The position numbers were made by a program, and so were the translations under genes. A DNA stretch of 64,000 nt from Kribbella caucasensis (GTDB taxonomy: Bacteria > Actinomycetota > Actinomycetes > Propionibacteriales > Kribbellaceae): the NCBI RefSeq assembly GCF_004361855.1, contig NZ_SNWQ01000005.1:165610-229609 (forward strand), written 5' to 3'. Shown here one piece after another: positions 1 to 64,000 of the stretch. Below the pieces are notes generated by a model. That model saw only the letters and a list, made by a program, of their open reading frames with translations. It made no database searches and was not told where the DNA came from. Positions within the stretch are counted from its first letter, which is position 1, and every line of letters begins with the position of its first letter.

Positions 1-293
1 CCGGCGCGACGATTCCGTGGCCACCCCGTGCTCAAGGTCGCCGAACGCGACCGCCGTCCGCCGGCCCAGCTCGTACGGCGTGCGCGGGGCCGATCGGGTG
101 CGCACGTTGGGCACCCACCGGGCGCCGGCGCGACGATTCCGTGGCCACCCCGTGCTCAAGGTCGCCGAACGCGACCGCCGTCCGCCGGCCCAGCTCGTAC
201 GGCGTGCGCGGGGCCGATCGCATCCGCACCTTGGGCACCCACCGGGCGCCGGCGCGACGATTCCGTGCCCACCCCGTGCTCAAGGTCGCCGAA
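1..293. repeat. 124-bp tandem repeat, about 2.4 copies
   Basis: Two full copies (1-124 and 125-248) and a partial third (249-293) of a 124-bp unit that starts with CCGGCGCGACGATTCCG. Copies 1 and 2 differ at only a few positions near their ends. Because 124 is not a multiple of three, reading frames shift between copies, so the open frames here are unlikely to be coding. The array may continue to the left of the window. Confidence 0.9.
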
Positions 294-355
294 TACGAGC
301 GCCAGCTGCGGGGAGTGGCCGATGGGCTTGCGCCGTGCGGATGGACGGCTCGCGC

Positions 356-457
356 CGTACGGATCGACAGGTAGTAGTCGTCGGACCGGGAACTCCTTAC
401 GCCTGGCCGCTAGCGAATGTGGCGCCTGTAGGCGACTACTACCTGTCCATCCGTACG
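356..457. repeat. Long inverted repeat, 25-bp arms
   Basis: The arms are 356-380 and 433-457, with one mismatch in 25, separated by 52 bp. The left arm contains GACAGGTAGTAGTCG and the right arm its complement. The structure lies between the 124-bp array and dapB. It could be a strong hairpin or terminator of an upstream gene, or a small REP/MITE-like element; the sequence does not decide. Confidence 0.75.
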
Positions 458-500
458 CCGGCTGCCCAAGGTCGAGTGGGGGGAGGGAGGGGTGGGGTGA

Positions 501-1286
<786 letters not shown>

Positions 1287-1342
1287 CCGATGACGTGCGC
1301 TGACCCGTCGACCTCGGCTGCCCCGTCGACGGTGGCTGCCCG

Positions 1343-1783
1343 ATGACGGCGAAGCGAGCGGCGATCGTGATCGCGGTGGTTTTCATCGCGTACGCCGGGC
1401 TGCTCGGCTGGCGGGGTGTGTTGCTGATCGGGACCGGTGATCCGGTGGCGATCGGACTCGGAGTCGCCGTGCTGGTGATCCCGCTGATCGGGGCGTACCT
1501 GGTCTGGCGGGAGTTCCAGTTCGGCCGGCGGACCGAGGTACTGGCTCGCGAACTCGAGCGCGACGGGCTGCTCCCGGTCGACGATCTGCCGCGCCGCCCG
1601 TCCGGCCGGATCGAACGATCGGCGGCCGACGCGGCCTTCGCGAAGTACAAGCAAGAGGCCGAGGCGGCGCCGGGGGACTGGCGGGTCTGGTTCCGCCTCT
1701 CCACCGCGTACGACGCGGCCGGCGACCGCAGACGCGCCCGAGCCGCCATGCGCACCGCCATCACCCACCACGACCACATCTGA
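1343..1783 (+). CDS. Small membrane protein with C-terminal TPR-like helix pair
   Basis: A 146-residue protein with two N-terminal membrane segments (about residues 7-27 and 32-52), a short basic linker, and a soluble C-terminus containing an APGDWRVWFRLSTAYDAAGDRRRARAAM stretch in two pieces that reads like one tetratricopeptide hairpin. It follows dapB by 56 bp in the same direction and is probably co-transcribed. Small membrane proteins next to dapB are common in actinobacteria, but I cannot give a function. The dapB to gene junction contains short imperfect repeats of CGACCTCGGCTG and its variants. Confidence 0.85.
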   Translation: MTAKRAAIVIAVVFIAYAGLLGWRGVLLIGTGDPVAIGLGVAVLVIPLIGAYLVWREFQFGRRTEVLARELERDGLLPVDDLPRRPSGRIERSAADAAFAKYKQEAEAAPGDWRVWFRLSTAYDAAGDRRRARAAMRTAITHHDHI

Positions 1784-2046
1784 GCCGACCGCCGTCCACA
1801 CAGCCAGCTCTGAGCCGACCGCGGCCGAACGCCTGCAATAGCTGAGGAATCCTCAAGCGCTCGTTTGGTTCCACGACGTGCTTCCTGGGAGTTTGCCGGG
1901 AGTTGGCCGGGATCGCCGAAGAGTGCCTGACAACGTGGGTGGGAACGGCTAACGTCAGGGAATACGTGGCGACCGCCACGTTGAGGTCGGAGACTGGGTG
2001 GAGCCGTCCTTTGCCATCAGACGGGTCTCGCCGCGGCTCGGACGAC

Positions 2047-4503
2047 GTGCAGGGGACGGGATTCGGTGATCTGCTCCGGCGGCACCGGCGTGAGGCCGGT
2101 TTGTCCCAGGAGCGGCTGGCCGAACTCGCCGGTCTGAGCGTCGACGCGATCGCGGCGTTGGAGCGGGGTCGTCGACGTGCACCAAGGCCACACACGCTGA
2201 GGTTGCTCGGAGACGCACTCCGGCTCGGCACGCCCGATCTCACCGAGCTCGCCGCGGCCGCCCGTCGGGACGGCGACACTCCCCGCTCGCCGATGCGGCC
2301 GCTGCCGGTCGCCGCCAACGAACTCCTCGGCCGCGCGACCGAGCTCACCGACACCAGCCGGCTCCTCGGGGAAAAGGTCACCCGGTTGCTCACCCTCAGC
2401 GGTCCGGGGGGCGTCGGCAAGACGCAGCTCGGGATCGCCGTCGCCGGTGCCGTCCGGGACAAGTTCGCCGACGGGATCTGCTGGGTCCCGCTCGCCCCGA
2501 TGGCGGAAGCGGCCGCGGTCGCACCGTCGATCGCGGCGTCGACCGGACTGCACCCGCTGGACGGCGGCCGGCTCGTCGAGGAGATCGCGGATCAGATCGG
2601 CCGCCGGCATCTTCTGCTCGTGCTGGACAACTGCGAGCACGTGATCGGCGACGCGGCCCTGGTCTGCACCGCCCTGCTCGAGCAGTGCCCCAATCTCTCC
2701 TTGCTGACCACCAGCCGGGAGCTCCTGCGCATCCCCGGTGAGACCGTGTACGTCGTACCGCCGCTGGCGTTGCCCGAATCCGACCAGCAGCTGGAGGCGT
2801 CGCCCGCGGTCCGGTTGTTCGTCGATCGCGCGACCGCCCGCGGACACGAGCCGACCGAGCAGATCGACCAGGTCGCCCGCGTGGTCCGCCGGCTCGAGGG
2901 GATGCCGCTGGCGATCGAGCTGGCCGCAGCCCGGACGAATGTGCTGACCGTCGAGGAACTGGCGGTCGAGCTGGAGAGCTCGTTCGGCATCCTCAGCGGC
3001 GGATCCAGTACTGCCGGTCCGCGGCAGCAGTCCCTGTCGGGTGCGATCGGCTGGAGCTACGACCTCCTGGCGCCGCCGGAGCGGGAGTTGTTCGGCCTGC
3101 TGTCCGTGTTCGTCGGCGGGTGGACCTTGAACGCGGCCGCGGCCGTGCTGGCCGGCAAGACGAACCCGGGCCCGATCGAGCGAGCGGCGGCGCTGGACCT
3201 GACCGGCCGGCTGGTCGACAAGTCCCTGGTCCGGGTCAGCCGCGATCGCGGGATCGCGCGGTACGACATGCTCGAGGTGATCCGCGAGTTCGCCGCCGGC
3301 CAACTGGCGACGGCCGGCCGTACCGACGAGGCCGCCCGGCACCACGCGGCCTTCTACCGGACCCTGGCCGAAGAGGCCGAGTCGCACCTGCGCGGCGCGA
3401 ACCAGGGGGACTGGCTCGACCGGCTCGACGGCGAGCTGGACAATCTGCGAGTTGCGATCGCGTGGGCGTTGCGGGCCCGGGCGACCGACGAGGCGGTTCG
3501 GCTGTCCGGTGGTTTGTGGCTGTTCTGCTACCTGCGCGGTTACTACGCCGAGGGCAGCGAGTGGCTCGTACGGGCGCTTGCTCTGGCCGGCGAGTCACCC
3601 ACCCCGACGGCCGCGACCGCGAAGGCTTCGCTGGGCGCGGGGATGCTCGCCTTCCTGCAGTGCGAGTACGACGAGGCGACCGCCCGGTTGGAGTCCGCGC
3701 TCGCGCAGTACCAGGAGCTCGACGACACGGCCGGTACGGCGCTCGTGATGCAACGTCTCGGCGGGGTCGCCCGGGAGCGCGGCGACTACGTGACGGCGGA
3801 GAACCTGCACTGCCAGAGCTTCGATCTGTACGAAAGCCTGCGCGACCGGTCCGGGATGGCGTGGGCGCACAACCACCTGGGTTTCGTCGCGTGGTTGCGC
3901 GGTGATCTGGAAGTCGCGGCGAGGCGGTGCCGTAAGGCGCAGGACAGTTTCCGCGTGCTGGGTGACGGTGAAGGGCTCGCCTGGTCGCTGATCAGTCTGG
4001 GCACGATCGCGCAGTACAGCGGCGAACTGACCGAGGCGGAGGACCTGCTGCAGGAGAGTCTGGCGCTGTCGCAGCGACTCGGGTACCGCGAGGGCGTCGC
4101 GTGGTCGCTGAACCAGCTCGGTATCGTCGAACGCCGTCGCGGCCTGACCGAACGTGCGGTCCACCTGCTCGACGAGAGTCTGGCCGAGCACCGCGATCTG
4201 GGTGATCGCTGGCGTTCCGCGAGTGTGCTGGAGGAGTTGGCCACGGTCGCGAAGCAGCGCAACCGTTCGGAGTACGCGGCCTTCCTGCTGGGTGCGGCGG
4301 ACGGGATCCGCGAGGTGATCGGCGCGCCGGTGCCGGAGGTCGAGAAGGCCGACCACCAGGCGACCCGGCAGGCGATCGAGCAGAGCCTGAACCGCCACGC
4401 CTTCCGCGCCGCCTGGTCCGCCGGCCGGGCCACCCCGCTGTCGGCGGTCGCCGACGGCTACCCCGGCCCTGCCACCAGCCCGGACCGCTCCAGCCGCCTC
4501 TGA
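2047..4503 (+). CDS. HTH (XRE) - NB-ARC ATPase - TPR regulator
   Basis: A STAND-type regulator predicted to sense a signal through C-terminal TPRs, use ATP as a switch and bind DNA through an N-terminal HTH. Residues 5-60 form an XRE-type HTH (GLSQERLAELAGLSVDAIAALERG). Next comes an NB-ARC ATPase with Walker A GPGGVGKT and Walker B LLVLDNCEH, and the GMPLAIELAA motif typical of the family. The second half carries several 40-residue helical repeats of TPR type. The frame is open from 1903, but only a TTG is available there. GTG 2047 places the HTH at the usual distance from the N-terminus, though I see no strong ribosome site. Targets are unknown. Confidence 0.88.
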   Translation: MQGTGFGDLLRRHRREAGLSQERLAELAGLSVDAIAALERGRRRAPRPHTLRLLGDALRLGTPDLTELAAAARRDGDTPRSPMRPLPVAANELLGRATELTDTSRLLGEKVTRLLTLSGPGGVGKTQLGIAVAGAVRDKFADGICWVPLAPMAEAAAVAPSIAASTGLHPLDGGRLVEEIADQIGRRHLLLVLDNCEHVIGDAALVCTALLEQCPNLSLLTTSRELLRIPGETVYVVPPLALPESDQQLEASPAVRLFVDRATARGHEPTEQIDQVARVVRRLEGMPLAIELAAARTNVLTVEELAVELESSFGILSGGSSTAGPRQQSLSGAIGWSYDLLAPPERELFGLLSVFVGGWTLNAAAAVLAGKTNPGPIERAAALDLTGRLVDKSLVRVSRDRGIARYDMLEVIREFAAGQLATAGRTDEAARHHAAFYRTLAEEAESHLRGANQGDWLDRLDGELDNLRVAIAWALRARATDEAVRLSGGLWLFCYLRGYYAEGSEWLVRALALAGESPTPTAATAKASLGAGMLAFLQCEYDEATARLESALAQYQELDDTAGTALVMQRLGGVARERGDYVTAENLHCQSFDLYESLRDRSGMAWAHNHLGFVAWLRGDLEVAARRCRKAQDSFRVLGDGEGLAWSLISLGTIAQYSGELTEAEDLLQESLALSQRLGYREGVAWSLNQLGIVERRRGLTERAVHLLDESLAEHRDLGDRWRSASVLEELATVAKQRNRSEYAAFLLGAADGIREVIGAPVPEVEKADHQATRQAIEQSLNRHAFRAAWSAGRATPLSAVADGYPGPATSPDRSSRL

Positions 4504-4570
4504 GTTCCATGTCGTGATCGCTAGTGGGACCTGTGGGTTCCGCCTGGCGGGAATCGGTTTCGACCACGCC

Positions 4571-4608
4571 GGTAAGCGCTTGCCAACTGATCTGCTGGAA
4601 CCCAGACT
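4571..4608 (+). promoter_or_regulatory. LacI-family type operator overlapping a candidate promoter
   Basis: GGTAAGCGCTTGCC (4571-4584) has the AAGCGCTT palindromic core typical of LacI/GalR operators. TTGCCA (4580-4585) followed 17 bases later by CAGACT (4603-4608) could be the -35 and -10 of the downstream beta-helix gene, so a repressor here would block the -35 region. The match is by eye and the regulator is not identified. Confidence 0.45.
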
Positions 4609-4643
4609 GAGCCTCCTGATCCGCCCATCAGGAAGGCTTTTCG

Positions 4644-6098
4644 ATGTCCAGACAGTTCAGTCGCAGGAGAGTGCTGGGTGCCGGTGGGGGCGTCGCTCTC
4701 GGCGCATTCGGCCCGCTCGGCGCCGGCACCGCAGCCGCCACCCCGAACGGAACCAACGCCCCCATGAGCATCGAGAGCAACGGCCGCTGGCAGTCGGAAC
4801 TGGTCCGCTACGACTCGGAGTACCGGCTGGTCTACGCCGAGGACGCCGAGGGGAACCGGATCCCCGACTTCAGTCACGCTGGTTACCGGCACGGCGACCG
4901 GCCGATCCCGCACGTCCGCACGGTCAAGACCGTCTCGCCGGTCGACGGTGACAACACGGCCCACCTGCAGGCCGCGATCGACGAGGTCGGCGCCCGTCCG
5001 CGGGACCAGCGTGGCGCCGTACTGCTTGCTCCTGGCAACTACCCGGTGGCCGGGACCCGGACGGACATCACGACCGACTGGGTGCAGGTCGGGTCGCGAT
5101 CGTTCGAGGTCGCGGACGCGAGCCGGTTGAAGCGCGGCGACAGCATCATCGTGGTCCACCCGTGTACCGAGGCGTGGCTGGAATCGGTCGATTACGGCGG
5201 TACCGCGACCGATGCGGCCTGGACGGTCGGGAGCCAGCCGATCACGTACAACCGCCGGATCACCGCGATCCGCGGCAACACCGTGACGGTCGACGTACCG
5301 GTGTTCGAGCACCTCCGACGGGTCCGGTCGCAGTCCTACTTGTACGTCTGGGATCGCGCCGGCCTGGTGACCGACGTCGGTCTGGAGAAGCTGCGGATCG
5401 ACATCCAGTTCGCCGGGGACCCGAACCAGGACGAGGCGCACGCGTGGATCGCGGTGAAGGTCCGGCAGGTGGAGGATGCGTGGGTCCGGGATTCCACCTT
5501 CCTGCACTTCGCGAAGGCCGGCGTGGAGACGACCGAGGCGACCCGGGTCACGGTACGCAACTGCCGCGCGCTCGATCCGGCGTCGGTGATCACCGGCGGG
5601 CTGCGGTACAACTTCAACTGCGAGGGGTTCTCGCAGCAGGTGCTCTTCGTCGACTGCTACGCGACCAAGGCGCGGCACGCGTTCATCTCGAACGGCACCA
5701 GCAGCGCGTCGGGGATCGTGTTCCTGCGCGGCACTTCGGAGGGTGCGCTGGCGTCGAGCGAAGGTCACCGCCGGTGGAGCCAGGGGATGCTCTGGGACAA
5801 CCACCGTGACATCGCCCCGCAGGTGGACCTCGTGCTCGGCATCTACAACCGAGGCGACTACGGGACCGGTCACGGCTGGGCGACCGCACATTCGGTCGGC
5901 TGGAACTGCGACACCGGCACGGCCGAACTCGTCGTCCAGAAGCCACCGACCGCCCAGAACTACGCCATCGGCTGCCATGGCGTCATCACCGGCGACGGCC
6001 CGTTCGAGCAGCCCGTCGGCTACATCGAAGGGGCAAATCGCCCCGGCCTGTTCCCACCGTCCCTCTACCAAGCCCAGTACGCGGACCGTCACCGCTGA
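4644..6098 (+). CDS. Tat-exported right-handed beta-helix protein, likely carbohydrate-active
   Basis: A 484-residue secreted protein. The N-terminus SRRRVLGAGGGVALGAFG is a Tat signal peptide ending in an AAA-type cleavage region near residue 32. The opening of the mature domain (DNTAHLQAAIDE, then GAVLLAPGNY) is the usual start of pectin-lyase-like folds. Repeated short strands such as VTVRNCRAL, VLFVDCYA and IVFLRGTS fit beta-helix coils. I cannot name a substrate; polysaccharide lyases and glycosidases of this fold are the main options. Start ATG 4644 has AGGAAGG (4629-4635) upstream. That site is partly inside a TCCTGAT/ATCAGGA hairpin (4614-4633), and a LacI-type operator lies in front. 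Confidence 0.82.
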   Translation: MSRQFSRRRVLGAGGGVALGAFGPLGAGTAAATPNGTNAPMSIESNGRWQSELVRYDSEYRLVYAEDAEGNRIPDFSHAGYRHGDRPIPHVRTVKTVSPVDGDNTAHLQAAIDEVGARPRDQRGAVLLAPGNYPVAGTRTDITTDWVQVGSRSFEVADASRLKRGDSIIVVHPCTEAWLESVDYGGTATDAAWTVGSQPITYNRRITAIRGNTVTVDVPVFEHLRRVRSQSYLYVWDRAGLVTDVGLEKLRIDIQFAGDPNQDEAHAWIAVKVRQVEDAWVRDSTFLHFAKAGVETTEATRVTVRNCRALDPASVITGGLRYNFNCEGFSQQVLFVDCYATKARHAFISNGTSSASGIVFLRGTSEGALASSEGHRRWSQGMLWDNHRDIAPQVDLVLGIYNRGDYGTGHGWATAHSVGWNCDTGTAELVVQKPPTAQNYAIGCHGVITGDGPFEQPVGYIEGANRPGLFPPSLYQAQYADRHR

Positions 6099-6109
6099 GG
6101 ACACAACGA

Positions 6110-6149
6110 AGCCCGGGTGGTGCGTCCACCAGATCGCACCACCCGGGCT
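6110..6149 (+). terminator. Perfect 15-bp hairpin after the beta-helix gene
   Basis: Arms 6110-6124 and 6135-6149 (AGCCCGGGTGGTGCG and its complement) with a 10-base loop, starting 12 bases after the stop codon. No T-run follows, which is common for actinobacterial terminators. Confidence 0.75.
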
Positions 6150-6598
6150 GTGACCGCTGCCGAGGCGGCACGCAGTGCAGCCCTCGGAACGGAGAGATGA
6201 GCCTCGCGAGGCACCACGACCTGGGGGATCGAAGGTACCCCGCGAGGGATTCAGGGGCGGGATGGACCGACGACTAACGGGTCCCGGCCGGCTGTGTGCC
6301 TGTCTGACCCCCCAGGCAGTCCCCCCACCCACAGCCGGCCGAAAACCGCGTCGGCGAAAGTCCCTCTCCCGTCGAGCCCTCCCAGACGACGGTTGGTCTC
6401 CCGCGCTGACTCAAGGTTGTCCTGGTCACGCTCTGTCAAACAGGGACGGAACCCTGACATCGCCCTGACAATCATGTCCTGACAACGAAAACCCCAGCCG
6501 GATTTCGCCGACGGTGACGGAAGCCTGTCGGTGTGTACCCGGAAAACGGCCGAATTCGGCCGAACTCACCGTCGAATACAGGTCAATTGCAGCGGCAA
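6150..6598. other. 449-bp intergenic stretch with strong inverted repeats
   Basis: No convincing gene. It holds a 12-bp palindrome GCCTCGCGAGGC (6201-6212) and a large hairpin with 12-bp perfect arms CGGCCGGCTGTG (6285-6296) and 6330-6341, inside which TGCCTG/CAGGCA (6297-6302, 6313-6318) pair again. The large hairpin may terminate the minus-strand peptidase gene that ends at 6599, or be part of a structured RNA. A short open frame at 6175-6468 has no recognisable features. Confidence 0.5.
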
Positions 6599-8338
6599 TC
6601 AGGGCAAATATCCGGAAACCGCTTTCGTGAATCCTGCGATCCGGTGCAGCGGTGCCCCGGTGGCCGTCCCGTCCAGGTTGTTTCCGTCCAGGTTGTGCGT
6701 TGGCGGTGCCGGGATGCCCTCGCCCTGACAAGTGGTGTCGGCGGCCGGCGCCCGGCCCGTGGTCAGGAACGTGTTGACCAACTTGTCGACGCACTTGTTC
6801 ACGCCGCCGTAGATGCCGTGGTCGCCTTCACGCGTGACCGTGATCAGCCGCGACCCGGCGTACCGGCTGTGTGCCGACGCCGCCAGTGACATGTTGGTCG
6901 CGGGGTCGTGCACCGACTGCACCATCAGCGTTGTCGGCAGGCCCGCGCCGGTCGGGGTCGGGGCAGTGAACTGCGGGCGATTCCAGTAGAAACAAGGGTT
7001 CTCGCTCATGCCCCAACCGAGCAGCGGGTAGTGCGGGCCGAGTCGCGCGGACAGGAGTTCGCCGTACTCGCGGCCCTGCGGCCATTCGGTGTCGTTGCAC
7101 GTGACCGCGGTGAAGGTAGCGTTCTCCGCGTCCTCGGCGAACGGCCGGCCGAACGTGGGCAGGCCGAACGGGGCGAGCCCGACCGGGCGCCGGGTCGCGC
7201 GCTCGACGAGCTGCTGCTGGCGGGCGAGCGGAAGCGCGTCGACCTTGCGTTGCGCGGCGCGCGGTCCGCCCTGACGCTGGGCGGCCGCGAGATCGCGGAA
7301 AAAGGCGAGATCGAGGGCCAGCGAGTAGAAGTCGAGCTTTGTATACATATCCCCGGTGACGATCGCGTCCAGGGTGTTCTGGTCGTAACTGATCTTCACC
7401 GAGCCGTCGAGGAATTCTTCCACCGCGGGCTGTTTCTTCAGATCCGCCCGGAGCCGCTCATACGTGCGGATCACCAGGCGTGGCGTCCGGCCGAGGCCAA
7501 GCTGATCGTCGTACCTGGCCGCCCACCGAGCGAAGTCCTCGCGGAAGCGCCGCTCGAACGCCTGCGGCTGGGCGGTGAAGGTGTCCAGCCAGGGCCGGGT
7601 GAAGTCGGTGTTCGAGTCGAGTACGAACCGGCCGACGTGCTCGGGGAAGTAGGTCTGGTAGTACGCACCCATCCAGGTGCCGCCGGAGTACCCGACGAAG
7701 TCGATCTTGTCGTAGCCGAGCAACCGGCGGATCAGGTCGATGTCCTGGACGGTCTGCGCGGTCGTCACGTAGGGGAGCAGACCGCGCGACTGGCGTTCGC
7801 AGTACGGGCGGACCAGGCTGGAGGCCTCGGAGATCAGGTCGAGGTTCGGCCGGTCGCGGTCGCGGGCGTCCATCGAGTAGCCGGGGGAGCCGGCGCAGGT
7901 GACGTTGGTGCTGTCGCCGGTGCCGCGCGGGTCGAAGCCGACGGCGAGGTGGTCCTTGGCGAGCGGCTGCTGGCTGGCCAGGTATGGCGCCATCCCGAGC
8001 CCGGCACCGCCCGGTCCGCCCGGGTTGCCGAACACGACCCGGCTCGGCTTGCCCTTCACCGGCGCGACCTTGCTGACCGCGAGCTCGATGTCGTTCCGGT
8101 CGGCCGGGTTCCACCAGTCGTGCGGCGCGATGATCTTGGCGCAGTACGTCCGCAGCTCGGGGTCGCCGCACTGCCGCCAGGCGGGCTTCTGGTCCAGGTA
8201 CTTCCCGGCCACGTACTTCGGTCTCTGGCCGCCCTGGGCGGGCAGGTCGACCGTGGCGGTGGCGCCGGAGCCGGGGATGATCATCAGGGCGGGAAGGCTG
8301 ATACCGAGGCCGAGGACGGCCAGGGTACGGAACTTCAT
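6599..8338 (-). CDS. Secreted tripeptidyl aminopeptidase-like alpha/beta hydrolase (S33)
   Basis: An exported peptidase of the Streptomyces Tap/SlpD family that removes N-terminal tripeptides in secreted relatives. The protein is 579 residues. MKFRTLAVLGLGISLPALMI is a Sec-type signal peptide. The catalytic domain shows the oxyanion stretch GNPGGPGGAG, GFDPRGTGDS, the nucleophile elbow GYSGGTW (Ser), the acid in SVHDPATN and the His in REGDHGIYGG, and a C-terminal cap (VTCNDTEWP). The frame is open much further upstream to 9001, but that part is the antisense of the DinB gene. ATG 8338 is preceded by GGAGGA (8342-8347), which sets the start. Confidence 0.93.
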   Translation of the reverse strand: MKFRTLAVLGLGISLPALMIIPGSGATATVDLPAQGGQRPKYVAGKYLDQKPAWRQCGDPELRTYCAKIIAPHDWWNPADRNDIELAVSKVAPVKGKPSRVVFGNPGGPGGAGLGMAPYLASQQPLAKDHLAVGFDPRGTGDSTNVTCAGSPGYSMDARDRDRPNLDLISEASSLVRPYCERQSRGLLPYVTTAQTVQDIDLIRRLLGYDKIDFVGYSGGTWMGAYYQTYFPEHVGRFVLDSNTDFTRPWLDTFTAQPQAFERRFREDFARWAARYDDQLGLGRTPRLVIRTYERLRADLKKQPAVEEFLDGSVKISYDQNTLDAIVTGDMYTKLDFYSLALDLAFFRDLAAAQRQGGPRAAQRKVDALPLARQQQLVERATRRPVGLAPFGLPTFGRPFAEDAENATFTAVTCNDTEWPQGREYGELLSARLGPHYPLLGWGMSENPCFYWNRPQFTAPTPTGAGLPTTLMVQSVHDPATNMSLAASAHSRYAGSRLITVTREGDHGIYGGVNKCVDKLVNTFLTTGRAPAADTTCQGEGIPAPPTHNLDGNNLDGTATGAPLHRIAGFTKAVSGYLP

Positions 8339-8506
8339 ACATCCTCCAACGGATGGCCAAGCGTGACTGGACCGTCGCAATCTGTCATAGCAACGTGTCC
8401 CGGTCGAGCACCACCCCCGGCCCGTCGCGGGCTCGTCCGGGTGATAGGGCGTTTTGTCGGCGACGGCTTCTAGGCTGCGGGAGTCGACTGGACTGGGGAG
8501 GGCTGG

Positions 8507-9055
8507 ATGAGCGGTGAGGTGCTGATCTCGCAGCTGGAGTTCTACTGGGACGCGCATCTGCGGCCGCGGCTGGACGGGCTGACGGATGCGGAGTATCTGT
8601 GGGCGCCGGCCGAGCCGAGTTGGACCGTGCACCCGGACGCGACCGGGAAGATCGTGATCGACGAGGAGGATCAGGTGTCCGATCCGCCGCCGATCACCAC
8701 TATCGCCTGGCGGATGGTGCACATCGGGGTGGGCTGCTTCGCGATTCGGTGGAACACCTTCTTCGGGGACGGTCCGGCGGATGCGGACATGTTCGATCCG
8801 CGGCAGCTTCCGTCGGAGTTGCCCGGCACTGCGGACGCCGCGCTCGCGTTCCTGGATCACTGGTACGGGCGGTGGATAGGGGCGATCAAGGGGCTCGACG
8901 AGGAGGCGCTGAACGAGCCGCTCGGGCCGAGGGGCAACATCTTCGCCCAGGACTCGATGCTCGGACTGATCGCTCACATCAACCGCGAGACGATGCACCA
9001 CGGTGGCGAGATCTGTTTGCTGCGGGATCTCTACCGGGCGGGAGTCGGCCGGTGA
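8507..9055 (+). CDS. DinB-superfamily protein
   Basis: A 182-residue member of the DinB/YfiT-like metalloenzyme superfamily, four-helix bundles that often act as thiol-dependent S-transferases. It starts with a typical QLEFYWDAHLRPRLDGLTDAEYLWAP opening (in two blocks), has the metal-ligand type His in RMVHIG (about residue 68) and the later HINRETMHHGGEI pattern near residues 160-172, where two more His ligands are expected. Start ATG has GGGGAGGG about 7 bases upstream. The gene overlaps the following VOC gene by the sequence GTGA, so the two are probably translated together. No substrate can be deduced. Confidence 0.85.
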   Translation: MSGEVLISQLEFYWDAHLRPRLDGLTDAEYLWAPAEPSWTVHPDATGKIVIDEEDQVSDPPPITTIAWRMVHIGVGCFAIRWNTFFGDGPADADMFDPRQLPSELPGTADAALAFLDHWYGRWIGAIKGLDEEALNEPLGPRGNIFAQDSMLGLIAHINRETMHHGGEICLLRDLYRAGVGR

Positions 9056-9489
9056 CGGTGGCGTTCGATGTGCACGTGGTGTTCGACTGCGCGGATCCGG
9101 ATCGGCTGGCGCGGTTCTGGATGGAAGCGCTGGGTGGGTACGACTTTCCCTTCGGTATCCCCGAGGGGTTCGCGAGCTGGGACGAGTGGGCGGACGCCAA
9201 CAACATGCCGGTGGACCAGCGCAACGCCGGTCGCACCCTGGTCGATCAGGAGCGGGATCGCCCGGACATCTTCTTCTTGCAGGTGCCGGAGGGGAAGGCG
9301 GTCAAGAACCGGGTCCACCTCGACATCAAGGTCGCACCCGGACTGGACGGCGACGACCGCCGGACGAAGATCGAGGCCGAGGCGGAGCGCTTGATCGCGT
9401 TGGGCGCGACGGTCGCGATCCGGCACGAGGAGGATGGCTTCCACCTGGTGATGCAGGACCCGGAGGGCAACGAGTTCTGCCTCGCGTGA
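9052..9489 (+). CDS. VOC (glyoxalase/bleomycin-resistance fold) protein
   Basis: A 145-residue protein with two halves of the vicinal-oxygen-chelate fold. The N-terminal half has FDVHVVFDCADPDRLARFW. The C-terminal half has the NRVHLDIKV strand with a metal-type His, then LGATVAIR and the closing DPEGNEFCL motif. The GTG start at 9052 overlaps the stop of the DinB gene (GTGA), so it is likely translationally coupled. This family includes glyoxalases, dioxygenases and antibiotic-binding proteins; I cannot choose among them. A longer reading frame exists upstream but lies within the DinB gene in another frame. Confidence 0.85.
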   Translation: MTVAFDVHVVFDCADPDRLARFWMEALGGYDFPFGIPEGFASWDEWADANNMPVDQRNAGRTLVDQERDRPDIFFLQVPEGKAVKNRVHLDIKVAPGLDGDDRRTKIEAEAERLIALGATVAIRHEEDGFHLVMQDPEGNEFCLA

Positions 9490-9547
9490 GCGCTCAGGCG
9501 GTGGACGTCGATCGCCGGGCGGAGGTGCTCCGGAGAAGGAGGGCGTG

Positions 9548-9970
9548 ATGTGGACCTGCGCGCGGTGCGGCCGGACGTTCGCCAACACGAACCAGTCCCA
9601 CACCTGCCGCCCGCTCGGCAACCTGGACGACCACTTCGCCGGCAAGGACGCGACTGTCCGGGAGACCTTCGACCGCATCGTCGAGATCGTCCGGGGATTA
9701 GGCCCGGTCGAGATCCTCCCCGAGCAGACCCGCATCGCCCTGCACACCCGGATGAGCTTCGCCGCCTTCACCCCACGCCGCCATTGGCTCGACGGCCACG
9801 TGGTCCTGGCGGAGCGCCTGTCCAGCCCGCGCTTCACCAGGATCGAGGTCTACTCACCCCGCAACATCCTGCACGCCTTCCGCCTCCATACCCCCGCCGA
9901 AGTCGACCCCGAGGTCGCCGACTGGCTGACCCGCGCGTACTCCGTGGGCCGCCAAGAACACCTCCGCTGA
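9548..9970 (+). CDS. DUF5655-type protein with N-terminal zinc knuckle
   Basis: A 140-residue protein. The N-terminus WTCARCGRTFANTNQSHTC has two CxxC-type cysteines plus His/Cys, a likely zinc site. The rest (VRETFDRIVEIVRGLGPVE, then HTRMSFAAFTPRR) matches the DUF5655 pattern, predicted to bind nucleic acid. GTG at 9545 and ATG at 9548 are both possible; GAAGGAGG (9534-9541) lies at a good distance from either. It follows the VOC gene by 58 bp and may belong to the same transcript. Function is not known. Confidence 0.8.
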   Translation: MWTCARCGRTFANTNQSHTCRPLGNLDDHFAGKDATVRETFDRIVEIVRGLGPVEILPEQTRIALHTRMSFAAFTPRRHWLDGHVVLAERLSSPRFTRIEVYSPRNILHAFRLHTPAEVDPEVADWLTRAYSVGRQEHLR

Positions 9971-10082
9971 TCAACCACAGAGCGACCCGGTCAGCCGCAG
10001 AGCCGAACTCAGGCCGGCCGGCCACGAGCATCCGCAACCCGGTGTCGTTGATCGCGGCAACCACCAACCCGGACGGGTGGGT

Positions 10083-10466
10083 TCAGACGGGTAGGCCGGT
10101 GTGGGTTTGGATGTGGTCGGGGAGGGGGTCGTGGCGGTCGCCGGTGGTGGGGATGCCGGCGGGTTCGATGACGACGATGGAGGCGCCGCCGTCGGAGTAC
10201 GGGCGGTGTTCGACGCCGCGCGGGACGACGAAGACGCAGCCGGGGGACAGAGTCACCACGCGTTCGTCGGGGTCGCGGACGGCGATGCTGAGTTCGCCGT
10301 CCAGGACCAGGAAGAACTCGTCCGTGGTGTCGTGCACGTGCCAGATGTAGGAGCCGGCCACCTTGGTGACGCGGACGTCGTAGTCGTTGATGCGCGCGGC
10401 GATCCGTGGGCTCCACAGGTCGTCGAAGGTCTTCAGGACAGCGCGGAGATCGACAGCTTCGGTCAT
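10083..10466 (-). CDS. Single-domain cupin protein
   Basis: A 127-residue cupin. The metal-binding motif 1 is visible as WHVHDTTDEFFLVLDGEL (about residues 43-60, two His and Glu) and motif 2 as PRGVEHRPYSDG. Such small cupins are isomerases, dioxygenases or ligand-binding proteins; the sequence gives no substrate. It is divergent from the GlxA-type regulator gene at 10520, with only 53 bp between the two starts, which suggests that this regulator may control it. The start ATG lacks a clear Shine-Dalgarno sequence. Confidence 0.85.
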   Translation of the reverse strand: MTEAVDLRAVLKTFDDLWSPRIAARINDYDVRVTKVAGSYIWHVHDTTDEFFLVLDGELSIAVRDPDERVVTLSPGCVFVVPRGVEHRPYSDGGASIVVIEPAGIPTTGDRHDPLPDHIQTHTGLPV

Positions 10467-10519
10467 ACGAACAATCGTCGGCGCTCGCCAGACTGCCCCG
10501 TGAGTGCTAGGAATGACAC

Positions 10520-11527
10520 ATGTCGAAAGAATCCTCGCAGAGCGGGCTGCGGGCGGAAGCGCAGTCCCGGCCGCACCGCGTCGTCGTGATCGTCGACGAG
10601 GGCTCCAACCCGTTCGAGCTCGGTGTCGCGACCGAGTTGTTCGGCCTGCGTCGTCCGGAACTCGACCGGGAGTGGTACGACCTCGCCCTCTGTACGCCGT
10701 CCCCTGCCGTCGGCATGCACCACGGCTTCTTCACCCTGACCGACGTCGCGGGCCTCGACCAGGTCGATCAGGCCGACACCCTGATCGTCCCGAATCGCCC
10801 CGACCCCGAGACCCCGCCTTCACCCGAAGTACTCGATGCTGTACGCCGTACTGCGGATCGTGGGGCGCGCCTGGTCAGCTTCTGCACGGGCGCGTTCACG
10901 CTCGCCGCGGCCGGAGTACTCGACGGCAAACGAGCGACAACGCACTGGCGCTGGGCCGAGCTGTTCGAGCGGATGTTCCCGCATGTGCATCTCGAGCCCG
11001 ATGTGCTGTTCGTTGCGGACGGCAACGTGTTCACCGCGGCGGGGAGTGCGGCCGCGCTCGACCTTGGGCTGCACCTGATCAAGCGGGACCACGGTGCCGA
11101 GATCGCGAACGCGGTCAGCCGGCGCCTGGTGTTCACGGCGAACCGCGACGGCGGTCAGCGCCAGTTCATCGACCAGCCGGTACCACCGGTCGCCGACACG
11201 TCGCTCGCCCCGCTGCTGGATTGGGCCCGCGCTCAGCTCGACGGCCCGCTCACGGTCGGCGATCTCGCGGCCCGGGCGGCGGTCAGTCAGGCGACCTTGC
11301 ACCGCCGGTTCCAGGCCGAGCTCGGCACGACCCCGCTGACCTGGCTCACCGGCGAACGAGTCGCCGTCGCCTGCCGGCTGCTGGAACGCGGCGAGGTCCG
11401 GCTCGACAAGATCGCCCGGCAAACGGGTCTCGGTACGGCGACCAATCTGCGGATCCAGCTGAAACGCAGTACCGGCCTCACCCCGAGCGACTACCGCCGC
11501 CGCTTCAGGCTGGAATCAGTCGGCTGA
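10520..11527 (+). CDS. GlxA/FtrA-family transcriptional regulator (DJ-1/PfpI + AraC HTH)
   Basis: A 335-residue regulator. Residues about 20-190 form a DJ-1/PfpI (class I glutamine amidotransferase-like) sensor with the nucleophile-elbow sequence SFCTGAFTLA. Residues about 235-330 carry an AraC-type double HTH (LTVGDLAARAAVSQATLHRRF and the closing STGLTPSDYRRRF). Family members activate small catabolic operons in response to unknown ligands. The divergent cupin gene is the nearest candidate target. TAGGAA (10508-10513) six bases before ATG suggests a leaderless transcript. The 3' end overlaps the convergent GNAT gene by 12 bp. Confidence 0.93.
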   Translation: MSKESSQSGLRAEAQSRPHRVVVIVDEGSNPFELGVATELFGLRRPELDREWYDLALCTPSPAVGMHHGFFTLTDVAGLDQVDQADTLIVPNRPDPETPPSPEVLDAVRRTADRGARLVSFCTGAFTLAAAGVLDGKRATTHWRWAELFERMFPHVHLEPDVLFVADGNVFTAAGSAAALDLGLHLIKRDHGAEIANAVSRRLVFTANRDGGQRQFIDQPVPPVADTSLAPLLDWARAQLDGPLTVGDLAARAAVSQATLHRRFQAELGTTPLTWLTGERVAVACRLLERGEVRLDKIARQTGLGTATNLRIQLKRSTGLTPSDYRRRFRLESVG

Positions 11528-12121
11528 CCCCGGGTCGGTGTGCAAGCGGATCTGCTTGATTCGGACGGACTCGTCGCCGTACAGGTCGAGCTCGCGATGC
11601 GCGCCGTCCGGACTCCAGCCGGCTTCGGTGTAGAAGGCCCGCAACACGTCGTCGGTCGAGTTGACCCAAACCGTCACCCGGGTGAACCCATCCGCGCGGA
11701 CCGTGTCGACCACGGCGTTCAGCAGCCGCGACCCGTGGCCGGCCCGGGTCGCGGCGGGATCCACGGCCAACTCGGCGATCAACGCGTCGGACTTCGGATC
11801 CGCGTCAGGATCGTCCGACGGGGTGATCGCCGCGAAGCCGACCAGTTCGCGTCCGGCCAAGGCGACCATCACCCGGTTCCGCGCCTCGCCGGGGGAGAGG
11901 AGCGCGGCCCGCCACTGTGCGGCGAACTGCGCGGGGTTGAGGTCGAGCAGTACGTCGGCCGGCAGCAGACCGTGGTACGTCGCGCGCCACGCGGTGACCT
12001 GGATCTCGCCGATCCGGTCCGCCTCGGCGGGCAACGCCAGCCGCACACTCGACTCGGCGATCGGGTCCTCACCCATGGCCGACAGACTGACCGGTTCCGG
12101 TACGCCGAACTCGCTGCTCAT
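11516..12121 (-). CDS. GNAT-family N-acetyltransferase
   Basis: A protein of about 201 residues with the GNAT fold. The acetyl-CoA loop is in [23 protein letters not shown] (in two blocks, R/Q-x-x-G-x-G/A type), preceded by the [11 protein letters not shown] strand, and followed by [21 protein letters not shown] typical of motif B. It most resembles small-molecule or ribosomal-protein acetyltransferases; the substrate is unknown. Starts at ATG 12154, 12130 or 12121 are possible. I prefer 12121 because GGGG sits at a suitable distance and the extra residues are unlike the family. It is divergent from the paa operon. Confidence 0.85.
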
Positions 12122-12184
12122 ATGCCCCATCCTCGCAAAGCCCGGCCCGGCCACCTCCGGCAGGACCGGTACCGTGTCCGATCT

Positions 12185-12235
12185 TGTGACACTTTTCGTC
12201 GGAATGGCGTTGTGGTGTCACATCTGGGCTATGCT
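12185..12235 (+). promoter_or_regulatory. Candidate operator and leaderless promoter of the paa operon
   Basis: TGTGACAC (12185-12192) and its exact complement GTGTCACA (12215-12222) form an inverted repeat with a 22-bp spacer. TATGCT (12230-12235) would serve as -10 and ends 7 bases before the paaA start codon, so transcription could begin at the ATG itself. A repressor at the repeat would cover the -35 to -10 region. The regulator is not in the window. Confidence 0.5.
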
Positions 12236-12242
12236 GGCCGGC

Positions 12243-13172
12243 ATGGACAGCTTCCAGGCCACCATCGACGCCGACGGCCGGATCGAGCCGCGCGACGCGA
12301 TGCCGGAGGGGTACCGCAAGACCCTGATCCGGCAGATCGCGCAGCACGCGCACTCCGAGATCATCGGCATGCAGCCGGAGGCGAACTGGATCAGCCGCGC
12401 CCCCTCGCTGCGCCGCAAGGCGATCCTGATGGCCAAGGTCCAGGACGAGGCCGGCCACGGGCTCTACCTGTATGCCGCGGCCGAGACGCTCGGCGTGGAC
12501 CGGGCGGACCTGCTGGACCGGTTGCACAGCGGCAAGCAGAAGTACTCCAGCATCTTCAACTACCCGACTCTGACCTGGGCCGATATCGGCGCGATCGGCT
12601 GGCTGGTCGACGGCGCCGCGATCGTCAACCAGGTCCCGCTCTGCCGCTGCTCGTACGGTCCGTATGCGCGGGCAATGGTCCGGGTCTGCAAGGAGGAGTC
12701 GTTCCACCAGCGGCAGGGGTTCGAGATCCTGTACACGCTGTGCAACGGCACGCCCGGGCAGAAGGCGATGGCGCAGGACGCGCTGGACCGTTGGTGGTGG
12801 CCGAGCCTGATGATGTTCGGCCCGCCGGATGCCGCCTCGACGCACTCGGAGCAGTCGATGGCGTGGGGGATCAAGCGGCACAGCAACGACGAGTTGCGGC
12901 AGCGGTTCGTCGACATGACCGTGCCGCAGGCGGATGTGCTCGGGCTGCGCGTCCCCGATGACGGTCTGCTGTACGACGAGGAGACCGGGCGCTACAGCTT
13001 CAGCGAGCCCGACTACGAGGAGCTCTACCAGGTGGTCAAGGGCAACGGGCCGTGCAACCAGCAGCGGCTGGCGAACCGGGTGAAGGCGCACGAGGACGGC
13101 GCCTGGGTCCGCGAGGCGGCGGCCGCCTATGCGGAGAAGCAGGAACTGAAGAAAGAGGAGAGTGCCGCATGA
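12243..13172 (+). CDS. paaA: Phenylacetyl-CoA 1,2-epoxidase catalytic subunit PaaA
   Basis: The di-iron subunit of the multicomponent monooxygenase that converts phenylacetyl-CoA to its ring 1,2-epoxide, the first oxidative step of the phenylacetate pathway. Of its 309 residues, conserved parts include [21 protein letters not shown] (in two blocks), [17 protein letters not shown] with the iron-ligand ExxH, and [10 protein letters not shown] with the second ExxH. ATG 12243 is chosen because a -10 like TATGCT ends 7 bases before it and the family N-terminus fits; an in-frame ATG at 12231 is the alternative. It is the first gene of paaABCDE, and its stop overlaps the paaB start (ATGA). Confidence 0.96.
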
Positions 13173-13447
13173 TCGAGCCTCTCTGGGAGGTCTTCATCCG
13201 GTCCCGCCGCGGGCTGTCGCACACCCACGTCGGCAGTCTGCACGCGCCGGACGCGACGATGGCGCTGCGCAACGCCCGCGACGTCTACACCCGCCGGCAG
13301 GAGGGCGTCTCGATCTGGGTCGTCCGGGCCGCCGACATCACCGCGTCCAGCCCGGACGAGAAGGACGAGTTCTTCGACCCGGCCGGGGACAAGGTCTACC
13401 GGCACCCGACCTTCTACCAGGTCCCGGAAGGCGTCGACCACCTGTGA
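13169..13447 (+). CDS. paaB: Phenylacetyl-CoA 1,2-epoxidase subunit PaaB
   Basis: A 92-residue small subunit needed for assembly or electron transfer within the PaaABCE complex. The sequence opens with [23 protein letters not shown], followed by [19 protein letters not shown] and the acidic [18 protein letters not shown] segment typical of PaaB. The start overlaps the paaA stop (ATGA) and has AAAGAGGAG at 13152-13160. The paaC start overlaps its own stop in the same way. Confidence 0.95.
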
Positions 13448-14187
13448 GCGACCTGTTCGAGTACACCCTCCGGCTCGGCGACGACGCGCTGATCGCGGCG
13501 CAGCGGACCGCCGAGTGGATCGCGGCCGCCCCACAGCTCGAGGAGGACGTTGCTCTCGGCAACATCGGGCTCGACCAGCTCGGCCAGGCCCGGTCCCTGC
13601 TCCAGTACGCCGGCCAGGTGGAGGGCGTGGGCCGGTCCGAGGACGACCTCGCCTACTTCCGAAACGAACGCGACTTCCGCAATCTCCAGCTCTGCGAACT
13701 CCCGAGCGGCGACTTCGCCCACACGATCGCCCGGCTGCTCTACTTCGCGACCTATCAGCACCTTCTCTACGAAGAGCTGCGGATGTCGTCCGACGAGACC
13801 CTCGCGGGCGTGGCCGGCAAGGCCGTCAAGGAGGTCGCGTACCACGTCGACCACGCGACCCAGTGGGTGCTCCGACTCGGCGACGGGACCGAGGAGAGCC
13901 ATCGGCGCATGCAGTCCGGCCTCGACGCGATGTGGCCGTACACCGCGGAGATGTTCGCCTCCGACGATCTGGTACGACGGCTCGCGGGCATCGCCGTCGA
14001 CCCGTCGACCTTCGCGGACGAGTGGTCGCGCCGGATCACGCAGGTGATCGACGAATCCACGTGCAGCCGGCCGGAGTCGTCGTACCAGCACGACGGCGGG
14101 CGCGATGGGCGGCATACCGAACACCTCGGCTACCTCCTCGCCGAACTCCAGCACGTCGCGCGCTCGCACCCGGGGGCGACATGGTGA
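13444..14187 (+). CDS. paaC: Phenylacetyl-CoA 1,2-epoxidase structural subunit PaaC
   Basis: The 247-residue partner that forms the heterodimeric ferritin-like core with PaaA; in known complexes it lacks the active di-iron centre. Visible family features are the LRLGDDALIAAQRTAEWI opening, GNIGLDQLGQARSLLQYA, LLYFATYQHLLYEEL and KAVKEVAYHVDHATQWVLRLGDG. GTG 13444 overlaps the paaB stop by GTGA. The 3' end overlaps paaD by 7 bases, continuing the coupled operon. Confidence 0.95.
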   Translation: MSDLFEYTLRLGDDALIAAQRTAEWIAAAPQLEEDVALGNIGLDQLGQARSLLQYAGQVEGVGRSEDDLAYFRNERDFRNLQLCELPSGDFAHTIARLLYFATYQHLLYEELRMSSDETLAGVAGKAVKEVAYHVDHATQWVLRLGDGTEESHRRMQSGLDAMWPYTAEMFASDDLVRRLAGIAVDPSTFADEWSRRITQVIDESTCSRPESSYQHDGGRDGRHTEHLGYLLAELQHVARSHPGATW

Positions 14188-14711
14188 CCCGTGAAACTGT
14201 TGCGTCCGAACACGGGAGCGCTATGGCGCACGATTCTTCGGACGCAAGGATCTGGGCGGCGGTGGGGGAGGTCGCGGATCCTGAGGTGCCGGTGCTGACG
14301 ATCGCGGATCTCGGCGTGCTGCGGGACGTGCGGCGCGAGGGGGACGAGGTGGTCGTGACGATCACCCCGACGTACTCCGGCTGTCCGGCGATGGACCTGA
14401 TCCGGCACGAGGTCGAGCTGACCCTCAACTACCTCGGCGTCGAGGGCCGGGTCGAGACGGTGCTGTCGCCGGCCTGGACGACCGACTGGATGAGCGATGC
14501 GGGCAAGGCGAAGCTGGTCGAGTACGGGATCGCCCCGCCAACAGGAAAGCGTGCGGTGGACGGGCCGATCCCGTTGACGCTGACTGTTCGTTGCCCGTTG
14601 TGCGGCTCGCCGGACACGTCCGAGCTGAGCCGCTTCGGGTCCACGTCGTGCAAGTCGCTCTGGCGGTGCAACGCGTGTCGTGAGCCTTTCGACCACTTCA
14701 AGAATCTCTGA
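14181..14711 (+). CDS. paaD: PaaD, iron-sulfur assembly factor for the epoxidase
   Basis: A 176-residue MIP18/SufT-family protein thought to mature metal centres of the PaaABCE complex. The DUF59 domain is seen as EVADPEVPVLTIADLGVLRDV and TPTYSGCPAMDLI (the reactive Cys), followed by a C-terminal zinc-ribbon with CPLCGS and CNACREPF (residues about 145-170). ATG 14181 gives an overlap with paaC; a later ATG at 14223 is possible, and family members vary in their first 15 residues. Confidence 0.93.
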   Translation: MVTRETVASEHGSAMAHDSSDARIWAAVGEVADPEVPVLTIADLGVLRDVRREGDEVVVTITPTYSGCPAMDLIRHEVELTLNYLGVEGRVETVLSPAWTTDWMSDAGKAKLVEYGIAPPTGKRAVDGPIPLTLTVRCPLCGSPDTSELSRFGSTSCKSLWRCNACREPFDHFKNL

Positions 14712-14721
14712 GGCCTCTGCG

Positions 14722-15807
14722 ATGACGACGACGATGACCCGGCGGCGGGCCAGCTTCCATCCGCTGAAGGTGAAGGCGATCGAGGAGATCACCGACGACT
14801 CGGTCGCGATCACCTTCGACGTGCCGGCCGAGCTGGCTGCGGAGTACGAGTTCGCCGCCGGCCAGCACCTGACCGTCCGCCGCCCCGGCGAGGAGGTGCG
14901 ACGGAGCTACTCGATCTGCGCGCCCGCGGGATCCGGCGTACTGCGGATCGGCGTCAAGCGGATCCCCGGCGGGGAGTTCTCCTCGTACGCCGCGGAGCGG
15001 TTGAAGGTCGGCGACACGATCGACGTGATGACCCCGCTCGGTCGGTTCGGCACCGAGCTGGATCCGGACAACGAGAAGCACTACGCGTTCGTCGCCGCGG
15101 GCAGCGGGATCACGCCGGTGCTGTCCCTGGTCGCGACCGTCCTGCAGGTCGAACCGCGCAGCCGGGTCACCTTGCTCTACGGCAACCGCTCGGCCGGGTC
15201 GGTGATGTTCGCCGACGAACTGGCCGACCTCAAGGACCGGTACGCCGAACGGCTGCACCTGGTGCACGTGTTGTCCCGGGAGACGACCGAGGTCGAGTTG
15301 TTCAGCGGCCGCATCGACGGTGATCGGCTGCGTCGGATGATCGATGCGATCCTGCCGGTGAAGACCGTCGACGAGTGGTTCCTCTGCGGGCCGTACGCGA
15401 TGGTCGTCGGGGCGCAGGACGTGTTGCATTCGGAGGGCGTACTGCGTGAGGCCGTGCACGCCGAACTGTTCCACGTCGGCGACGAGGTCCCGGTCGCGCG
15501 GGTCCCGGAGACCGCGGTCGACGAGGACGCCGCCGAGGTCACGGTGATCCTGGACGGGCGCCGGTCGACGTTCCCGTTGGGCGAACACGCGAAGGCGGTG
15601 CTCGACGCGACCCTCGCCGTACGGTCGGACGCACCGTTCGCCTGCAAGGGCGGCGTCTGCGGCACCTGCCGAGCCAAGGTCATCGAAGGCGCCGTCCGAA
15701 TGGACACCAACTGGGCCCTGGAACCCGACGAAATCCAGGCCGGCTACGTCCTCACCTGCCAATCCCACCCCACCACCCCCAAGGTCACCCTCGACTACGA
15801 CGCCTAA
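14722..15807 (+). CDS. paaE: Phenylacetyl-CoA 1,2-epoxidase reductase PaaE
   Basis: The NADPH-dependent flavin/iron-sulfur reductase that feeds electrons to the PaaABC core. The 361-residue protein has an FNR-type module: FAD-binding RRSYSICA, GITPVLSLVATVL for the nucleotide, and WFLCGPYAMV. A C-terminal plant-type [2Fe-2S] ferredoxin domain follows, with the cluster Cys pattern in FACKGGVCGTCRAKV and LTCQSHP. It is the last gene of the operon; ATG 14722 lies just after the paaD stop with GAGG in front. PaaG, PaaZ and PaaK are not nearby. Confidence 0.96.
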   Translation: MTTTMTRRRASFHPLKVKAIEEITDDSVAITFDVPAELAAEYEFAAGQHLTVRRPGEEVRRSYSICAPAGSGVLRIGVKRIPGGEFSSYAAERLKVGDTIDVMTPLGRFGTELDPDNEKHYAFVAAGSGITPVLSLVATVLQVEPRSRVTLLYGNRSAGSVMFADELADLKDRYAERLHLVHVLSRETTEVELFSGRIDGDRLRRMIDAILPVKTVDEWFLCGPYAMVVGAQDVLHSEGVLREAVHAELFHVGDEVPVARVPETAVDEDAAEVTVILDGRRSTFPLGEHAKAVLDATLAVRSDAPFACKGGVCGTCRAKVIEGAVRMDTNWALEPDEIQAGYVLTCQSHPTTPKVTLDYDA

Positions 15808-15899
15808 GGATTTCTTGGGCCTGCTCGTCGTGCCTGATGAGAACTGTCGGTGGGCGCTGCGATACTCAACCCTTCACAAAACAAGGGGGTTCGCGGCGG

Positions 15900-16697
15900 A
15901 TGATGGGGCGATCGCACGCGTTGTCCGGATGGTGCGCCGGGTTGGTGGCGGCTCCGCTGATCGGTCTCACCAGTGTCGCCGAGGTGGTGCCGTTCGCGGC
16001 CGCGACCGCCGGGTATGCGCTGGTGCCGGACCTGGATCACCCCGGGGCGAAGGCCTCGAGGTTGCTCGGGCCGATCACGCGGATCGTGTCCGCCGCGGTC
16101 CGGACCTTCTCCAGTGTCCTCTACCGGATCACCAAGGGTCCGCGCGACGAGGACAGTACGGGTAAACACCGGCACGCCACGCACACGGTCGCCGCGGCCG
16201 CTCTGCTCGGATTCCTCGCGGCGGGTGCCGGTGCCAAGGGTGGACGATGGGCCGTGCTCGCGGTCGCGCTCGCCGGGTTGCTCCTGGCCGCGGATGTCCT
16301 CGGCGACTGGATCATCACCGCGGTCATCGGCGCGGCGGTGTGGTCTGTCGCGGGCGGCGTGATCCCGGGCATGACCGCGGCCGATGCGGTCCAGGCCGGT
16401 CTGGCCGAGATCGGCAGCTGGATCGGTGTGGCGGTTGCCGTTGGCATGTTCGTGCACTGTCTCGGCGACAGCCTGACCCGGTCCGGCTGTCCGTGGTTGT
16501 GGCCGCTGCCGATCCGCGGCGAGACGTGGTACGAGATCCGCCTGCCCCGACCGCTCCGGTTCAGCACCGGCAGCTGGGTCGAGCGGCTCATCATCGTCCC
16601 GCTCCTGCTGGTCGGGAGCTTCCTGCTGATGCCCGGCGCTCTCGAGCTCGTCCGCAACTTCATCTCCACCACCTCGGTCTGGGTGGCCGGCCAATGA
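15900..16697 (+). CDS. YdjM-type membrane-bound metal-dependent hydrolase (DUF457)
   Basis: An integral membrane protein of about 265 residues with the family signature histidines: GRSHALSGW near the N-terminus, VPDLDHPGAKASR, the KHRHATHTVAAA block and FVHCLGDSLTRSG. About five hydrophobic segments are visible. Relatives are annotated as LexA-regulated or phospholipase-like inner-membrane hydrolases, but the reaction is not established. The start is at ATG 15900 (or 15903), with AAGGGGG about 9 bases upstream. The stop overlaps the next gene start (ATGA), so the leucine-rich repeat protein is likely co-expressed. Confidence 0.85.
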   Translation: MMGRSHALSGWCAGLVAAPLIGLTSVAEVVPFAAATAGYALVPDLDHPGAKASRLLGPITRIVSAAVRTFSSVLYRITKGPRDEDSTGKHRHATHTVAAAALLGFLAAGAGAKGGRWAVLAVALAGLLLAADVLGDWIITAVIGAAVWSVAGGVIPGMTAADAVQAGLAEIGSWIGVAVAVGMFVHCLGDSLTRSGCPWLWPLPIRGETWYEIRLPRPLRFSTGSWVERLIIVPLLLVGSFLLMPGALELVRNFISTTSVWVAGQ

Positions 16698-17422
16698 GAT
16701 CGGTCAACCTCGGCGAGACCGGCCTCCGCGAGGTCGCACCGGGGGTCCGCCGGCAGACCGGTCTGCGCGAGCTGTACCTACACGGCAACCAGCTGACCAA
16801 CCTGCCCGACTGGCTCGGCGACTTCACTGAGCTCCGGATCCTCGATGTCAGTCACCAACCGCTCGTGGCCCTGCCCGACTCACTCGGCCGGCTGAAGAGC
16901 CTTGAGTTCCTCTACGTCAGCGAACTCGCGATCTCGAGGCTGCCCAGCACCCTCGGCGACCTCGGTTCGCTCGTCTACCTCGGCGCCACGGACAACGGCC
17001 TGACCGAAGTCCCCGAATCCCTCGGCCGCCTCACCTCACTGGTCGAGCTCCGCCTGTACGGGAACCGGCTCACCACTCTCCCCGACTCGTACGGCGAACT
17101 GACGGCGCTCCGCGAGCTCCACCTCGATCGCAACCCCTTGACCCGGCTGTCCGACACGTTCGATCAGTTGACCGAACTCCGCGTGCTCAGCCTGCGTGCG
17201 AACACGTTGACCGACTTCCCGGTCCAACTCGCCCGCCTCCCACGACTCCGGCACCTGGATCTCCGCGCGAACAGGATCACCCGTCTCCCCGATCTCGCCC
17301 CCGACGCCTTCCCGGCTCTGGAGAAGCTCGATCTCCGCTGGCTCGACCTCCCCGTCGTACCGGAGTGGGTCCATGACCTGGAGCGCCGCGGCTGCCTGAT
17401 CTACCGAACCGCCGCCGGCTAG
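16694..17422 (+). CDS. Leucine-rich repeat protein
   Basis: A 242-residue protein built almost entirely of 23-residue leucine-rich repeats of the bacterial LxxLxLxxNxLTxLPxxLGxLxxL type, about nine copies (for example LRELYLHGNQLTNLPDWLG and LVELRLYGNRLTTLPDSYG). There is no signal peptide or membrane segment, so it is probably cytoplasmic. Such proteins serve as protein-protein interaction surfaces; the partner is unknown. Translational coupling to the upstream membrane hydrolase through ATGA suggests a functional link. Confidence 0.9.
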   Translation: MRSVNLGETGLREVAPGVRRQTGLRELYLHGNQLTNLPDWLGDFTELRILDVSHQPLVALPDSLGRLKSLEFLYVSELAISRLPSTLGDLGSLVYLGATDNGLTEVPESLGRLTSLVELRLYGNRLTTLPDSYGELTALRELHLDRNPLTRLSDTFDQLTELRVLSLRANTLTDFPVQLARLPRLRHLDLRANRITRLPDLAPDAFPALEKLDLRWLDLPVVPEWVHDLERRGCLIYRTAAG

Positions 17423-17795
17423 CGCAGGTCGTATCCCTCCAGTCGACGCCCTCCACGCCTGGGGCCCACCGAACGAACGCCCCGACCGCGGAATACTGCC
17501 TGTCCGTCCGCACCCTTGCGTGAGATCCGGGCGCTGAGTTGGAACCGTGCATACCCTTCGGGGACCTCGGTCACGGCACGTCTTGTTCAAGCCCACCGTT
17601 TGTTGTTCAAGCCGCCGGTTCGGGACCGGGGATGGGGGGCGAGGAGTTGGAGATGGGCTCGGATCGGGGATGCGGGGCGCGCGTGGATAGTGGTGGGCCG
17701 AGGATGCGGGGCGCGCGTGGATAGAGGTGGGCCGAGGATGCGGGGCGCGGGTGGTTAGGGGTGAGCTCGGGGCCGGGATGCTGGGTGAGGGACAG
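17423..17795. other. Intergenic stretch with 34-bp tandem repeat
   Basis: No gene recognised. Positions 17668-17701, 17702-17735 and 17736-17757 are three copies (the last partial) of a 34-bp unit starting GGATGCGGGGCGCG. Just upstream, TTGTTCAAGCC occurs twice (near 17583 and 17602). The short open frames across the repeat are Arg/Gly-rich by-products of the repeat. Confidence 0.75.
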
Positions 17796-18299
17796 CTAGA
17801 GGTGGTCTTGGGGGCGGCCGGGGAGGTAGGAGGGGACGCCTCGGGCTTCGAGTGCGGCGGCGAAGCGGCGTTGGTTGCGGGGACCGGGCCAGACTTCCCA
17901 GGTGAGGAGGGCAAGGCCGAGTGCGGCGCCGACCAGGACGATCCAGAAACTCTGGGTGATGATTCCGAGCGGAACGGAGATGAGGAACACCGCCTCACAC
18001 ACCGCGAACCGGACGAAAGTCGACGTGGTGAAGCGCATCCAGGACGCCGCCTCCACCTCGTGCGGCTCCCCACCGTGCTCGAGCGGTGCCGTGCGGAAGC
18101 CGACGTACTCGCAGAACGCGTACGCCCCGACCGCGAGAGCCAGGATGGCCAGAGCCCAGGTCGCGGGGAAGTCGCCGAACCCGTCGTCGGTGACGAGCAC
18201 GAAGTACAGAGTGAAGGTCATCAACGGCACCGAGAGCACCATCGCGCCCACAGTCGTCGTCAGCGTGGCAGCGGAGGGCGGCCGGGAAGAGTTAGGCAT
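17796..18299 (-). CDS. Multi-pass membrane protein of unknown function
   Basis: A protein of about 167 residues with four hydrophobic segments: TVGAMVLSVPLMTFTLYFVL, TWALAILALAVGAYAFCEYV, a third around AVCEAVFLISVPLGIIT and WIVLVGAALGLALL. The C-terminal tail (RNQRRFAAALEARGVPSYLPG) is soluble. I do not recognise the family. The frame is open to 18335, but ATG 18299 gives a normal short N-terminus before the first membrane segment. The gene is divergent from dapA with 239 bp between the starts. Confidence 0.7.
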   Translation of the reverse strand: MPNSSRPPSAATLTTTVGAMVLSVPLMTFTLYFVLVTDDGFGDFPATWALAILALAVGAYAFCEYVGFRTAPLEHGGEPHEVEAASWMRFTTSTFVRFAVCEAVFLISVPLGIITQSFWIVLVGAALGLALLTWEVWPGPRNQRRFAAALEARGVPSYLPGRPQDHL

Positions 18300-18355
18300 C
18301 GACACCAGGTAGACGCTAGTGGACCAGGCGTCCACAGGGTGGATTATCGGCGCTG

Positions 18356-18384
18356 GGTGACCACGGTGTCACCGAGGGTATTAT
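18356..18384 (+). promoter_or_regulatory. Candidate promoter with overlapping palindrome upstream of dapA
   Basis: GTGACC (18357-18362) and TATTAT (18379-18384) are spaced by 16 bases. GGTGACCACGGTGTCACC (18356-18373) is a 6-6-6 inverted repeat covering the -35, so it could be an operator. A second, nearer -10 candidate (TAATCT, 18526-18531) ends 7 bases before the dapA ATG. Confidence 0.4.
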
Positions 18385-18454
18385 CAGAAGTTTTTCCGGA
18401 TTTTCTTGGCCAGAGCTGTAACGCCTGCAGGGGCTGGGCCGATATGACCATTGA

Positions 18455-18496
18455 GCCTGGTGGCTGCCCGGACCCCCGAGCGGACAGCCACCAGGC
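18455..18496 (+). terminator. Perfect 12-bp hairpin between the dapA promoter candidates
   Basis: Arms GCCTGGTGGCTG (18455-18466) and 18485-18496 with an 18-base loop. It lies about 100 bases downstream of the TATTAT promoter and upstream of the dapA start, so it could end a short RNA or act as a leader attenuator. No T-run follows. Confidence 0.55.
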
Positions 18497-18525
18497 CTAC
18501 CCATTTCTCGAGGGTGATGGAGCGG

Positions 18526-18531
18526 TAATCT
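18526..18531 (+). promoter_or_regulatory. -10 element for leaderless dapA transcript
   Basis: TAATCT ends exactly 7 bases before the dapA ATG at 18539 and there is no Shine-Dalgarno sequence in between (GACCCCC). This is the arrangement of actinobacterial leaderless promoters. Confidence 0.5.
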
Positions 18532-18538
18532 GACCCCC

Positions 18539-19453
18539 ATGTCCTCTGCAGCAAGTCATGCCCCGGCGGCACCGCCTTTCGGCCGGTTGACCACGGCGAT
18601 GATCACCCCGTTCCGGCCCGATGGCGCCCTTGATCTGGCTGCTGCGCAGAAGGTGGCGACCCACCTCGTCGACCAGGGCAACGACGCGCTCGTGATCAAC
18701 GGCACCACCGGCGAATCGCCGACCACGTCGGACGCCGAGAAGGTGCAGCTGCTCAAGGCCGTGCTGGAGGCGGTCGGCGATCGGGCGAAGGTGGTCGCCG
18801 GCGTCGGGACGAACGACACCGCGCACACGATCGAGTGCGCGAAGGCGGCCGCGGCTGCCGGCGTACACGGCCTGCTGGTCGTCACGCCGTACTACAACAA
18901 GCCCCCGCAGGACGGCCTGAAGGCGCACTTCACCGCGGTCGCGGACTCCACCGAGTTGCCGGTGATGCTGTACGACATCCCGGGGCGCGCCGGTGTCCCG
19001 ATCAAGACCGAGACGTTGCTCGCCCTCGCCGACCACCCGCGGATCATCGCGGTGAAGGACGCCAAGGGCGATCTCGCCGCGACCACCAAGGTGCTGGCCA
19101 ACTCCGGCCTCGTCTACTACTGCGGCGCCGACGAGCTGAACCTCGCCTCGCTGGCGATCGGCGCGGTCGGCATCGTCAGCGTGGTCGCCCACGTCGCCAG
19201 CCCGCAATACCGGCAGTTGATCGACGCCGTGCTGGCCGGCGACCTCGCCACCGCCCAGCGAATCGACCGGCAACTGGTGCCCGCGGTCGAGGCGATCATG
19301 ACCAGGACCCAGGGCGCCATCATGGTGAAGGCCGCGCTCAAGCTGGCCGGTGTCATCGAGCACGCGACGATGCGGTTGCCGCTGATCGAGGCGACCGCCG
19401 GTCAAGTGGACTGGCTCACCACCGACCTCAAGACGGCAGGACTGATTGCATGA
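18539..19453 (+). CDS. dapA: 4-hydroxy-tetrahydrodipicolinate synthase (DapA)
   Basis: Condenses pyruvate with aspartate semialdehyde, the committed step to diaminopimelate and lysine. The 304-residue TIM-barrel protein has GTTGE (55-59), VVTPYYNKPPQ (114-124), the proton-relay Tyr in YDIPGR (145-150) and the Schiff-base Lys173 in AVKDAKGD. Length is typical. The next gene, rnj, starts inside the dapA stop codon (ATGA), the conserved dapA-rnj pair of actinobacteria. A hairpin and two promoter candidates lie upstream. Confidence 0.97.
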   Translation: MSSAASHAPAAPPFGRLTTAMITPFRPDGALDLAAAQKVATHLVDQGNDALVINGTTGESPTTSDAEKVQLLKAVLEAVGDRAKVVAGVGTNDTAHTIECAKAAAAAGVHGLLVVTPYYNKPPQDGLKAHFTAVADSTELPVMLYDIPGRAGVPIKTETLLALADHPRIIAVKDAKGDLAATTKVLANSGLVYYCGADELNLASLAIGAVGIVSVVAHVASPQYRQLIDAVLAGDLATAQRIDRQLVPAVEAIMTRTQGAIMVKAALKLAGVIEHATMRLPLIEATAGQVDWLTTDLKTAGLIA

Positions 19454-21144
19454 GCCACCCCCATCCAGATCTCGACGCGCCCGGACCACTGGTACCGGGC
19501 GCGCTGCGGGTGATCCCGCTCGGCGGCCTCGGCGAGGTCGGCCGGAACATGACGGTCTTCGAGTACGACGGCAAGCTGCTGATCGTCGACTGCGGCGTGC
19601 TCTTCCCGGACGAGAACCAGCCCGGTGTCGACCTGATCCTCCCGGATTTCCAGCCGATCCGGGAGCGTTTGGACGACATCGTGGCGGTGGTCCTGACGCA
19701 CGGCCACGAAGACCACATCGGCGGCGTCCCGTACCTGCTCCGCGAGCGCGGCGACATCCCGCTGATCGGTTCGCAGCTCACCCTCGCGCTGCTCGAGGGC
19801 AAGCTGAAGGAGCACCGGCACCGCAACGTGCCCCAGCAGATCGTGGTCGAGGGCGAGAAGATCCAGCTCGGCCCGTTCGAGTGTGAGTTCGTCGCGGTCA
19901 ACCACTCGATCCCGGACGCGCTCGCCGTGGCCATCCGTACGCCGGCCGGCCTGGTCCTGCACACCGGTGACTTCAAGATGGACCAGCTCCCGCTGGACAA
20001 CCGGATCACCGACCTGCGCGCGTTCGCCAAGCTCGGTGAGGAAGGCGTCGACCTGTTCTGCGTCGACTCCACCAACTCCGAGGTCCCCGGCTTCACCACC
20101 CACGAACGCGACATCGCGCCGGTGCTCGACCGGGTCTTCACCAACGCGCGGAACCAGCGGATCATCGTCGCCTGTTTCGCATCCCACGTGCACCGGGTCC
20201 AGCAGGTGATGGACGCCGCGGTGAAACACCGCCGCAAGGTCGCGTACGTCGGACGTTCGATGCTGCGGAACATGGGCGTCGCCCGTGATCTCGGCTTCCT
20301 CAACGTGCCCGGCGAGACGCTGATCGACATGCGTGAACTGGACAACTACCCGCCGGAGCAGGTGGTGCTGGTGTCCACCGGTTCACAGGGTGAGCCGATG
20401 TCCGCGCTGTCCCGGATCGCGGCCAACGACCATCACGTCGTCCACATCCAGCCCGGCGACACCGTCGTACTGGCGTCCTCGCTGATCCCCGGCAACGAGA
20501 ACTCGGTCTACCGGGTGATCAACGGCCTGACCCGGCACGGCGCGAACGTGATCCACAAGGGCAACGCGCTCGTGCACGTGTCCGGACACGCGTCGGCGGG
20601 GGAGTTGCTCTACTGCTACAACATCGTCAAGCCGCGCAACGTGCTGCCGGTGCACGGCGAGGTCCGGCACCTGCACGCGAACGCCGACCTGGCCCGGCAG
20701 ACCGGCGTACCGGCTGAGAACGTCGTGGTGGTCGAGGACGGGGTCGTGGTCGACCTGGTCGACGGCAAGGCCGTGGTGGCCGGCAAGGTCGACTGCGGGT
20801 ACGTGTTCGTGGACGGCTCGACGGTCGGCGACATCACCGAGAGCTCGCTGAAGGACCGCCGGATCCTCGGCGACGAGGGGTTCATCTCGGTGATCGCGGT
20901 GATGGACTCGGTGACCGGCAAGCTGACCGCCGGACCGGAGATCCACGCCCGCGGGTTCGCCGAGGACGACGCGGTGTTCGACGAGCTGAAACCGCGAATC
21001 GAGGCGGAGATCGAGAAGGCGATCGGCGGCGGCGTGGACGACATGTACCAGCTGCAGCAGGTGATCCGCCGGGTGGTCGGCAAATGGGTCAGCGACACCC
21101 ACCGGCGCCGCCCGATGATCATCCCCGTGGTGGTCGAAAGCTAG
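19450..21144 (+). CDS. rnj: Ribonuclease J
   Basis: A metallo-beta-lactamase/beta-CASP nuclease with 5'-3' exo- and endonuclease activity in mRNA decay and rRNA maturation. The 564-residue protein has the zinc-binding motif 2 as LTHGHEDHIGG (His84, His86, Asp88, His89), motif 3 NHSIPDALA, motif 4 HTGDFKMD, the beta-CASP SxNEVPG-like stretch STNSEVPG, FASHVHR and VHVSGHAS, and a C-terminal domain needed for dimerisation. It is coupled to dapA by ATGA overlap. The window also encodes RNase Y at 57615, so this organism carries both decay enzymes. Confidence 0.96.
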   Translation: MSHPHPDLDAPGPLVPGALRVIPLGGLGEVGRNMTVFEYDGKLLIVDCGVLFPDENQPGVDLILPDFQPIRERLDDIVAVVLTHGHEDHIGGVPYLLRERGDIPLIGSQLTLALLEGKLKEHRHRNVPQQIVVEGEKIQLGPFECEFVAVNHSIPDALAVAIRTPAGLVLHTGDFKMDQLPLDNRITDLRAFAKLGEEGVDLFCVDSTNSEVPGFTTHERDIAPVLDRVFTNARNQRIIVACFASHVHRVQQVMDAAVKHRRKVAYVGRSMLRNMGVARDLGFLNVPGETLIDMRELDNYPPEQVVLVSTGSQGEPMSALSRIAANDHHVVHIQPGDTVVLASSLIPGNENSVYRVINGLTRHGANVIHKGNALVHVSGHASAGELLYCYNIVKPRNVLPVHGEVRHLHANADLARQTGVPAENVVVVEDGVVVDLVDGKAVVAGKVDCGYVFVDGSTVGDITESSLKDRRILGDEGFISVIAVMDSVTGKLTAGPEIHARGFAEDDAVFDELKPRIEAEIEKAIGGGVDDMYQLQQVIRRVVGKWVSDTHRRRPMIIPVVVES

Positions 21145-21151
21145 GCCGTTG

Positions 21152-21172
21152 CCGGCGTACCACGTACGCCGG
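21152..21172 (+). terminator. Hairpin after rnj
   Basis: CCGGCGTAC and GTACGCCGG (9-bp perfect stem, 3-base loop) start 8 bases after the rnj stop codon. No T-run follows. Confidence 0.6.
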
Positions 21173-21265
21173 GAGGCGGCTGTTCCTGCGGGTTTACTGC
21201 CTCCCGGGCCGGGATCGCTCTAGGATCTCCACCACCGGGCAACCAGCAGGGAAGGCGGGACCGGT

Positions 21266-22294
21266 ATGACGATCAACGTGAACGGCACCGGGCAGCGTCG
21301 GCCGACGATGAAGGAGGTCGCGGCGCGGGCGGGTGTGGCGCTGAAGACCGTCTCCCGGGTGGTCAACGAGGAGCCGAACGTCAGCCCGGAGCTGACCGCG
21401 AAGGTCCAGGCGGCGATCAAGGAGCTCAACTACACGCCGAACGAGAGCGCCCGGATGCTGCGCCGCGGCAAGACCGGGACGATCGCCGTGGTGATCCGCG
21501 ACATCGGCGACCCGTTCTTCGCCTCGCTCGGCCGCGCGGTCGAGTTGTGGGCCCGCAGCAACGGTTCGGTGGTGATGATCGGCCTCACCGACGAGGACCC
21601 GGAGCGGGAGCGCGACGTCTGCCTGGAGTTCGTCGCCCGCCGCCCGGACGCGTTGATCATGGCCCCGATCGGCGAGACCCAGGACTACCTGGCACCGCAT
21701 GTCGACGCCGGGATGGCCGTGGTCACGATCGACCGCCCCGCGCACGGGATCGAGGCCGACGCGGTCCTGGCCGACAACGCCGGCGGGATCGACCAGGCGA
21801 TCGACCATCTGGTCCGCCAGGGGCATCGCCGGATCGCCTACCTCGGCGACGACGAGCGCATCTTCACCGCCCGGGAACGGGTGGTCGCCTACCGCGCCGC
21901 GATGGCCCGGCACCGGATCGACGTGGACGAGGACCTGGTCCACCTGTCCGAGCCGACCACCGAGGGGATCGGGATCACCCTGTCCGCCGTACTGGACCGG
22001 CCCGAGCCCGCGACCGCGTTGCTGTCGGCCAACAACATGACGACAGCCGAGGTACTGCGTGGGCTGGCGGGCCGCCGCGATCAGGTGGCCCTCGTCTCCT
22101 TCGACGACCTCGCCCTCGGCGATCTGCTCAGCCCGGGGCTCACCGCGGTCGCCCAGTCGGCCGACGTGATGGCCCGTACCGCCATCCAGCTGATGACCGA
22201 GCGCCTCCCCGAACCACACCGGCCCGGCCGAACCGTCCGAGTCCCGGTCAAGCTGACGATCCGCGGCTCCGGCGAGATCCCACCGTCCAGCTGA
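21266..22294 (+). CDS. LacI-family transcriptional regulator
   Basis: A 342-residue repressor with an N-terminal HTH and hinge (TMKEVAARAGVALKTVSRVVN, then LNYTPNESARMLR) and a periplasmic-binding-protein-like effector domain (IAVVIRDIGDPFFA, TIDRPAHG, GHRRIAYLGDD). Family members control sugar transport and catabolic operons. No transporter or glycosidase is adjacent. A LacI-type operator lies at 4571 in this window, but I cannot link the two. ATG 21266 follows GGAAGG-type Shine-Dalgarno bases at 21250-21256. The 3' end runs into a 16-bp tandem repeat shared with the convergent gene. Confidence 0.92.
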   Translation: MTINVNGTGQRRPTMKEVAARAGVALKTVSRVVNEEPNVSPELTAKVQAAIKELNYTPNESARMLRRGKTGTIAVVIRDIGDPFFASLGRAVELWARSNGSVVMIGLTDEDPERERDVCLEFVARRPDALIMAPIGETQDYLAPHVDAGMAVVTIDRPAHGIEADAVLADNAGGIDQAIDHLVRQGHRRIAYLGDDERIFTARERVVAYRAAMARHRIDVDEDLVHLSEPTTEGIGITLSAVLDRPEPATALLSANNMTTAEVLRGLAGRRDQVALVSFDDLALGDLLSPGLTAVAQSADVMARTAIQLMTERLPEPHRPGRTVRVPVKLTIRGSGEIPPSS

Positions 22295-22296
22295 GA

Positions 22297-22344
22297 AGCT
22301 GTCTAGCTGAGGAGCTGTCTAGCTGAGGAGCTGTCTAGCTGAGG
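22297..22344. repeat. 16-bp tandem repeat, three exact copies
   Basis: AGCTGTCTAGCTGAGG at 22297-22312, 22313-22328 and 22329-22344. The array fills the gap between the convergent LacI and hydrolase genes and its last copy supplies the stop codon and final residues of the hydrolase. Confidence 0.9.
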
Positions 22345-23093
22345 AACTCCAGGACGCTCGCGGCCAGCTCTTCGCGGTGGTCGGACAACGCGTGGTCGGT
22401 GTCGAAGAGGCGGTGCTCCAGCTTGGCCTCGGCGTACGCGTCGACGAGCGGTAGGAAGTTCTGCTCGTACGGCGCTGCCGTGTCGCGCGAGCCGCCGACC
22501 AGCAGCACCGGGCGGCCGGCCAGCTTCGGCGCGAGACTGGCCAGTCGCCAGTTCGGTCCGTGGGCAACCATCTCGTCGACGAGGGCGGCGGCGCTGGTTC
22601 CCTGGAGCGGGAGGAGTTCATCCTCGAAGGCCTCGGTGTAGGCCTGCTGCGCAGCCGGATCGGCGGCGATGGCGACACCCGCCGCGCCGAAGTCGAACGG
22701 GGTGATCGCGGCGACTTTGATGAGACTCGGATCGGCCGCGGCCGTGTGCAGTGCGGCGAATCCGCCCATGCTGTGACCGACGATCGCGACCCGCTCAGCA
22801 TCGACGTACGGCGACTCGCGCAACGCCGCCACGCCTGCCACCGCGTCTTCGAGGACGTTGCTCCACGACCACGATCCGGCCGCGCCCCACGAACCGCGGT
22901 AGTGAAAGACCAACGCGGCGAACCCCGCGCGCCGTAGTACGTGGGCCAGATCGAAGTTCCGCTCGTAGCCCGGGAATCCGTGCAGCAGCAGAACCCCGGG
23001 ATGCGGCCCGTCGCCGGCCGGAAGGTAGAGCACGCCGGGCAAGTCAAGTCCGGCACTACGAACGACGAAGGCAGGCGTGCTCGCGTAGGTCAT
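22335..23093 (-). CDS. Alpha/beta hydrolase
   Basis: A 252-residue cytoplasmic hydrolase. It shows the oxyanion HG motif in LLLHGFPGYERNF, the nucleophile elbow VGHSMGGFAA (Ser about 113), an acid in LLVGGSRDTAAP and the His in LFDTDHALSDHRE. The general layout resembles dienelactone hydrolase/BAAT-like esterases, but the substrate is unknown. TAATCT (minus strand, 23107-23102) lies 8 bases before ATG without a Shine-Dalgarno, suggesting a leaderless transcript. The last residues FLS and the stop codon are encoded by the final unit of the 16-bp tandem repeat. Confidence 0.88.
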   Translation of the reverse strand: MTYASTPAFVVRSAGLDLPGVLYLPAGDGPHPGVLLLHGFPGYERNFDLAHVLRRAGFAALVFHYRGSWGAAGSWSWSNVLEDAVAGVAALRESPYVDAERVAIVGHSMGGFAALHTAAADPSLIKVAAITPFDFGAAGVAIAADPAAQQAYTEAFEDELLPLQGTSAAALVDEMVAHGPNWRLASLAPKLAGRPVLLVGGSRDTAAPYEQNFLPLVDAYAEAKLEHRLFDTDHALSDHREELAASVLEFLS

Positions 23094-23177
23094 GCGTCAA
23101 GAGATTAGTTGCCACTGACGCCCGCGACGCGCCACGTCCGGATCGCGGATGCCACGGGCCTCTGAGCCGGCGGTCGG

Positions 23178-24257
23178 TCAGTTTCGGTACTGGGTGACCA
23201 GTGGGCACTGGAAGGGGTCGCGGGCTCGGAGGCCGACGTTGTTGAGGTAGTCGATGACGATTCGGTAGGACTCGACCAGGCCGACTTCGGTGTATTTGAC
23301 GTCGTGCAGTTCGCAGTACTCGCGGACGATGGGCTGCACCTTCTTGAGCGTGGGGCGGGGCATGCTGGGGAAGAGATGGTGCTCGATCTGGTAGTTGAGG
23401 CCGCCCAGGGCGAAGTCGATCATCACCCCGCCGCGGATGTTGCGGGACATCAGCACCTGGCGGCGGAGGAAGTCGAGTTTCATCGTCGCCGGTACGAGCG
23501 GCATGCCCTTGTGGTTGGGCGCGAACGACCCACCGAGGCAGATTCCGAACACCGCGAACTGGAGCCCGAGGAACGCGCCGGCCTTGCCGACCGGCAGCAG
23601 GATCAACAGCACCGTGAGATAGCCGCCGAGCCGGGCCAGGACGATCGCGGCTTCTATCCGCTCGACCATGGTCGCCGTACGCCGGAGTAGGTGACGCAGG
23701 CTCGCGACGTACAGGTTCAGCCCCTCGAGGGTGAGCAGGGGGAAGAAGAACCAACCCTGGCGCTGTGCCAGCCAGGTGCCCAGACCATTGCGGCGGGCAA
23801 CGGCATCGGGGGTGAAGGCAACCACTCCCGGCCCGATGTCCGGGTCCCGGTCCAGCTGGTTCGGCGCCGCGTGGTGCCGGCTGTGTTTCGCGCGCCACCA
23901 GGCGGCGCTCATGCCGGCCAGCACGCCGCCCAGTAGGCGCGCGGTCCAGTCGTTCCAGGCGTTGGAGGTGAAGATCTGCCGGTGGGCGCCGTCATGACTG
24001 AGGAAGGCGACCTGGGTCAGTACCAAGGCGAGCGCGCCGGCCATCAGGAGCTGCAACCAGGAGTTGCCAAGCAGGCCGACGCCGACCCAGACACCCGCGA
24101 AGGCGGCCGTCACCAGGCCGATGCGGGTCCAGTAGTACCCGCGGCGCCGACGGAGCATCCCGAGCTCCCGCACGGTCCGGGAGAGGTCCGTGTAGAGGCT
24201 GGTGTGCCGCTGTTGCGGCCCGTGCGGCTGACTGTCGTCCGCGACGAGTTGTGACAT
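23178..24257 (-). CDS. Membrane fatty-acid desaturase, copy 1
   Basis: A 359-residue integral-membrane di-iron desaturase that would introduce double bonds into acyl chains. The three histidine boxes are present: HDGAHR (about residue 87), HSRHH (about 123) and QIEHHLFP (about 298). Two hydrophobic hairpins flank them (GLVTAAFAGVWVGVGLLG and LLMAGALALVLTQVAFL, then a central pair). A close paralogue lies at 25165 with the same gene length, sequence blocks such as KLDFLRRQVLMSRNIRGG, and a shared upstream box. GGAGCGGGG precedes the ATG. Related enzymes in actinobacteria are delta-9/delta-12-type or linoleoyl-CoA-like desaturases. Confidence 0.93.
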   Translation of the reverse strand: MSQLVADDSQPHGPQQRHTSLYTDLSRTVRELGMLRRRRGYYWTRIGLVTAAFAGVWVGVGLLGNSWLQLLMAGALALVLTQVAFLSHDGAHRQIFTSNAWNDWTARLLGGVLAGMSAAWWRAKHSRHHAAPNQLDRDPDIGPGVVAFTPDAVARRNGLGTWLAQRQGWFFFPLLTLEGLNLYVASLRHLLRRTATMVERIEAAIVLARLGGYLTVLLILLPVGKAGAFLGLQFAVFGICLGGSFAPNHKGMPLVPATMKLDFLRRQVLMSRNIRGGVMIDFALGGLNYQIEHHLFPSMPRPTLKKVQPIVREYCELHDVKYTEVGLVESYRIVIDYLNNVGLRARDPFQCPLVTQYRN

Positions 24258-24278
24258 GAGAACGCCCCGCTCCGGAGT

Positions 24279-24333
24279 GCATCGGTCGAGATGCGCTACC
24301 GGGTCCGGGGCAGCGCCACGAGAAAGTGGCTGA
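24279..24333 (-). promoter_or_regulatory. Conserved leader box of desaturase copy 1
   Basis: About 55 bp nearly identical to 26267-26320. It includes the interrupted palindrome GCATCGGTCGAGATGC (24279-24294) and CGGGGCAGCGCCACGAGAA. It starts 22 bp upstream of the start codon. Conservation beyond the coding region suggests a shared promoter/operator. Confidence 0.5.
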
Positions 24334-24384
24334 CACCTCTACGGAACCACGGCCGGCGGCCATGCACAACCACCGGGCCGGCAA

Positions 24385-25092
24385 TTACCGGGCCAGCGAT
24401 GAGATTTCCAGTGACCCGTCGAGTACTCCCTGCGCCACCACACTCAGGCCCTGCCCGGTACCGCGGGCGTACGAGCGCATCGCACCGAAGGCGTCCGCTG
24501 GGCTCAGGCCGGCTCGTTCCGCCAGCATTCCTTTGGCCTGCTCGATCAGGATCCGGCTGTTCAGCGCGTGCTGGAGCTGTTCGGCCAGGACCTGTTGCCC
24601 CCGGATCTGCCGCTCGTGCAGCAGGCCGATGGTGGCGATGTCGGACAGCCCCTGGCCGAGTGCGGTGTCATCGTCGGTGAGTGGTTCCGTACTGGTACGG
24701 AACAGGTTGAGCGCGCCGATGACGTGGCCGCGGAGGCGGAGCGGCAGCGCGTGGCTGGTGGCATACCCCCCGGCGGCCGCGGCTGAGGCGAACTCGGGCC
24801 AGCGGGCCGGATCGACGTTCACCACCGGCGCGCCGGTACGGAAACACTCGGGGCAAGGTCCCTCGTTCTGCTGGAGCTCGAACAGTTCCAGCAGCTCGAC
24901 CTGGTCGTCCGAGGACGCCATCACATGCAGTACGCCGTCGTCGTCGGCCAGCATCAGACCGGCCGCGTCGACATCGAGCAGCTCCACACTCACCTCGGCG
25001 AGCGTGTGCAGGAAGTCGACCAGATCGAACTCGTCCACCAAGGTGTCGGCCAGTTCGATGAAGACCTGCGTGATGCGTTGTTCCCGTGACAT
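24385..25092 (-). CDS. GAF-ANTAR RNA-binding antiterminator-type regulator
   Basis: A protein of about 235 residues. The N-terminal GAF sensor covers roughly 10-160 (DLVDFLHTLAEVSVELLDVDAAGLML in two blocks, then RLRGHVIGALNLF). The C-terminal ANTAR domain covers 175-232 (LNSRILIEQAKGMLAE and AFGAMRSYARGTGQ). ANTAR proteins bind paired RNA hexaloop stems to prevent termination; in actinobacteria they are implicated in lipid and redox metabolism. The position between two paralogous desaturases makes a role in their control plausible. The frame is open to 25131 but MSREQRI at 25092 is the usual family N-terminus. Confidence 0.88.
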   Translation of the reverse strand: MSREQRITQVFIELADTLVDEFDLVDFLHTLAEVSVELLDVDAAGLMLADDDGVLHVMASSDDQVELLELFELQQNEGPCPECFRTGAPVVNVDPARWPEFASAAAAGGYATSHALPLRLRGHVIGALNLFRTSTEPLTDDDTALGQGLSDIATIGLLHERQIRGQQVLAEQLQHALNSRILIEQAKGMLAERAGLSPADAFGAMRSYARGTGQGLSVVAQGVLDGSLEISSLAR

Positions 25093-25164
25093 TCCCACCG
25101 TTGCCCTTCGGTCCGGCAGCCCTTCCATCATCGGGCATCACCGGCCGTACGTCAGCAGGGCGGG

Positions 25165-26250
25165 TCAGTTCCGGTACTGCGTGACGAGGGGGCACTGGAA
25201 CGGGTCGCGGGATCGTAGGCCGACGTTGTTCAGGTATTCGACGACGATCCGGTACGACTCGAACAGGCCGACCTCGGTGTACTTGACGCCGTGCAGTTCG
25301 CAGTACTCGCGGACGATCGGCCGCACCTTCTTGAGCGATGGGCGGGGCATGCTCGGGAAGAGGTGATGCTCGATCTGGTAGTTGAGCCCACCCATGGCGA
25401 AGTCGACGATCACTCCGCCACGGATGTTTCGCGACATCAGTACCTGACGGCGCAGGAAATCGAGTTTCATCGTCGCCGGTACGAGCGGCATGCCCTTGTG
25501 GTTCGGCGCGAACGAAGCGCCCAGGCAGACCCCGAAGACCGCGAGCTGGATCCCGAGGAAGGCACCGGCCTTGCCGATCGGCAACAGGATGAGCAGGGCG
25601 GCCAGATAGCCGGCGAGCCGGGTGATCACGATCGCGGCCTCGATGCGTTCCAGCCGGGTCGCCTTCCGGCGCAACAGGTGCTGAAGACTCGCCACGTGCA
25701 GGGCCAGCCCCTCCAGCGTCAGCAGTGGGAAGAAGAACCAGCCCTGGCGGTCGCCTAACCACTTGGTCAGGCCGCGACGTTTGGCGAGGGCGCCGGGGGT
25801 GAAGGCGAGCGCCTTCATGTCGATGTCGGGGTCCTTGCCGATCTGGTTTGGGGCGTTGTGGTGCTTGTTGTGCTTGTTCCGCCACCAGCTGGCGCTCATC
25901 CCGGCCAGTCCGCCGGCCAGGGCGCGCGCGGTCCAGTCGTTCCAGGCGTTGGAGGTGAAGATCTGCCGGTGGGCGCTGTCGTGACTGAGGAACGCGACCT
26001 GCGTCAGTACCAGGGCCAGCGCGCCCGCCAGCAGCAGTTGGTACCAGGAGTCGCCGAGCAGGATGACTCCGGCCGCGATGCCCGCGAGGGCGGCGACCAC
26101 CATCGCTATCCGGACGACGTAGTAGCCCTGCCGCCGCCGGAGCAGACCGAGCTCACGGACGGTCTGGGCGAGATCGGTGTAGAGACTGGTATGCCGTTCC
26201 TGTGGTCGCTGCGGGTAGGCGTCGTCGGCGACGAGTTGTGACATCGGCAA
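25165..26250 (-). CDS. Membrane fatty-acid desaturase, copy 2
   Basis: A 361-residue paralogue of the desaturase at 23178, with histidine boxes HDSAHR, HNKHH and QIEHHLFP and the same four hydrophobic segments. The two proteins are closely similar over their full length, with differences concentrated in the first transmembrane segment and the cytosolic loop after the second box (KDPDIDMKALAFTPGALAKRR here). The shared upstream box shows that the duplication included the regulatory region. The start has GGATGGGG about 8 bases upstream. Confidence 0.93.
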   Translation of the reverse strand: MPMSQLVADDAYPQRPQERHTSLYTDLAQTVRELGLLRRRQGYYVVRIAMVVAALAGIAAGVILLGDSWYQLLLAGALALVLTQVAFLSHDSAHRQIFTSNAWNDWTARALAGGLAGMSASWWRNKHNKHHNAPNQIGKDPDIDMKALAFTPGALAKRRGLTKWLGDRQGWFFFPLLTLEGLALHVASLQHLLRRKATRLERIEAAIVITRLAGYLAALLILLPIGKAGAFLGIQLAVFGVCLGASFAPNHKGMPLVPATMKLDFLRRQVLMSRNIRGGVIVDFAMGGLNYQIEHHLFPSMPRPSLKKVRPIVREYCELHGVKYTEVGLFESYRIVVEYLNNVGLRSRDPFQCPLVTQYRN

Positions 26251-26266
26251 GCCCCATCCTGGGAGT

Positions 26267-26320
26267 GCATCGGTCGAGATGCGCTACCGAGGTCCGGGGC
26301 AGCGCCACGAGAAGTGGTTG
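26267..26320 (-). promoter_or_regulatory. Conserved leader box of desaturase copy 2
   Basis: The second copy of the box at 24279-24333, with the palindrome GCATCGGTCGAGATGC at 26267-26282, 17 bp upstream of the desaturase start codon. Confidence 0.5.
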
Positions 26321-26443
26321 CTGCCCCCTAGTATCCAGATCCACGCAACGGGGCCGTTAAGCCGGTCGTGCGATCAGGTTGCCCCGGGAGGTCGGCTCGG
26401 CAAAGCGTGCGGCGGGTGGCTTGGGTGGAAGGCATCATCAGGG

Positions 26444-26474
26444 GTTCACCCGGGCGTCACCGGCGGGGTAGAAC
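26444..26474 (+). promoter_or_regulatory. PHO box (PhoP-binding direct repeats) and -10 of phoD
   Basis: GTTCACCCGGG (26444-26454) matches the actinobacterial PhoP direct-repeat consensus G(G/T)TCAYYYR(G/C)G at all 11 positions. The next unit CGTCACCGGCG (26455-26465) matches at 9. TAGAAC (26469-26474) then ends 8 bases before the phoD ATG, so the PHO box sits where a -35 would be and the transcript would be leaderless. Confidence 0.65.
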
Positions 26475-26482
26475 CTGACGGT

Positions 26483-28018
26483 ATGAACTTGAGTCGCCGC
26501 CAGCTCTTGGCCGCATCCACCGCCGCGAGTGCATCGCTCGCCCTGCCCGGCGTCGCCGCCGCCACAACCACCGCCTCGCCGTCCGTCGTCCGCCGCGACC
26601 GTCCCGGCCTGCCGTCCGGGATCGCGACCGGCGATGTGACGTCGCAGTCCGCGATCGTCTGGTCCCGGACCGACCGCCGCGCCCGGCTGGTCGTCGACCT
26701 GACCAGTCACGGCCGGTTCGACAAGGCGATCCGGTTGCGCGGGCCGATCACCGGGCCCGACGCCGACTTCACCGCGCAGCTGCCGTTGCGAGGTCTGCGC
26801 CCGGGCCAGCAGTACGACTACCGCGTCGCGTTCGAGGACGAGTACGGCCGCCGGGGTGAGACGCAGACCGGATCGTTCAGTACGCCGGGCCGCAACCGGG
26901 GCGTGAGCTTCGTCTGGACCGGTGACACGGCCGGTCAGGGCTGGGGGATCAACCCGGACTTCGGCGGCATGATCGCGTACAAGGCGATGCACGACACGCG
27001 GCCCGACTTCTTCCTGCACTCCGGCGACAACATCTACGCCGACGGACCGCTGCAGGCCGAGGTGGTACTTGCCGACGGCACCGTCTGGAAGAACGTGGTG
27101 ACCGAGGAGGTCGCCAAGGTCGCCGAGACGCTCGCGGAGTACCGGGGCCGGTACAAGTACAACCTGCTCGACGACAACGTGCGCGCGTTCAACGCCGACG
27201 TGCCGATCGTCAGCCAGTGGGACGACCACGAGACGGTCAACAACTGGTACCCCGGCGAGATCCTGACCGACACCCGGTACACCGAGAAGCGGGTCGACGT
27301 ACTGGCCGCGCGGGCTCGTCAGGCGTTCCTGGAGTACCTGCCGATGGAGCACCCCGGCGGCCGGGACCGGATCTACCGCAAGGTCAGCTACGGCCCGCTG
27401 CTCGACGTCTTCTGCCTCGACATGCGGACGTACCGGGACAAGAACCCGGCACCGGGCGTCGCCGGTGACGTCGCGATCCTCGGCGAGGAGCAGGCGAACT
27501 GGCTGGTTCGTGAGGTCGCGGCCTCGAAGGCGACCTGGAAGGTGATCGCCAGCGACATGCCGATCGGCCTGCTCGTCCCGGACGGTACCGAGATCGAGGC
27601 GGTCGCCAACGGCCTGGCCGGCGCGCCGGGTGGTCGCGAGCACGAGATCGCCTGGGTGCTGAGCCAGTTCAAGCGGCGCAAGGTCCGCAACACGATCTGG
27701 CTGACCGCCGACGTGCACTACTGCGCGGCGCACCACTACGACCCGTCCCGCGCCGCGTTCACCGACTTCGACCCGTTCTGGGAGATCGTCGCCGGCCCGA
27801 TCAACGCCGGCACGTTCGGGCCGAACACGCTCGACCCGACGTTCGGCCCGAAGCTCGAGTTCGTGAAGGCCGCCGACTTCCCGAACCAGCCGCCCAGCGA
27901 CGGCAACCAGTTCTTCGGCCACGTCGAGATCGACCCGCGGACCGAGGTCTTCACCACCTCGCTGCGCGACCTGTACGGGAAGGTCCTTTGGAGCAAGGAC
28001 CTGAACCCGGCCCACTGA
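26483..28018 (+). CDS. phoD: PhoD-type alkaline phosphatase/phosphodiesterase, Tat-exported
   Basis: An exported calcium/iron-dependent enzyme that releases phosphate from phosphomono- and diesters, typically under phosphate starvation. It has 511 residues. NLSRRQLLAASTAASASLALPG is a twin-arginine signal (shown in part: SRRQLLA), cleaved near residue 28. An N-terminal beta domain (SGIATGDVTSQSAIVWSRT) is followed by the metallophosphatase core with FVWTGDTAGQGWG, FFLHSGDNIYADGP, SQWDDHE and the late WLTADVHYCAAHHY. ATG 26483 has no Shine-Dalgarno but lies 8 bases after a -10 and behind a PHO box, which supports this start over the longer open frame. Confidence 0.94.
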   Translation: MNLSRRQLLAASTAASASLALPGVAAATTTASPSVVRRDRPGLPSGIATGDVTSQSAIVWSRTDRRARLVVDLTSHGRFDKAIRLRGPITGPDADFTAQLPLRGLRPGQQYDYRVAFEDEYGRRGETQTGSFSTPGRNRGVSFVWTGDTAGQGWGINPDFGGMIAYKAMHDTRPDFFLHSGDNIYADGPLQAEVVLADGTVWKNVVTEEVAKVAETLAEYRGRYKYNLLDDNVRAFNADVPIVSQWDDHETVNNWYPGEILTDTRYTEKRVDVLAARARQAFLEYLPMEHPGGRDRIYRKVSYGPLLDVFCLDMRTYRDKNPAPGVAGDVAILGEEQANWLVREVAASKATWKVIASDMPIGLLVPDGTEIEAVANGLAGAPGGREHEIAWVLSQFKRRKVRNTIWLTADVHYCAAHHYDPSRAAFTDFDPFWEIVAGPINAGTFGPNTLDPTFGPKLEFVKAADFPNQPPSDGNQFFGHVEIDPRTEVFTTSLRDLYGKVLWSKDLNPAH

Positions 28019-28032
28019 CCATCTCTGGGGAA

Positions 28033-28102
28033 ACGTCCCACTCACCGAGGCCCCGGCGCCTGTGCGGGATGCCGCCCACCGGCGGCCCGGTGAGTGGGAC
28101 GT
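28033..28102 (+). terminator. Long-stem inverted repeat after phoD
   Basis: Perfect 15-bp arms ACGTCCCACTCACCG (28033-28047) and 28088-28102, separated by 40 bp, starting 15 bases after the phoD stop. It may terminate phoD transcription before the next gene. Confidence 0.6.
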
Positions 28103-28155
28103 GCGGTACGAAAAACGGTCGCCCGAGGGGTTGGGCTCGGGGATAGGTTGTCCCC

Positions 28156-30210
28156 ATGTATCCCGAGAGCCGCCGCGGCGATATAGCGGAGACCTTGCAC
28201 GGCCGCCGGATCGCCGATCCGTACCGCTGGCTGGAGGATCCGGACTCGACGGAGACCAAGGACTGGGTGAGCCGGCAGAACGCGTTCACCGAAGCCGAGC
28301 TGGCGAGCTACCCCGAGCGGGCCTGGTTCCAGCGGACGATGACGGCGATCCTGGCCCGCCCGCGAGCCGGCGTACCGGTGAAGAAGTCGGGCTGGTACTT
28401 CGTCGGCCGCAACGACGGCACCCAGGCACAGGACGTCGTGTACGTCGCGGACTCGTTGCCCGGGCTGCTCGAAGGCGGCCGGGTGCTGATCGACCCGAAC
28501 AAGTTGTCCGACGGCGGCACCGACTCGCTCGGCAGCTTCACCGTGAGCCCCGACGGACAGCACTTCGCGTACGGGATCAACGAGAGCGGCAGCGACTGGA
28601 TCACCTTCCGGCTGCTCGAGGTCGCCACCGGGGCCGAGGTCGATGATGTGGTGACGGAGGCCAAGTTCTGTGTGGCGACCTGGCTGCCCGACTCATCGGC
28701 GTACCTGTATGTGCACTACCCGTCCAGTGGGCGCAGCGAAGGCACGGAGACGCAGGCGCTCGGGATCGCGGAGCTGAAGCTGCACCGGATCGGCACGCCG
28801 CAGTCCGAGGACGAGCTGATCGTGCGGATGCCGGAGAACGAGCGGTTCTACCTCGACGTGGAGATCTCCGACGACGACCGGTACGCCGTACTGCACATCT
28901 TCGAGGGCACCGATCCGCGCACCCGGCTGTGGCTCTACCCGATCGAGGGCAGCGCGCTCGGCGAGCCGGTCAAGGTGATCGACGAGTTCGCCTATGAGGC
29001 GTTGTTCGTCCGGATGCATGGCGATCGGCTGGTCCTGCGCACCGATCGCGACACCCCGCGCGGCCGGGTGGTGAGCAGCTCCCTGACCGCCGATTTCGTC
29101 GACCTGATCCCGGAGGGTGAAGGGGCTCTACTGGAAGCGCGCGGGACCGAGACCGGCCTCGCGACCGTCACCGTCGTGGACGCGCAACCCGTCCTCACCC
29201 TGTACGACCTGGACGGCGGCAACCCTCGCGTCGCCGACCTGCGTGGCGGCGGCATCGTCGGCATCAACGCGAGCCCCAAACACGACGAGGTCTTCGTCGG
29301 CTTCTCGTCCACCACCGACCCGACCCTCTCGTACGTCGTGTCGGCGGCCTCCGGATCGGTCCGCGCGCTGCCGGAGCTGGTGCCGTCCGGCGGAACGGGC
29401 TTCACTTCACCGGAGGTCACCGTGACCCGCCGGATCGAGCCCGGCCGCGAGGTCCCGTACTTCGTGATCTCGCGCGCGGACCTGGACCTCAACGAACCGC
29501 GGCCGACGCTGATGTACGGGTACGGCGGCTTCCGCATCCCGATCTTCGCGGACTACAAGCCGGGCTGGCCCGGATGGCTCGCGGCCGGGGGAGTGCTGGT
29601 GATCGCCAACCTCCGCGGCGGCGGCGAATACGGCGCCGCCTGGCATGACGACGGCCGGCTGAAGAACAAGCAGAACGTGTTCGACGACTTCATCGCCGTT
29701 GGCGAGCATCTGGTCAAGTCGAAGGTGACGACGCCGCAGCAGTTGGCGATCCACGGCCGCTCCAACGGCGGCCTCCTTGTTGGCGCGGTGATGGCGCAGC
29801 GCCCGGACCTCTTCGCCGCGGCGCTTCCCGGCGTCGGCGTACTGGACATGCTCCGCTTCCACCTCTTCACGGTCGGTGCCGGCTGGGCGTCGGACTTCGG
29901 GCTGCCGAGTGACCCATTGCAGTTCGAGGATCTGCTCGCCTACTCCCCGCTCCACAACCTTCGCGATGGCACGGAGTACCCGGCAACCCTGGTCGTCACC
30001 GGCGACCACGATGACCGGGTCGTCCCGTTGCACAGCCACAAGTTCATCGCGGCCCTCCAGCAAGCCCAGGTTGCCGACGCCCCGGTCTTGACCCGTATCG
30101 AGGTCGACACCGGCCACGGCTTCGGCAAACCCGCCGCCATGATCGCCTCGGAATGGGCCGACCTGCTGGCGTTCGCCGCCCACCACACAGGCCTGGACCC
30201 GACTTCCTAG
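28156..30210 (+). CDS. Prolyl oligopeptidase family serine peptidase (S9A)
   Basis: A cytoplasmic post-proline cleaving peptidase acting on short peptides. The 684-residue protein has the beta-propeller in the first two thirds (blocks such as GSFTVSPDGQHFAYGINESG and HDEVFVGFSSTTDP) and the C-terminal alpha/beta hydrolase domain. That domain has the family signature YGYGGFRIP, LRGGGEYG, the catalytic Ser536 in HGRSNGGLL, the Asp in GDHDDRVVPLHS and the His654 in DTGHGFGKP. There is no signal peptide. TAGGTT (28144-28149) six bases before the ATG suggests a leaderless transcript. Confidence 0.95.
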   Translation: MYPESRRGDIAETLHGRRIADPYRWLEDPDSTETKDWVSRQNAFTEAELASYPERAWFQRTMTAILARPRAGVPVKKSGWYFVGRNDGTQAQDVVYVADSLPGLLEGGRVLIDPNKLSDGGTDSLGSFTVSPDGQHFAYGINESGSDWITFRLLEVATGAEVDDVVTEAKFCVATWLPDSSAYLYVHYPSSGRSEGTETQALGIAELKLHRIGTPQSEDELIVRMPENERFYLDVEISDDDRYAVLHIFEGTDPRTRLWLYPIEGSALGEPVKVIDEFAYEALFVRMHGDRLVLRTDRDTPRGRVVSSSLTADFVDLIPEGEGALLEARGTETGLATVTVVDAQPVLTLYDLDGGNPRVADLRGGGIVGINASPKHDEVFVGFSSTTDPTLSYVVSAASGSVRALPELVPSGGTGFTSPEVTVTRRIEPGREVPYFVISRADLDLNEPRPTLMYGYGGFRIPIFADYKPGWPGWLAAGGVLVIANLRGGGEYGAAWHDDGRLKNKQNVFDDFIAVGEHLVKSKVTTPQQLAIHGRSNGGLLVGAVMAQRPDLFAAALPGVGVLDMLRFHLFTVGAGWASDFGLPSDPLQFEDLLAYSPLHNLRDGTEYPATLVVTGDHDDRVVPLHSHKFIAALQQAQVADAPVLTRIEVDTGHGFGKPAAMIASEWADLLAFAAHHTGLDPTS

Positions 30211-30371
30211 ATCCACGCCCCGGGCGATTCACCGCTGTGTGGACGCGCACCTGCAGGCGTCAGCCGCTCACCACGCAGGCGTGTGTCCGCACCACTCACC
30301 AACCCTGTTCTTGACAGCCTCGCCGAGCGGTGGGTCGGCCTGTTCCAGGGGTTTGGTTGAGTGCTGGAGGT

Positions 30372-31739
30372 TCACCAGATGTGCGGTGCCTCGAGGTCGC
30401 GGGGGTCGTTCGTGGGCTGGCAGCCGTGGGCGGACTCCTCGTACTGCGTGCGCGGGCCGCTCGTGGCGAGGGTGCGCACGGCGGCGACGAGGCGGTCGAC
30501 GTGTTCGCGGGTCGTGCCGAGGCCGAGGCTCGCGCGGACGGCCGTACCGTTCTCGGGGGAGTCCTCGAGCAGGCGACCGACCAACGGGTGCGCGCAGAAC
30601 TTGCCGTCCCGCACACCGATTCCGTACTCCGCCGACAGCGCGGCCGACACGAGGGTCGAACTCACGTTGTCGACGGTGAAACAGACGGTGCCGACGCGAT
30701 CCGCGTCCTCGCCGAAGATCGAGTAGGTGGTCACTCCAGGGAGCTGCGCAAGACCGGTCCGGAGCCGGGCGAGCAGGCTGCGCTCGTGCTGCTCGATCGC
30801 GTCGCGGTGCTTGGCAATCGCCGCACACGCCGCGGCCAGCGCGATCGCACCGATGACGTTGGGGGAGCCGCCCTCGTGCCGGGCCGGGCCGTCGTTCCAC
30901 ACGGTCGCGTCGGTGGAGACCGATGCGGTCGCGCCGCCGCCGTACAGGTAGGGGTCGGCCTCGTTCAGCCAGTCTGCGCGGCCGATCAGGGCACCCGCGC
31001 CGTACGGGGCGTAGAGCTTGTGACCGCTGAGTGCGACCCAGTCGACGTCGAGCTCGGCGATGTCGACCGGACGGTGCGGCGCGAGCTGGGCGGCGTCTAG
31101 GCAGATCCGCGCACCGTGGGCGCGCGCGACGGCGGCGAGCTCGGCGATCGGGAAGATCTCGCCGGTGACGTTGGACGCGCCGGTCACGACGACCAGCCGC
31201 GGACCCTCGGGCGCCTGGCGGAGCGCGTCGGCGACCGACGTGACCGCGTTGGTGGGGGAGGTGGGCGCCGCGAGCCGGATCGTGCGCTCGGTCGGCCACG
31301 GGAGGAGCGCGGCGTGGTGCTCGGACTCGAACACGATCACAGTCGCGTTAGCCGGGACCGCACGGGCCAGCAGGTTGAGGGCGTCGGTGGTCTGACGGGT
31401 GAAGATCACCTGGTCGTCCTCGCGCGCGCCGACGAACTCGTGCACCTGCTTACGGGCCCGCTCGTACCACTGGGTGGTGATCCGGGAGGCGTACCCGTTC
31501 CCGCGGTGCACCGACGCGTACGACGGCAGGGCGGCCTCGACCGCGGCTCGCACCGACTCCAGACACGGCGCGCTGGCCCCGTGGTCGAAGTTGGCGTAGT
31601 CCGTCACGCGACCGTCGGCCAACGGTACCAACAGGTCGGCGCCGACCGTGGCGGGGATGCTGCCGGTGCTGAACCGCGCGATCGCCGGCCGCGGGGTGAC
31701 GGTTGCGTTGGCAGGCTCGAGGATGGACAGGATCGACAT
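30372..31739 (-). CDS. Class V aminotransferase / cysteine desulfurase-like PLP enzyme
   Basis: A 455-residue PLP enzyme related to NifS/IscS/SufS and isopenicillin N epimerase. Visible features are the opening YANFDHGASAPC, HRGNGYASR, FTRQTTDALNLL, ASNVTGEIFPI, the cofactor Asp/Gln pair in CLDAAQLAPH, and the PLP Lys in VALSGHKLYAPYGAGAL. The C-terminal half has HEGGSPNVIG. Cysteine desulfurase or Cys/Met-related lyase is the likely activity. The frame is open to 31859, but that extension is the antisense of nothing coding: it is the translated SAM-IV riboswitch. ATG 31739 with GGGAG in front is the start. Control by S-adenosylmethionine indicates a role in sulfur metabolism. Confidence 0.9.
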   Translation of the reverse strand: MSILSILEPANATVTPRPAIARFSTGSIPATVGADLLVPLADGRVTDYANFDHGASAPCLESVRAAVEAALPSYASVHRGNGYASRITTQWYERARKQVHEFVGAREDDQVIFTRQTTDALNLLARAVPANATVIVFESEHHAALLPWPTERTIRLAAPTSPTNAVTSVADALRQAPEGPRLVVVTGASNVTGEIFPIAELAAVARAHGARICLDAAQLAPHRPVDIAELDVDWVALSGHKLYAPYGAGALIGRADWLNEADPYLYGGGATASVSTDATVWNDGPARHEGGSPNVIGAIALAAACAAIAKHRDAIEQHERSLLARLRTGLAQLPGVTTYSIFGEDADRVGTVCFTVDNVSSTLVSAALSAEYGIGVRDGKFCAHPLVGRLLEDSPENGTAVRASLGLGTTREHVDRLVAAVRTLATSGPRTQYEESAHGCQPTNDPRDLEAPHIW

Positions 31740-31751
31740 GTTGGCTCCCGG

Positions 31752-31867
31752 GAAGTCCGCACTTGCCGAACGGGGTATCCGCACGGCCTGGTCCTCACCC
31801 GGGGCACCCCACCGCGGAGGAGGGTTGCCGGCCAGCAAGCCGGGGCTTCGCGCTGACACTCATGACC
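31752..31867 (-). promoter_or_regulatory. SAM-IV riboswitch
   Basis: Read on the minus strand from 31867, the leader begins GGTCATGAGTGTCAGCG and contains AAGCCCCGGCTTGCTGGC, CGGCAACCCTCC, GCGGTGGGGTGCCCCGGGTGA and the closing GGACCAGG, then the CGGCAAGTGCGGAC pseudoknot-type element. This order and near identity match the actinobacterial SAM-IV class, which binds S-adenosylmethionine and lowers expression of sulfur-metabolism genes. The aptamer core is 31790-31867. It ends 12 bases before the aminotransferase start and would control access to the GGGAG ribosome site or transcription elongation. Confidence 0.93.
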
Positions 31868-31995
31868 TGCCGAAGACCGTAGCCAAAGGGACGCTCGTCG
31901 CGCCAGCAGCAATCTCACTAAATGAGACTTCGCGACGCATCATGAGACACGACCCCGTTGGCGCGGCGTCTTCGGGGCTGAGGCAGGATGCGGCA

Positions 31996-32514
31996 ATGAC
32001 ATGGATCGCGCCCGAGGTCGAACGTCCGGACGGCTCGCTGGTCGCCCCCGAGCACGAACTGCTCGCCGGCTACCTGAACTTCTACCGGACCACTCTGCTC
32101 TACAAATGCGCCGGTCTGACCGCGGACCAGTTGGCCGAGCGGCCGTCACCGCCGTCCAACCTGTCGCTCCTTGGCCTGATCCGGCACCTGACCAAGGTCG
32201 AGCGCATCTGGTTCCGCATCCACTTCGCGACTGGCACCCCGGCCGAGCCGCTTTTCGCCCCCGAACTGGGCAAGGACGCCGACTTCGACCTGATCGACCC
32301 GGCCCACGCCGAATCGGAGTACGAGGGCCTGATCGCCGAGTGGAAGCTGTCCGACGAAGCAGCCGCCGACCACAGCCTGGACGACCGCTTCACCTTCAAC
32401 GGCACCGAATCCACGCTCCGGATGATCTACATCCACCTGATCGGCGAATACGCCCGCCACTGCGGCCACGCCGACCTCCTCCGAGAACACCTGGACGGCA
32501 CCACCGGCGCCTGA
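31996..32514 (+). CDS. DinB-family protein (DUF664)
   Basis: A 172-residue DinB-like protein, putative thiol S-transferase fold. The LLAGYLNFYRTTLLYKCAGLT opening, LSLLGLIRHLTKVERIWFR with a metal-type His near residue 60, and the C-terminal MIYIHLIGEYARHCGHADLLRE (two further His ligands) are the family pattern. It is the second DinB-type gene in the window (the other is at 8507) but belongs to the DUF664 branch. ATG 31996 has GGCAGGA about 7 bases upstream; the frame is open further left but that part overlaps the riboswitch region. Confidence 0.88.
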   Translation: MTWIAPEVERPDGSLVAPEHELLAGYLNFYRTTLLYKCAGLTADQLAERPSPPSNLSLLGLIRHLTKVERIWFRIHFATGTPAEPLFAPELGKDADFDLIDPAHAESEYEGLIAEWKLSDEAAADHSLDDRFTFNGTESTLRMIYIHLIGEYARHCGHADLLREHLDGTTGA

Positions 32515-32656
32515 CCCAGGGCCGACCTTCCGGCCCTACGGCCGTGCCGTTCACCCTCGCTCGCCAGCTGGCACGTCGCCCGACTGCGGAGGCTTGGTAG
32601 TGGAGTGGCGAGGCTGTGACGCTACGGATGGGGCGGCGTGATCGGCGTGTGACACG

Positions 32657-32685
32657 TGTGACTCGAGTGGTCCTCGGGGTAGCCT
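32657..32685 (+). promoter_or_regulatory. Promoter of ftsK, leaderless arrangement
   Basis: TGTGAC (32657-32662) and TAGCCT (32680-32685) with a 17-base spacer. TAGCCT ends 7 bases before the ftsK ATG, with no Shine-Dalgarno between. Confidence 0.6.
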
Positions 32686-32692
32686 GCTAGAC

Positions 32693-35310
<2,618 letters not shown>

Positions 35311-35314
<4 letters not shown>

Positions 35315-36174
35315 CCGTGACCGCCCACAGCACGATGCCCCGATCCGGTCGGCACGAGCCCGACCGGCCCGAGAGCGGTGCCTACGAGGACAGTCCGAAC
35401 GAGCCCCGCCGCCCCGCGCGCGACTCCCACGGACCCGGTAACGGCGCACCCGCCAACAACGCACGTGGCAGCGGCGTACGCGGCGATGGTGGAGCCGACA
35501 ACGGTGCAACCGACAGCGGCGCACCCACCAACCGCGGACCCGTCCGTAGTGGACCCGTCCGCGGTGGAGCCGGCAGCGGTGGGGGCGTTCGGGTTGTGGA
35601 GAGCGTTCCGTACGAGACTGCCTTTGACGTGGCTGGGTTCGAGGTCGAGCCGGATGGGGTGGCGCAGGAGTTCACCATCCGCTCATCGCAGAAGGTGCAC
35701 GGCGGCCTCGCGGTCGGCGCTGCACTGGTGGCGATCGGCTTCGCGGCCTCGGCATCGACCACCCCGACCGGCGTACTGCGCTGGATCGGCGCGGCCGCGT
35801 TCGCCGTACTGGCGGTGATCTGTGCCCGGGCTCTGACGGTCGGGGACATGCTGGTCGCCGACCAGGTCGGGATCCGGCTGCGGATCCGGGACGAGTGGAT
35901 CGGCACCCGCTGGGAAGAAATCGAGGAGGTGACCGTACTGCGTCGCCGCCATCCGCTCGACGACGGACGGATCGCGGTGCATCTGGTAGACCCGGGGCCG
36001 GTGCTGAGCACCATGTCGGCCGCGACGCGCAAGACCACGGACGCGAACCGGCGATTGACGGGCTCGTCACTCGCGGTACCGTTCGGGTTGACGGCCAGAC
36101 CGTCGAACGGGGAAGTGGTACAGGCGTTACACATGCTGGCGGATGCCAGGTGTCCTGTGCGGGAACAGCTCTGA
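35311..36174 (+). CDS. Two-TM membrane protein with PH-like C-terminus
   Basis: A 287-residue protein. The first 90 residues are low-complexity Gly/Asn/Ala/Pro (for example SGAPTNRGPVRSGPVRGG) and likely disordered. Two membrane segments follow (VHGGLAVGAALVAIGFAA and WIGAAAFAVLAVICARAL). After them comes a bacterial PH-like soluble part (GIRLRIRDEWIGTRWEEIEEVTVL) with a typical DPGP / LAVPFGLTA ending. The GTG start overlaps the ftsK stop, so it is translated with ftsK. Its position in the ftsK-rodZ block suggests an envelope or division role, not proven. Confidence 0.8.
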
Positions 36175-36201
36175 TCTTTCCGTGACCCCGTCGGCTCAAG
36201 G

Positions 36202-36223
36202 CCGTTGACTGTGATGTCAACGG
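36202..36223 (+). promoter_or_regulatory. Inverted repeat upstream of the RodZ-like gene
   Basis: CCGTTGAC (36202-36209) and GTCAACGG (36216-36223) form an 8-bp perfect inverted repeat around a TTGACT (-35 like). It is 40 bp upstream of the RodZ-like start and could be an operator. Confidence 0.4.
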
Positions 36224-36262
36224 ATCCGAGCAGTGTGCAGACGGTGGAGAGGCGGTGGGGAC

Positions 36263-37015
36263 GTGAGCATCGGCAGCGAGCTCACGGCGGCCCGCGAACG
36301 GGCTGACATGACGATCGAGCAGTTGAGCGCCGCGACCAGGATCAGAACCGGCTTGCTCGTCGCCATGGAGGCCGATGACTTCTCCCGCTGCGGCGGCAAC
36401 TTCTACGCCCGCGGCCACATTCGCTCCATCGCCCGGGTGGTCAAGGCCGACCCGGCCCCCCTGCTGGCCGCGTTCGACGAGGAGCACCAGCCGGCAGAGC
36501 CCGATCGCGGCCGACGCGAGGAGCGCGCAGAGCTGAAGACGCCCACTCTGCACCCGGCGCGTCCGCGTTGGCCCCTCGTGCTCGGTGCGATCCTGGTCGG
36601 CCTGATGGGGTGGGGAATGGTCCGCCTGTTCACGCTCCCCAGCGATGTCGAGGCGAACGCGTCCCGCACCACCCCGACCGTCGCGGTCACCACACCGACG
36701 CCCAAGGCCCCGGTCGCCAAACCACCGCCGAAGTCGGCGACCAAACCCAAGGCCCCCGTCTCCAACCGCGTGGTCGTGAGCCTCAAAGCCACCCGCGACG
36801 GCTCGTACGTCACCTTGCGGAACTTCCACGGCCTCCGTCTCTTCCAGGGCCTCCTCGGCCCCGGCTCCACCCAGACCGTGACCTACCCCGGCTCGATCCG
36901 CGTCAGCCTCGGCGTCCCCGGCAACATCTTGGTCTTCGTCAACGGCAAACAGATCCAGCCCAAGACGGCCCGCTTCATGATCACCCCCACCGGCGCCATC
37001 CAGAAGGCCACCTGA
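36263..37015 (+). CDS. RodZ-like protein (HTH + TM + DUF4115)
   Basis: A 250-residue bitopic membrane protein. Residues 3-70 form an HTH_25-type domain (SIGSELTAARERADMTIEQLSAATRIR in two parts). One membrane segment follows (WPLVLGAILVGLMGWGMV, about 112-130), then a Pro/Thr/Lys-rich periplasmic linker and a DUF4115 beta domain (VVSLKATRDGSYVTLRN, then the GNILVFVNGKQ strand). RodZ organises the cell-wall elongation machinery in rods; actinobacterial homologues are less studied. GTG 36263 is selected because GGTGGGG precedes it and because the HTH then starts at residue 2. It is followed by rimO. Confidence 0.87.
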   Translation: MSIGSELTAARERADMTIEQLSAATRIRTGLLVAMEADDFSRCGGNFYARGHIRSIARVVKADPAPLLAAFDEEHQPAEPDRGRREERAELKTPTLHPARPRWPLVLGAILVGLMGWGMVRLFTLPSDVEANASRTTPTVAVTTPTPKAPVAKPPPKSATKPKAPVSNRVVVSLKATRDGSYVTLRNFHGLRLFQGLLGPGSTQTVTYPGSIRVSLGVPGNILVFVNGKQIQPKTARFMITPTGAIQKAT

Positions 37016-37087
37016 CGTCCCCAGCGGCAGGGCGGCTGGATTGGGCTCGGTTTCTGCGGGGGAGACGGAGCAGTCATACTCGGAGTG

Positions 37088-38731
37088 ATGACTAAGACTC
37101 CGACGACCGTTGCCCTGGTCACGCTGGGCTGTGCCCGCAATGATGTCGACTCCGAGGAACTGGCCGGCCGGCTCGAGGCCGGTGGCTTCCGGCTCGTCGA
37201 CGACGCCGCTGATGCGGACACCGTGGTGGTGAACACCTGCGGGTTCGTCGAGGCCGCGAAGAAGGACTCGGTCGACACACTGCTCGCCGCCTCCGACTAC
37301 AAGGAGTCCGGCCGGACCCAGGCCGTGGTCGCTGTCGGGTGTCTGGCCGAGCGGTACGGCGAACAGCTGGCAGAGGCGTTGCCGGAGACGGACGCGGTGC
37401 TCGGATTCGACGACTACGCGGACATTTCGGACCGGCTGCGGTCGATCCTCTCGGGTACGAAGCACCAGTCGCACGTACCGCGCGACCGCCGCAAGCTTCT
37501 CCCACTGGCACCCGCCGACCGCGCCCACGCCCACGGCGTCGCCCTCCCCGGTCACGGCGACTCCTCCACACCCGCTGGGGCTGAGCTCCCGGCGGGCGCT
37601 GAGCTCCCGGCGGGCGCTGAATTCCCGGCGGGCGCTGAGCTCCGCACGGACCAGGTGTCGTCCAACGGTTCGCAGTTGAAGGGCCGGATCGTGCAAGGGA
37701 CGAGTGCCGGCGGGCTCACCATCGACGCGCCTGACCTGATGGCGGCGCCGGCGAGCGGGCCCCGAGTGGTCCGGCGGCGGCTCGACGGCGGACCGATGGC
37801 CCCGCTGAAACTTGCTTCGGGATGCGACCGGCGCTGTGCGTTCTGCGCGATTCCGTCCTTCCGGGGTGCGTTCGTGTCGCGCCGTCCGACCGAGGTTCTC
37901 GCCGAGGCCCACTGGCTCGCGGAGAACGGCGTCCGCGAGGTCTTCCTGGTCTCCGAGAACTCGACCTCGTACGGCAAGGATCTGGGCGATCTCCGGCTGC
38001 TGGAGACCCTGGTCGCGGAGATCGCGGAGGTGCCCGGTCTGACCCGGGTGCGGGTCTCGTACCTGCAGCCGGCCGAGATGCGGCCGACCCTGATCAAGGC
38101 GATGGCGTCGACGCCCGGTGTGGTGCCGTACTTCGACCTGTCCTTCCAGCACGCATCCGGTTCGCTGCTGCGGCGAATGCGCCGGTTCGGCGATGCCGAA
38201 CGGTTCCTGGAGCTGATCGAGCTGGTGCGCGCCGAGGCCCCGACTGCCGGGATCCGGAGCAACGTGATCGTCGGCTTCCCGGGGGAGACCGAGGAGGATG
38301 TGGACATTCTCTGCGACTTCCTTTCCCGCGCCGGCCTGGACGCGATCGGGGTGTTCGGGTACTCGGACGAGGACGGCACCGAAGCGGAGACGTACGACGG
38401 CAAGCTGGACGAGGACACCATCGCCGCGCGGCTGGACCGGGTGACCCGGCTGGCCGAGGACGTGACGTCGGTGCGGGCAGAGGCCCGGATCGGCGAGACC
38501 GTCGAGGTCCTGGTCGAGTCGATCGACGGCGACACCGCCGAAGGACGCGCCGCGCACCAGGGCCCTGAGGTGGACGGTTCCACCACGCTGACCGGGCTGC
38601 CCGAGGACGTGACCGTGGGTGACCTGGTCACCGCCGAGGTCGTCGGCAGCGAGGGAGTCGACCTGATCGCGGAGTACGCCGCGCACGAGAGTCCCCGGGA
38701 AGTCGTCCCGGCAGCTAACCTGACCGCGTGA
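37088..38731 (+). CDS. rimO: Ribosomal protein S12 methylthiotransferase RimO
   Basis: A radical-SAM enzyme that adds a methylthio group to an Asp of ribosomal protein S12. It has an N-terminal UPF0004 domain with cysteines in [17 protein letters not shown] and VGCLAER, the radical-SAM motif CDRRCAFC (Cys246, 250, 253) and a C-terminal TRAM domain. At about 547 residues it is longer than the usual 430-490. The extra part (about 145-235) lies between the two domains and includes four copies of PAGAEL/F encoded by an 18-bp tandem repeat. The start is ATG 37088; CATACT (37075-37080) ends 7 bases before it. pgsA overlaps the stop. Confidence 0.95.
37571..37642 (+). repeat. 18-bp tandem repeat inside rimO, four copies
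   Basis: Four in-frame units at 37571-37588, 37589-37606, 37607-37624 and 37625-37642, consensus CCGGCGGGCGCTGAGCTC, encoding PAGAEL (PAGAEF in the third). Confidence 0.95.
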
Positions 38732-39351
38732 CCAACCCGCCGACGAATCCGGTGCCGCCCGCGGCCACCGGTCCGATCAGCGCGCCGAGCGCCTGGAACG
38801 TGGCCAACGCGCTGACCGTGCTGCGGCTCGTCCTGGTGCCGTTGTTCGTCTGGCTGCTCCTTCGCGACGGCGGCGCCGACGACGAGATCCGGTTGCTGGC
38901 CACGGCGGCCTTCGTCGTCGCGATCGTCACCGACCGGTTCGACGGCGACCTCGCGCGCCGGTGGAACCTGGTCACGAACTTCGGCAAGATCGCCGATCCG
39001 ATCGCCGACAAGGCACTCACCGGTGCCGCCTTCATCGGGCTGTCCATCCTCGGCGAGCTGCCCTGGTGGGTGACGATCGTCGTGATGGTCCGGGAGTGGG
39101 GGGTGACCGCCCTCCGATTCTGGGTGATCCGGGTCGGGGTGATGCCGGCCAGTCGCGGCGGCAAGCTGAAGACGGTGCTGCAGGCGATCGCACTTGGTCT
39201 CTACCTCCTTCCTTGGCAGTCGGTGGCTGTCCTGCACTGGACTGCCGTCGCGTTCATGGGCGCCGCTCTGCTGGTCACGATCGTCACCGGCCTCGACTAC
39301 GTCCGCCGGGCGCTCCGCCTCCACGCCGCCGCCAAACGCCCTCTGCCGTAG
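38728..39351 (+). CDS. pgsA: CDP-diacylglycerol-glycerol-3-phosphate 3-phosphatidyltransferase
   Basis: Makes phosphatidylglycerophosphate, the precursor of phosphatidylglycerol and cardiolipin, in the membrane. The 207-residue protein has an extended Pro-rich N-terminus, and its CDP-alcohol phosphotransferase motif DGxxAR-x8-G-x3-D-x3-D reads [20 protein letters not shown] and PIADK. Five to six hydrophobic segments are visible. GTG 38728 overlaps the rimO stop (GTGA). The rimO-pgsA-cinA order is conserved in actinobacteria. Confidence 0.95.
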
Positions 39352-39420
39352 TACGAGGGTGGAACGCCGGGAACACGCAAACCGCGGGCGTCTGAGCTGG
39401 TTGTGCTGGAGGCTGGACTG

Positions 39421-39915
39421 GTGAGCGAGAACGACGCCGATGCGGCACTTCAGACGTTGGTAGGGCTGCTGAAGCAGCGCGGCGAGACCGTGGCCACGGC
39501 CGAGTCCCTGACCGGCGGCATGGTCGGCGCCGCCCTGACCGACGTTCCTGGCGTCTCGGCGGTCTATCGCGGCGGCGTGGTCGTGTATGCCACCGACCTC
39601 AAGGCGACCCTGGCCGGCGTCCCTGCGGATCTCCTGGCAGCTGCCGGCCCGGTCCACCCCGACACGGCAGCTGCACTGGCGAGGGGCGTCCGCGAGCGCC
39701 TGGGAGCGACCTACGGACTGGCGACGACCGGTGTGGCGGGCCCGGACCCGCAGGGGGGCATCCAGGCCGGCACGGTGTTCGTCGCGGCTGCCGGACCTGC
39801 ATCAGTACGAGTCCAGCAGCTGTCGCTGACCGGTGATCGCACGGCCGTCCGCCGGGCCACCGTGGACGCCGTACTCCGTCTGGCGGCCGAACTGGTGGCG
39901 GAAGAACCGGGCTGA
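39421..39915 (+). CDS. cinA: CinA-family nicotinamide-nucleotide amidohydrolase domain protein
   Basis: A 164-residue stand-alone CinA C-terminal domain, the PncC-type deamidase of nicotinamide mononucleotide. Conserved blocks are [45 protein letters not shown] and the final [14 protein letters not shown]. The N-terminal MoCF-like domain of full-length CinA is absent, as is usual in this gene block. GTG 39421 is preferred over GTG 39403 because GGAGG (39408-39412) lies 8 bases before it. It is followed by the clgR-type gene. Confidence 0.93.
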
Positions 39916-40078
39916 TCGGAGTGTTGAGACCACCATGGGCACAGGTAGGGCAGACTGGCACGGCACACCGAAGGTGGACATTGCGACGAGTAGTGACCCG
40001 GCAACAGGTACCGTTGATCCTCACGGGCGAGCTACGGTGCGAGTAGATTCGGTCCGACAGGCGGAAGGGAGAAACCTC

Positions 40079-40375
40079 ATGGTGCTGGTTCGTGGCCTTC
40101 TGGGCGACGTGCTGCGGCGCAAGCGGCTGCGCCAGGGGCGCACTCTGCGTGAGGTGTCTGCCGATGCCCGGGTCAGTCTGGGCTACCTCTCCGAGGTGGA
40201 GCGCGGTCAGAAGGAGGCCTCCAGTGAGCTGCTCGCGGCCATCTGCACGGCGTTGGACGTCCCGCTGTCGGCGATCTTCGCCGAGGTGAGCGAGGACCTG
40301 GCCCGCGAAGAGGCGCTGATCCTGACGCACCCGACCACCATCGAGCAGGCCGAGGTCGTCGCTTCCGCAGCTTGA
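40079..40375 (+). CDS. clgR: XRE-family regulator, ClgR/PopR type
   Basis: A 98-residue HTH regulator. The HTH reads [38 protein letters not shown] (in blocks: [29 protein letters not shown]), followed by [20 protein letters not shown]. ClgR activates clp protease and other stress genes in actinobacteria and is itself controlled by proteolysis via its C-terminus, here ending in VVASAA, an AA-type degron-like tail. The position after cinA is the conserved one. ATG 40079 is preceded by GGAAGGGAG. The longer open frame to the left overlaps cinA and has no family similarity. TAGATT (40044-40049) is a -10 candidate. Confidence 0.92.
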
Positions 40376-40390
40376 TCCGGGCTCGAGGTC

Positions 40391-40416
40391 GCGCACCTGC
40401 GAAACAGCTGGTGCGC
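40391..40416. terminator. Hairpin between convergent clgR and DUF4262 genes
   Basis: GCGCACC (40391-40397) pairs with GGTGCGC (40410-40416) around a 12-base loop, in the 56-bp gap between two gene ends. Confidence 0.5.
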
Positions 40417-40431
40417 TCACTGCGTGGGTGC

Positions 40432-40893
40432 TCATCGTGCGTGTCCGCTCTCGGCCGGGCCGGCCGGTCGGTCCCGAAGGAAGGCGAGTGGGTCAGGCCA
40501 GAGGAGTTGCAGGGCGGGGAGCGGTGGTTCGCCGGGACGCCGGTAGAGGTCGTTCGCCGTCAGCAGGTGGGTCGACGAGTCCGGGAACCGGAGCAGCTCG
40601 GCCCGGTCCGGTGGTTGGTAGAACCCGCTGAGGTCGTCGCCCTCGTCGAAGTACATCCCGGTCATGATCGGATACGCGAGCTGTCTGAGCCCGTGGTACG
40701 CGTGGTCGGGTGAGCAGTCGAAGACGATGATCTCCGGATGCCGCACCCGGCTCAGCCCGACGGTGTAGGCGAAGCTCGGGTTCCGATCGCCCTCGCCCTC
40801 CACGTACTGCACGGTCCAGCCCTGCCGGCGGATGGACGTCATGATGCTCTCGAGGTGCTCCTGCTCGGACATCCCGTTGCACAGTTCACACAC
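40432..40893 (-). CDS. DUF4262 protein with LexA-box promoter
   Basis: A 153-residue protein of the DUF4262 family: CELCNGM at the N-terminus, the core FAYTVGLSRVRHPEIIVFDCSPDHAYHGLRQLA (in two blocks), and a C-terminal half with FPDSSTHLLTANDLY. No catalytic function is established for this family. GTG 40893 has GAGGAGA about 6 bases upstream. A perfect LexA box lies 20 bases upstream of the start, so the gene is predicted to be induced by DNA damage. It follows lhr and nei on the same strand. Confidence 0.88.
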   Translation of the reverse strand: MCELCNGMSEQEHLESIMTSIRRQGWTVQYVEGEGDRNPSFAYTVGLSRVRHPEIIVFDCSPDHAYHGLRQLAYPIMTGMYFDEGDDLSGFYQPPDRAELLRFPDSSTHLLTANDLYRRPGEPPLPALQLLWPDPLAFLRDRPAGPAESGHAR

Positions 40894-40912
40894 GGCTCGT
40901 CTCCTCTCTGGT

Positions 40913-40928
40913 TCGAACAGATGTTCGA
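40913..40928 (-). promoter_or_regulatory. LexA (SOS) box of the DUF4262 gene
   Basis: TCGAACAGATGTTCGA is an exact match to the actinobacterial/Gram-positive SOS box TCGAAC-N4-GTTCGA. It sits between the nei stop (40981) and the DUF4262 start (40893), with the DUF4262 ribosome site immediately downstream. Nei is the only other neighbour and has its 3' end here, so the DUF4262 gene is the target. Confidence 0.85.
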
Positions 40929-40980
40929 TCTGTCAGAGAAGATATCCGGGTTCCGGGCTGGGAAAGACGTTGTCCACAGG

Positions 40981-41766
40981 TCAGTTCTCGGGTTGGCAGC
41001 TGGGGCACCAGTAGCTGATGCGATCGCGTGGCGGTTCTCCGATCGGAGCCGTCAGGATCGTGGCGCCACAGCGGCGGCAAGGTTTCCCGGCGCGCTCGAA
41101 GACCCACGAGCGCTGCCCCGGCCGGTCGACCCCCGTGCTGACCTGGCCAGCGCGCCCGAGATTGGACTTCATCAGCCGCCGGGCCAGGCCGACGGTTGCG
41201 CCCAGATCGACCGTCGAGACCGGCTTCCACGGATGAAGGCCGAGGAGGAAGCAGACCTCGGTACGGTAGAAGTTCCCGATCCCGGCCAGATTCCGCTGGT
41301 CGAGGAGGGCCTCGCTGATGGTGCGAGAGGGGTCGGCGGAGAGGTTCGCGACAGCCGCGGCACGGTCGAAGTCAGGCGATAGCAGATCGGGCCCCAGATG
41401 ACCCACCACGCTCTCCTCGTCGGCGGTCGCCACCAGTTCGAGCACCGGTAGCCGATACCCGACGGCGGCCCAGTCAGCGTTCTCGAGGACGACGCGCACC
41501 TGATGGTCGGGTCCGCCCTTCCAGCGCTCGCCTGGCCGGTACAGATGCCAGCTCCCGTCCATCCGGAAGTGGCTGTGGATCGTCACGCCGCCGGACATGC
41601 GCATCAACAGGTGTTTGCCGCGCGCAACGACCTCGAGCACGCTCTGCCCGGCGAGATCGGTCGTCGCCAGCGTCGGCACCCGAAAGTCGGTCCCGGTCAG
41701 CTCCTTCCCGGCCAACGCCTGATGAAGCCGCTTGGCAGCCCGCCAGACGGTGTCCCCCTCAGGCAT
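40981..41766 (-). CDS. nei: Endonuclease VIII-type DNA glycosylase/AP lyase (Fpg/Nei family)
   Basis: Removes oxidised bases and cleaves the AP site in base-excision repair. The 261-residue protein begins MPEGDTVWR, with the catalytic Pro2/Glu3 after Met removal. It has the conserved Lys in VVARGKHLLMR, the H2TH domain LLDQRNLAGIGNFYRTEVCF, and a C-terminal zinc finger with CRRCGATI and CPSCQ. It lies 23 bp after lhr, as in mycobacteria where nei and lhr are adjacent, and is probably expressed from the lhr promoter. Confidence 0.95.
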   Translation of the reverse strand: MPEGDTVWRAAKRLHQALAGKELTGTDFRVPTLATTDLAGQSVLEVVARGKHLLMRMSGGVTIHSHFRMDGSWHLYRPGERWKGGPDHQVRVVLENADWAAVGYRLPVLELVATADEESVVGHLGPDLLSPDFDRAAAVANLSADPSRTISEALLDQRNLAGIGNFYRTEVCFLLGLHPWKPVSTVDLGATVGLARRLMKSNLGRAGQVSTGVDRPGQRSWVFERAGKPCRRCGATILTAPIGEPPRDRISYWCPSCQPEN

Positions 41767-41789
41767 CGCTCACCACCTCAGCCAACCCC

Positions 41790-44700
41790 TCAGGCGCGCA
41801 GCCGCAGTCCTCGTGGCGTCGCGTGGAAACCGGCCTTGGCCAACGCATCCCCGAACGCCGTATGCCGCACCTGCTCGCCATCAGCCGTCTCGACGCTGAG
41901 CTTGCCCAGATGCCCATCCCGGATCGCCAGCGCCAACGCATCCACAGCGGGCTGCAAGGACTCTGGCTCCTCGGTGAAGCTCAGCACCGTCCGCCCGCCA
42001 CGCTCGACGTAGACGATCAGCCGCCCGTCCACGAGCACGACCAGCGCACCCGCCTTCCGCCCAGGTCTGTGCCCACCCGCGTTCTCCCGCTCCGGCCACG
42101 GCAGCGCGGCACCATACGGATTCGCCGGATCAGACGCAGCCAGCACGACGGCGCGCGCAGCCGGTTCCTCCTTCTTCCCACGACCACGTTCAAGCGGACG
42201 TACCACGGAGCCTGGATCAACCCCAGTCGGCAGTTCCGCCAACGCACGCAGCCGATCAACAGCCCCAGGCAACGCGAACTGGGCCGCCCCCAGCCCGGCC
42301 ACGAAGTACCCCCGCCGACAACGTCCCGACTCCTCAAAGGCACTCAGTACCTTGTAAACGGCCGCAAACCCACCCGGCGTTCGCTCGGTCATCACCGACC
42401 CGCGGGTGACGATCCCGTACCGATCGAGCAAGGTCTCCGCCGCCGCATGTGCTCGCCGAGTCGCATCCGGATTCCGCGCGGGCAGGAGCGACCATCGACC
42501 TCCAGCAGTCGGCGGACCACTCCGCGCGGGCATCGCCGGACGCCCCGGACGAATCGGCCGCCCCGGCCGCGCGCGCGGCGTAGTACGGCGGGTCCGGTGA
42601 CTGCCTCGGCCGCCCCCGACCAGGGAGCGGATCGGGGCCAGAGTGTCGTTCGTCAGATGCCCGGCCCAGGCGAGATCCCACAGGATCCCGGCCAGCGTCT
42701 GGTCGTCCACGGTCCCGACAGACGAACCGACCACATCGCTCAACTGCCGGAAGAAGAACGCTCCACCGCCGGCCAACGCGTCGAGCACCGCCTGGTGCGT
42801 CTCGCCAAGCTCCAGAGCCGGATCCGGATCAGGCAAAGTCAGATCGCAGTTGTCGGCCAGATGCAACGACACCCACCCGTCCGTCCCCGGCAGCGAACCC
42901 GACCCGGCCCACACCACCTCACCCGTCGCCGTCAGCTCGTCGAGCATGGACGGCTGGTACCCCGGCACTCGCGACGGCAACACGATCGACTCGAGCGCGG
43001 ACGCCGGCACAGCACACCCGGCCAACTGCTCGACGGCTCCCAGCAGTACGTCGTACCCCCGGCCGCGGCTGCTCGTGATCCCTTGCCAAGCGGGCAGGAA
43101 TCGCGCCAGCGCAGCGGGATCGACCGGCTCGACCTCCTTCCGGAGCGCGGCCAGCGACCGACGCCGGAGCAAGCGCAGGATCTCGGCATCGCACCACTCC
43201 AACGCGATCCCACCCGGCAAGAACTCGCCCTCGACGACCCGGCCTGCCGAACTCAACCGGCGCAACGCATCCGTCACCACGGCAACGCCGATCCCGAAAT
43301 GCGTCGCAAGATCGATCGCCCGGAACGGCCCATGCGTCCGCGCATACCGCGACACCAGGTCGCCCAGCGGATCCGCAACCGGCTCGGCATGCGCCTCGGC
43401 AACTCCAGGCGGCACCGGCACGCCGAGGGCGTCGCGCAAGCGGGCGACATCTTCGACCACTGCCCACCGGTGTTCGCCGGCGATACGGACTCGAACCACC
43501 CGACGCGCGGCAGCCAAGTCGGTCAACCAGGACTCCGCGTCAGCGCCATCCGCACAACGCTGGGACGCCTCGGCGACCGACAGCGGCCCGACCAGCCGCA
43601 GTACGTCGAACAGTCCCTCCGCATCGCGCGCGCGACGGTCCTCGGCCAGCCGCTGGAGCTCGGCCTCGGTCCGCAACACCACTTCGGCGTCGAGCAGCTC
43701 GCGAAGCTCTGTCCGCCCGAGCAACTCGGCCAGCAGGCTCTGGTCCAACGCCAGCGCGGCCGCGCGCTTCTCGGCCAGCGGCGCGTCGCCCTCGTACATG
43801 AAGGCGCCCACATACCCGAACAGCAACGACTTCGCGAACGGCGACGCCTCGGCCGTCTCGACCTCGACGACGGAGATCCGGCGCTCGCCGACCCCGGTGA
43901 GCAGATCCTTCAACGCATCGAGGTCGTAGACGTCCTGCAGCACCTCACGCAAGGTCTCCAGCACGATCGGGAACGACCCGTATTTGCTGGCCACACTCAA
44001 CAACTGGGCCGATCGCTGCCGCTGCTGCCACAACGGCGACCGGCGACCCGGATTGCGCCGGGGGAGCAACAGCGCACGAGCCGCGCACTCCCGGAAGCGA
44101 GCGGCGAACAACGCCGACCCACCGACCTCGGCCGTGACCAGATCCTCGATCTCCGCGGGATCGAAGAGCACCAGCTCGGCACCGGGCGGCGGCTCGTCGG
44201 TCTCCGGCAACCGCAGCACGATCCCGTCATCACCCGAGACCGACTGCGCATCCATCCCGTATCGCTCGCGCAGGCGCGCCGCGATCGCCAGCGCCCACGG
44301 TCCGTGGACCTGACCGCCATACGGCGAGTGGATGCACACTCGCCAGTCGCCCAGCTCGTCGCGGAACCGCTCGACCACGATGGTCACGTCGTCCGGCACC
44401 CGGCTGGTCGCCTCGCGTTGCTCGCGGAGATAAGAGACCAGGTTGTTCGCCGCGAACTCGTCCAGACCGGCGTCGAGCGCCCGTTTGACCGCCTTCGCCG
44501 GTGGCAGCGAGGCCATCGTCCGGACGAAGGCACCGGTCGCCGCCCCGAGCTCGGCCGGCCGCCCGACGGCATCACCCTTCCAGAACGGGAGCCGCCCTGG
44601 CTGACCGGGCGCGGGCGAGACCAGGACCCGGTCGTGGGTGATGTCCTCGATCCGCCAACTGGACGCGCCGAGGGTGAACACATCGCCGACGCGGGACTCG

Positions 44701-46394
44701 TAGACCATCTCCTCGTCGAGCTCGCCGACGCGGTGGTTCGTGGATTCGCCGACCAGGAACACGCCGAACAGCCCGCGATCCGGGATCGTGCCGCCACTCG
44801 TCACCGCGAGCCGCTGCGCACCCGGCCGCCCCGAGATCTCGCCACTCACCCGGTCGAACACGATCCGCGGCCGCAACTCGGCGAACTCGTCCGACGGATA
44901 CCGCCCGGACAACATGTCCAGCACCCCGTCGTACGCCGAACGGGGCAAGCCGGCGAACGGGGCGGCCCGGCGTACCAGACTGAACAGCTCGTCGACGTCG
45001 AGAGTGTCGAGCGCCACGATCGAGACGACCTGCTGGGCGAGCACGTCGAGCGGGTTCGCCGGGATGTGCAGGCTCTCGATCAGGCCCTCGCGCATCCGCT
45101 GCACCACGACGGCCGTGTCGACCAGGTCCCCGCGGAACTTGGGGAACAGCACACCCCTCGACACCGCGCCGACCTGGTGGCCCGCGCGCCCGACACGTTG
45201 CAGACCGCTGGCCACCGACGGCGGCGCCTCGACCTGGACGACGAGGTCGACGGCGCCCATGTCGATCCCGAGCTCCAGACTGCTCGTCGCGACCACGCAC
45301 GGCAGCCGCCCGGACTTCAGGTCGGCCTCGATCAACGCGCGCTGCTCCTTGCTCACCGAACCGTGATGCGAGCGGGCGATCAACGTCGGCGCCGCGAGCG
45401 ATGCACCCGATTGAGCCATCACCTGTGCGGGCTTGCCGAGCTCGGGGAGCTCCAGCTCGGCCCGCTCGGCGGCGATCTCGTTCAGCCGGGCTGTCAGCCG
45501 CTCGGCCAGCCGGCGGGAGTTGGTGAAGACGATGGTCGACCGATGAGCCGAGATCAGGTCGAAGACATGCTCCTCGACATGCGGCCAGATCGACGCGTGC
45601 TGGGGCGGACCCGCCGCCGGCCCGGAGGTCTCGACCTCGGTCGCCGCCAGCTCGGCCATGTCCTCGACCGGCACGACGACGCTGAGGTCCCACTGCTTCG
45701 TGTACTTCGGCTGGACCACTTTCACCGGCCGCTCGCCCCCGAGGAACCGCGCGACCTCGTCGACCGGCCGCACGGTCGCGGACAACCCGATCCGCTGCGC
45801 CGGCTTGGGCAGCAACGCGTCCAGCCGCTCCAACGTCAACGCCAGATGGGCGCCCCGCTTCGTCCCGGCGACAGCGTGCACCTCGTCGACGATCACGGTC
45901 TCCACCCCTCGCAGCGACTCACGGGCCTGCGAGGTGAGCAGCAGGAACAGTGACTCCGGGGTGGTGATCAGTACGTCGGACGGCTTGGTCGTGAACCTCC
46001 GCCGCTCGTTGGCAGGCGTGTCCCCCGAGCGCACCGCGACCTCGACCTCCATCGGCGCCTCGCCCAGCCGTCGTGCGGTCTCGCGGATGCCGATCAGCGG
46101 AGCCCGGAGATTTCGCTCGACGTCGACCGCCAGCGCCTTCAGCGGGGACACGTAGAGCACCCGGCAGCGCAGCTTCGGGTCGTCCGGTGGGGGAGACGTG
46201 GCCAGCCGATCCAGCGCCCAGAGGAAGGCGGCCAGCGTCTTGCCCGAGCCGGTGGGCGCGACGACCAGTGCGTCCCGGCCCGCGGTGATCGCGTCCCACG
46301 CCTCGAGCTGGGCCGGGGTGGCCGCCTCGAAGACGTCGCCGAACCACGCCCGGGTGGCGGGCGAGAATCGGCTCAACGCGGTGGACTTCTGCAC
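41790..46394 (-). CDS. lhr: Lhr-family DNA repair helicase
   Basis: A large superfamily 2 3'-5' DNA translocase/helicase. The protein of about 1534 residues has motif I APTGSGKT (near residue 50), the Walker B box IVDEVHAVAG, motif III SATVRP, ELGIDMGAVDLV and motif VI LQRVGRAGHQ. These are followed by the Lhr winged-helix, beta-barrel and long Lhr C-terminal domains (from about 870). The frame stays open to 47054 but that part is antisense to the lipoprotein gene. GTG 46394 is favoured over GTG 46400 because CAAGAT lies exactly 7 bases before it, behind a RecA-NDp element. Mycobacterial lhr is a mitomycin-induced gene, in agreement. Confidence 0.95.
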   Translation of the reverse strand: MQKSTALSRFSPATRAWFGDVFEAATPAQLEAWDAITAGRDALVVAPTGSGKTLAAFLWALDRLATSPPPDDPKLRCRVLYVSPLKALAVDVERNLRAPLIGIRETARRLGEAPMEVEVAVRSGDTPANERRRFTTKPSDVLITTPESLFLLLTSQARESLRGVETVIVDEVHAVAGTKRGAHLALTLERLDALLPKPAQRIGLSATVRPVDEVARFLGGERPVKVVQPKYTKQWDLSVVVPVEDMAELAATEVETSGPAAGPPQHASIWPHVEEHVFDLISAHRSTIVFTNSRRLAERLTARLNEIAAERAELELPELGKPAQVMAQSGASLAAPTLIARSHHGSVSKEQRALIEADLKSGRLPCVVATSSLELGIDMGAVDLVVQVEAPPSVASGLQRVGRAGHQVGAVSRGVLFPKFRGDLVDTAVVVQRMREGLIESLHIPANPLDVLAQQVVSIVALDTLDVDELFSLVRRAAPFAGLPRSAYDGVLDMLSGRYPSDEFAELRPRIVFDRVSGEISGRPGAQRLAVTSGGTIPDRGLFGVFLVGESTNHRVGELDEEMVYESRVGDVFTLGASSWRIEDITHDRVLVSPAPGQPGRLPFWKGDAVGRPAELGAATGAFVRTMASLPPAKAVKRALDAGLDEFAANNLVSYLREQREATSRVPDDVTIVVERFRDELGDWRVCIHSPYGGQVHGPWALAIAARLRERYGMDAQSVSGDDGIVLRLPETDEPPPGAELVLFDPAEIEDLVTAEVGGSALFAARFRECAARALLLPRRNPGRRSPLWQQRQRSAQLLSVASKYGSFPIVLETLREVLQDVYDLDALKDLLTGVGERRISVVEVETAEASPFAKSLLFGYVGAFMYEGDAPLAEKRAAALALDQSLLAELLGRTELRELLDAEVVLRTEAELQRLAEDRRARDAEGLFDVLRLVGPLSVAEASQRCADGADAESWLTDLAAARRVVRVRIAGEHRWAVVEDVARLRDALGVPVPPGVAEAHAEPVADPLGDLVSRYARTHGPFRAIDLATHFGIGVAVVTDALRRLSSAGRVVEGEFLPGGIALEWCDAEILRLLRRRSLAALRKEVEPVDPAALARFLPAWQGITSSRGRGYDVLLGAVEQLAGCAVPASALESIVLPSRVPGYQPSMLDELTATGEVVWAGSGSLPGTDGWVSLHLADNCDLTLPDPDPALELGETHQAVLDALAGGGAFFFRQLSDVVGSSVGTVDDQTLAGILWDLAWAGHLTNDTLAPIRSLVGGGRGSHRTRRTTPRARPGRPIRPGRPAMPARSGPPTAGGRWSLLPARNPDATRRAHAAAETLLDRYGIVTRGSVMTERTPGGFAAVYKVLSAFEESGRCRRGYFVAGLGAAQFALPGAVDRLRALAELPTGVDPGSVVRPLERGRGKKEEPAARAVVLAASDPANPYGAALPWPERENAGGHRPGRKAGALVVLVDGRLIVYVERGGRTVLSFTEEPESLQPAVDALALAIRDGHLGKLSVETADGEQVRHTAFGDALAKAGFHATPRGLRLRA

Positions 46395-46401
46395 GTCCAC
46401 T

Positions 46402-46424
46402 ATCTTGCCGGGTGGCTCCGACAG
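46402..46424 (-). promoter_or_regulatory. RecA-NDp/PafBC-type damage-inducible promoter of lhr
   Basis: On the minus strand CTGTCGGAG (46424-46416), an 8-base gap and CAAGAT (46407-46402). This fits the LexA-independent motif TTGTCRGTG-N8-TAnnnT at 7 of 9 positions in the upstream element and at the key A and T of the -10. Transcription starting 7 bases downstream would begin at the GTG of lhr at 46394. Confidence 0.6.
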
Positions 46425-46482
46425 TTTTTCGCGGACGGCTCCGGAGGCGTTGTTGTCCCCCTCTTCTGGAATGATCGGCGGC

Positions 46483-47685
46483 ATGAAGAACCGCGTGCGC
46501 ATCGCGCTCGTCATCGTGGCGTGCCTGGTCAGTCTGACCGGCTGCGTGAAACTCGATGCCGACCTCAAGGTGAATTCGGACGAGACCGTCTCCGGCAACA
46601 TGCAGATCGGGGTCGACAAGCAGCTGGTCCAGTCCAGCGGGCAGTCGCTCGACGCGGTCCGCGAACAGGTCGAGAAGCAGATCAAGCAGACTGCCACCGA
46701 CGGGGTCACGTGCGAGGCGTTCGACGACGACAAGTACATCGGCTCCAAGTGCGACTTCGACAAGGTGCCGTTCAGCGAGATGGGCAGCTCGACCGGCGAC
46801 GGCGTCGGCTTCCGCAAGGAGGGCGACCAGTTCAAGGTCACGGTCAAGGGCGGGGACCTGGGCAGCCAGGTGCCGGACAACGTGCAGCCGGTGATCAACT
46901 TCAAGATCACCATGCCCGGCAAGATCGTCGAGCACGATCCCGGCGCCGACGTGAGCGGGCGCACCGCGACGTACGACAGCATCGACGAGCTCGGCAACGT
47001 CTCGCTGACGTCCGAGGCCGGCGGCGGCTTCCCGATGTGGGCGATCATCCTCATCGTCGTGTTGGTGCTGATCGCGGCCGCCGCGGTGGTGTTCTTCGTG
47101 ATGCGTGGGAAGAAGGGGGGCGGTCAGCCGTTCCCCGCTCAGTACGGTCAGTACCCGGGCCAGCCGCAGCAGGGCCAGTGGGGCGGCCAGTACGCCGGTC
47201 AGCCGGGCCCGGGTGGTCCGTACGGTCAGCAGGGTCCCCAGGGACCGCAGTACGGGCAGCAGGGTCCGCAGGGGCCAACGGGACCGCAGTACGGTCAGCC
47301 GGGTCAGGGGCAGTATCCGGGTCAGCCCCAGCAGTACCCAGGTCAGCCGCAGCAGGGCCAGCCTGGTCAGGGTCAACCGGGTCAAGGGCAGCCAGGCCAG
47401 TGGGGCGGTGGGCAGCAGCAGCCGCCACAGGGACCGCCGCAGCAGGGCGGTTGGGGACAGCCGCAACAGGGCCAGCCGCCGCAGCAGCAGGGTGGTGGAT
47501 GGGGCCAGCCGCCACAGCAGGGTCAACCGCCGCAGGGACAGCAACCGCCGCAGCAGGGGCGACCCCCGCAGCAGGGCCAGCCCCCGCAGGGACAGCAGCC
47601 CCCGCAGCAAGGGCAACCGCCTCAGGGGCAGCCGCCGCAGCAGGGCGGCTGGGGACAGCCGCCGCGGGACGACGGGCGGGCATGA
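46483..47685 (+). CDS. LppM-like lipoprotein (DUF3153) with long Pro/Gln/Gly tail
   Basis: A 400-residue envelope protein. MKNRVRIALVIVACLVSLTG is a lipoprotein signal with lipobox LTGC (Cys21). Residues 22-180 form a soluble DUF3153 beta domain (DADLKVNSDETVSGNMQIGVDK, in blocks). A membrane segment follows (IILIVVLVLIAAAAVVFFVM, about 188-208), so the protein could be anchored at both ends. The last 190 residues are a repetitive cytoplasmic tail of PQQG, GQP and WGQ units. Mycobacterial LppM affects phagocytosis-related lipids, but lacks such a tail as far as I know. It is divergent from lhr with 88 bp between. AATGAT 7 bases before ATG hints at a leaderless start. Confidence 0.85.
   Translation: MKNRVRIALVIVACLVSLTGCVKLDADLKVNSDETVSGNMQIGVDKQLVQSSGQSLDAVREQVEKQIKQTATDGVTCEAFDDDKYIGSKCDFDKVPFSEMGSSTGDGVGFRKEGDQFKVTVKGGDLGSQVPDNVQPVINFKITMPGKIVEHDPGADVSGRTATYDSIDELGNVSLTSEAGGGFPMWAIILIVVLVLIAAAAVVFFVMRGKKGGGQPFPAQYGQYPGQPQQGQWGGQYAGQPGPGGPYGQQGPQGPQYGQQGPQGPTGPQYGQPGQGQYPGQPQQYPGQPQQGQPGQGQPGQGQPGQWGGGQQQPPQGPPQQGGWGQPQQGQPPQQQGGGWGQPPQQGQPPQGQQPPQQGRPPQQGQPPQGQQPPQQGQPPQGQPPQQGGWGQPPRDDGRA
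47109..47670 (+). repeat. Repetitive PQG-coding region
   Basis: Irregular repeats of CCGCAGCAGGGCCAG and related 9-18 bp units, all in frame, encoding PQQGQ, GQPGQG and PPQQGGWG. Purely internal to the lipoprotein gene. Confidence 0.8.
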
Positions 47686-47876
47686 GGCTCACCGAATTCT
47701 GGGAACGGATGGACCGGCACCTCGGGTCGGCCTACGCGCGGACCTGGGCCGAGACCCAGGTCGTCCGCGAACTCGGCGGCCGCACGGTCACCGAAGCCCT
47801 GGCCGAAGGCGAATCGGCCAAGGCCGTCTGGCGCGCCGTCTGGGCACACCTCCAACTCCCGCCCAGCGAGCGCTGA
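47682..47876 (+). CDS. DUF3046 small protein
   Basis: A 64-residue protein that starts MRLTEFWERMDRHLGSAYA and contains TWAETQVVRELGGRTVTEAL, the DUF3046 signature. This family is found almost only in actinobacteria, usually directly upstream of recA. Here recA is 4 kb away with three unrelated genes in between. ATG overlaps the lipoprotein stop (ATGA), so it is translated from that mRNA. Function is unknown. Confidence 0.9.
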   Translation: MRLTEFWERMDRHLGSAYARTWAETQVVRELGGRTVTEALAEGESAKAVWRAVWAHLQLPPSER

Positions 47877-47953
47877 CCGCCACGACCGCACCCGTCACCA
47901 GTTGGTGATCGGGCCGGCGGTCAACGCGCTGGATGGGTCGGCGTGGCCGGTGG

Positions 47954-50071
47954 TCAGCTGCCGGCGAGGGTGCTTTGCGGCTCCTGGAGCGGGACCTCGG
48001 GTTCGGGGTCGCGCTTCTGCGCGAGCTTGCTCGGCCACCAGAGATGACGCCCGATGTCGAGGTTGAGCGCGGTCACCAGTACGGACCGCACCACGATGGT
48101 GTCCAGCAGTACGCCGAGCGCGACCGCGATCCCGATCTCCGCGAACGCAACCACCGGCATCGTGGCCAAGACCGCGAACGTCCCAGCCAGCACGAGCCCG
48201 GCCGACGTGATCACCCCACCAGTGGCCGCGACCCCGATCAGCGCACCACGCCGTGTCCCGTGCGTCTTGGCCTCCTCGTGCACCCGGGTCATCAGGAAGA
48301 TGTTGTAGTCGATGCCCAGCGCAACCAGGAAGACGAACACGAACAACGGCAACGAGGGGTCGGCCCCCTCGAACCCGAGCAGGTACTTGAACACCAGAGC
48401 GCTCAGTCCCAGCGCGGCCCCGAACGACAGCACTACGGTTGCCACCAGCAACACAGGGGCAAACAGGGACCGCAGCAGTACCGCCAGGATCAACAGCACC
48501 ACGAGCAGCACGACCGGAATGATCACCTTGTTGTCGTCGTTCGACGCCCGCTGTGTGTCCAGGATGATCGCGGTACCGCCCCCTGCCTTCGCGTCTGCTC
48601 CTGGGACATCATGTACGACGATCCGTACGCGATCGACCGTGTCCTTGGCGGCCTGACTGTCCGCGGGGTCGGCGAGGGTCCCCTCGAGGTACGCGAGCCC
48701 GCCCGCGGTTTGCGGCTCTGCCACGGAGGCGATCCCCTGGGTCGATGCCATCGCAGTACGGACGGCGCCGGCCTGATCGGCATTGCTGACCACGACGAGC
48801 GGATTGCCCGCGCCCGCCGGGAAGTGCGCTGCGACCACACGTTCACCGATCACCGAATCCGGCGTACCGGTGAACGACTCCTTGTTGGACAAGCCGTTCG
48901 CGTCGAGTGTCAGCATGCCGAGTGCTGCGACCCCTAGCAGGACGGTTGTGGTCACCCAGGTGAGTCGCGGCCGGATAGCGATCTTCCGGCCGATCCGTCC
49001 CCAGACGCTGGTCTCGGTGTGGTCGTCGGAGCCGTACGTCGGCCGTAGTGGCCAGAAGACCCAGCGGCCGCAGATGACGAGCAGCGCGGGCAACAGAGTC
49101 AGCATGGCGAGCAGGGCGATCACGATGCCGACAGCGGCGACCGGTCCCAGACCACGGGTCGAGTTCATCGATGCCAGCAGCAAGCAGAGCATTCCGGCGA
49201 CCACTGTCGAACCGGAGGCCACAATGGCGGGCCCGGCCCGGTGCAGTGCGAACGCCATCGCCTCGTGCCGATCCTGGTGTCGGCGGAGTTCTTCCCGATA
49301 GCGGGCGACCAGTAACAGGGCATAGTCCGTCCCCGCGCCGAACACGAGCACTGTGAGGATCCCGGCGCTCTGTGCGTTGACGGTGAGGTCCGCCCTGGTC
49401 GCCAGCAGGTACACGACCGCCTGTGCAGCAAACAGAGCTATTCCTGCCGAGATCAGCGGGAGCAGCCAGAGCACCGGGCTGCGGTACGTGAGCAGCAGGA
49501 TGACGATCACGACCGCGGCCGCCGAGTAGAGCAGCTTGCCGTCGATGCCGGCGAACGCTTCCTGCGAGTCGGCGGCGAATCCGCCCGGCCCGGTGATGTG
49601 GAACGACAACCCGTCCGGCCGGTCCTCGGCGATCCCGCGGAGGTCGTCTGCGCGTTCGCCGAGGACCTCCCAGCCGCCGTCACCCGCGTTGATCGGGACC
49701 AGGACCTGCAGAGCCTTGCCGTCCTCGGACGGGATCGGGCCGACGACATCGCGATCGACGTTCGCAAGGTCGCCGTACGCCCTGGCGTGACCCGCGACGG
49801 CCTGCTGATCCGCCGGCGTGATCCCGGAGTCCCGTTCGTACACCAGTACTGCGGGGATCTCGTCCGGCGAGGAGAACTGCGCGGTGGCCTTCAGCACTTC
49901 GGTGGACTCTGCGTTGCCGGGCAGCCAGGACACCGCGTCGTTGTCCTGTGCACCGGTCAGCTTCCCGGCCGGTCCGACGGACGCCGCTATCGCGACGATC
50001 CACAACGCCAGCACGATCCACTTCGATACTTTGCCGCACGGCAGCGCCGCGAGCCGTCCTACTCCACCCAT
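47954..50071 (-). CDS. MMPL/RND-type membrane transporter
   Basis: A 705-residue protein with 12 hydrophobic segments in two halves (1 + 5 + 1 + 5) and two large external loops, typical of MMPL lipid exporters and related drug efflux pumps. The loops include DNDAVSWLPGNAESTEVL and NGLSNKESFTGTPDSV. Proton-relay motifs are in GAGTDYALLLVARYREEL and ALGIDYNIFLMTRVHEE (the Asp-Tyr pairs). It lies between DUF3046 and recA, convergent with the former. TTGACG on the minus strand (50177-50172) is a weak -35 candidate. Confidence 0.92.
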   Translation of the reverse strand: MGGVGRLAALPCGKVSKWIVLALWIVAIAASVGPAGKLTGAQDNDAVSWLPGNAESTEVLKATAQFSSPDEIPAVLVYERDSGITPADQQAVAGHARAYGDLANVDRDVVGPIPSEDGKALQVLVPINAGDGGWEVLGERADDLRGIAEDRPDGLSFHITGPGGFAADSQEAFAGIDGKLLYSAAAVVIVILLLTYRSPVLWLLPLISAGIALFAAQAVVYLLATRADLTVNAQSAGILTVLVFGAGTDYALLLVARYREELRRHQDRHEAMAFALHRAGPAIVASGSTVVAGMLCLLLASMNSTRGLGPVAAVGIVIALLAMLTLLPALLVICGRWVFWPLRPTYGSDDHTETSVWGRIGRKIAIRPRLTWVTTTVLLGVAALGMLTLDANGLSNKESFTGTPDSVIGERVVAAHFPAGAGNPLVVVSNADQAGAVRTAMASTQGIASVAEPQTAGGLAYLEGTLADPADSQAAKDTVDRVRIVVHDVPGADAKAGGGTAIILDTQRASNDDNKVIIPVVLLVVLLILAVLLRSLFAPVLLVATVVLSFGAALGLSALVFKYLLGFEGADPSLPLFVFVFLVALGIDYNIFLMTRVHEEAKTHGTRRGALIGVAATGGVITSAGLVLAGTFAVLATMPVVAFAEIGIAVALGVLLDTIVVRSVLVTALNLDIGRHLWWPSKLAQKRDPEPEVPLQEPQSTLAGS

Positions 50072-50231
50072 CCGGAACCACGCCCCCTAGCCGGGGAGCC
50101 GCCCGCCCGCCGTACGCCGGGTCAAAGGACGACGGCACCCCTCGCCCAGCCTGTAGGTATGTAACGCGAAACGTCAACGAGCGCTGCGTAGTACTCCAGT
50201 CACCGTCTGCACGACTCGGGTGTGGTGTGGA

Positions 50232-50795
50232 TCAGGAGGACCAACCCGTGCGGGCGGCCCACTCCTCGGCCGGCAGGTAGATCAGGTCGCACACGGGATC
50301 CTTCAGATCGGCGTACTCGCCCACTGTCTCGATCGGCAGCGTCGCCGCCTGCCGCTTGAACGCCCCGTACGCCGCCGCGGTGTCCGGGTGAGCCCGCAGG
50401 TAGTCGCGGAAGAGCAACGCGTACCGCTGGTTGGCGCGGCCCTCGACGCGGATGTGCAGGTTCACCCGTCGGCGGTACATGGGCTCCACGACGAGCCGTT
50501 TGACCCACTGCAGCTCGTCCGAGGGCAGCCCTGGTACTGCGTGGTCGCGGCGAGGCGGGCGGAGTTCCCAGTCGGCCTCCACCAGCAGTTGGGTGGCGTC
50601 GTCCAGCTGCGGTTCGCTGGACACGGTCGCCTGGATGTCGAGGATGTCCTTGGCCACCAGCTGTGGGACCGAGGTCGAGCCGATGTGATCCACCCGGGTG
50701 ACGACCTCGCCGAGGATGCCACGCAGCACCTTGGCGGTCTTCTCGTACTGCGCGGCCCAGGTCGGGTCCGGCCGGACAATGGTGATCGAGCTCAT
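50232..50795 (-). CDS. GrpB/UPF0157 family protein (nucleotidyltransferase fold)
   Basis: A protein of about 187 residues. ITIVRPDPTWAAQYE, VDHIGSTSVPQLVAKDILDI (the GSTS nucleotidyltransferase-like box) and NLHIRVEG...RYALLFRDYLRAHP are the GrpB signature. The family is predicted to be nucleotidyltransferase-like; the substrate is not known. The frame begins at ATG 50807, but MSS at 50795 matches the family start better; no Shine-Dalgarno is clear for either. Confidence 0.88.
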   Translation of the reverse strand: MSSITIVRPDPTWAAQYEKTAKVLRGILGEVVTRVDHIGSTSVPQLVAKDILDIQATVSSEPQLDDATQLLVEADWELRPPRRDHAVPGLPSDELQWVKRLVVEPMYRRRVNLHIRVEGRANQRYALLFRDYLRAHPDTAAAYGAFKRQAATLPIETVGEYADLKDPVCDLIYLPAEEWAARTGWSS

Positions 50796-50868
50796 GCGCC
50801 AGATCATTCCAGTGCCCGCACCACCTGGCCCAGTCCGTTTCGGTGCGACCGGCCCGACGCCGACCGGT

Positions 50869-51669
50869 TCACACTGGTTTCACCCGGAATGCTCTGGTTG
50901 TGAGGAGGTCGGCGGCGGCGTACGCGGCCTTGCGGATGCCCTTGCGCTCGTCGAAGAAGCCACCGACCACGCCGACGCCCGGGAGCTTCCCGAGCGCCCG
51001 GGCCGCGAGACTGCCGCGCGGACGCTCCTCGAAGACCTCACCGAGCCCGCCGAACAGCTTGGAGATCCGCCAGACGAGCCGGATGCCCCTGCGCAGCCCT
51101 GCTTCTCCTGCCTCATCTGAGTCGTCGGCGAGGCCCAACTGCTTGGCGACGTCCTGCCCGGCCGCCGTGGGATCGTCGTACTGGAGCACCTCGTCCGGAG
51201 TGATCGGCCGCGCCGTCAACACGCGCGCCATGATCGCCGTACGGTCCGCGTGCGCCTCCACGCCGTACTCGCGGCAGACAGCACCGATCACCATCGCCTG
51301 TACTGCGGCGCCGAGGGTGTCCTTGATCGGGAGGCGGTCGGCGGCGGCCCCGCTGATCCGGGGGAGTCCCGCGACCACAGCGGCGAATCCGCCGAGCCGT
51401 TCCACCCACCAGTCGCACCGGTCGGCCAGTGGCAGCGTCGGCCACTCGGTGTGCCCCGGGACCTTCATCCGCAACAGCCGGTCGATGGCCGCGATCAGAG
51501 CCTTCTCGGCGAGGTTCGGGTGCTCCTGGGCGGAGTACTCGGTGAGGATGCTGCGGATGAAGAACGGGTCCTCGGTACGGAGTGCGTCGAGCACCGAGTC
51601 GATGCCGAACTCGACCCGGCTGAGCGCGAGGACGACGGCGGAATCAGGGATGTCGGGACGGTCGGTCAC
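50869..51669 (-). CDS. Conserved hypothetical protein, helical
   Basis: A 266-residue protein I do not recognise. It is rich in Ala/Leu/Arg helices, without signal peptide or clear membrane segment. Notable stretches are RCDWWVERLGGFAAVVAGLPR, DTLGAAVQAMVIGAVCREYGV and a C-terminal GKLPGVGVVGGFFDERKGIRKAAYAAADLL (in parts), which could pack as an EcsC-like or membrane-associated domain. TACCCT on the minus strand (51682-51677) ends 7 bases before GTG 51669, a leaderless pattern. It is divergent from recA; the intervening 270 bp include the recA SOS box. Confidence 0.65.
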   Translation of the reverse strand: MTDRPDIPDSAVVLALSRVEFGIDSVLDALRTEDPFFIRSILTEYSAQEHPNLAEKALIAAIDRLLRMKVPGHTEWPTLPLADRCDWWVERLGGFAAVVAGLPRISGAAADRLPIKDTLGAAVQAMVIGAVCREYGVEAHADRTAIMARVLTARPITPDEVLQYDDPTAAGQDVAKQLGLADDSDEAGEAGLRRGIRLVWRISKLFGGLGEVFEERPRGSLAARALGKLPGVGVVGGFFDERKGIRKAAYAAADLLTTRAFRVKPV

Positions 51670-51758
51670 GCCCGCCAGGGTAGGTAGTCGCGGGTCCAGT
51701 GCCCCGCGTCGGGGTACTGGCGCAGCTGTTGGGTGGGTTCCGGCGTGTCAGTTGTGAT

Positions 51759-51774
51759 TCGAACACGTGTTCGG
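51759..51774 (+). promoter_or_regulatory. LexA (SOS) box of recA
   Basis: TCGAACACGTGTTCGG matches TCGAAC-N4-GTTCGA with one mismatch at the last base. TTGTGA (51752-51757) and TAGTTT (51777-51782) flank it with a 19-base spacer and could be the promoter. recA starts 165 bases downstream. Confidence 0.85.
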
Positions 51775-51938
51775 GCTAGTTTGTCTCTTACAAGTCCGGC
51801 GGACCGGGCCCGGTTGTCCACAGCTTCAGGATTCATCCGGAAACTGTCCGTCGAAACCAATACCGTCTCTGGCGACAACGAAATTCCGGGCGGCTGGCAC
51901 AGCGGCCCCGATCACTAGATGGGTTAGGTGGCAGTCAC

Positions 51939-53006
51939 ATGGCTGGTGCAGCGAGCGCGGAACGGGTCGCGGCGGATCGTGAGAAGGCGCTGGCGACCGC
52001 GCTGACGCAGATCGAGCGGCAGTGTGGCAAGGGTGCCGTGATGCGCCTCGGCGAGCAGGGCAGGGCTCCGATCGAGGTGATCCCGACCGGCGCGATCGCG
52101 CTCGACATCGCGCTCGGGATCGGCGGTCTGCCGCGCGGCCGGGTGGTGGAGATCTACGGCCCGGAGTCCTCCGGTAAGACGACGGTCGCGTTGCACGCGG
52201 TTGCGAACGCCCAGCGCGCCGGCGGGATCGCCGCCTTCATCGACGCCGAGCACGCCCTCGACCCGGACTACGCGCGCAAGCTCGGGGTGGACACCGACGC
52301 CCTGCTGGTCTCCCAGCCGGACTCCGGTGAGCAGGCGCTGGAGATCGCCGACATGCTGGTCCGCTCCGGTGCGATCGACATCGTCGTGATCGACTCGGTG
52401 GCCGCGCTGGTGCCGCGGGCCGAGATCGAGGGTGAGATGGGTGACAGTCACGTCGGTCTGCAGGCCCGGCTGATGAGCCAGGCGCTGCGCAAGATGACCG
52501 GTGCGGTCAGCGGGACCAACACCACCGCGATCTTCATCAACCAGCTGCGCGAGAAGATCGGCGTCATGTTCGGCTCACCGGAGACCACGACCGGTGGTAA
52601 GGCGCTGAAGTTCTACGCCTCGGTGCGGCTGGACGTGCGCCGGATCGAGTCGCTCAAGGACGGCACCGACGTCGTCGGCAACCGGACCCGGGTCAAGGTC
52701 GTGAAGAACAAGGTGGCCCCGCCGTTCAAGCAGGCCGAGTTCGACATCATCTACGGCGAGGGCATCAGCCGCGAGGGCGGTCTGCTCGACCTCGGTGTGG
52801 AGCAGGGCTTCGTCCGCAAGGCCGGTGCCTGGTTCACCTACGAGAGCGACCAGCTCGGCCAGGGCCGGGAGAACGCGCGGAACTTCCTGCGCGACAACCC
52901 GGATCTGGCCAACGAGCTGGAGAAGAAGATCAAGGAGAAGATGGGCATCGGCCCGACCTTGGACCAGCCGGCCGAGAAGCCGGCCGAGGTCGATGTCGAC
53001 TTCTGA
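51939..53006 (+). CDS. recA: Recombinase RecA
   Basis: The strand-exchange recombinase and LexA co-protease. The 355-residue protein has [18 protein letters not shown], Walker A GPESSGKT (74-81), [14 protein letters not shown], the Walker [27 protein letters not shown] region, loop L2 [21 protein letters not shown] (in two blocks) and a C-terminal acidic tail ending VDVDF. recX overlaps its 3' end by 14 bases. A LexA box precedes it. Confidence 0.98.
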
Positions 53007-54075
53007 CCACCCCGCCACCGGTAACAGTGCTTCCCAACGGCCGGGCACCTTGCCCGAATCCGACCGGCCAAGCACTCCGCCCGACTCCGACAGGCTGGCT
53101 CTGGCGCGCCGACTCCTGGCCGCCGGTACTGCGACCTCGGGGCGCCCCGCTTCCAACGACGGAGCGCCCGAGGCCGCAGCGCCGGACAGCGAGGCACTCG
53201 GAGGGACTGCGTTCAGGAGTACCGCATCCCCCGACGGCATGACCGCGGCTGGTGGTGCCGCTACCTCGGTCACCACGACCGCCTCGCGTGCCTCGGGTAT
53301 CTCCGGCGGCGCGGACATTTCGCGTGGCGCGGACGCACCGGATGGTGCTGATGTACGGGGTGGTGCTGACGGCTTCGGTGCTGCTTCTGGGCGTGCTGAG
53401 CGGGGGAGTGGTGGTGCGGGGGCGCGGCGGAGCGGGCGGTTCGGATCCGGCCAGTCTGGGTTCGGGTCTGGTCGGTCCGGGTTCGGGTCTGGTCGGTCTG
53501 GGCGGAGGCGGTCTCGGACGCAGGATGAGCCTGAGGTGCCGGCGGATCCTGAGCTCGATCAGGCGGCTGACCCACATTCGGCCGCACGGACGATCCTGCT
53601 CGACAAGCTGACCGGCCAGCCGCGAACCCGGGCCGAACTCGCCGACCTGCTGGCCGAGCGGGAGATCCCCGACGACGTCGCCGCCGAGGTCCTAGACCGT
53701 TTCACCGATGTCGGCCTGATCGACGACGCCGCCTTCGCCAACGCCTGGGTCGAATCCCGTCACCGCGGCCGCGGACTCGGCAAACGCGCCCTCGCCCAGG
53801 AGCTCCGCCGCCGCGGCGTCGACGACGAACTTGCCCGCGACGCCCTGGACGAGCTCGATCCCGTTCAGGAGGAGGAGACCGCCCGGGCACTGGTCCGCAA
53901 GAAGCTCCGCACAATGCGTTCCCTGGACCGGCAGGTCGCCATGCGCCGCCTCCTCGGCCTGCTCGCCCGCAAGGGCTACCCAGCCGGCCTCGCCCTCCAG
54001 ATCGTCAAACAAGAACTCGCCGCCACCGACGAAGAACTTCCACTCCTCAACGACTCAGGCCTCGGCCCGGAGTAG
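52993..54075 (+). CDS. recX: Regulatory protein RecX with long disordered N-terminal extension
   Basis: Modulates RecA filaments by direct binding. The C-terminal part (from about residue 195) is a normal Rec[58 protein letters not shown] and [23 protein letters not shown]. The first 190 residues are low-complexity Ser/Gly/Ala/Pro, including repeated FGSGRSG units, far longer than in typical RecX proteins (150-200 residues in total). ATG 52993 overlaps recA by 14 bases; no other start matches the RecX reading frame with a ribosome site, so the true start could also be internal. Confidence 0.88.
53447..53507 (+). repeat. Short tandem repeat in recX (GSG-RSGF units)
   Basis: About 2.5 imperfect 24-bp units of GGTTCGGGTCTGGTCGGTCC type, encoding repeats of FGSGRSG within the N-terminal extension of RecX. 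Confidence 0.7.
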
Positions 54076-54220
54076 CCCCGTCACCAGGGGACGTGCTTCA
54101 GGCCTCGACCCCGGAATAGCTCGGCCACCAGGAGCGCCTCAGCACTCGGCCCCGGATTAGCTCCGCCACCACGAGAGCGCCTCAGCACTCGGCCCCGGAG
54201 TAGCTCCGCTACCGGGAGTT
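54056..54220. repeat. About 42-bp degenerate tandem repeat starting in the recX 3' end
   Basis: Four units, at 54056-54098, 54099-54139, 54140-54182 and 54183-54220. Each includes CTCGG(C)CCCGGA(A/G/T)TAG. The first unit holds the last codons (GLGPE) and stop of recX, so the others are diverged copies of the gene end, each carrying an in-register TAG. Confidence 0.8.
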
Positions 54221-54615
54221 CAGAGGTGTGCGCCGAAGAGGTGGTTGATCTGCTGGAACCACTCCGGGTACATCGCGGCCTTGCGGGCATGCAGGTCATA
54301 GACCGATTTGCCGACGTCGGGATCGAGATCGTCGGACATGCGGACCGCCGAGATCTTCGCCAGGTAGTCGAGCATGCGATCGTCTCCGTCGAGATGGAGC
54401 GGATCGTGCATGTACCGCTCGAGCGCCGCGAGATCGGAAACCGCCGTCACGTAGGTATGCGTGAACCCGTCCGCCGGATCCCCGAGGTCCTGCCCGACGA
54501 CACCGAACGCCACCGAATCCAGCGAGGCCGTCCGCCGCATTAGCGCGAGCACCTCCTCCTGCTGAGCAACGGCAATCCCGTCCTTGAACCGGAACCGCAA
54601 CACGTTGACGAACAC
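54220..54615 (-). CDS. Dabb-domain (stress-responsive alpha/beta barrel) protein
   Basis: A 131-residue small ferredoxin-like barrel protein. The VNVLRFRFKDGIAVAQQEEV opening, SLDSVAFGVVGQDLG, FTHTYVTAVSDLAALERYM with the typical HDPLHLD continuation, are the Dabb (PF07876) pattern. Biological role is unknown; relatives include olivetolic-acid-cyclase-like folds and stress proteins. GTG 54615 is favoured over GTG 54621, since GAGGAG then lies at a normal distance. An inverted repeat TGCAC-N6-GTGCA lies at 54643-54658 near its promoter. Confidence 0.82.
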   Translation of the reverse strand: MFVNVLRFRFKDGIAVAQQEEVLALMRRTASLDSVAFGVVGQDLGDPADGFTHTYVTAVSDLAALERYMHDPLHLDGDDRMLDYLAKISAVRMSDDLDPDVGKSVYDLHARKAAMYPEWFQQINHLFGAHL

Positions 54616-54642
54616 GCGCACTCCTCACCTGTCGATTCAATA

Positions 54643-54658
54643 TGCACTTACTGGTGCA
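54643..54658 (-). promoter_or_regulatory. Inverted repeat upstream of the Dabb gene
   Basis: TGCAC (54643-54647) and GTGCA (54654-54658) around six bases, within a locally AT-richer stretch containing a TATTGAAT-type -10 on the minus strand. It may be an operator. Confidence 0.4.
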
Positions 54659-54689
54659 ATCTAACAGACCATGGAGTCTCGTCGATGGT

Positions 54690-55075
54690 GTGGGAGAGAG
54701 CGGGACGAGGCGGGACGCGAGCGGGGAGGGCCAGTCGGGGTGGGGCGGGGCGCGGGATGAGGCGGGACGAGGCGCGGCGCGGGATGAGGCGGGACGAGGC
54801 GCGGCGCGAGCGAGGCGGGCGAGGGCAGCGTGGGGTGGGCGGAGCGCGGGGCGAGTGGGGTGGGACGAGGCGCGCTACGCGAGCGGGGCAGGGTGGGGCC
54901 AGGCGGGATCGGATGCGGGACGAGGCGGGATGGGGTGTGGGACGAGACGGGGCGGGGGGCGCTACGAGCGGGGATTGGGGCGGTGGCGCGAGGGCGATTC
55001 GGGTGGCGGCCTGTGGTGGTGTGGGCGTACAGCCGGGAGGGTCAGTCGTGCGCGGCTAGGATCGCTCGGGCTGGG
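54690..55075. repeat. G-rich low-complexity region with G-quadruplex motif
   Basis: Strong strand asymmetry: long runs of G with few C. A 27-bp unit GGGATGAGGCGGGACGAGG+GCGCGGCGC begins at 54754 and at 54781. G4-T-G4-C-G4 followed by a further GGG (54737-54756) is a classic four-tract quadruplex motif with one-base loops. Open frames across it code only RRDEAR/RGG repeats and are not believable genes. Confidence 0.75.
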
Positions 55076-55137
55076 CGGGCTCGAGATCGCGAACGCGTGG
55101 ATCCGGGTTATCCACGAGCAGGAGAGGCGGGGGCGGG

Positions 55138-55633
55138 ATGTCCTATGTCGGCTCGTATGTCTGGCGCCTTCGGCAACGGGTTGGGGCTGAGTTGCTGCTG
55201 ATGCCCCGGTGCTCAGGTGGTTGTGGTCGACGCTGAGGAGCGGATCCTGTTCCAGCGGCGACGGGATTCCGGGTACTGGGAGTTTCCGGCGCGTGCTGCT
55301 GAGCCGGATTCCGGGTTTCGCGGTACTGCGGTTCGTGAACTGCAGGAGGAATCCGGGCTCCTCGTACGGGAGGACGATCTCGCTGCGTTCGCATCGCTGT
55401 CCGATCCGGATGTGCATGTGATCACCTATCCGAACGGTGATCGGATGCACTGCTTCGCCCTCTGTTTCGAAGCTCGAACGTGGACCGGCAGCCTCGCGCC
55501 GAACTCTGATGAGGTCCTCGAAGCAGCCTTCTTCACCATGACGAGTCCACCCGAGCCGCTGCAGCCGCAAACCCGCGCTGTTCTGGACTTGTACATCGCC
55601 TACCGGGGTACCGGCGTCTTCCAGACTCGGTGA
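55138..55633 (+). pseudogene. NUDIX hydrolase gene with a one-base frameshift
   Basis: ATG 55138 has AGGAGAGG-type ribosome-site bases (55120-55127) and encodes a typical start, SYVGSYVWRLRQRVGAELLL. At 55204-55207 a run of four C takes the frame into a stop at 55236. Removing one C restores MPGAQVVVVDAEERILFQRRR and the rest of a 164-residue NUDIX protein to 55633. The NUDIX helix keeps RELQEESG, but the family Gly and first Glu of the box read Arg and Ser (PARAAEPDSGF), a sign of relaxed constraint. A GTG at 55217 could give a truncated product. A sequencing error is the alternative. Confidence 0.8.
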
Positions 55634-56338
55634 CCAAGGCAACCGATTCGAGCCGCTCGGTGTGGTCTGGGCTGCTCGTCCTCGGGCAGACGTCGAGAGC
55701 CGACGCCGGTGGGCCGTCGGGGGTCACCGATAGATGCTTGTGTCACCACCAGCGGATGCAACACGCCAGCGGTGACACGAGCCGCCAGCGGCGCCGCCAG
55801 GCGGCGGCGCGGTGAGGCGGTGGCGCGGTGAGGCGGCCCCCCGCCGGCGGACCTCGGGCGCTCCACGCGCCGTGGCGGACCGCCAGACCATCAAATGCAC
55901 CCGATTCCTCGCCCGGCCACGCTCAACCAGAACGGCTGTCCGCCAAATGTGATGGCCTGGCGGTCCACATAGCTGGACGTATCCGCTCCGGGCGCGACCG
56001 CCTCTACCAAGCTCAGGTCCGACGAGTCGGGGTGGCGCCGTAAGTGGGGTGATGGGGCAAGCGGTTGGATGTGGGCAACGGTTCGAGGGTCTGGGGCAAC
56101 CGGTTTGTGATGGGGAAGGCGGTCCGGGGAGGGTCACTCGGCGGGGCGAGGGGGCCGCTTGGTGATTGAGGCAACCAAAGGGGGTGGTGCCGGTGGAGAA
56201 CTGGGGGAGCGGACGGCGAGGGGCGTTGACGGGTTGGAATCGACGGTGTGTTATCCGAAGTAGGCCGGGTTTTACGGACCGGTGCGTACGCTGGGATTTT
56301 CGTCGTCGATCCGCCCCTGACACCTCTCGGAGGGTCCA
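55634..56338. other. 705-bp intergenic region without convincing genes
   Basis: Contains GTGTCACC (55740-55747) with its complement at 55771-55778, and an imperfect inverted repeat of about 20 bp (near 55871-55897 and 55947-55971, GACCGCCAG-CCATCA). Open frames here (for example minus strand 55724-56518) run antisense through the antitoxin gene and show no family features. Promoter sequences for the antitoxin gene are not obvious. Confidence 0.5.
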
Positions 56339-56992
56339 ATGAACGATTTCCAGGAACAGGCGAAGAACTGGCTCCGGAACGTCGTCAAGCAGAACCCGGA
56401 CAAGATCAAGGCCGGTGTCGAGAAGGCCGGCGACCTGATCGACAAGCAGACCGGTGGGAAGTACGCCGAGAAGGTCGACACCGTTCAGGAGAAGGTCGGT
56501 CAGTACGTCGATTCCCAATCCGGTCAGCCGTCCTCCGAAGACGCGCCAGAAAGCACCGAAACCACCACCGACCCCACGTCCTCGGGCAACACACCAACCC
56601 CCGGCGGCGGAGACCCCAGCCCCTACCAGCCAGAGTCCGACCCAACCTCAACCGACCCCGAGTCAACAGACTCCGAGTCAACCGAGCCCGCCGACTCCAG
56701 CTCAACCGAGCCCGCCGACCCAACCGACTCGGTCCCAGCGGATTCCGACGCTGCGGACCCTGGTACGGCGGACGCCGGCACCGCCGAGTCCAGTTCGGTT
56801 GACTCCGACTCGACCGACCCGGGCCCTGCTGACTTCGCGCCTGTTGACTCGGATTCGGCCGACCCTGACTCAGTCGACTCCGGCCCGGCCGACCCAAGCC
56901 AGGCCGAGGGTGAAGCGGATCCGGCCGGTGAGGCGTCTGTCGGAGATCGAGGCGACAGTGCTGGCGATCGGCAATCCGGCGGCACCACCTGA
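56339..56992 (+). CDS. MT0933/Rv0909-like antitoxin domain with acidic disordered tail
   Basis: A 217-residue protein. Residues 1-60 match the MT0933 antitoxin family: WLRNVVKQNPDKIKAGVEKAGDLIDKQTGGKYAEKV (in blocks AGVEKAGDLIDKQTGGKYAE). Residues 70-217 are a strongly acidic, Ser/Thr/Pro/Asp-rich tail with repeats such as ESTDSESTEPADSS and DSDSADPDSVDSG, with no hydrophobic core, so intrinsically disordered. No toxin gene is adjacent on either side. The start has CTCTCGGAGGG 7 bases before the ATG (TCGGAGGGTCCA). Confidence 0.8.
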   Translation: MNDFQEQAKNWLRNVVKQNPDKIKAGVEKAGDLIDKQTGGKYAEKVDTVQEKVGQYVDSQSGQPSSEDAPESTETTTDPTSSGNTPTPGGGDPSPYQPESDPTSTDPESTDSESTEPADSSSTEPADPTDSVPADSDAADPGTADAGTAESSSVDSDSTDPGPADFAPVDSDSADPDSVDSGPADPSQAEGEADPAGEASVGDRGDSAGDRQSGGTT

Positions 56993-57614
56993 TCGGTACC
57001 TACCCGCCAGCCCGGCTAGAAACCGCCGAGTGTCGAGGGGTCCTGCCGCGGGAGTCGCAGGGCGAGCCGACAGGCAGCAGCCGGGCGCGGCTCGTCGCGG
57101 AAAGTGACGAGGTGACTCTAGATTGTCACGCGGATGCATGGCGTGGGCAGATCGCGGAGTCGGTGGCGTGAGCCGGAGGTCGGGGCTGACGATGCCAACG
57201 GGTGACTGTGGACGCTTGGGTGGGTGCGGGAAGTTACCTTCGAGTCGGTGGGCGGGTGTTCGTCTTGACCGTGTGGATGGGCGCGCTTAGCCTCGGAACC
57301 AGTAAGGGAGCTGTCCACCCGGACGGTTGACATAGCAATCGGGCGGCTGGTTGACCACCGGCCGACCGGACCCGACCGGGCCACGACCCGTCGTGACCCG
57401 GGACCACGAGATCGACGCTCGACCGAGCTGAACCGATGGCGGCGACAGTTTCGCCGTTGGATAGGAACGGAACCCGGCGCCCACCGGGTGTTCCGGCATC
57501 TGCCGGACCTGGTCGGCGCGTTTCGGCGTACCGTTTTCTCGACCGCTGTGTGGTGATTCCCTTCGACCAAGAGCTGGTCACGCCGTGCGCGTGGCTCGAA
57601 GAGGGGAGACGCCG
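56993..57614. other. 622-bp intergenic region with the rny promoter and leader
   Basis: No gene recognised on either strand. It holds the promoter candidate at 57265-57293, a CACGAC/GTCGTG hairpin (57382-57395) and G/C-rich sequence up to rny. Confidence 0.5.
57265..57293 (+). promoter_or_regulatory. Housekeeping-type promoter upstream of rny
   Basis: TTGACC (57265-57270) and TAGCCT (57288-57293) with the optimal 17-base spacer. The predicted start near 57300 leaves a leader of about 315 bases before rny. Confidence 0.6.
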
Positions 57615-59378
57615 ATGCAGCAGCTTTCGGCCCGGCCGGCGATTTCGTTCGCGGCGATGCCCACTGTGACCTCCGTCGGGCTGGTCCTGATCGGGTTGCT
57701 GATCGTCGCTCTGCTCGCCTGGATCGGGTTCACCCTCTCGCGCCGCAAGGCCGCCGATGTGACCGCAGCTGTAACCGCGGCCGCGACCGCCGCTGAGGCG
57801 AACGCCAAGCTGGAGGCGGCGCATGCGGTCGCCGAGGCGAAGTCCGCCGGTGACCGGGTCCGCCGCGAGGCCGAGGAAGAGGCGGCCGCGCTCCGGAACC
57901 GCGCGAAGGATGCCGAGCAGCAGGCCGACGAGTCGCGCCGGTTGGCCGAGGAGCAGCGCCGGCAGGCCGAGGACCGCGCGTCGGAGATCCGGCGGGAGGC
58001 GGAGCTGCGGGCGACCGAAGTACGGCGCGAGGCGGAGGGCGAGGCACAGTCGATCCGGGAGGATCTGCGCGAGCAGCGCCTCGAGATGGAGCGGCGCGAG
58101 CACCGGTTGACCGAGCGCGAGGAACGCCTGGACGAGCAGCACCGCGGAATCGAGGAACGGCAGAACGAGCTGACCACCCAGTTGGCCGAGCTCGATCGGC
58201 AGCGGGCCGAGATCCGCAACCTCGAGGAGGAGCGCCGGCGCATCCTCGAAGGCGTCGCCAACCTGACCAGCGAGCAGGCGAAGGCCGAGCTGGTCGCCTC
58301 GCTCGAGGCCGAGGCGAAGCGGCACGCGCACACGATCGTCCGCGAGATCGAGCGGCAGGCGCTGGACGAGGGCGAGACGAAGGCGCGCAAGATCATCACC
58401 GGCGCGGTGCAGCGGCTCGCGTCGGAGCAGACCAGCGAGTCGGTCGTGTCCGTCGTCCACCTGCCCAGCGACGACATGAAGGGCCGGATCATCGGGCGCG
58501 AGGGCCGCAACATCAGGTCGTTCGAGCAGACCACCGGCGTCAATCTGATCATCGACGACACCCCCGAGGCCGTGCTGCTGTCCTGCTTCGATCCGGTACG
58601 CCGGGAGACGGCGCGGCTGACCCTCGATTCGCTGGTGCTGGACGGGCGGATCCATCCGAGCCGGATCGAGGAGATCTACGAACGCAGCAAGGGCGAGGTC
58701 GCCGAGTTGTGCGAGCGTGCCGCCGAGGACGCGATGGCCGAGGTCGGGATCACCGATCTGCATCCGGAGCTGATCCGGACGATGGGCCTACTCCGGTACC
58801 GCACGTCGTACGGGCAAAACGTCCTCAAACACCTGATCGAGTCGGCCCACATCGCCGGGATGATGGCGGCCGAGCTCGGGTTGGACCCGAAGCTGTGCAA
58901 GCGGGGCGCGTTCCTGCACGACGTCGGCAAGGCGCTGACGCACGAGTCCGAGGGCAGCCACGCGATCGTCGGCGCGGAGCTGGCCCGCAAGTACGGCGAG
59001 AACGACGATGTCGTGCACTGCATCGAGGCGCACCACAACGAGGTCGAGGTGCGAACGGTCGAGGCGGTGCTGACGCAGGCGGCCGACGCGGTGAGTGGTG
59101 GCCGGCCGGGGGCGCGGCGCGAATCGCTGGAGGCGTACGTGCAGCGGCTCGAACGCCTGGAGGAGATCGCCATGCACCACGACGGCGTCGAGAAGGTGTT
59201 CGCGATGCAGGCCGGCCGCGAGATCCGGGTGATGGTGCTGCCGGACGCGGTCGACGACATCGCCGCCCAGGTGATGGCGCGCGACATCGCCAAGCAGGTC
59301 GAGGAGGAGCTCACCTACCCCGGCCAGATCCGCGTCACCGTGGTCCGCGAATCCCGCGCCACCGAGGTCGCGAAATAG
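57615..59378 (+). CDS. rny: Ribonuclease Y
   Basis: A membrane-anchored endoribonuclease that starts mRNA decay. The 587-residue protein has an N-terminal membrane segment (VGLVLIGLLIVALLAWIGFTL, about 21-41), a long coiled coil rich in EAE/REAE (about 45-235), a KH domain with GRIIGREGRNIRSFE (near 293), and the HD nuclease domain with HIAGMMAAE (about 411), FLHDVGKA (433-440) and EAHHNEVE. ATG 57615 is chosen over GTG 57585 because GAGGGGAG (57601-57608) is 6 bases upstream. Its position near recA-recX is usual in actinobacteria. The stop is followed at about 100 bp by an IS110 element. Confidence 0.96.
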   Translation: MQQLSARPAISFAAMPTVTSVGLVLIGLLIVALLAWIGFTLSRRKAADVTAAVTAAATAAEANAKLEAAHAVAEAKSAGDRVRREAEEEAAALRNRAKDAEQQADESRRLAEEQRRQAEDRASEIRREAELRATEVRREAEGEAQSIREDLREQRLEMERREHRLTEREERLDEQHRGIEERQNELTTQLAELDRQRAEIRNLEEERRRILEGVANLTSEQAKAELVASLEAEAKRHAHTIVREIERQALDEGETKARKIITGAVQRLASEQTSESVVSVVHLPSDDMKGRIIGREGRNIRSFEQTTGVNLIIDDTPEAVLLSCFDPVRRETARLTLDSLVLDGRIHPSRIEEIYERSKGEVAELCERAAEDAMAEVGITDLHPELIRTMGLLRYRTSYGQNVLKHLIESAHIAGMMAAELGLDPKLCKRGAFLHDVGKALTHESEGSHAIVGAELARKYGENDDVVHCIEAHHNEVEVRTVEAVLTQAADAVSGGRPGARRESLEAYVQRLERLEEIAMHHDGVEKVFAMQAGREIRVMVLPDAVDDIAAQVMARDIAKQVEEELTYPGQIRVTVVRESRATEVAK

Positions 59379-59389
59379 TCTTCGTGTCC

Positions 59390-59600
59390 CTGTGGAGGAC
59401 GCCCGTCGTGCGTGAAAATGGGGGTGGTTGCCCGCCGACGTCGTACTCGCTTGGTGCCGGGAGGCCGTGAAATAGTCTGATCGCTGGGAGCGTGTTCTAG
59501 GGGCCCGGCATTGATGCCTTGAGCTCGAGAGTTCGCCTCTGTTTCCCCCGTTTCGCTCCCGCGGGCAGCCGCCTGTTCGCGCTGTGAGGGATGGAAGGCG
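59390..59600 (+). ncRNA. Candidate IS110 bridge-RNA region (5' non-coding end)
   Basis: About 210 non-coding bases precede the transposase. They contain paired segments such as CCGCCT (59570-59575) with AGGCGG (59596-59601) and CTCCCGCGGG (59553-59562). In the IS110 group, the 5' non-coding end encodes the guide RNA that bridges donor and target DNA. The position fits; the structure was not folded, and the element end is not fixed. Confidence 0.4.
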
Positions 59601-60960
59601 GTGGCGTTGGTGGAGGAGATCACGGCGGAGTCGGAGCGGGTGGTTCAGCGGGTGTGTGCGCTGGATCTGGGTAAGGCGGGTCTGGTGGCGTGTGTGCGGG
59701 TGCCGCATGAGACGCGGCCGGAGCGCAGGTTGCAGGAGGTCCGGGAGTATTCGACGGTGACGCGGCAGTTGCTGGAGCTGGCGGACTGGCTGCGGGTGCA
59801 GCAGGTCGAGCTGGTGGCGATGGAGTCGACCTCGGATTACTGGAAGCCGGTGTTTTATCTGCTGGAGGCTGAGGGGTTCACGTGCTGGCTGCTGAACGCC
59901 ACGCATGTCAAGCACCTGCCGGGGCGGCCCAAGACCGATCGGCTGGATGCGGTGTGGCTGGCCAAGGTGGTGGAGCGGGGGATGTGCCGGCCGTCGCTGG
60001 TGCCCCCGAAGCCGATCCGGCAGCTGCGCGACGTGGTGCGCTACCGGCGGTCGCTGATCCGAGACCAGACGCGGGAGAAGCAGCGGCTGGAGAAGCTTCT
60101 GGAGGACGCCCAGATCAAGCTCACGTCGGTGATCAGCGACCTGCAGGGGGTGTCCGGGCGCCAGATGCTGCAGGCGATGATCGACGGCGAACGCGACCCC
60201 AAGGTGCTGGCGCAGATGGCACACGGAAAGATGCGCCGCAAGGTCGGGGTCTTGGAGGAGGCCCTGACCGGGTTCTTCGAAGATCACCACGCCGACCTGT
60301 GCCGCCGGATGCTGCGGCGCATCGATGACCTGTCGGCCGACATCGCCTCGCTCGACGCCCGGGTGGAGGAGCTGATCGCCCCTTTCGCCCACGCGGTGGC
60401 CACCCTCGATGAGATCCCCGGCGTCGGCGTCCGCGCCGCCCAGGAGATCATCGCCGAGACCGGGGTGGACATGACCGTCTTCCCCACCGCCGCCCACCTG
60501 GCCTCCTGGGCCAAGTTCACCCCGATCGACCACAACAGCGCGGGCCGCAAGAAAGGCGGCGGCACCGGCAAAGGGCAACCCGTGGCTGGCCGGCACCCTC
60601 GGCGAGGTCGTCGCCAGCCTGGCCCGCACCGACACCTTCCTCGGCGAACGCTACCGGCGCCTGGCCCGACGACGCGGCAAGAAACGCGCCATCGTCGCGG
60701 TCGGCAACTCCGTCCTCACCATCGTCTGGCACCTACTCAACGACCCCGACCAGCACTACCAAGACCTCGGATCCGACTTCTACGAGTCCCGGATCAACAA
60801 ACGACGCCGCGAACGCGACCTCATCCGCCAACTCGAACACCTCACCGGACACAAGGTCACCCTCACCCCAACCGCCGCCTGAACACCCCCGACCACCACC
60901 CCAGCCCGAACCCACCGGCCCGGCCCTGCTGCCACGCCCTGGCTGAGCATCATTTTCGAG
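59480..60960 (+). mobile_element. IS110-family insertion sequence (ends approximate)
   Basis: A DEDD/Tnp_20 transposase with 5' and 3' non-coding flanks, inserted between rny and a SnoaL-like gene. IS110 elements lack terminal inverted repeats and normally make no target duplication, so I cannot place the ends. GAAATAGTCT occurs at both 59371-59380 (rny stop region) and 59468-59477, which may mark the insertion junction. The limits given are estimates. Confidence 0.6.
59601..60882 (+). pseudogene. IS110-family transposase, frameshifted
   Basis: The N-terminal DEDD (RuvC-like) domain shows ALDLGKAGLVACVR, AMESTSDYWKP and GRPKTDRLDAVWLAK (the D-E-D-D residues). The C-terminal Tnp_20 part has LDEIPGVGVRAAQEIIAE and the Ser in HNSAGRKKGGG. 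At the GGG run 60573-60575 there is one extra base: the uninterrupted frame goes on to 61445 as Arg/Pro-rich nonsense, while removing one G restores KGNPWLAGTLGEVVASLARTD (in blocks) and IVAVGNSVLTIVWHLL to a TGA at 60880. The repaired protein would be 426 residues, normal for the family. The start is at GTG 59601 after GGAAGG bases. Confidence 0.88.
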
Positions 60961-61010
60961 TTAGCCGGTACCGCGGACGCGGCGCGCGCGTAGTACTGGT
61001 GTTGGCCGGG

Positions 61011-61391
61011 TTAGCTGCCGTACTTCGCTCGCCAGGCGGGGGGTTCGAACGGCGCGCCGTAGATCCGGGTTTCCCGGGCGATCCGGCCGTCGCGGAACTC
61101 CACGACATTCGCCACGTAGAAGATGTCGCCACCGTAGTCGGACCGGCCGAACACGACGAAGTGGTCGCCCTCGCCGGTGATCCGATGGATCTCGATCGAC
61201 GGCGGACTCGGGTACACCTGTTGCATCGCCCGCATCCGGTCCCGCCCCACGATCCGCTCACCGGACTGCGGCATCTCCAGCACGTAGTCCTCGGCCCGCA
61301 GTTCGTGCTCAGCCTCCGCCGACAACGCCAACTGCCCATCCATCGGCCACAACCGCTCCAGCAACTCCCGATTCCGATCGGTCATCGTCAC
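61011..61391 (-). CDS. SnoaL-like (NTF2 fold) protein
   Basis: A 126-residue cone-shaped alpha/beta protein of the SnoaL/NTF2-like superfamily. NRELLERLWPMDGQLALSAE helix region, YVLEMPQSGERIVGRDRMRAM, then the beta strands HFVVFGRSDYGGDIFYVANVVEF and the conserved RDGRIARE turn. Such proteins are isomerases, hydrolases or binding proteins; here no neighbour hints at a substrate. GTG 61391 is the longest start and ATG 61385 the alternative; GGGGTGGG lies upstream. It ends about 130 bp from the IS110 transposase remnant. Confidence 0.82.
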   Translation of the reverse strand: MTMTDRNRELLERLWPMDGQLALSAEAEHELRAEDYVLEMPQSGERIVGRDRMRAMQQVYPSPPSIEIHRITGEGDHFVVFGRSDYGGDIFYVANVVEFRDGRIARETRIYGAPFEPPAWRAKYGS

Positions 61392-61484
61392 TCACCCACC
61401 CCTTCGTCAGTTCAGTCTGCGCCAGGAGCGTTCAGCCAGCCTTAAAGCCACTCGCCCACGGTCAGCTCATCGAGTCATACGGCG

Positions 61485-62456
61485 TCAGCTTCTCCGTCGG
61501 ATCGCGTCGGCGGCGAGCGCGAGGCAATCGTCGAGATGGCCCCACTGGGTTGCGCCCCAGCGGTCGAGGCCGTCCAGGGCGTCGGTGGTTTCGGCGGCGG
61601 AGAGGGCGTGTTCGTGGAGGCGGATCAGGCGGGCGGCGAAGTCTTCCACGGCTCGGCGGAGGAGGAAGAAGGCAAGGAGGTCCTGGTGGACGGGGTGCGG
61701 GTAGTGCTCGAGAACAGCCTCGAAGGCCGTCGGCTCGACGGGTTGCTCGCCGTGCAGGAGTAGCGCGAGGTCTTGTTCAGGGGGTGCCAGGTGAGCCGTG
61801 TCCCAGTCGAGGACGGCGAGGCGGCCGTCGGGGGAGACGAGGATGTTGTCGCCGGTCAGGTCGGTGTGGCAGACGACGTACCGGCGGGCCAGCCGTCTGG
61901 CCGATTGCTGGAGGGAACGCAGCCGGTCGAGTTGGTCGAGGAGCTGGGCACGATAAGGCAGGGCGGCCCGGTCGTCGAAGTGCAGAAGGATCTCGTCGGC
62001 GACCGCCACCGAGAAGCGTTCGCGGTACGGGACCGTGTCGCCCGGAGCGAAAGTATGCAACTCGGCCACGACCTGACCGAGCTCTTGCAGCACGTCTTTG
62101 GGCCAGGACGGCCAGTTCGGCGGGGTAGCGCCGGACAGATAGGGGAACAGGGCAACAACTCCTGCTCGCACAGCTGCGGACAACATGCCGGAACGGGTCG
62201 GCACGGGGTACGGCACTCGGGCCCGGAAGCCGTGCGCGTGGAGTCGTCGTACCAAGGGAAGTCGTCCGACCGCGTCACCGGCGCCGCGTCCACCAGGCCA
62301 GAGCTTGACGAAGTACAGCTCGTCGCCGGTCCGTACGACGTAACCAGCCGCGACCCAGCCCACCGGGACGAATTCGAGCGAGTCGATGGCCACGCCGTAG
62401 GCGAGCTGGAGGTCGGTCAGCAGGCGAGTTCGATCCACTCGCGGTTCAGTCAGCAT
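61485..62456 (-). CDS. Aminoglycoside phosphotransferase-fold kinase (APH family)
   Basis: A 323-residue kinase-like protein. ELYFVKLWPGG carries the ATP-site Lys, VVCHTDLTGDNILV is the catalytic loop (H-x-D-x5-N), and LAVLDWDTAHLAPPEQDLALLL has the DxD metal motif. The N-lobe begins with LEFVPVGWVAAGYVVR. Family members phosphorylate aminoglycosides, homoserine, choline or other small molecules; the sequence alone does not tell. It is followed, in the upstream direction, by a glutaryl-CoA dehydrogenase gene 46 bp away on the same strand. Confidence 0.9.
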   Translation of the reverse strand: MLTEPRVDRTRLLTDLQLAYGVAIDSLEFVPVGWVAAGYVVRTGDELYFVKLWPGGRGAGDAVGRLPLVRRLHAHGFRARVPYPVPTRSGMLSAAVRAGVVALFPYLSGATPPNWPSWPKDVLQELGQVVAELHTFAPGDTVPYRERFSVAVADEILLHFDDRAALPYRAQLLDQLDRLRSLQQSARRLARRYVVCHTDLTGDNILVSPDGRLAVLDWDTAHLAPPEQDLALLLHGEQPVEPTAFEAVLEHYPHPVHQDLLAFFLLRRAVEDFAARLIRLHEHALSAAETTDALDGLDRWGATQWGHLDDCLALAADAIRRRS

Positions 62457-62502
62457 GGACTATCAGGCGGGCGTCGCGGCGGTATGCGTCGGCGGCGGCA
62501 GG

Positions 62503-63666
62503 TCAGCGGAAGGCGGCGTGGCCGGTGAGGGCTTGGCCGATGACGAGTTGGTGGACTTCCGAGGTGCCTTCGTAGGTGAGGACGGATTCCAGGTTGTTGG
62601 CGTGCCGCATGATCGGGTACTCGCCGCTGATGCCGTTGGCGCCGAGGATGGTCCGGCATTCGCGCGCGATCGCGATCGCCTCGCGGACGTTGTTGAGCTT
62701 GCCGACGCTGACTTGTTCCGGGCGGAGCGCGCCCTTCTCCTTGAGCCGGCCGAGGTGGACCGCGAGCAGGATCCCCTTGTTCAGCTCGACGGCCAGGTCG
62801 GCGAGCTTGGCCTGGGTCAACTGGTACGCCGACAGCGGTTTGTCGAACACCTGCCGCTCACCGGCGTACGAGATCGCGGTCTCCAGGCAGTCGCGGGCCG
62901 CACCCATCGCGCCGAAGATGATCCCGAACCGGGCCTCGTTCAGACAGCCGAGCGGACCCGACAAACCCCTTGCCTCGGGCAACATCGCGCTGCCCGGCAA
63001 CCGGACGTCGGCCAGCACCAGCTCGGATGTCACCGAGGCCCGCAAGGACAACTTCCGGGTGATCTCCGGCGCCGAGAAACCGGGGGTGTCCGTCGGTACG
63101 GCGAACCCGCGCATGCCCTCGTCCGTCCGGGCCCAGACGATCGCGACATGGGCGACCGAGCCGTTGGTGATCCACATCTTCGAGCCGTTCAGGATCCAGT
63201 CGTCGCCGTCACGGCGCGCGTTCGTCCGCATGCCGGCCGGGTTCGAGCCGAAGTCGGGCTCGGTCAGGCCGAAGCAGCCGATCGCCTCGCCGGCGGCCAT
63301 CCGGGGCAGCCACTCCTTCTTCTGCTCCTCGCTGCCGTACTTCCACAGCGCGTACATCGCGAGTGAGCCCTGTACCGACACGAGCGAGCGCATCCCCGAA
63401 TCCGCTGCCTCGATCTCCAGGCAGGCCAGGCCGTAGGCGACCGGACCGAGACCGGCGCAGCCGTACCCGGTCAGGTGCATACCGAGCAGACCGAGTGACC
63501 CCAGCTCCTTGGCGAGATCCCGCACCGGGATGGTGGCGGACTCGAACCACTCCGGCAGGGACGGCCGCAGCCGCTCGTCCGCGAACCGGCGAGCGGTCGC
63601 CCTGATCGCGAACTCCTCCTCGGTGAGCAGGGAGTCCACATCCACGAGATCCAGCGAAACGGTCAT
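62503..63666 (-). CDS. gcdH: Acyl-CoA dehydrogenase, glutaryl-CoA dehydrogenase type
   Basis: An FAD-dependent dehydrogenase, likely oxidising and decarboxylating glutaryl-CoA to crotonyl-CoA. The 387-residue protein shows GCAGLGPVAYGL, SGMRSLVSVQGSLAMYAL (glutaryl-CoA type), CFGLTEPDFGSNP, the GSKMWITNGSVA block, and the end region ANGISGEYPIMRHANNLESVLTYEGTSEVH (in blocks) with the catalytic Glu in TYEGTSEVH. The GEY.IMRHANNLE.V.TYEGT pattern separates glutaryl-CoA from short-chain dehydrogenases. TAGCGT lies 6 bases before the ATG on the minus strand, a leaderless pattern. Confidence 0.88.
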   Translation of the reverse strand: MTVSLDLVDVDSLLTEEEFAIRATARRFADERLRPSLPEWFESATIPVRDLAKELGSLGLLGMHLTGYGCAGLGPVAYGLACLEIEAADSGMRSLVSVQGSLAMYALWKYGSEEQKKEWLPRMAAGEAIGCFGLTEPDFGSNPAGMRTNARRDGDDWILNGSKMWITNGSVAHVAIVWARTDEGMRGFAVPTDTPGFSAPEITRKLSLRASVTSELVLADVRLPGSAMLPEARGLSGPLGCLNEARFGIIFGAMGAARDCLETAISYAGERQVFDKPLSAYQLTQAKLADLAVELNKGILLAVHLGRLKEKGALRPEQVSVGKLNNVREAIAIARECRTILGANGISGEYPIMRHANNLESVLTYEGTSEVHQLVIGQALTGHAAFR

Positions 63667-63682
63667 GGCGTCACGCTATCCC

Positions 63683-64000
63683 TCACTTGCGGTACCAGGG
63701 CCACCACCAGTGTCGCTTGCGGGGATGGCGGATCGTCAGTGAGCTGTGCTGGACGCGACCGGTCACGAGCAGGTGGACACCGCCGGGCTGCGGAGCGGTC
63801 ACCTTGTTCTTGGTCGAGCTGTGCGACAGGTCGACGTCGTCGACGGTGACGCTCCAGCCCTGCGGCACGATCATGACCACCGAACTGTGCTGCGCGTTCG
63901 TCTCCACCTGGACCTCCCGCCGGTGGACCGCCGCATCGGTGAAGTCGAGCCGGACCGAGGAGTGCTCGGCCAGTGCCACCACACGTTCCGGCACGACCCA
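63683..64000 (-). CDS. DUF1707-type membrane-associated protein, C-terminal part (partial)
   Basis: Runs off the right edge of the window; a GTG at 63994 is in frame but is probably internal. About 105 residues of a cell-wall-active-antibiotic-response-like beta domain are seen: HSSVRLDFTDAAVHRREVQVE, QHSSVVMIVPQGWSVTVDDVDLSHSS, VTGRVQHSSLTIRHP, with repeated HSS turns. It ends in a basic, Trp-rich tail (RKRHWWWPWYRK). In actinobacteria this domain follows a DUF1707 (SHOCT-like) N-terminus. The stop is 16 bp from the start of the dehydrogenase gene on the same strand. Confidence 0.75.
   Translation of the reverse strand, partial: WVVPERVVALAEHSSVRLDFTDAAVHRREVQVETNAQHSSVVMIVPQGWSVTVDDVDLSHSSTKNKVTAPQPGGVHLLVTGRVQHSSLTIRHPRKRHWWWPWYRK

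Follow-up and report, generated by a model that had tools for sequence, protein, structure and literature searches.

The aptamer and the start of the gene

The window analysed here is a 64-kb stretch of a Kribbella genome, and a scan of its whole length against all of Rfam (cmscan) gave a single match, a SAM-IV riboswitch (RF00634) on the minus strand from 31867 to 31754. The match is complete (model positions 1-116) and, at 110.9 bits (E 1.3e-19), lies far above the gathering threshold of 38, which bears out the sequence-only reading, where a SAM-IV riboswitch had been proposed in this minus-strand leader. The aptamer, the gene that follows it and the signals between and around them are as follows.

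31901..31906, minus strand: probable -35 box, CTGGCG, retained 5' of the aptamer by nearly all of the 25 congeners compared
31876..31881, minus strand: probable -10 box, TACGGT, of the form TAnnnT that all 25 congeners share 8 nt 5' of the aptamer
31754..31867, minus strand: SAM-IV aptamer, full length (cmscan, RF00634), with P1 formed by 31867-31864 and 31793-31790
31840..31844, minus strand: PK-1 strand 1, CCCGG, complementary to 31802-31798 (direct reading)
31813..31818, minus strand: PK-2 strand 1, UCCGCG, in the P3 loop (direct reading)
31798..31802, minus strand: PK-1 strand 2, CCGGG (direct reading)
31756..31761, minus strand: PK-2 strand 2, UGCGGA, the last aptamer element, 6 nt 5' of the Shine-Dalgarno (direct reading)
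31740..31859, minus strand: spurious in-frame extension of 40 codons, aptamer RNA, its frame not conserved in congeners
31745..31749, minus strand: Shine-Dalgarno of the class V gene, GGGAG, in 25 of 25 congeners
30372..31739, minus strand: gene for a SufS-like PLP enzyme of the class V aminotransferase fold, 455 aa, with PLP lysine K241 and catalytic-type cysteine C382

Read directly, the blocks of the aptamer follow one another in the order in which they had been proposed, and both pseudoknots, PK-1 (CCCGG/CCGGG) and PK-2 (UCCGCG/UGCGGA), can be recognised. It is these two pseudoknots that separate SAM-IV from SAM-I. They agree with the cryo-EM structure of SAM-IV, a fold with two pseudoknots in which the PK-1 strand at 31840-31844 corresponds to C24-G28 (PMC6890682). 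A PK-2 of at least 5 bp is found in 134 of 138 distinct SAM-IV aptamers; support from covariation is nevertheless weak, because the swapped control in which PK-2 loops were exchanged did not discriminate. Two details of the earlier description needed correction. A pseudoknot strand is present, but it is UGCGGA at 31761-31756 and not the CGGCAAG that had been taken for it, which precedes it and consists of the 3' arm of hairpin P5 and the junction. The aptamer does not end 12 bases before the ATG either: the Rfam match stops 14 nt before ATG 31739.

Where does the protein begin? The longest open reading frame, opened by the GTG at 31859, has 495 codons and thus would add 40 residues to a protein started at ATG 31739, an apparent N-terminus that had already been suspected of hiding the riboswitch. 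Both the open frame and the suspicion are confirmed. Across 25 congeneric loci the distance from the start of the aptamer to the ATG is held at 128-131 nt and takes all three values modulo 3, the spacing from the PK-2 strand to the ATG stays within 16-19 nt, and GGGAG and ATG are both kept in every case; in 14 of the 25, the frame followed back from the ATG runs into a stop before it offers any start codon. As the distance along the RNA is kept but the reading frame changes, we place the start at 31739. This comparison shows the 40-codon stretch to be noncoding aptamer RNA. That the extension is translated after all, the likeness to an aptamer being incidental or the sequence serving both purposes, could appeal to the open frame from GTG 31859; against a frame that its congeners fail to keep and an Rfam score of this height, we consider it extremely improbable. 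The case is an example of how an open frame across a riboswitch can give a false N-terminus.

The CTGGCG-like box lies about 19 bp upstream of the TAnnnT box, again in nearly all of the 25 congeners, and this conserved pattern, read as -35 and -10, suggests that transcription likely starts at about the first aptamer base. A scan with an E. coli-type pattern detected no promoter in the leader. Together with the explanation that we develop below, of which it is one part, we think it quite probable that the aptamer takes up nearly all of the 5' leader in front of the class V gene. On the other strand, the divergent neighbour (31996-32514, plus) encodes a DinB-fold protein of the mycothiol-S-transferase family (PF04978, 126 bits).

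A SufS-like enzyme and its recurring SAM-IV leader

The protein belongs to Pfam PF00266 (Aminotran_5; 271.1 vs 21.5 bits, E 1.9e-80). With SufS-type (group II) cysteine desulfurases it shares the fold, the PLP lysine and a catalytic cysteine in R-x-G-x-x-C-A, and the closest among solved structures, which are SufS-type enzymes, match it at no more than 187 bits. It differs from them in forming its own clade, in being encoded by a solitary gene with a SAM-IV leader, and in its score: SufS (TIGR01979) is the best NCBIfam model, at 272 bits under a cut-off of 475.1. An identity as EgtE (TIGR04343) was rejected at 49.2 bits against a cut-off of 400, as were NifS, IscS and others, for which the enzyme likewise falls below the cut-offs. 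The residues expected of a desulfurase are in place: K241 and C382 occur in all 65 aligned homologs, K241, H141, D215 and C382 are each kept in 64 or 65 of them, and the cysteine motif reads R-D-G-x-F-C-A-H. Among named genomes, the closest proteins are those of Kribbella pratensis and K. antibiotica, at 85-87% identity.

A housekeeping sufS lies elsewhere in the genome, in the suf operon, flanked by sufC and a sufU-like gene (L198); the class V gene stands alone and is not encoded with suf genes. Comparison of its neighbourhood among homologs found no conserved neighbour genes, and a role argued from gene neighbourhood was dropped for that reason.

What does travel with the gene is the riboswitch. 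The pair of SAM-IV and class V gene is present in all 25 Kribbella genomes searched. Across the class, SAM-IV occurs in 150 of 247 sampled genomes, with metY and the class V gene as main partners, in line with the earlier characterisation of SAM-IV as an actinobacterial regulator of sulfur genes. Homologs of the enzyme were collected from the same sample at E <= 1e-60 in 92 genomes, the window's own included. Setting that one aside leaves 91 homologs. For 73 of them the list of SAM-IV sites has an entry on the gene's own strand, 11-339 nt before its aligned part, and a direct scan of 17 of the remaining 18 (one, G257, sits at a contig end and was left out) added 10 more, for a total of 83. In the other seven scanned (L036, L040-L043, L045 and L046), no Rfam family was found upstream, so that replacement of SAM-IV by another riboswitch was rejected for them. 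These seven are natural controls for the regulatory link.

Seen from the side of the riboswitch, 73 of the 149 listed sites stand in front of a class V gene and at least 41 in front of metY. Within the sample, SAM-IV is thus paired most often with the class V gene, more often than with metY; the other partners sampled, mostly metY, also include FMN reductase, a luciferase-like monooxygenase and cysteine dioxygenase. We found no description of this class-wide dominance; the original SAM-IV paper lay outside our search, and the dominance may already be known. That the class V enzyme replaces MetY was considered and given up as too weak, since 44 of the 92 genomes with the class V gene also have MetY (co-occurrence odds ratio 0.53, p 0.02, a statistic that ignores phylogeny).

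The pairing itself is not new, because it has been published for two Streptomyces. In S. lividans TK24, a SAM-IV precedes SLIV_26975, annotated as a cysteine desulfurase, in a 5'-UTR defined by RNA-seq (PMC8079986); the RNA family is the same as in Kribbella, and, judging from other Streptomyces, SLIV_26975 is probably homologous to the window gene. In S. clavuligerus, a SAM-IV precedes CRV15_21540, an "aminotransferase class V-fold PLP-dependent enzyme" (PMC8269248), the same kind of partner as in Kribbella. The Kribbella locus is a further case of this pairing. In Mycobacterium avium the same aptamer also stands upstream of a sulfur amino-acid gene, metY (PMC3774663), but this encodes another enzyme, O-acetylhomoserine sulfhydrylase. 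In the genome of the window, no MetY passes the TIGR01326 cut-off; its cystathionine gamma-synthase is above cut-off.

Because of its catalytic residues and its regulation, we infer that the class V enzyme releases sulfur, as a desulfurase or C-S lyase, and is expressed when SAM is low. Its likeliest role would be to release sulfur for methionine supply under repression by SAM. The sequence-only reading had assigned it to methionine/cysteine homeostasis: the methionine/SAM side of that proposal is supported by the presence of SAM-IV before 83 of the 91 homologs, and the reaction is deduced. Could it instead be a second general cysteine desulfurase, with Fe-S, thiolation or selenium duties, for which SAM is an indirect signal of sulfur status? 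SufS as best profile, the conserved cysteine and lysine, and the decision of the S. lividans annotators to file the homolog under thiamine metabolism (PMC8079986) all speak for such a role. We judge it unlikely: the enzyme reaches 272 of the 475 bits set for SufS, the suf operon has a SufS of its own, and the gene is linked to SAM-IV and not to suf, thi or isc genes. The riboswitch is a strong hint, open to test, that its commonest partner in the sample, for which we found no assigned reaction, serves methionine/SAM supply.

SAM-IV was also seen in other settings. The genome of the window (9.46 Mb, 89 contigs) carries two copies; the second (L002, G000:C31:78481-78596, minus strand, 93.7 bits) is followed first by a short ORF that has a Shine-Dalgarno of its own and next by a gene for a GNAT acetyltransferase. 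At L035:1956-2291, two SAM-IV stand divergently back to back, with the class V gene served by one and a luciferase-like monooxygenase by the other, and at L029 a SAM-IV precedes a gene resembling cysteine dioxygenase, behind which comes a short ORF that appears rhodanese-like by eye.

Output of the switch in Kribbella

To explain these observations, we propose that the SAM-IV leader shuts off a stand-alone SufS-like gene at the level of translation, as end-product control, and we regard this model as a whole as well supported and probably correct. SAM would bind the aptamer, as is the property of the family. The bound aptamer, with PK-2 closed, would then block access of the 30S subunit to the GGGAG 6 nt downstream, and plentiful SAM would thus turn the class V gene off. 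The enzyme, for its part, would release, from cysteine or from a related amino acid with a thiol group, sulfur for the synthesis of homocysteine and methionine. As it would feed that synthesis, repression by SAM would amount to end-product control. Against the model stand the seven homologs that lack SAM-IV and, for its metabolic part, the result that no neighbour genes are conserved.

Translational control is most likely, and the simplest model, because the Shine-Dalgarno follows the PK-2 strand at 6 nt. Constrained thermodynamic folding predicted no SAM-dependent change at that site (mean unpaired 0.24 apo vs 0.28 bound-like), so that its occlusion is argued from distance only. A search of 30200-32100 of the window detected no terminator-like site. 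The competing idea is that the Kribbella switch works chiefly through attenuation of transcription, whether intrinsic or Rho-dependent. The homologous leader of S. clavuligerus shows one of the most extreme ratios of premature to full-length reads (PMC8269248), and longer leaders with strong GC hairpins exist in other lineages. In Kribbella, however, the aptamer is separated from the ATG by just 14 nt and has no terminator-like structure nearby, in contrast to the premature transcript observed in S. clavuligerus, and we find attenuation rather improbable as the main mechanism here. Because of the premature ends in S. clavuligerus, the mechanism may differ by lineage, or may be transcriptional in Kribbella as well.

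Leaders outside Kribbella

In 85 leaders outside Kribbella, a hairpin that we call P6 starts inside the PK-2 strand in 75 cases (mean of 50 shuffles 8.7), and its 3' arm can pair instead with a segment just downstream, P7, in 58 (shuffles 3.2). The P7 segment usually lies next to the Shine-Dalgarno. Since the shuffles preserve base composition only and the 85 leaders are related, these excesses measure conserved pairing potential and not independent events. The arrangement suggests a relay, in which closure of PK-2 by SAM weakens P6 and P7 then forms beside the ribosome site. P6 and P7 (leaders L095-L168, just after the PK-2 strand) are conserved across many actinomycete genera and absent in Kribbella.

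Streptomyces leaders are longer and hold a conserved upstream ORF between SAM-IV and the class V gene, whereas in Kribbella the leader continues for 14 nt beyond the aptamer. This uORF encodes a hexapeptide, usually MSKRMR followed by a stop, and six codons with their own Shine-Dalgarno are found in 39 of 44 Streptomyces-type leaders (38 by a stricter pattern). Its start codon is GTG, TTG or ATG and codon 6 is mostly CGN. Codons 4-5 (CGA-ATG) and the TAG stop are invariant; the search pattern fixed CGA-ATG and left the stop free. CGA is a rare codon and accounts for only 12 of 690 arginine codons in adjacent genes. Of 61 Streptomyces genomes, 44 contain exactly one copy of the motif, and it is never found reversed. 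All eight of the loci inspected place it between the riboswitch and the class V gene, and nothing in the Kribbella genome matches it. We found no description of the MSKRMR uORF in the literature searched. There is a precedent for a riboswitch that acts through a uORF, in the B12 switches of M. tuberculosis (PMC11260477).

One SAM-IV/desulfurase unit might have been fitted with three output stages: direct blocking of the Shine-Dalgarno in Kribbella, a P6/P7 relay in many other actinomycetes, with P6 overlapping PK-2 and P7 abutting the start site, and in Streptomyces a first effect on translation of the uORF, which would then decide expression of the desulfurase gene. We offer this scheme tentatively, as a possibility that falls somewhat short of an even chance. 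The window itself is of modest interest; the comparative leads have more, as a series of output stages on one aptamer that includes an apparently undescribed uORF stage in Streptomyces. The uORF can be inspected at L190:1501-1521 and also at L122, L163, L189, L191-L196 and others, and a GGGC...GCCC hairpin often lies 3' of it.
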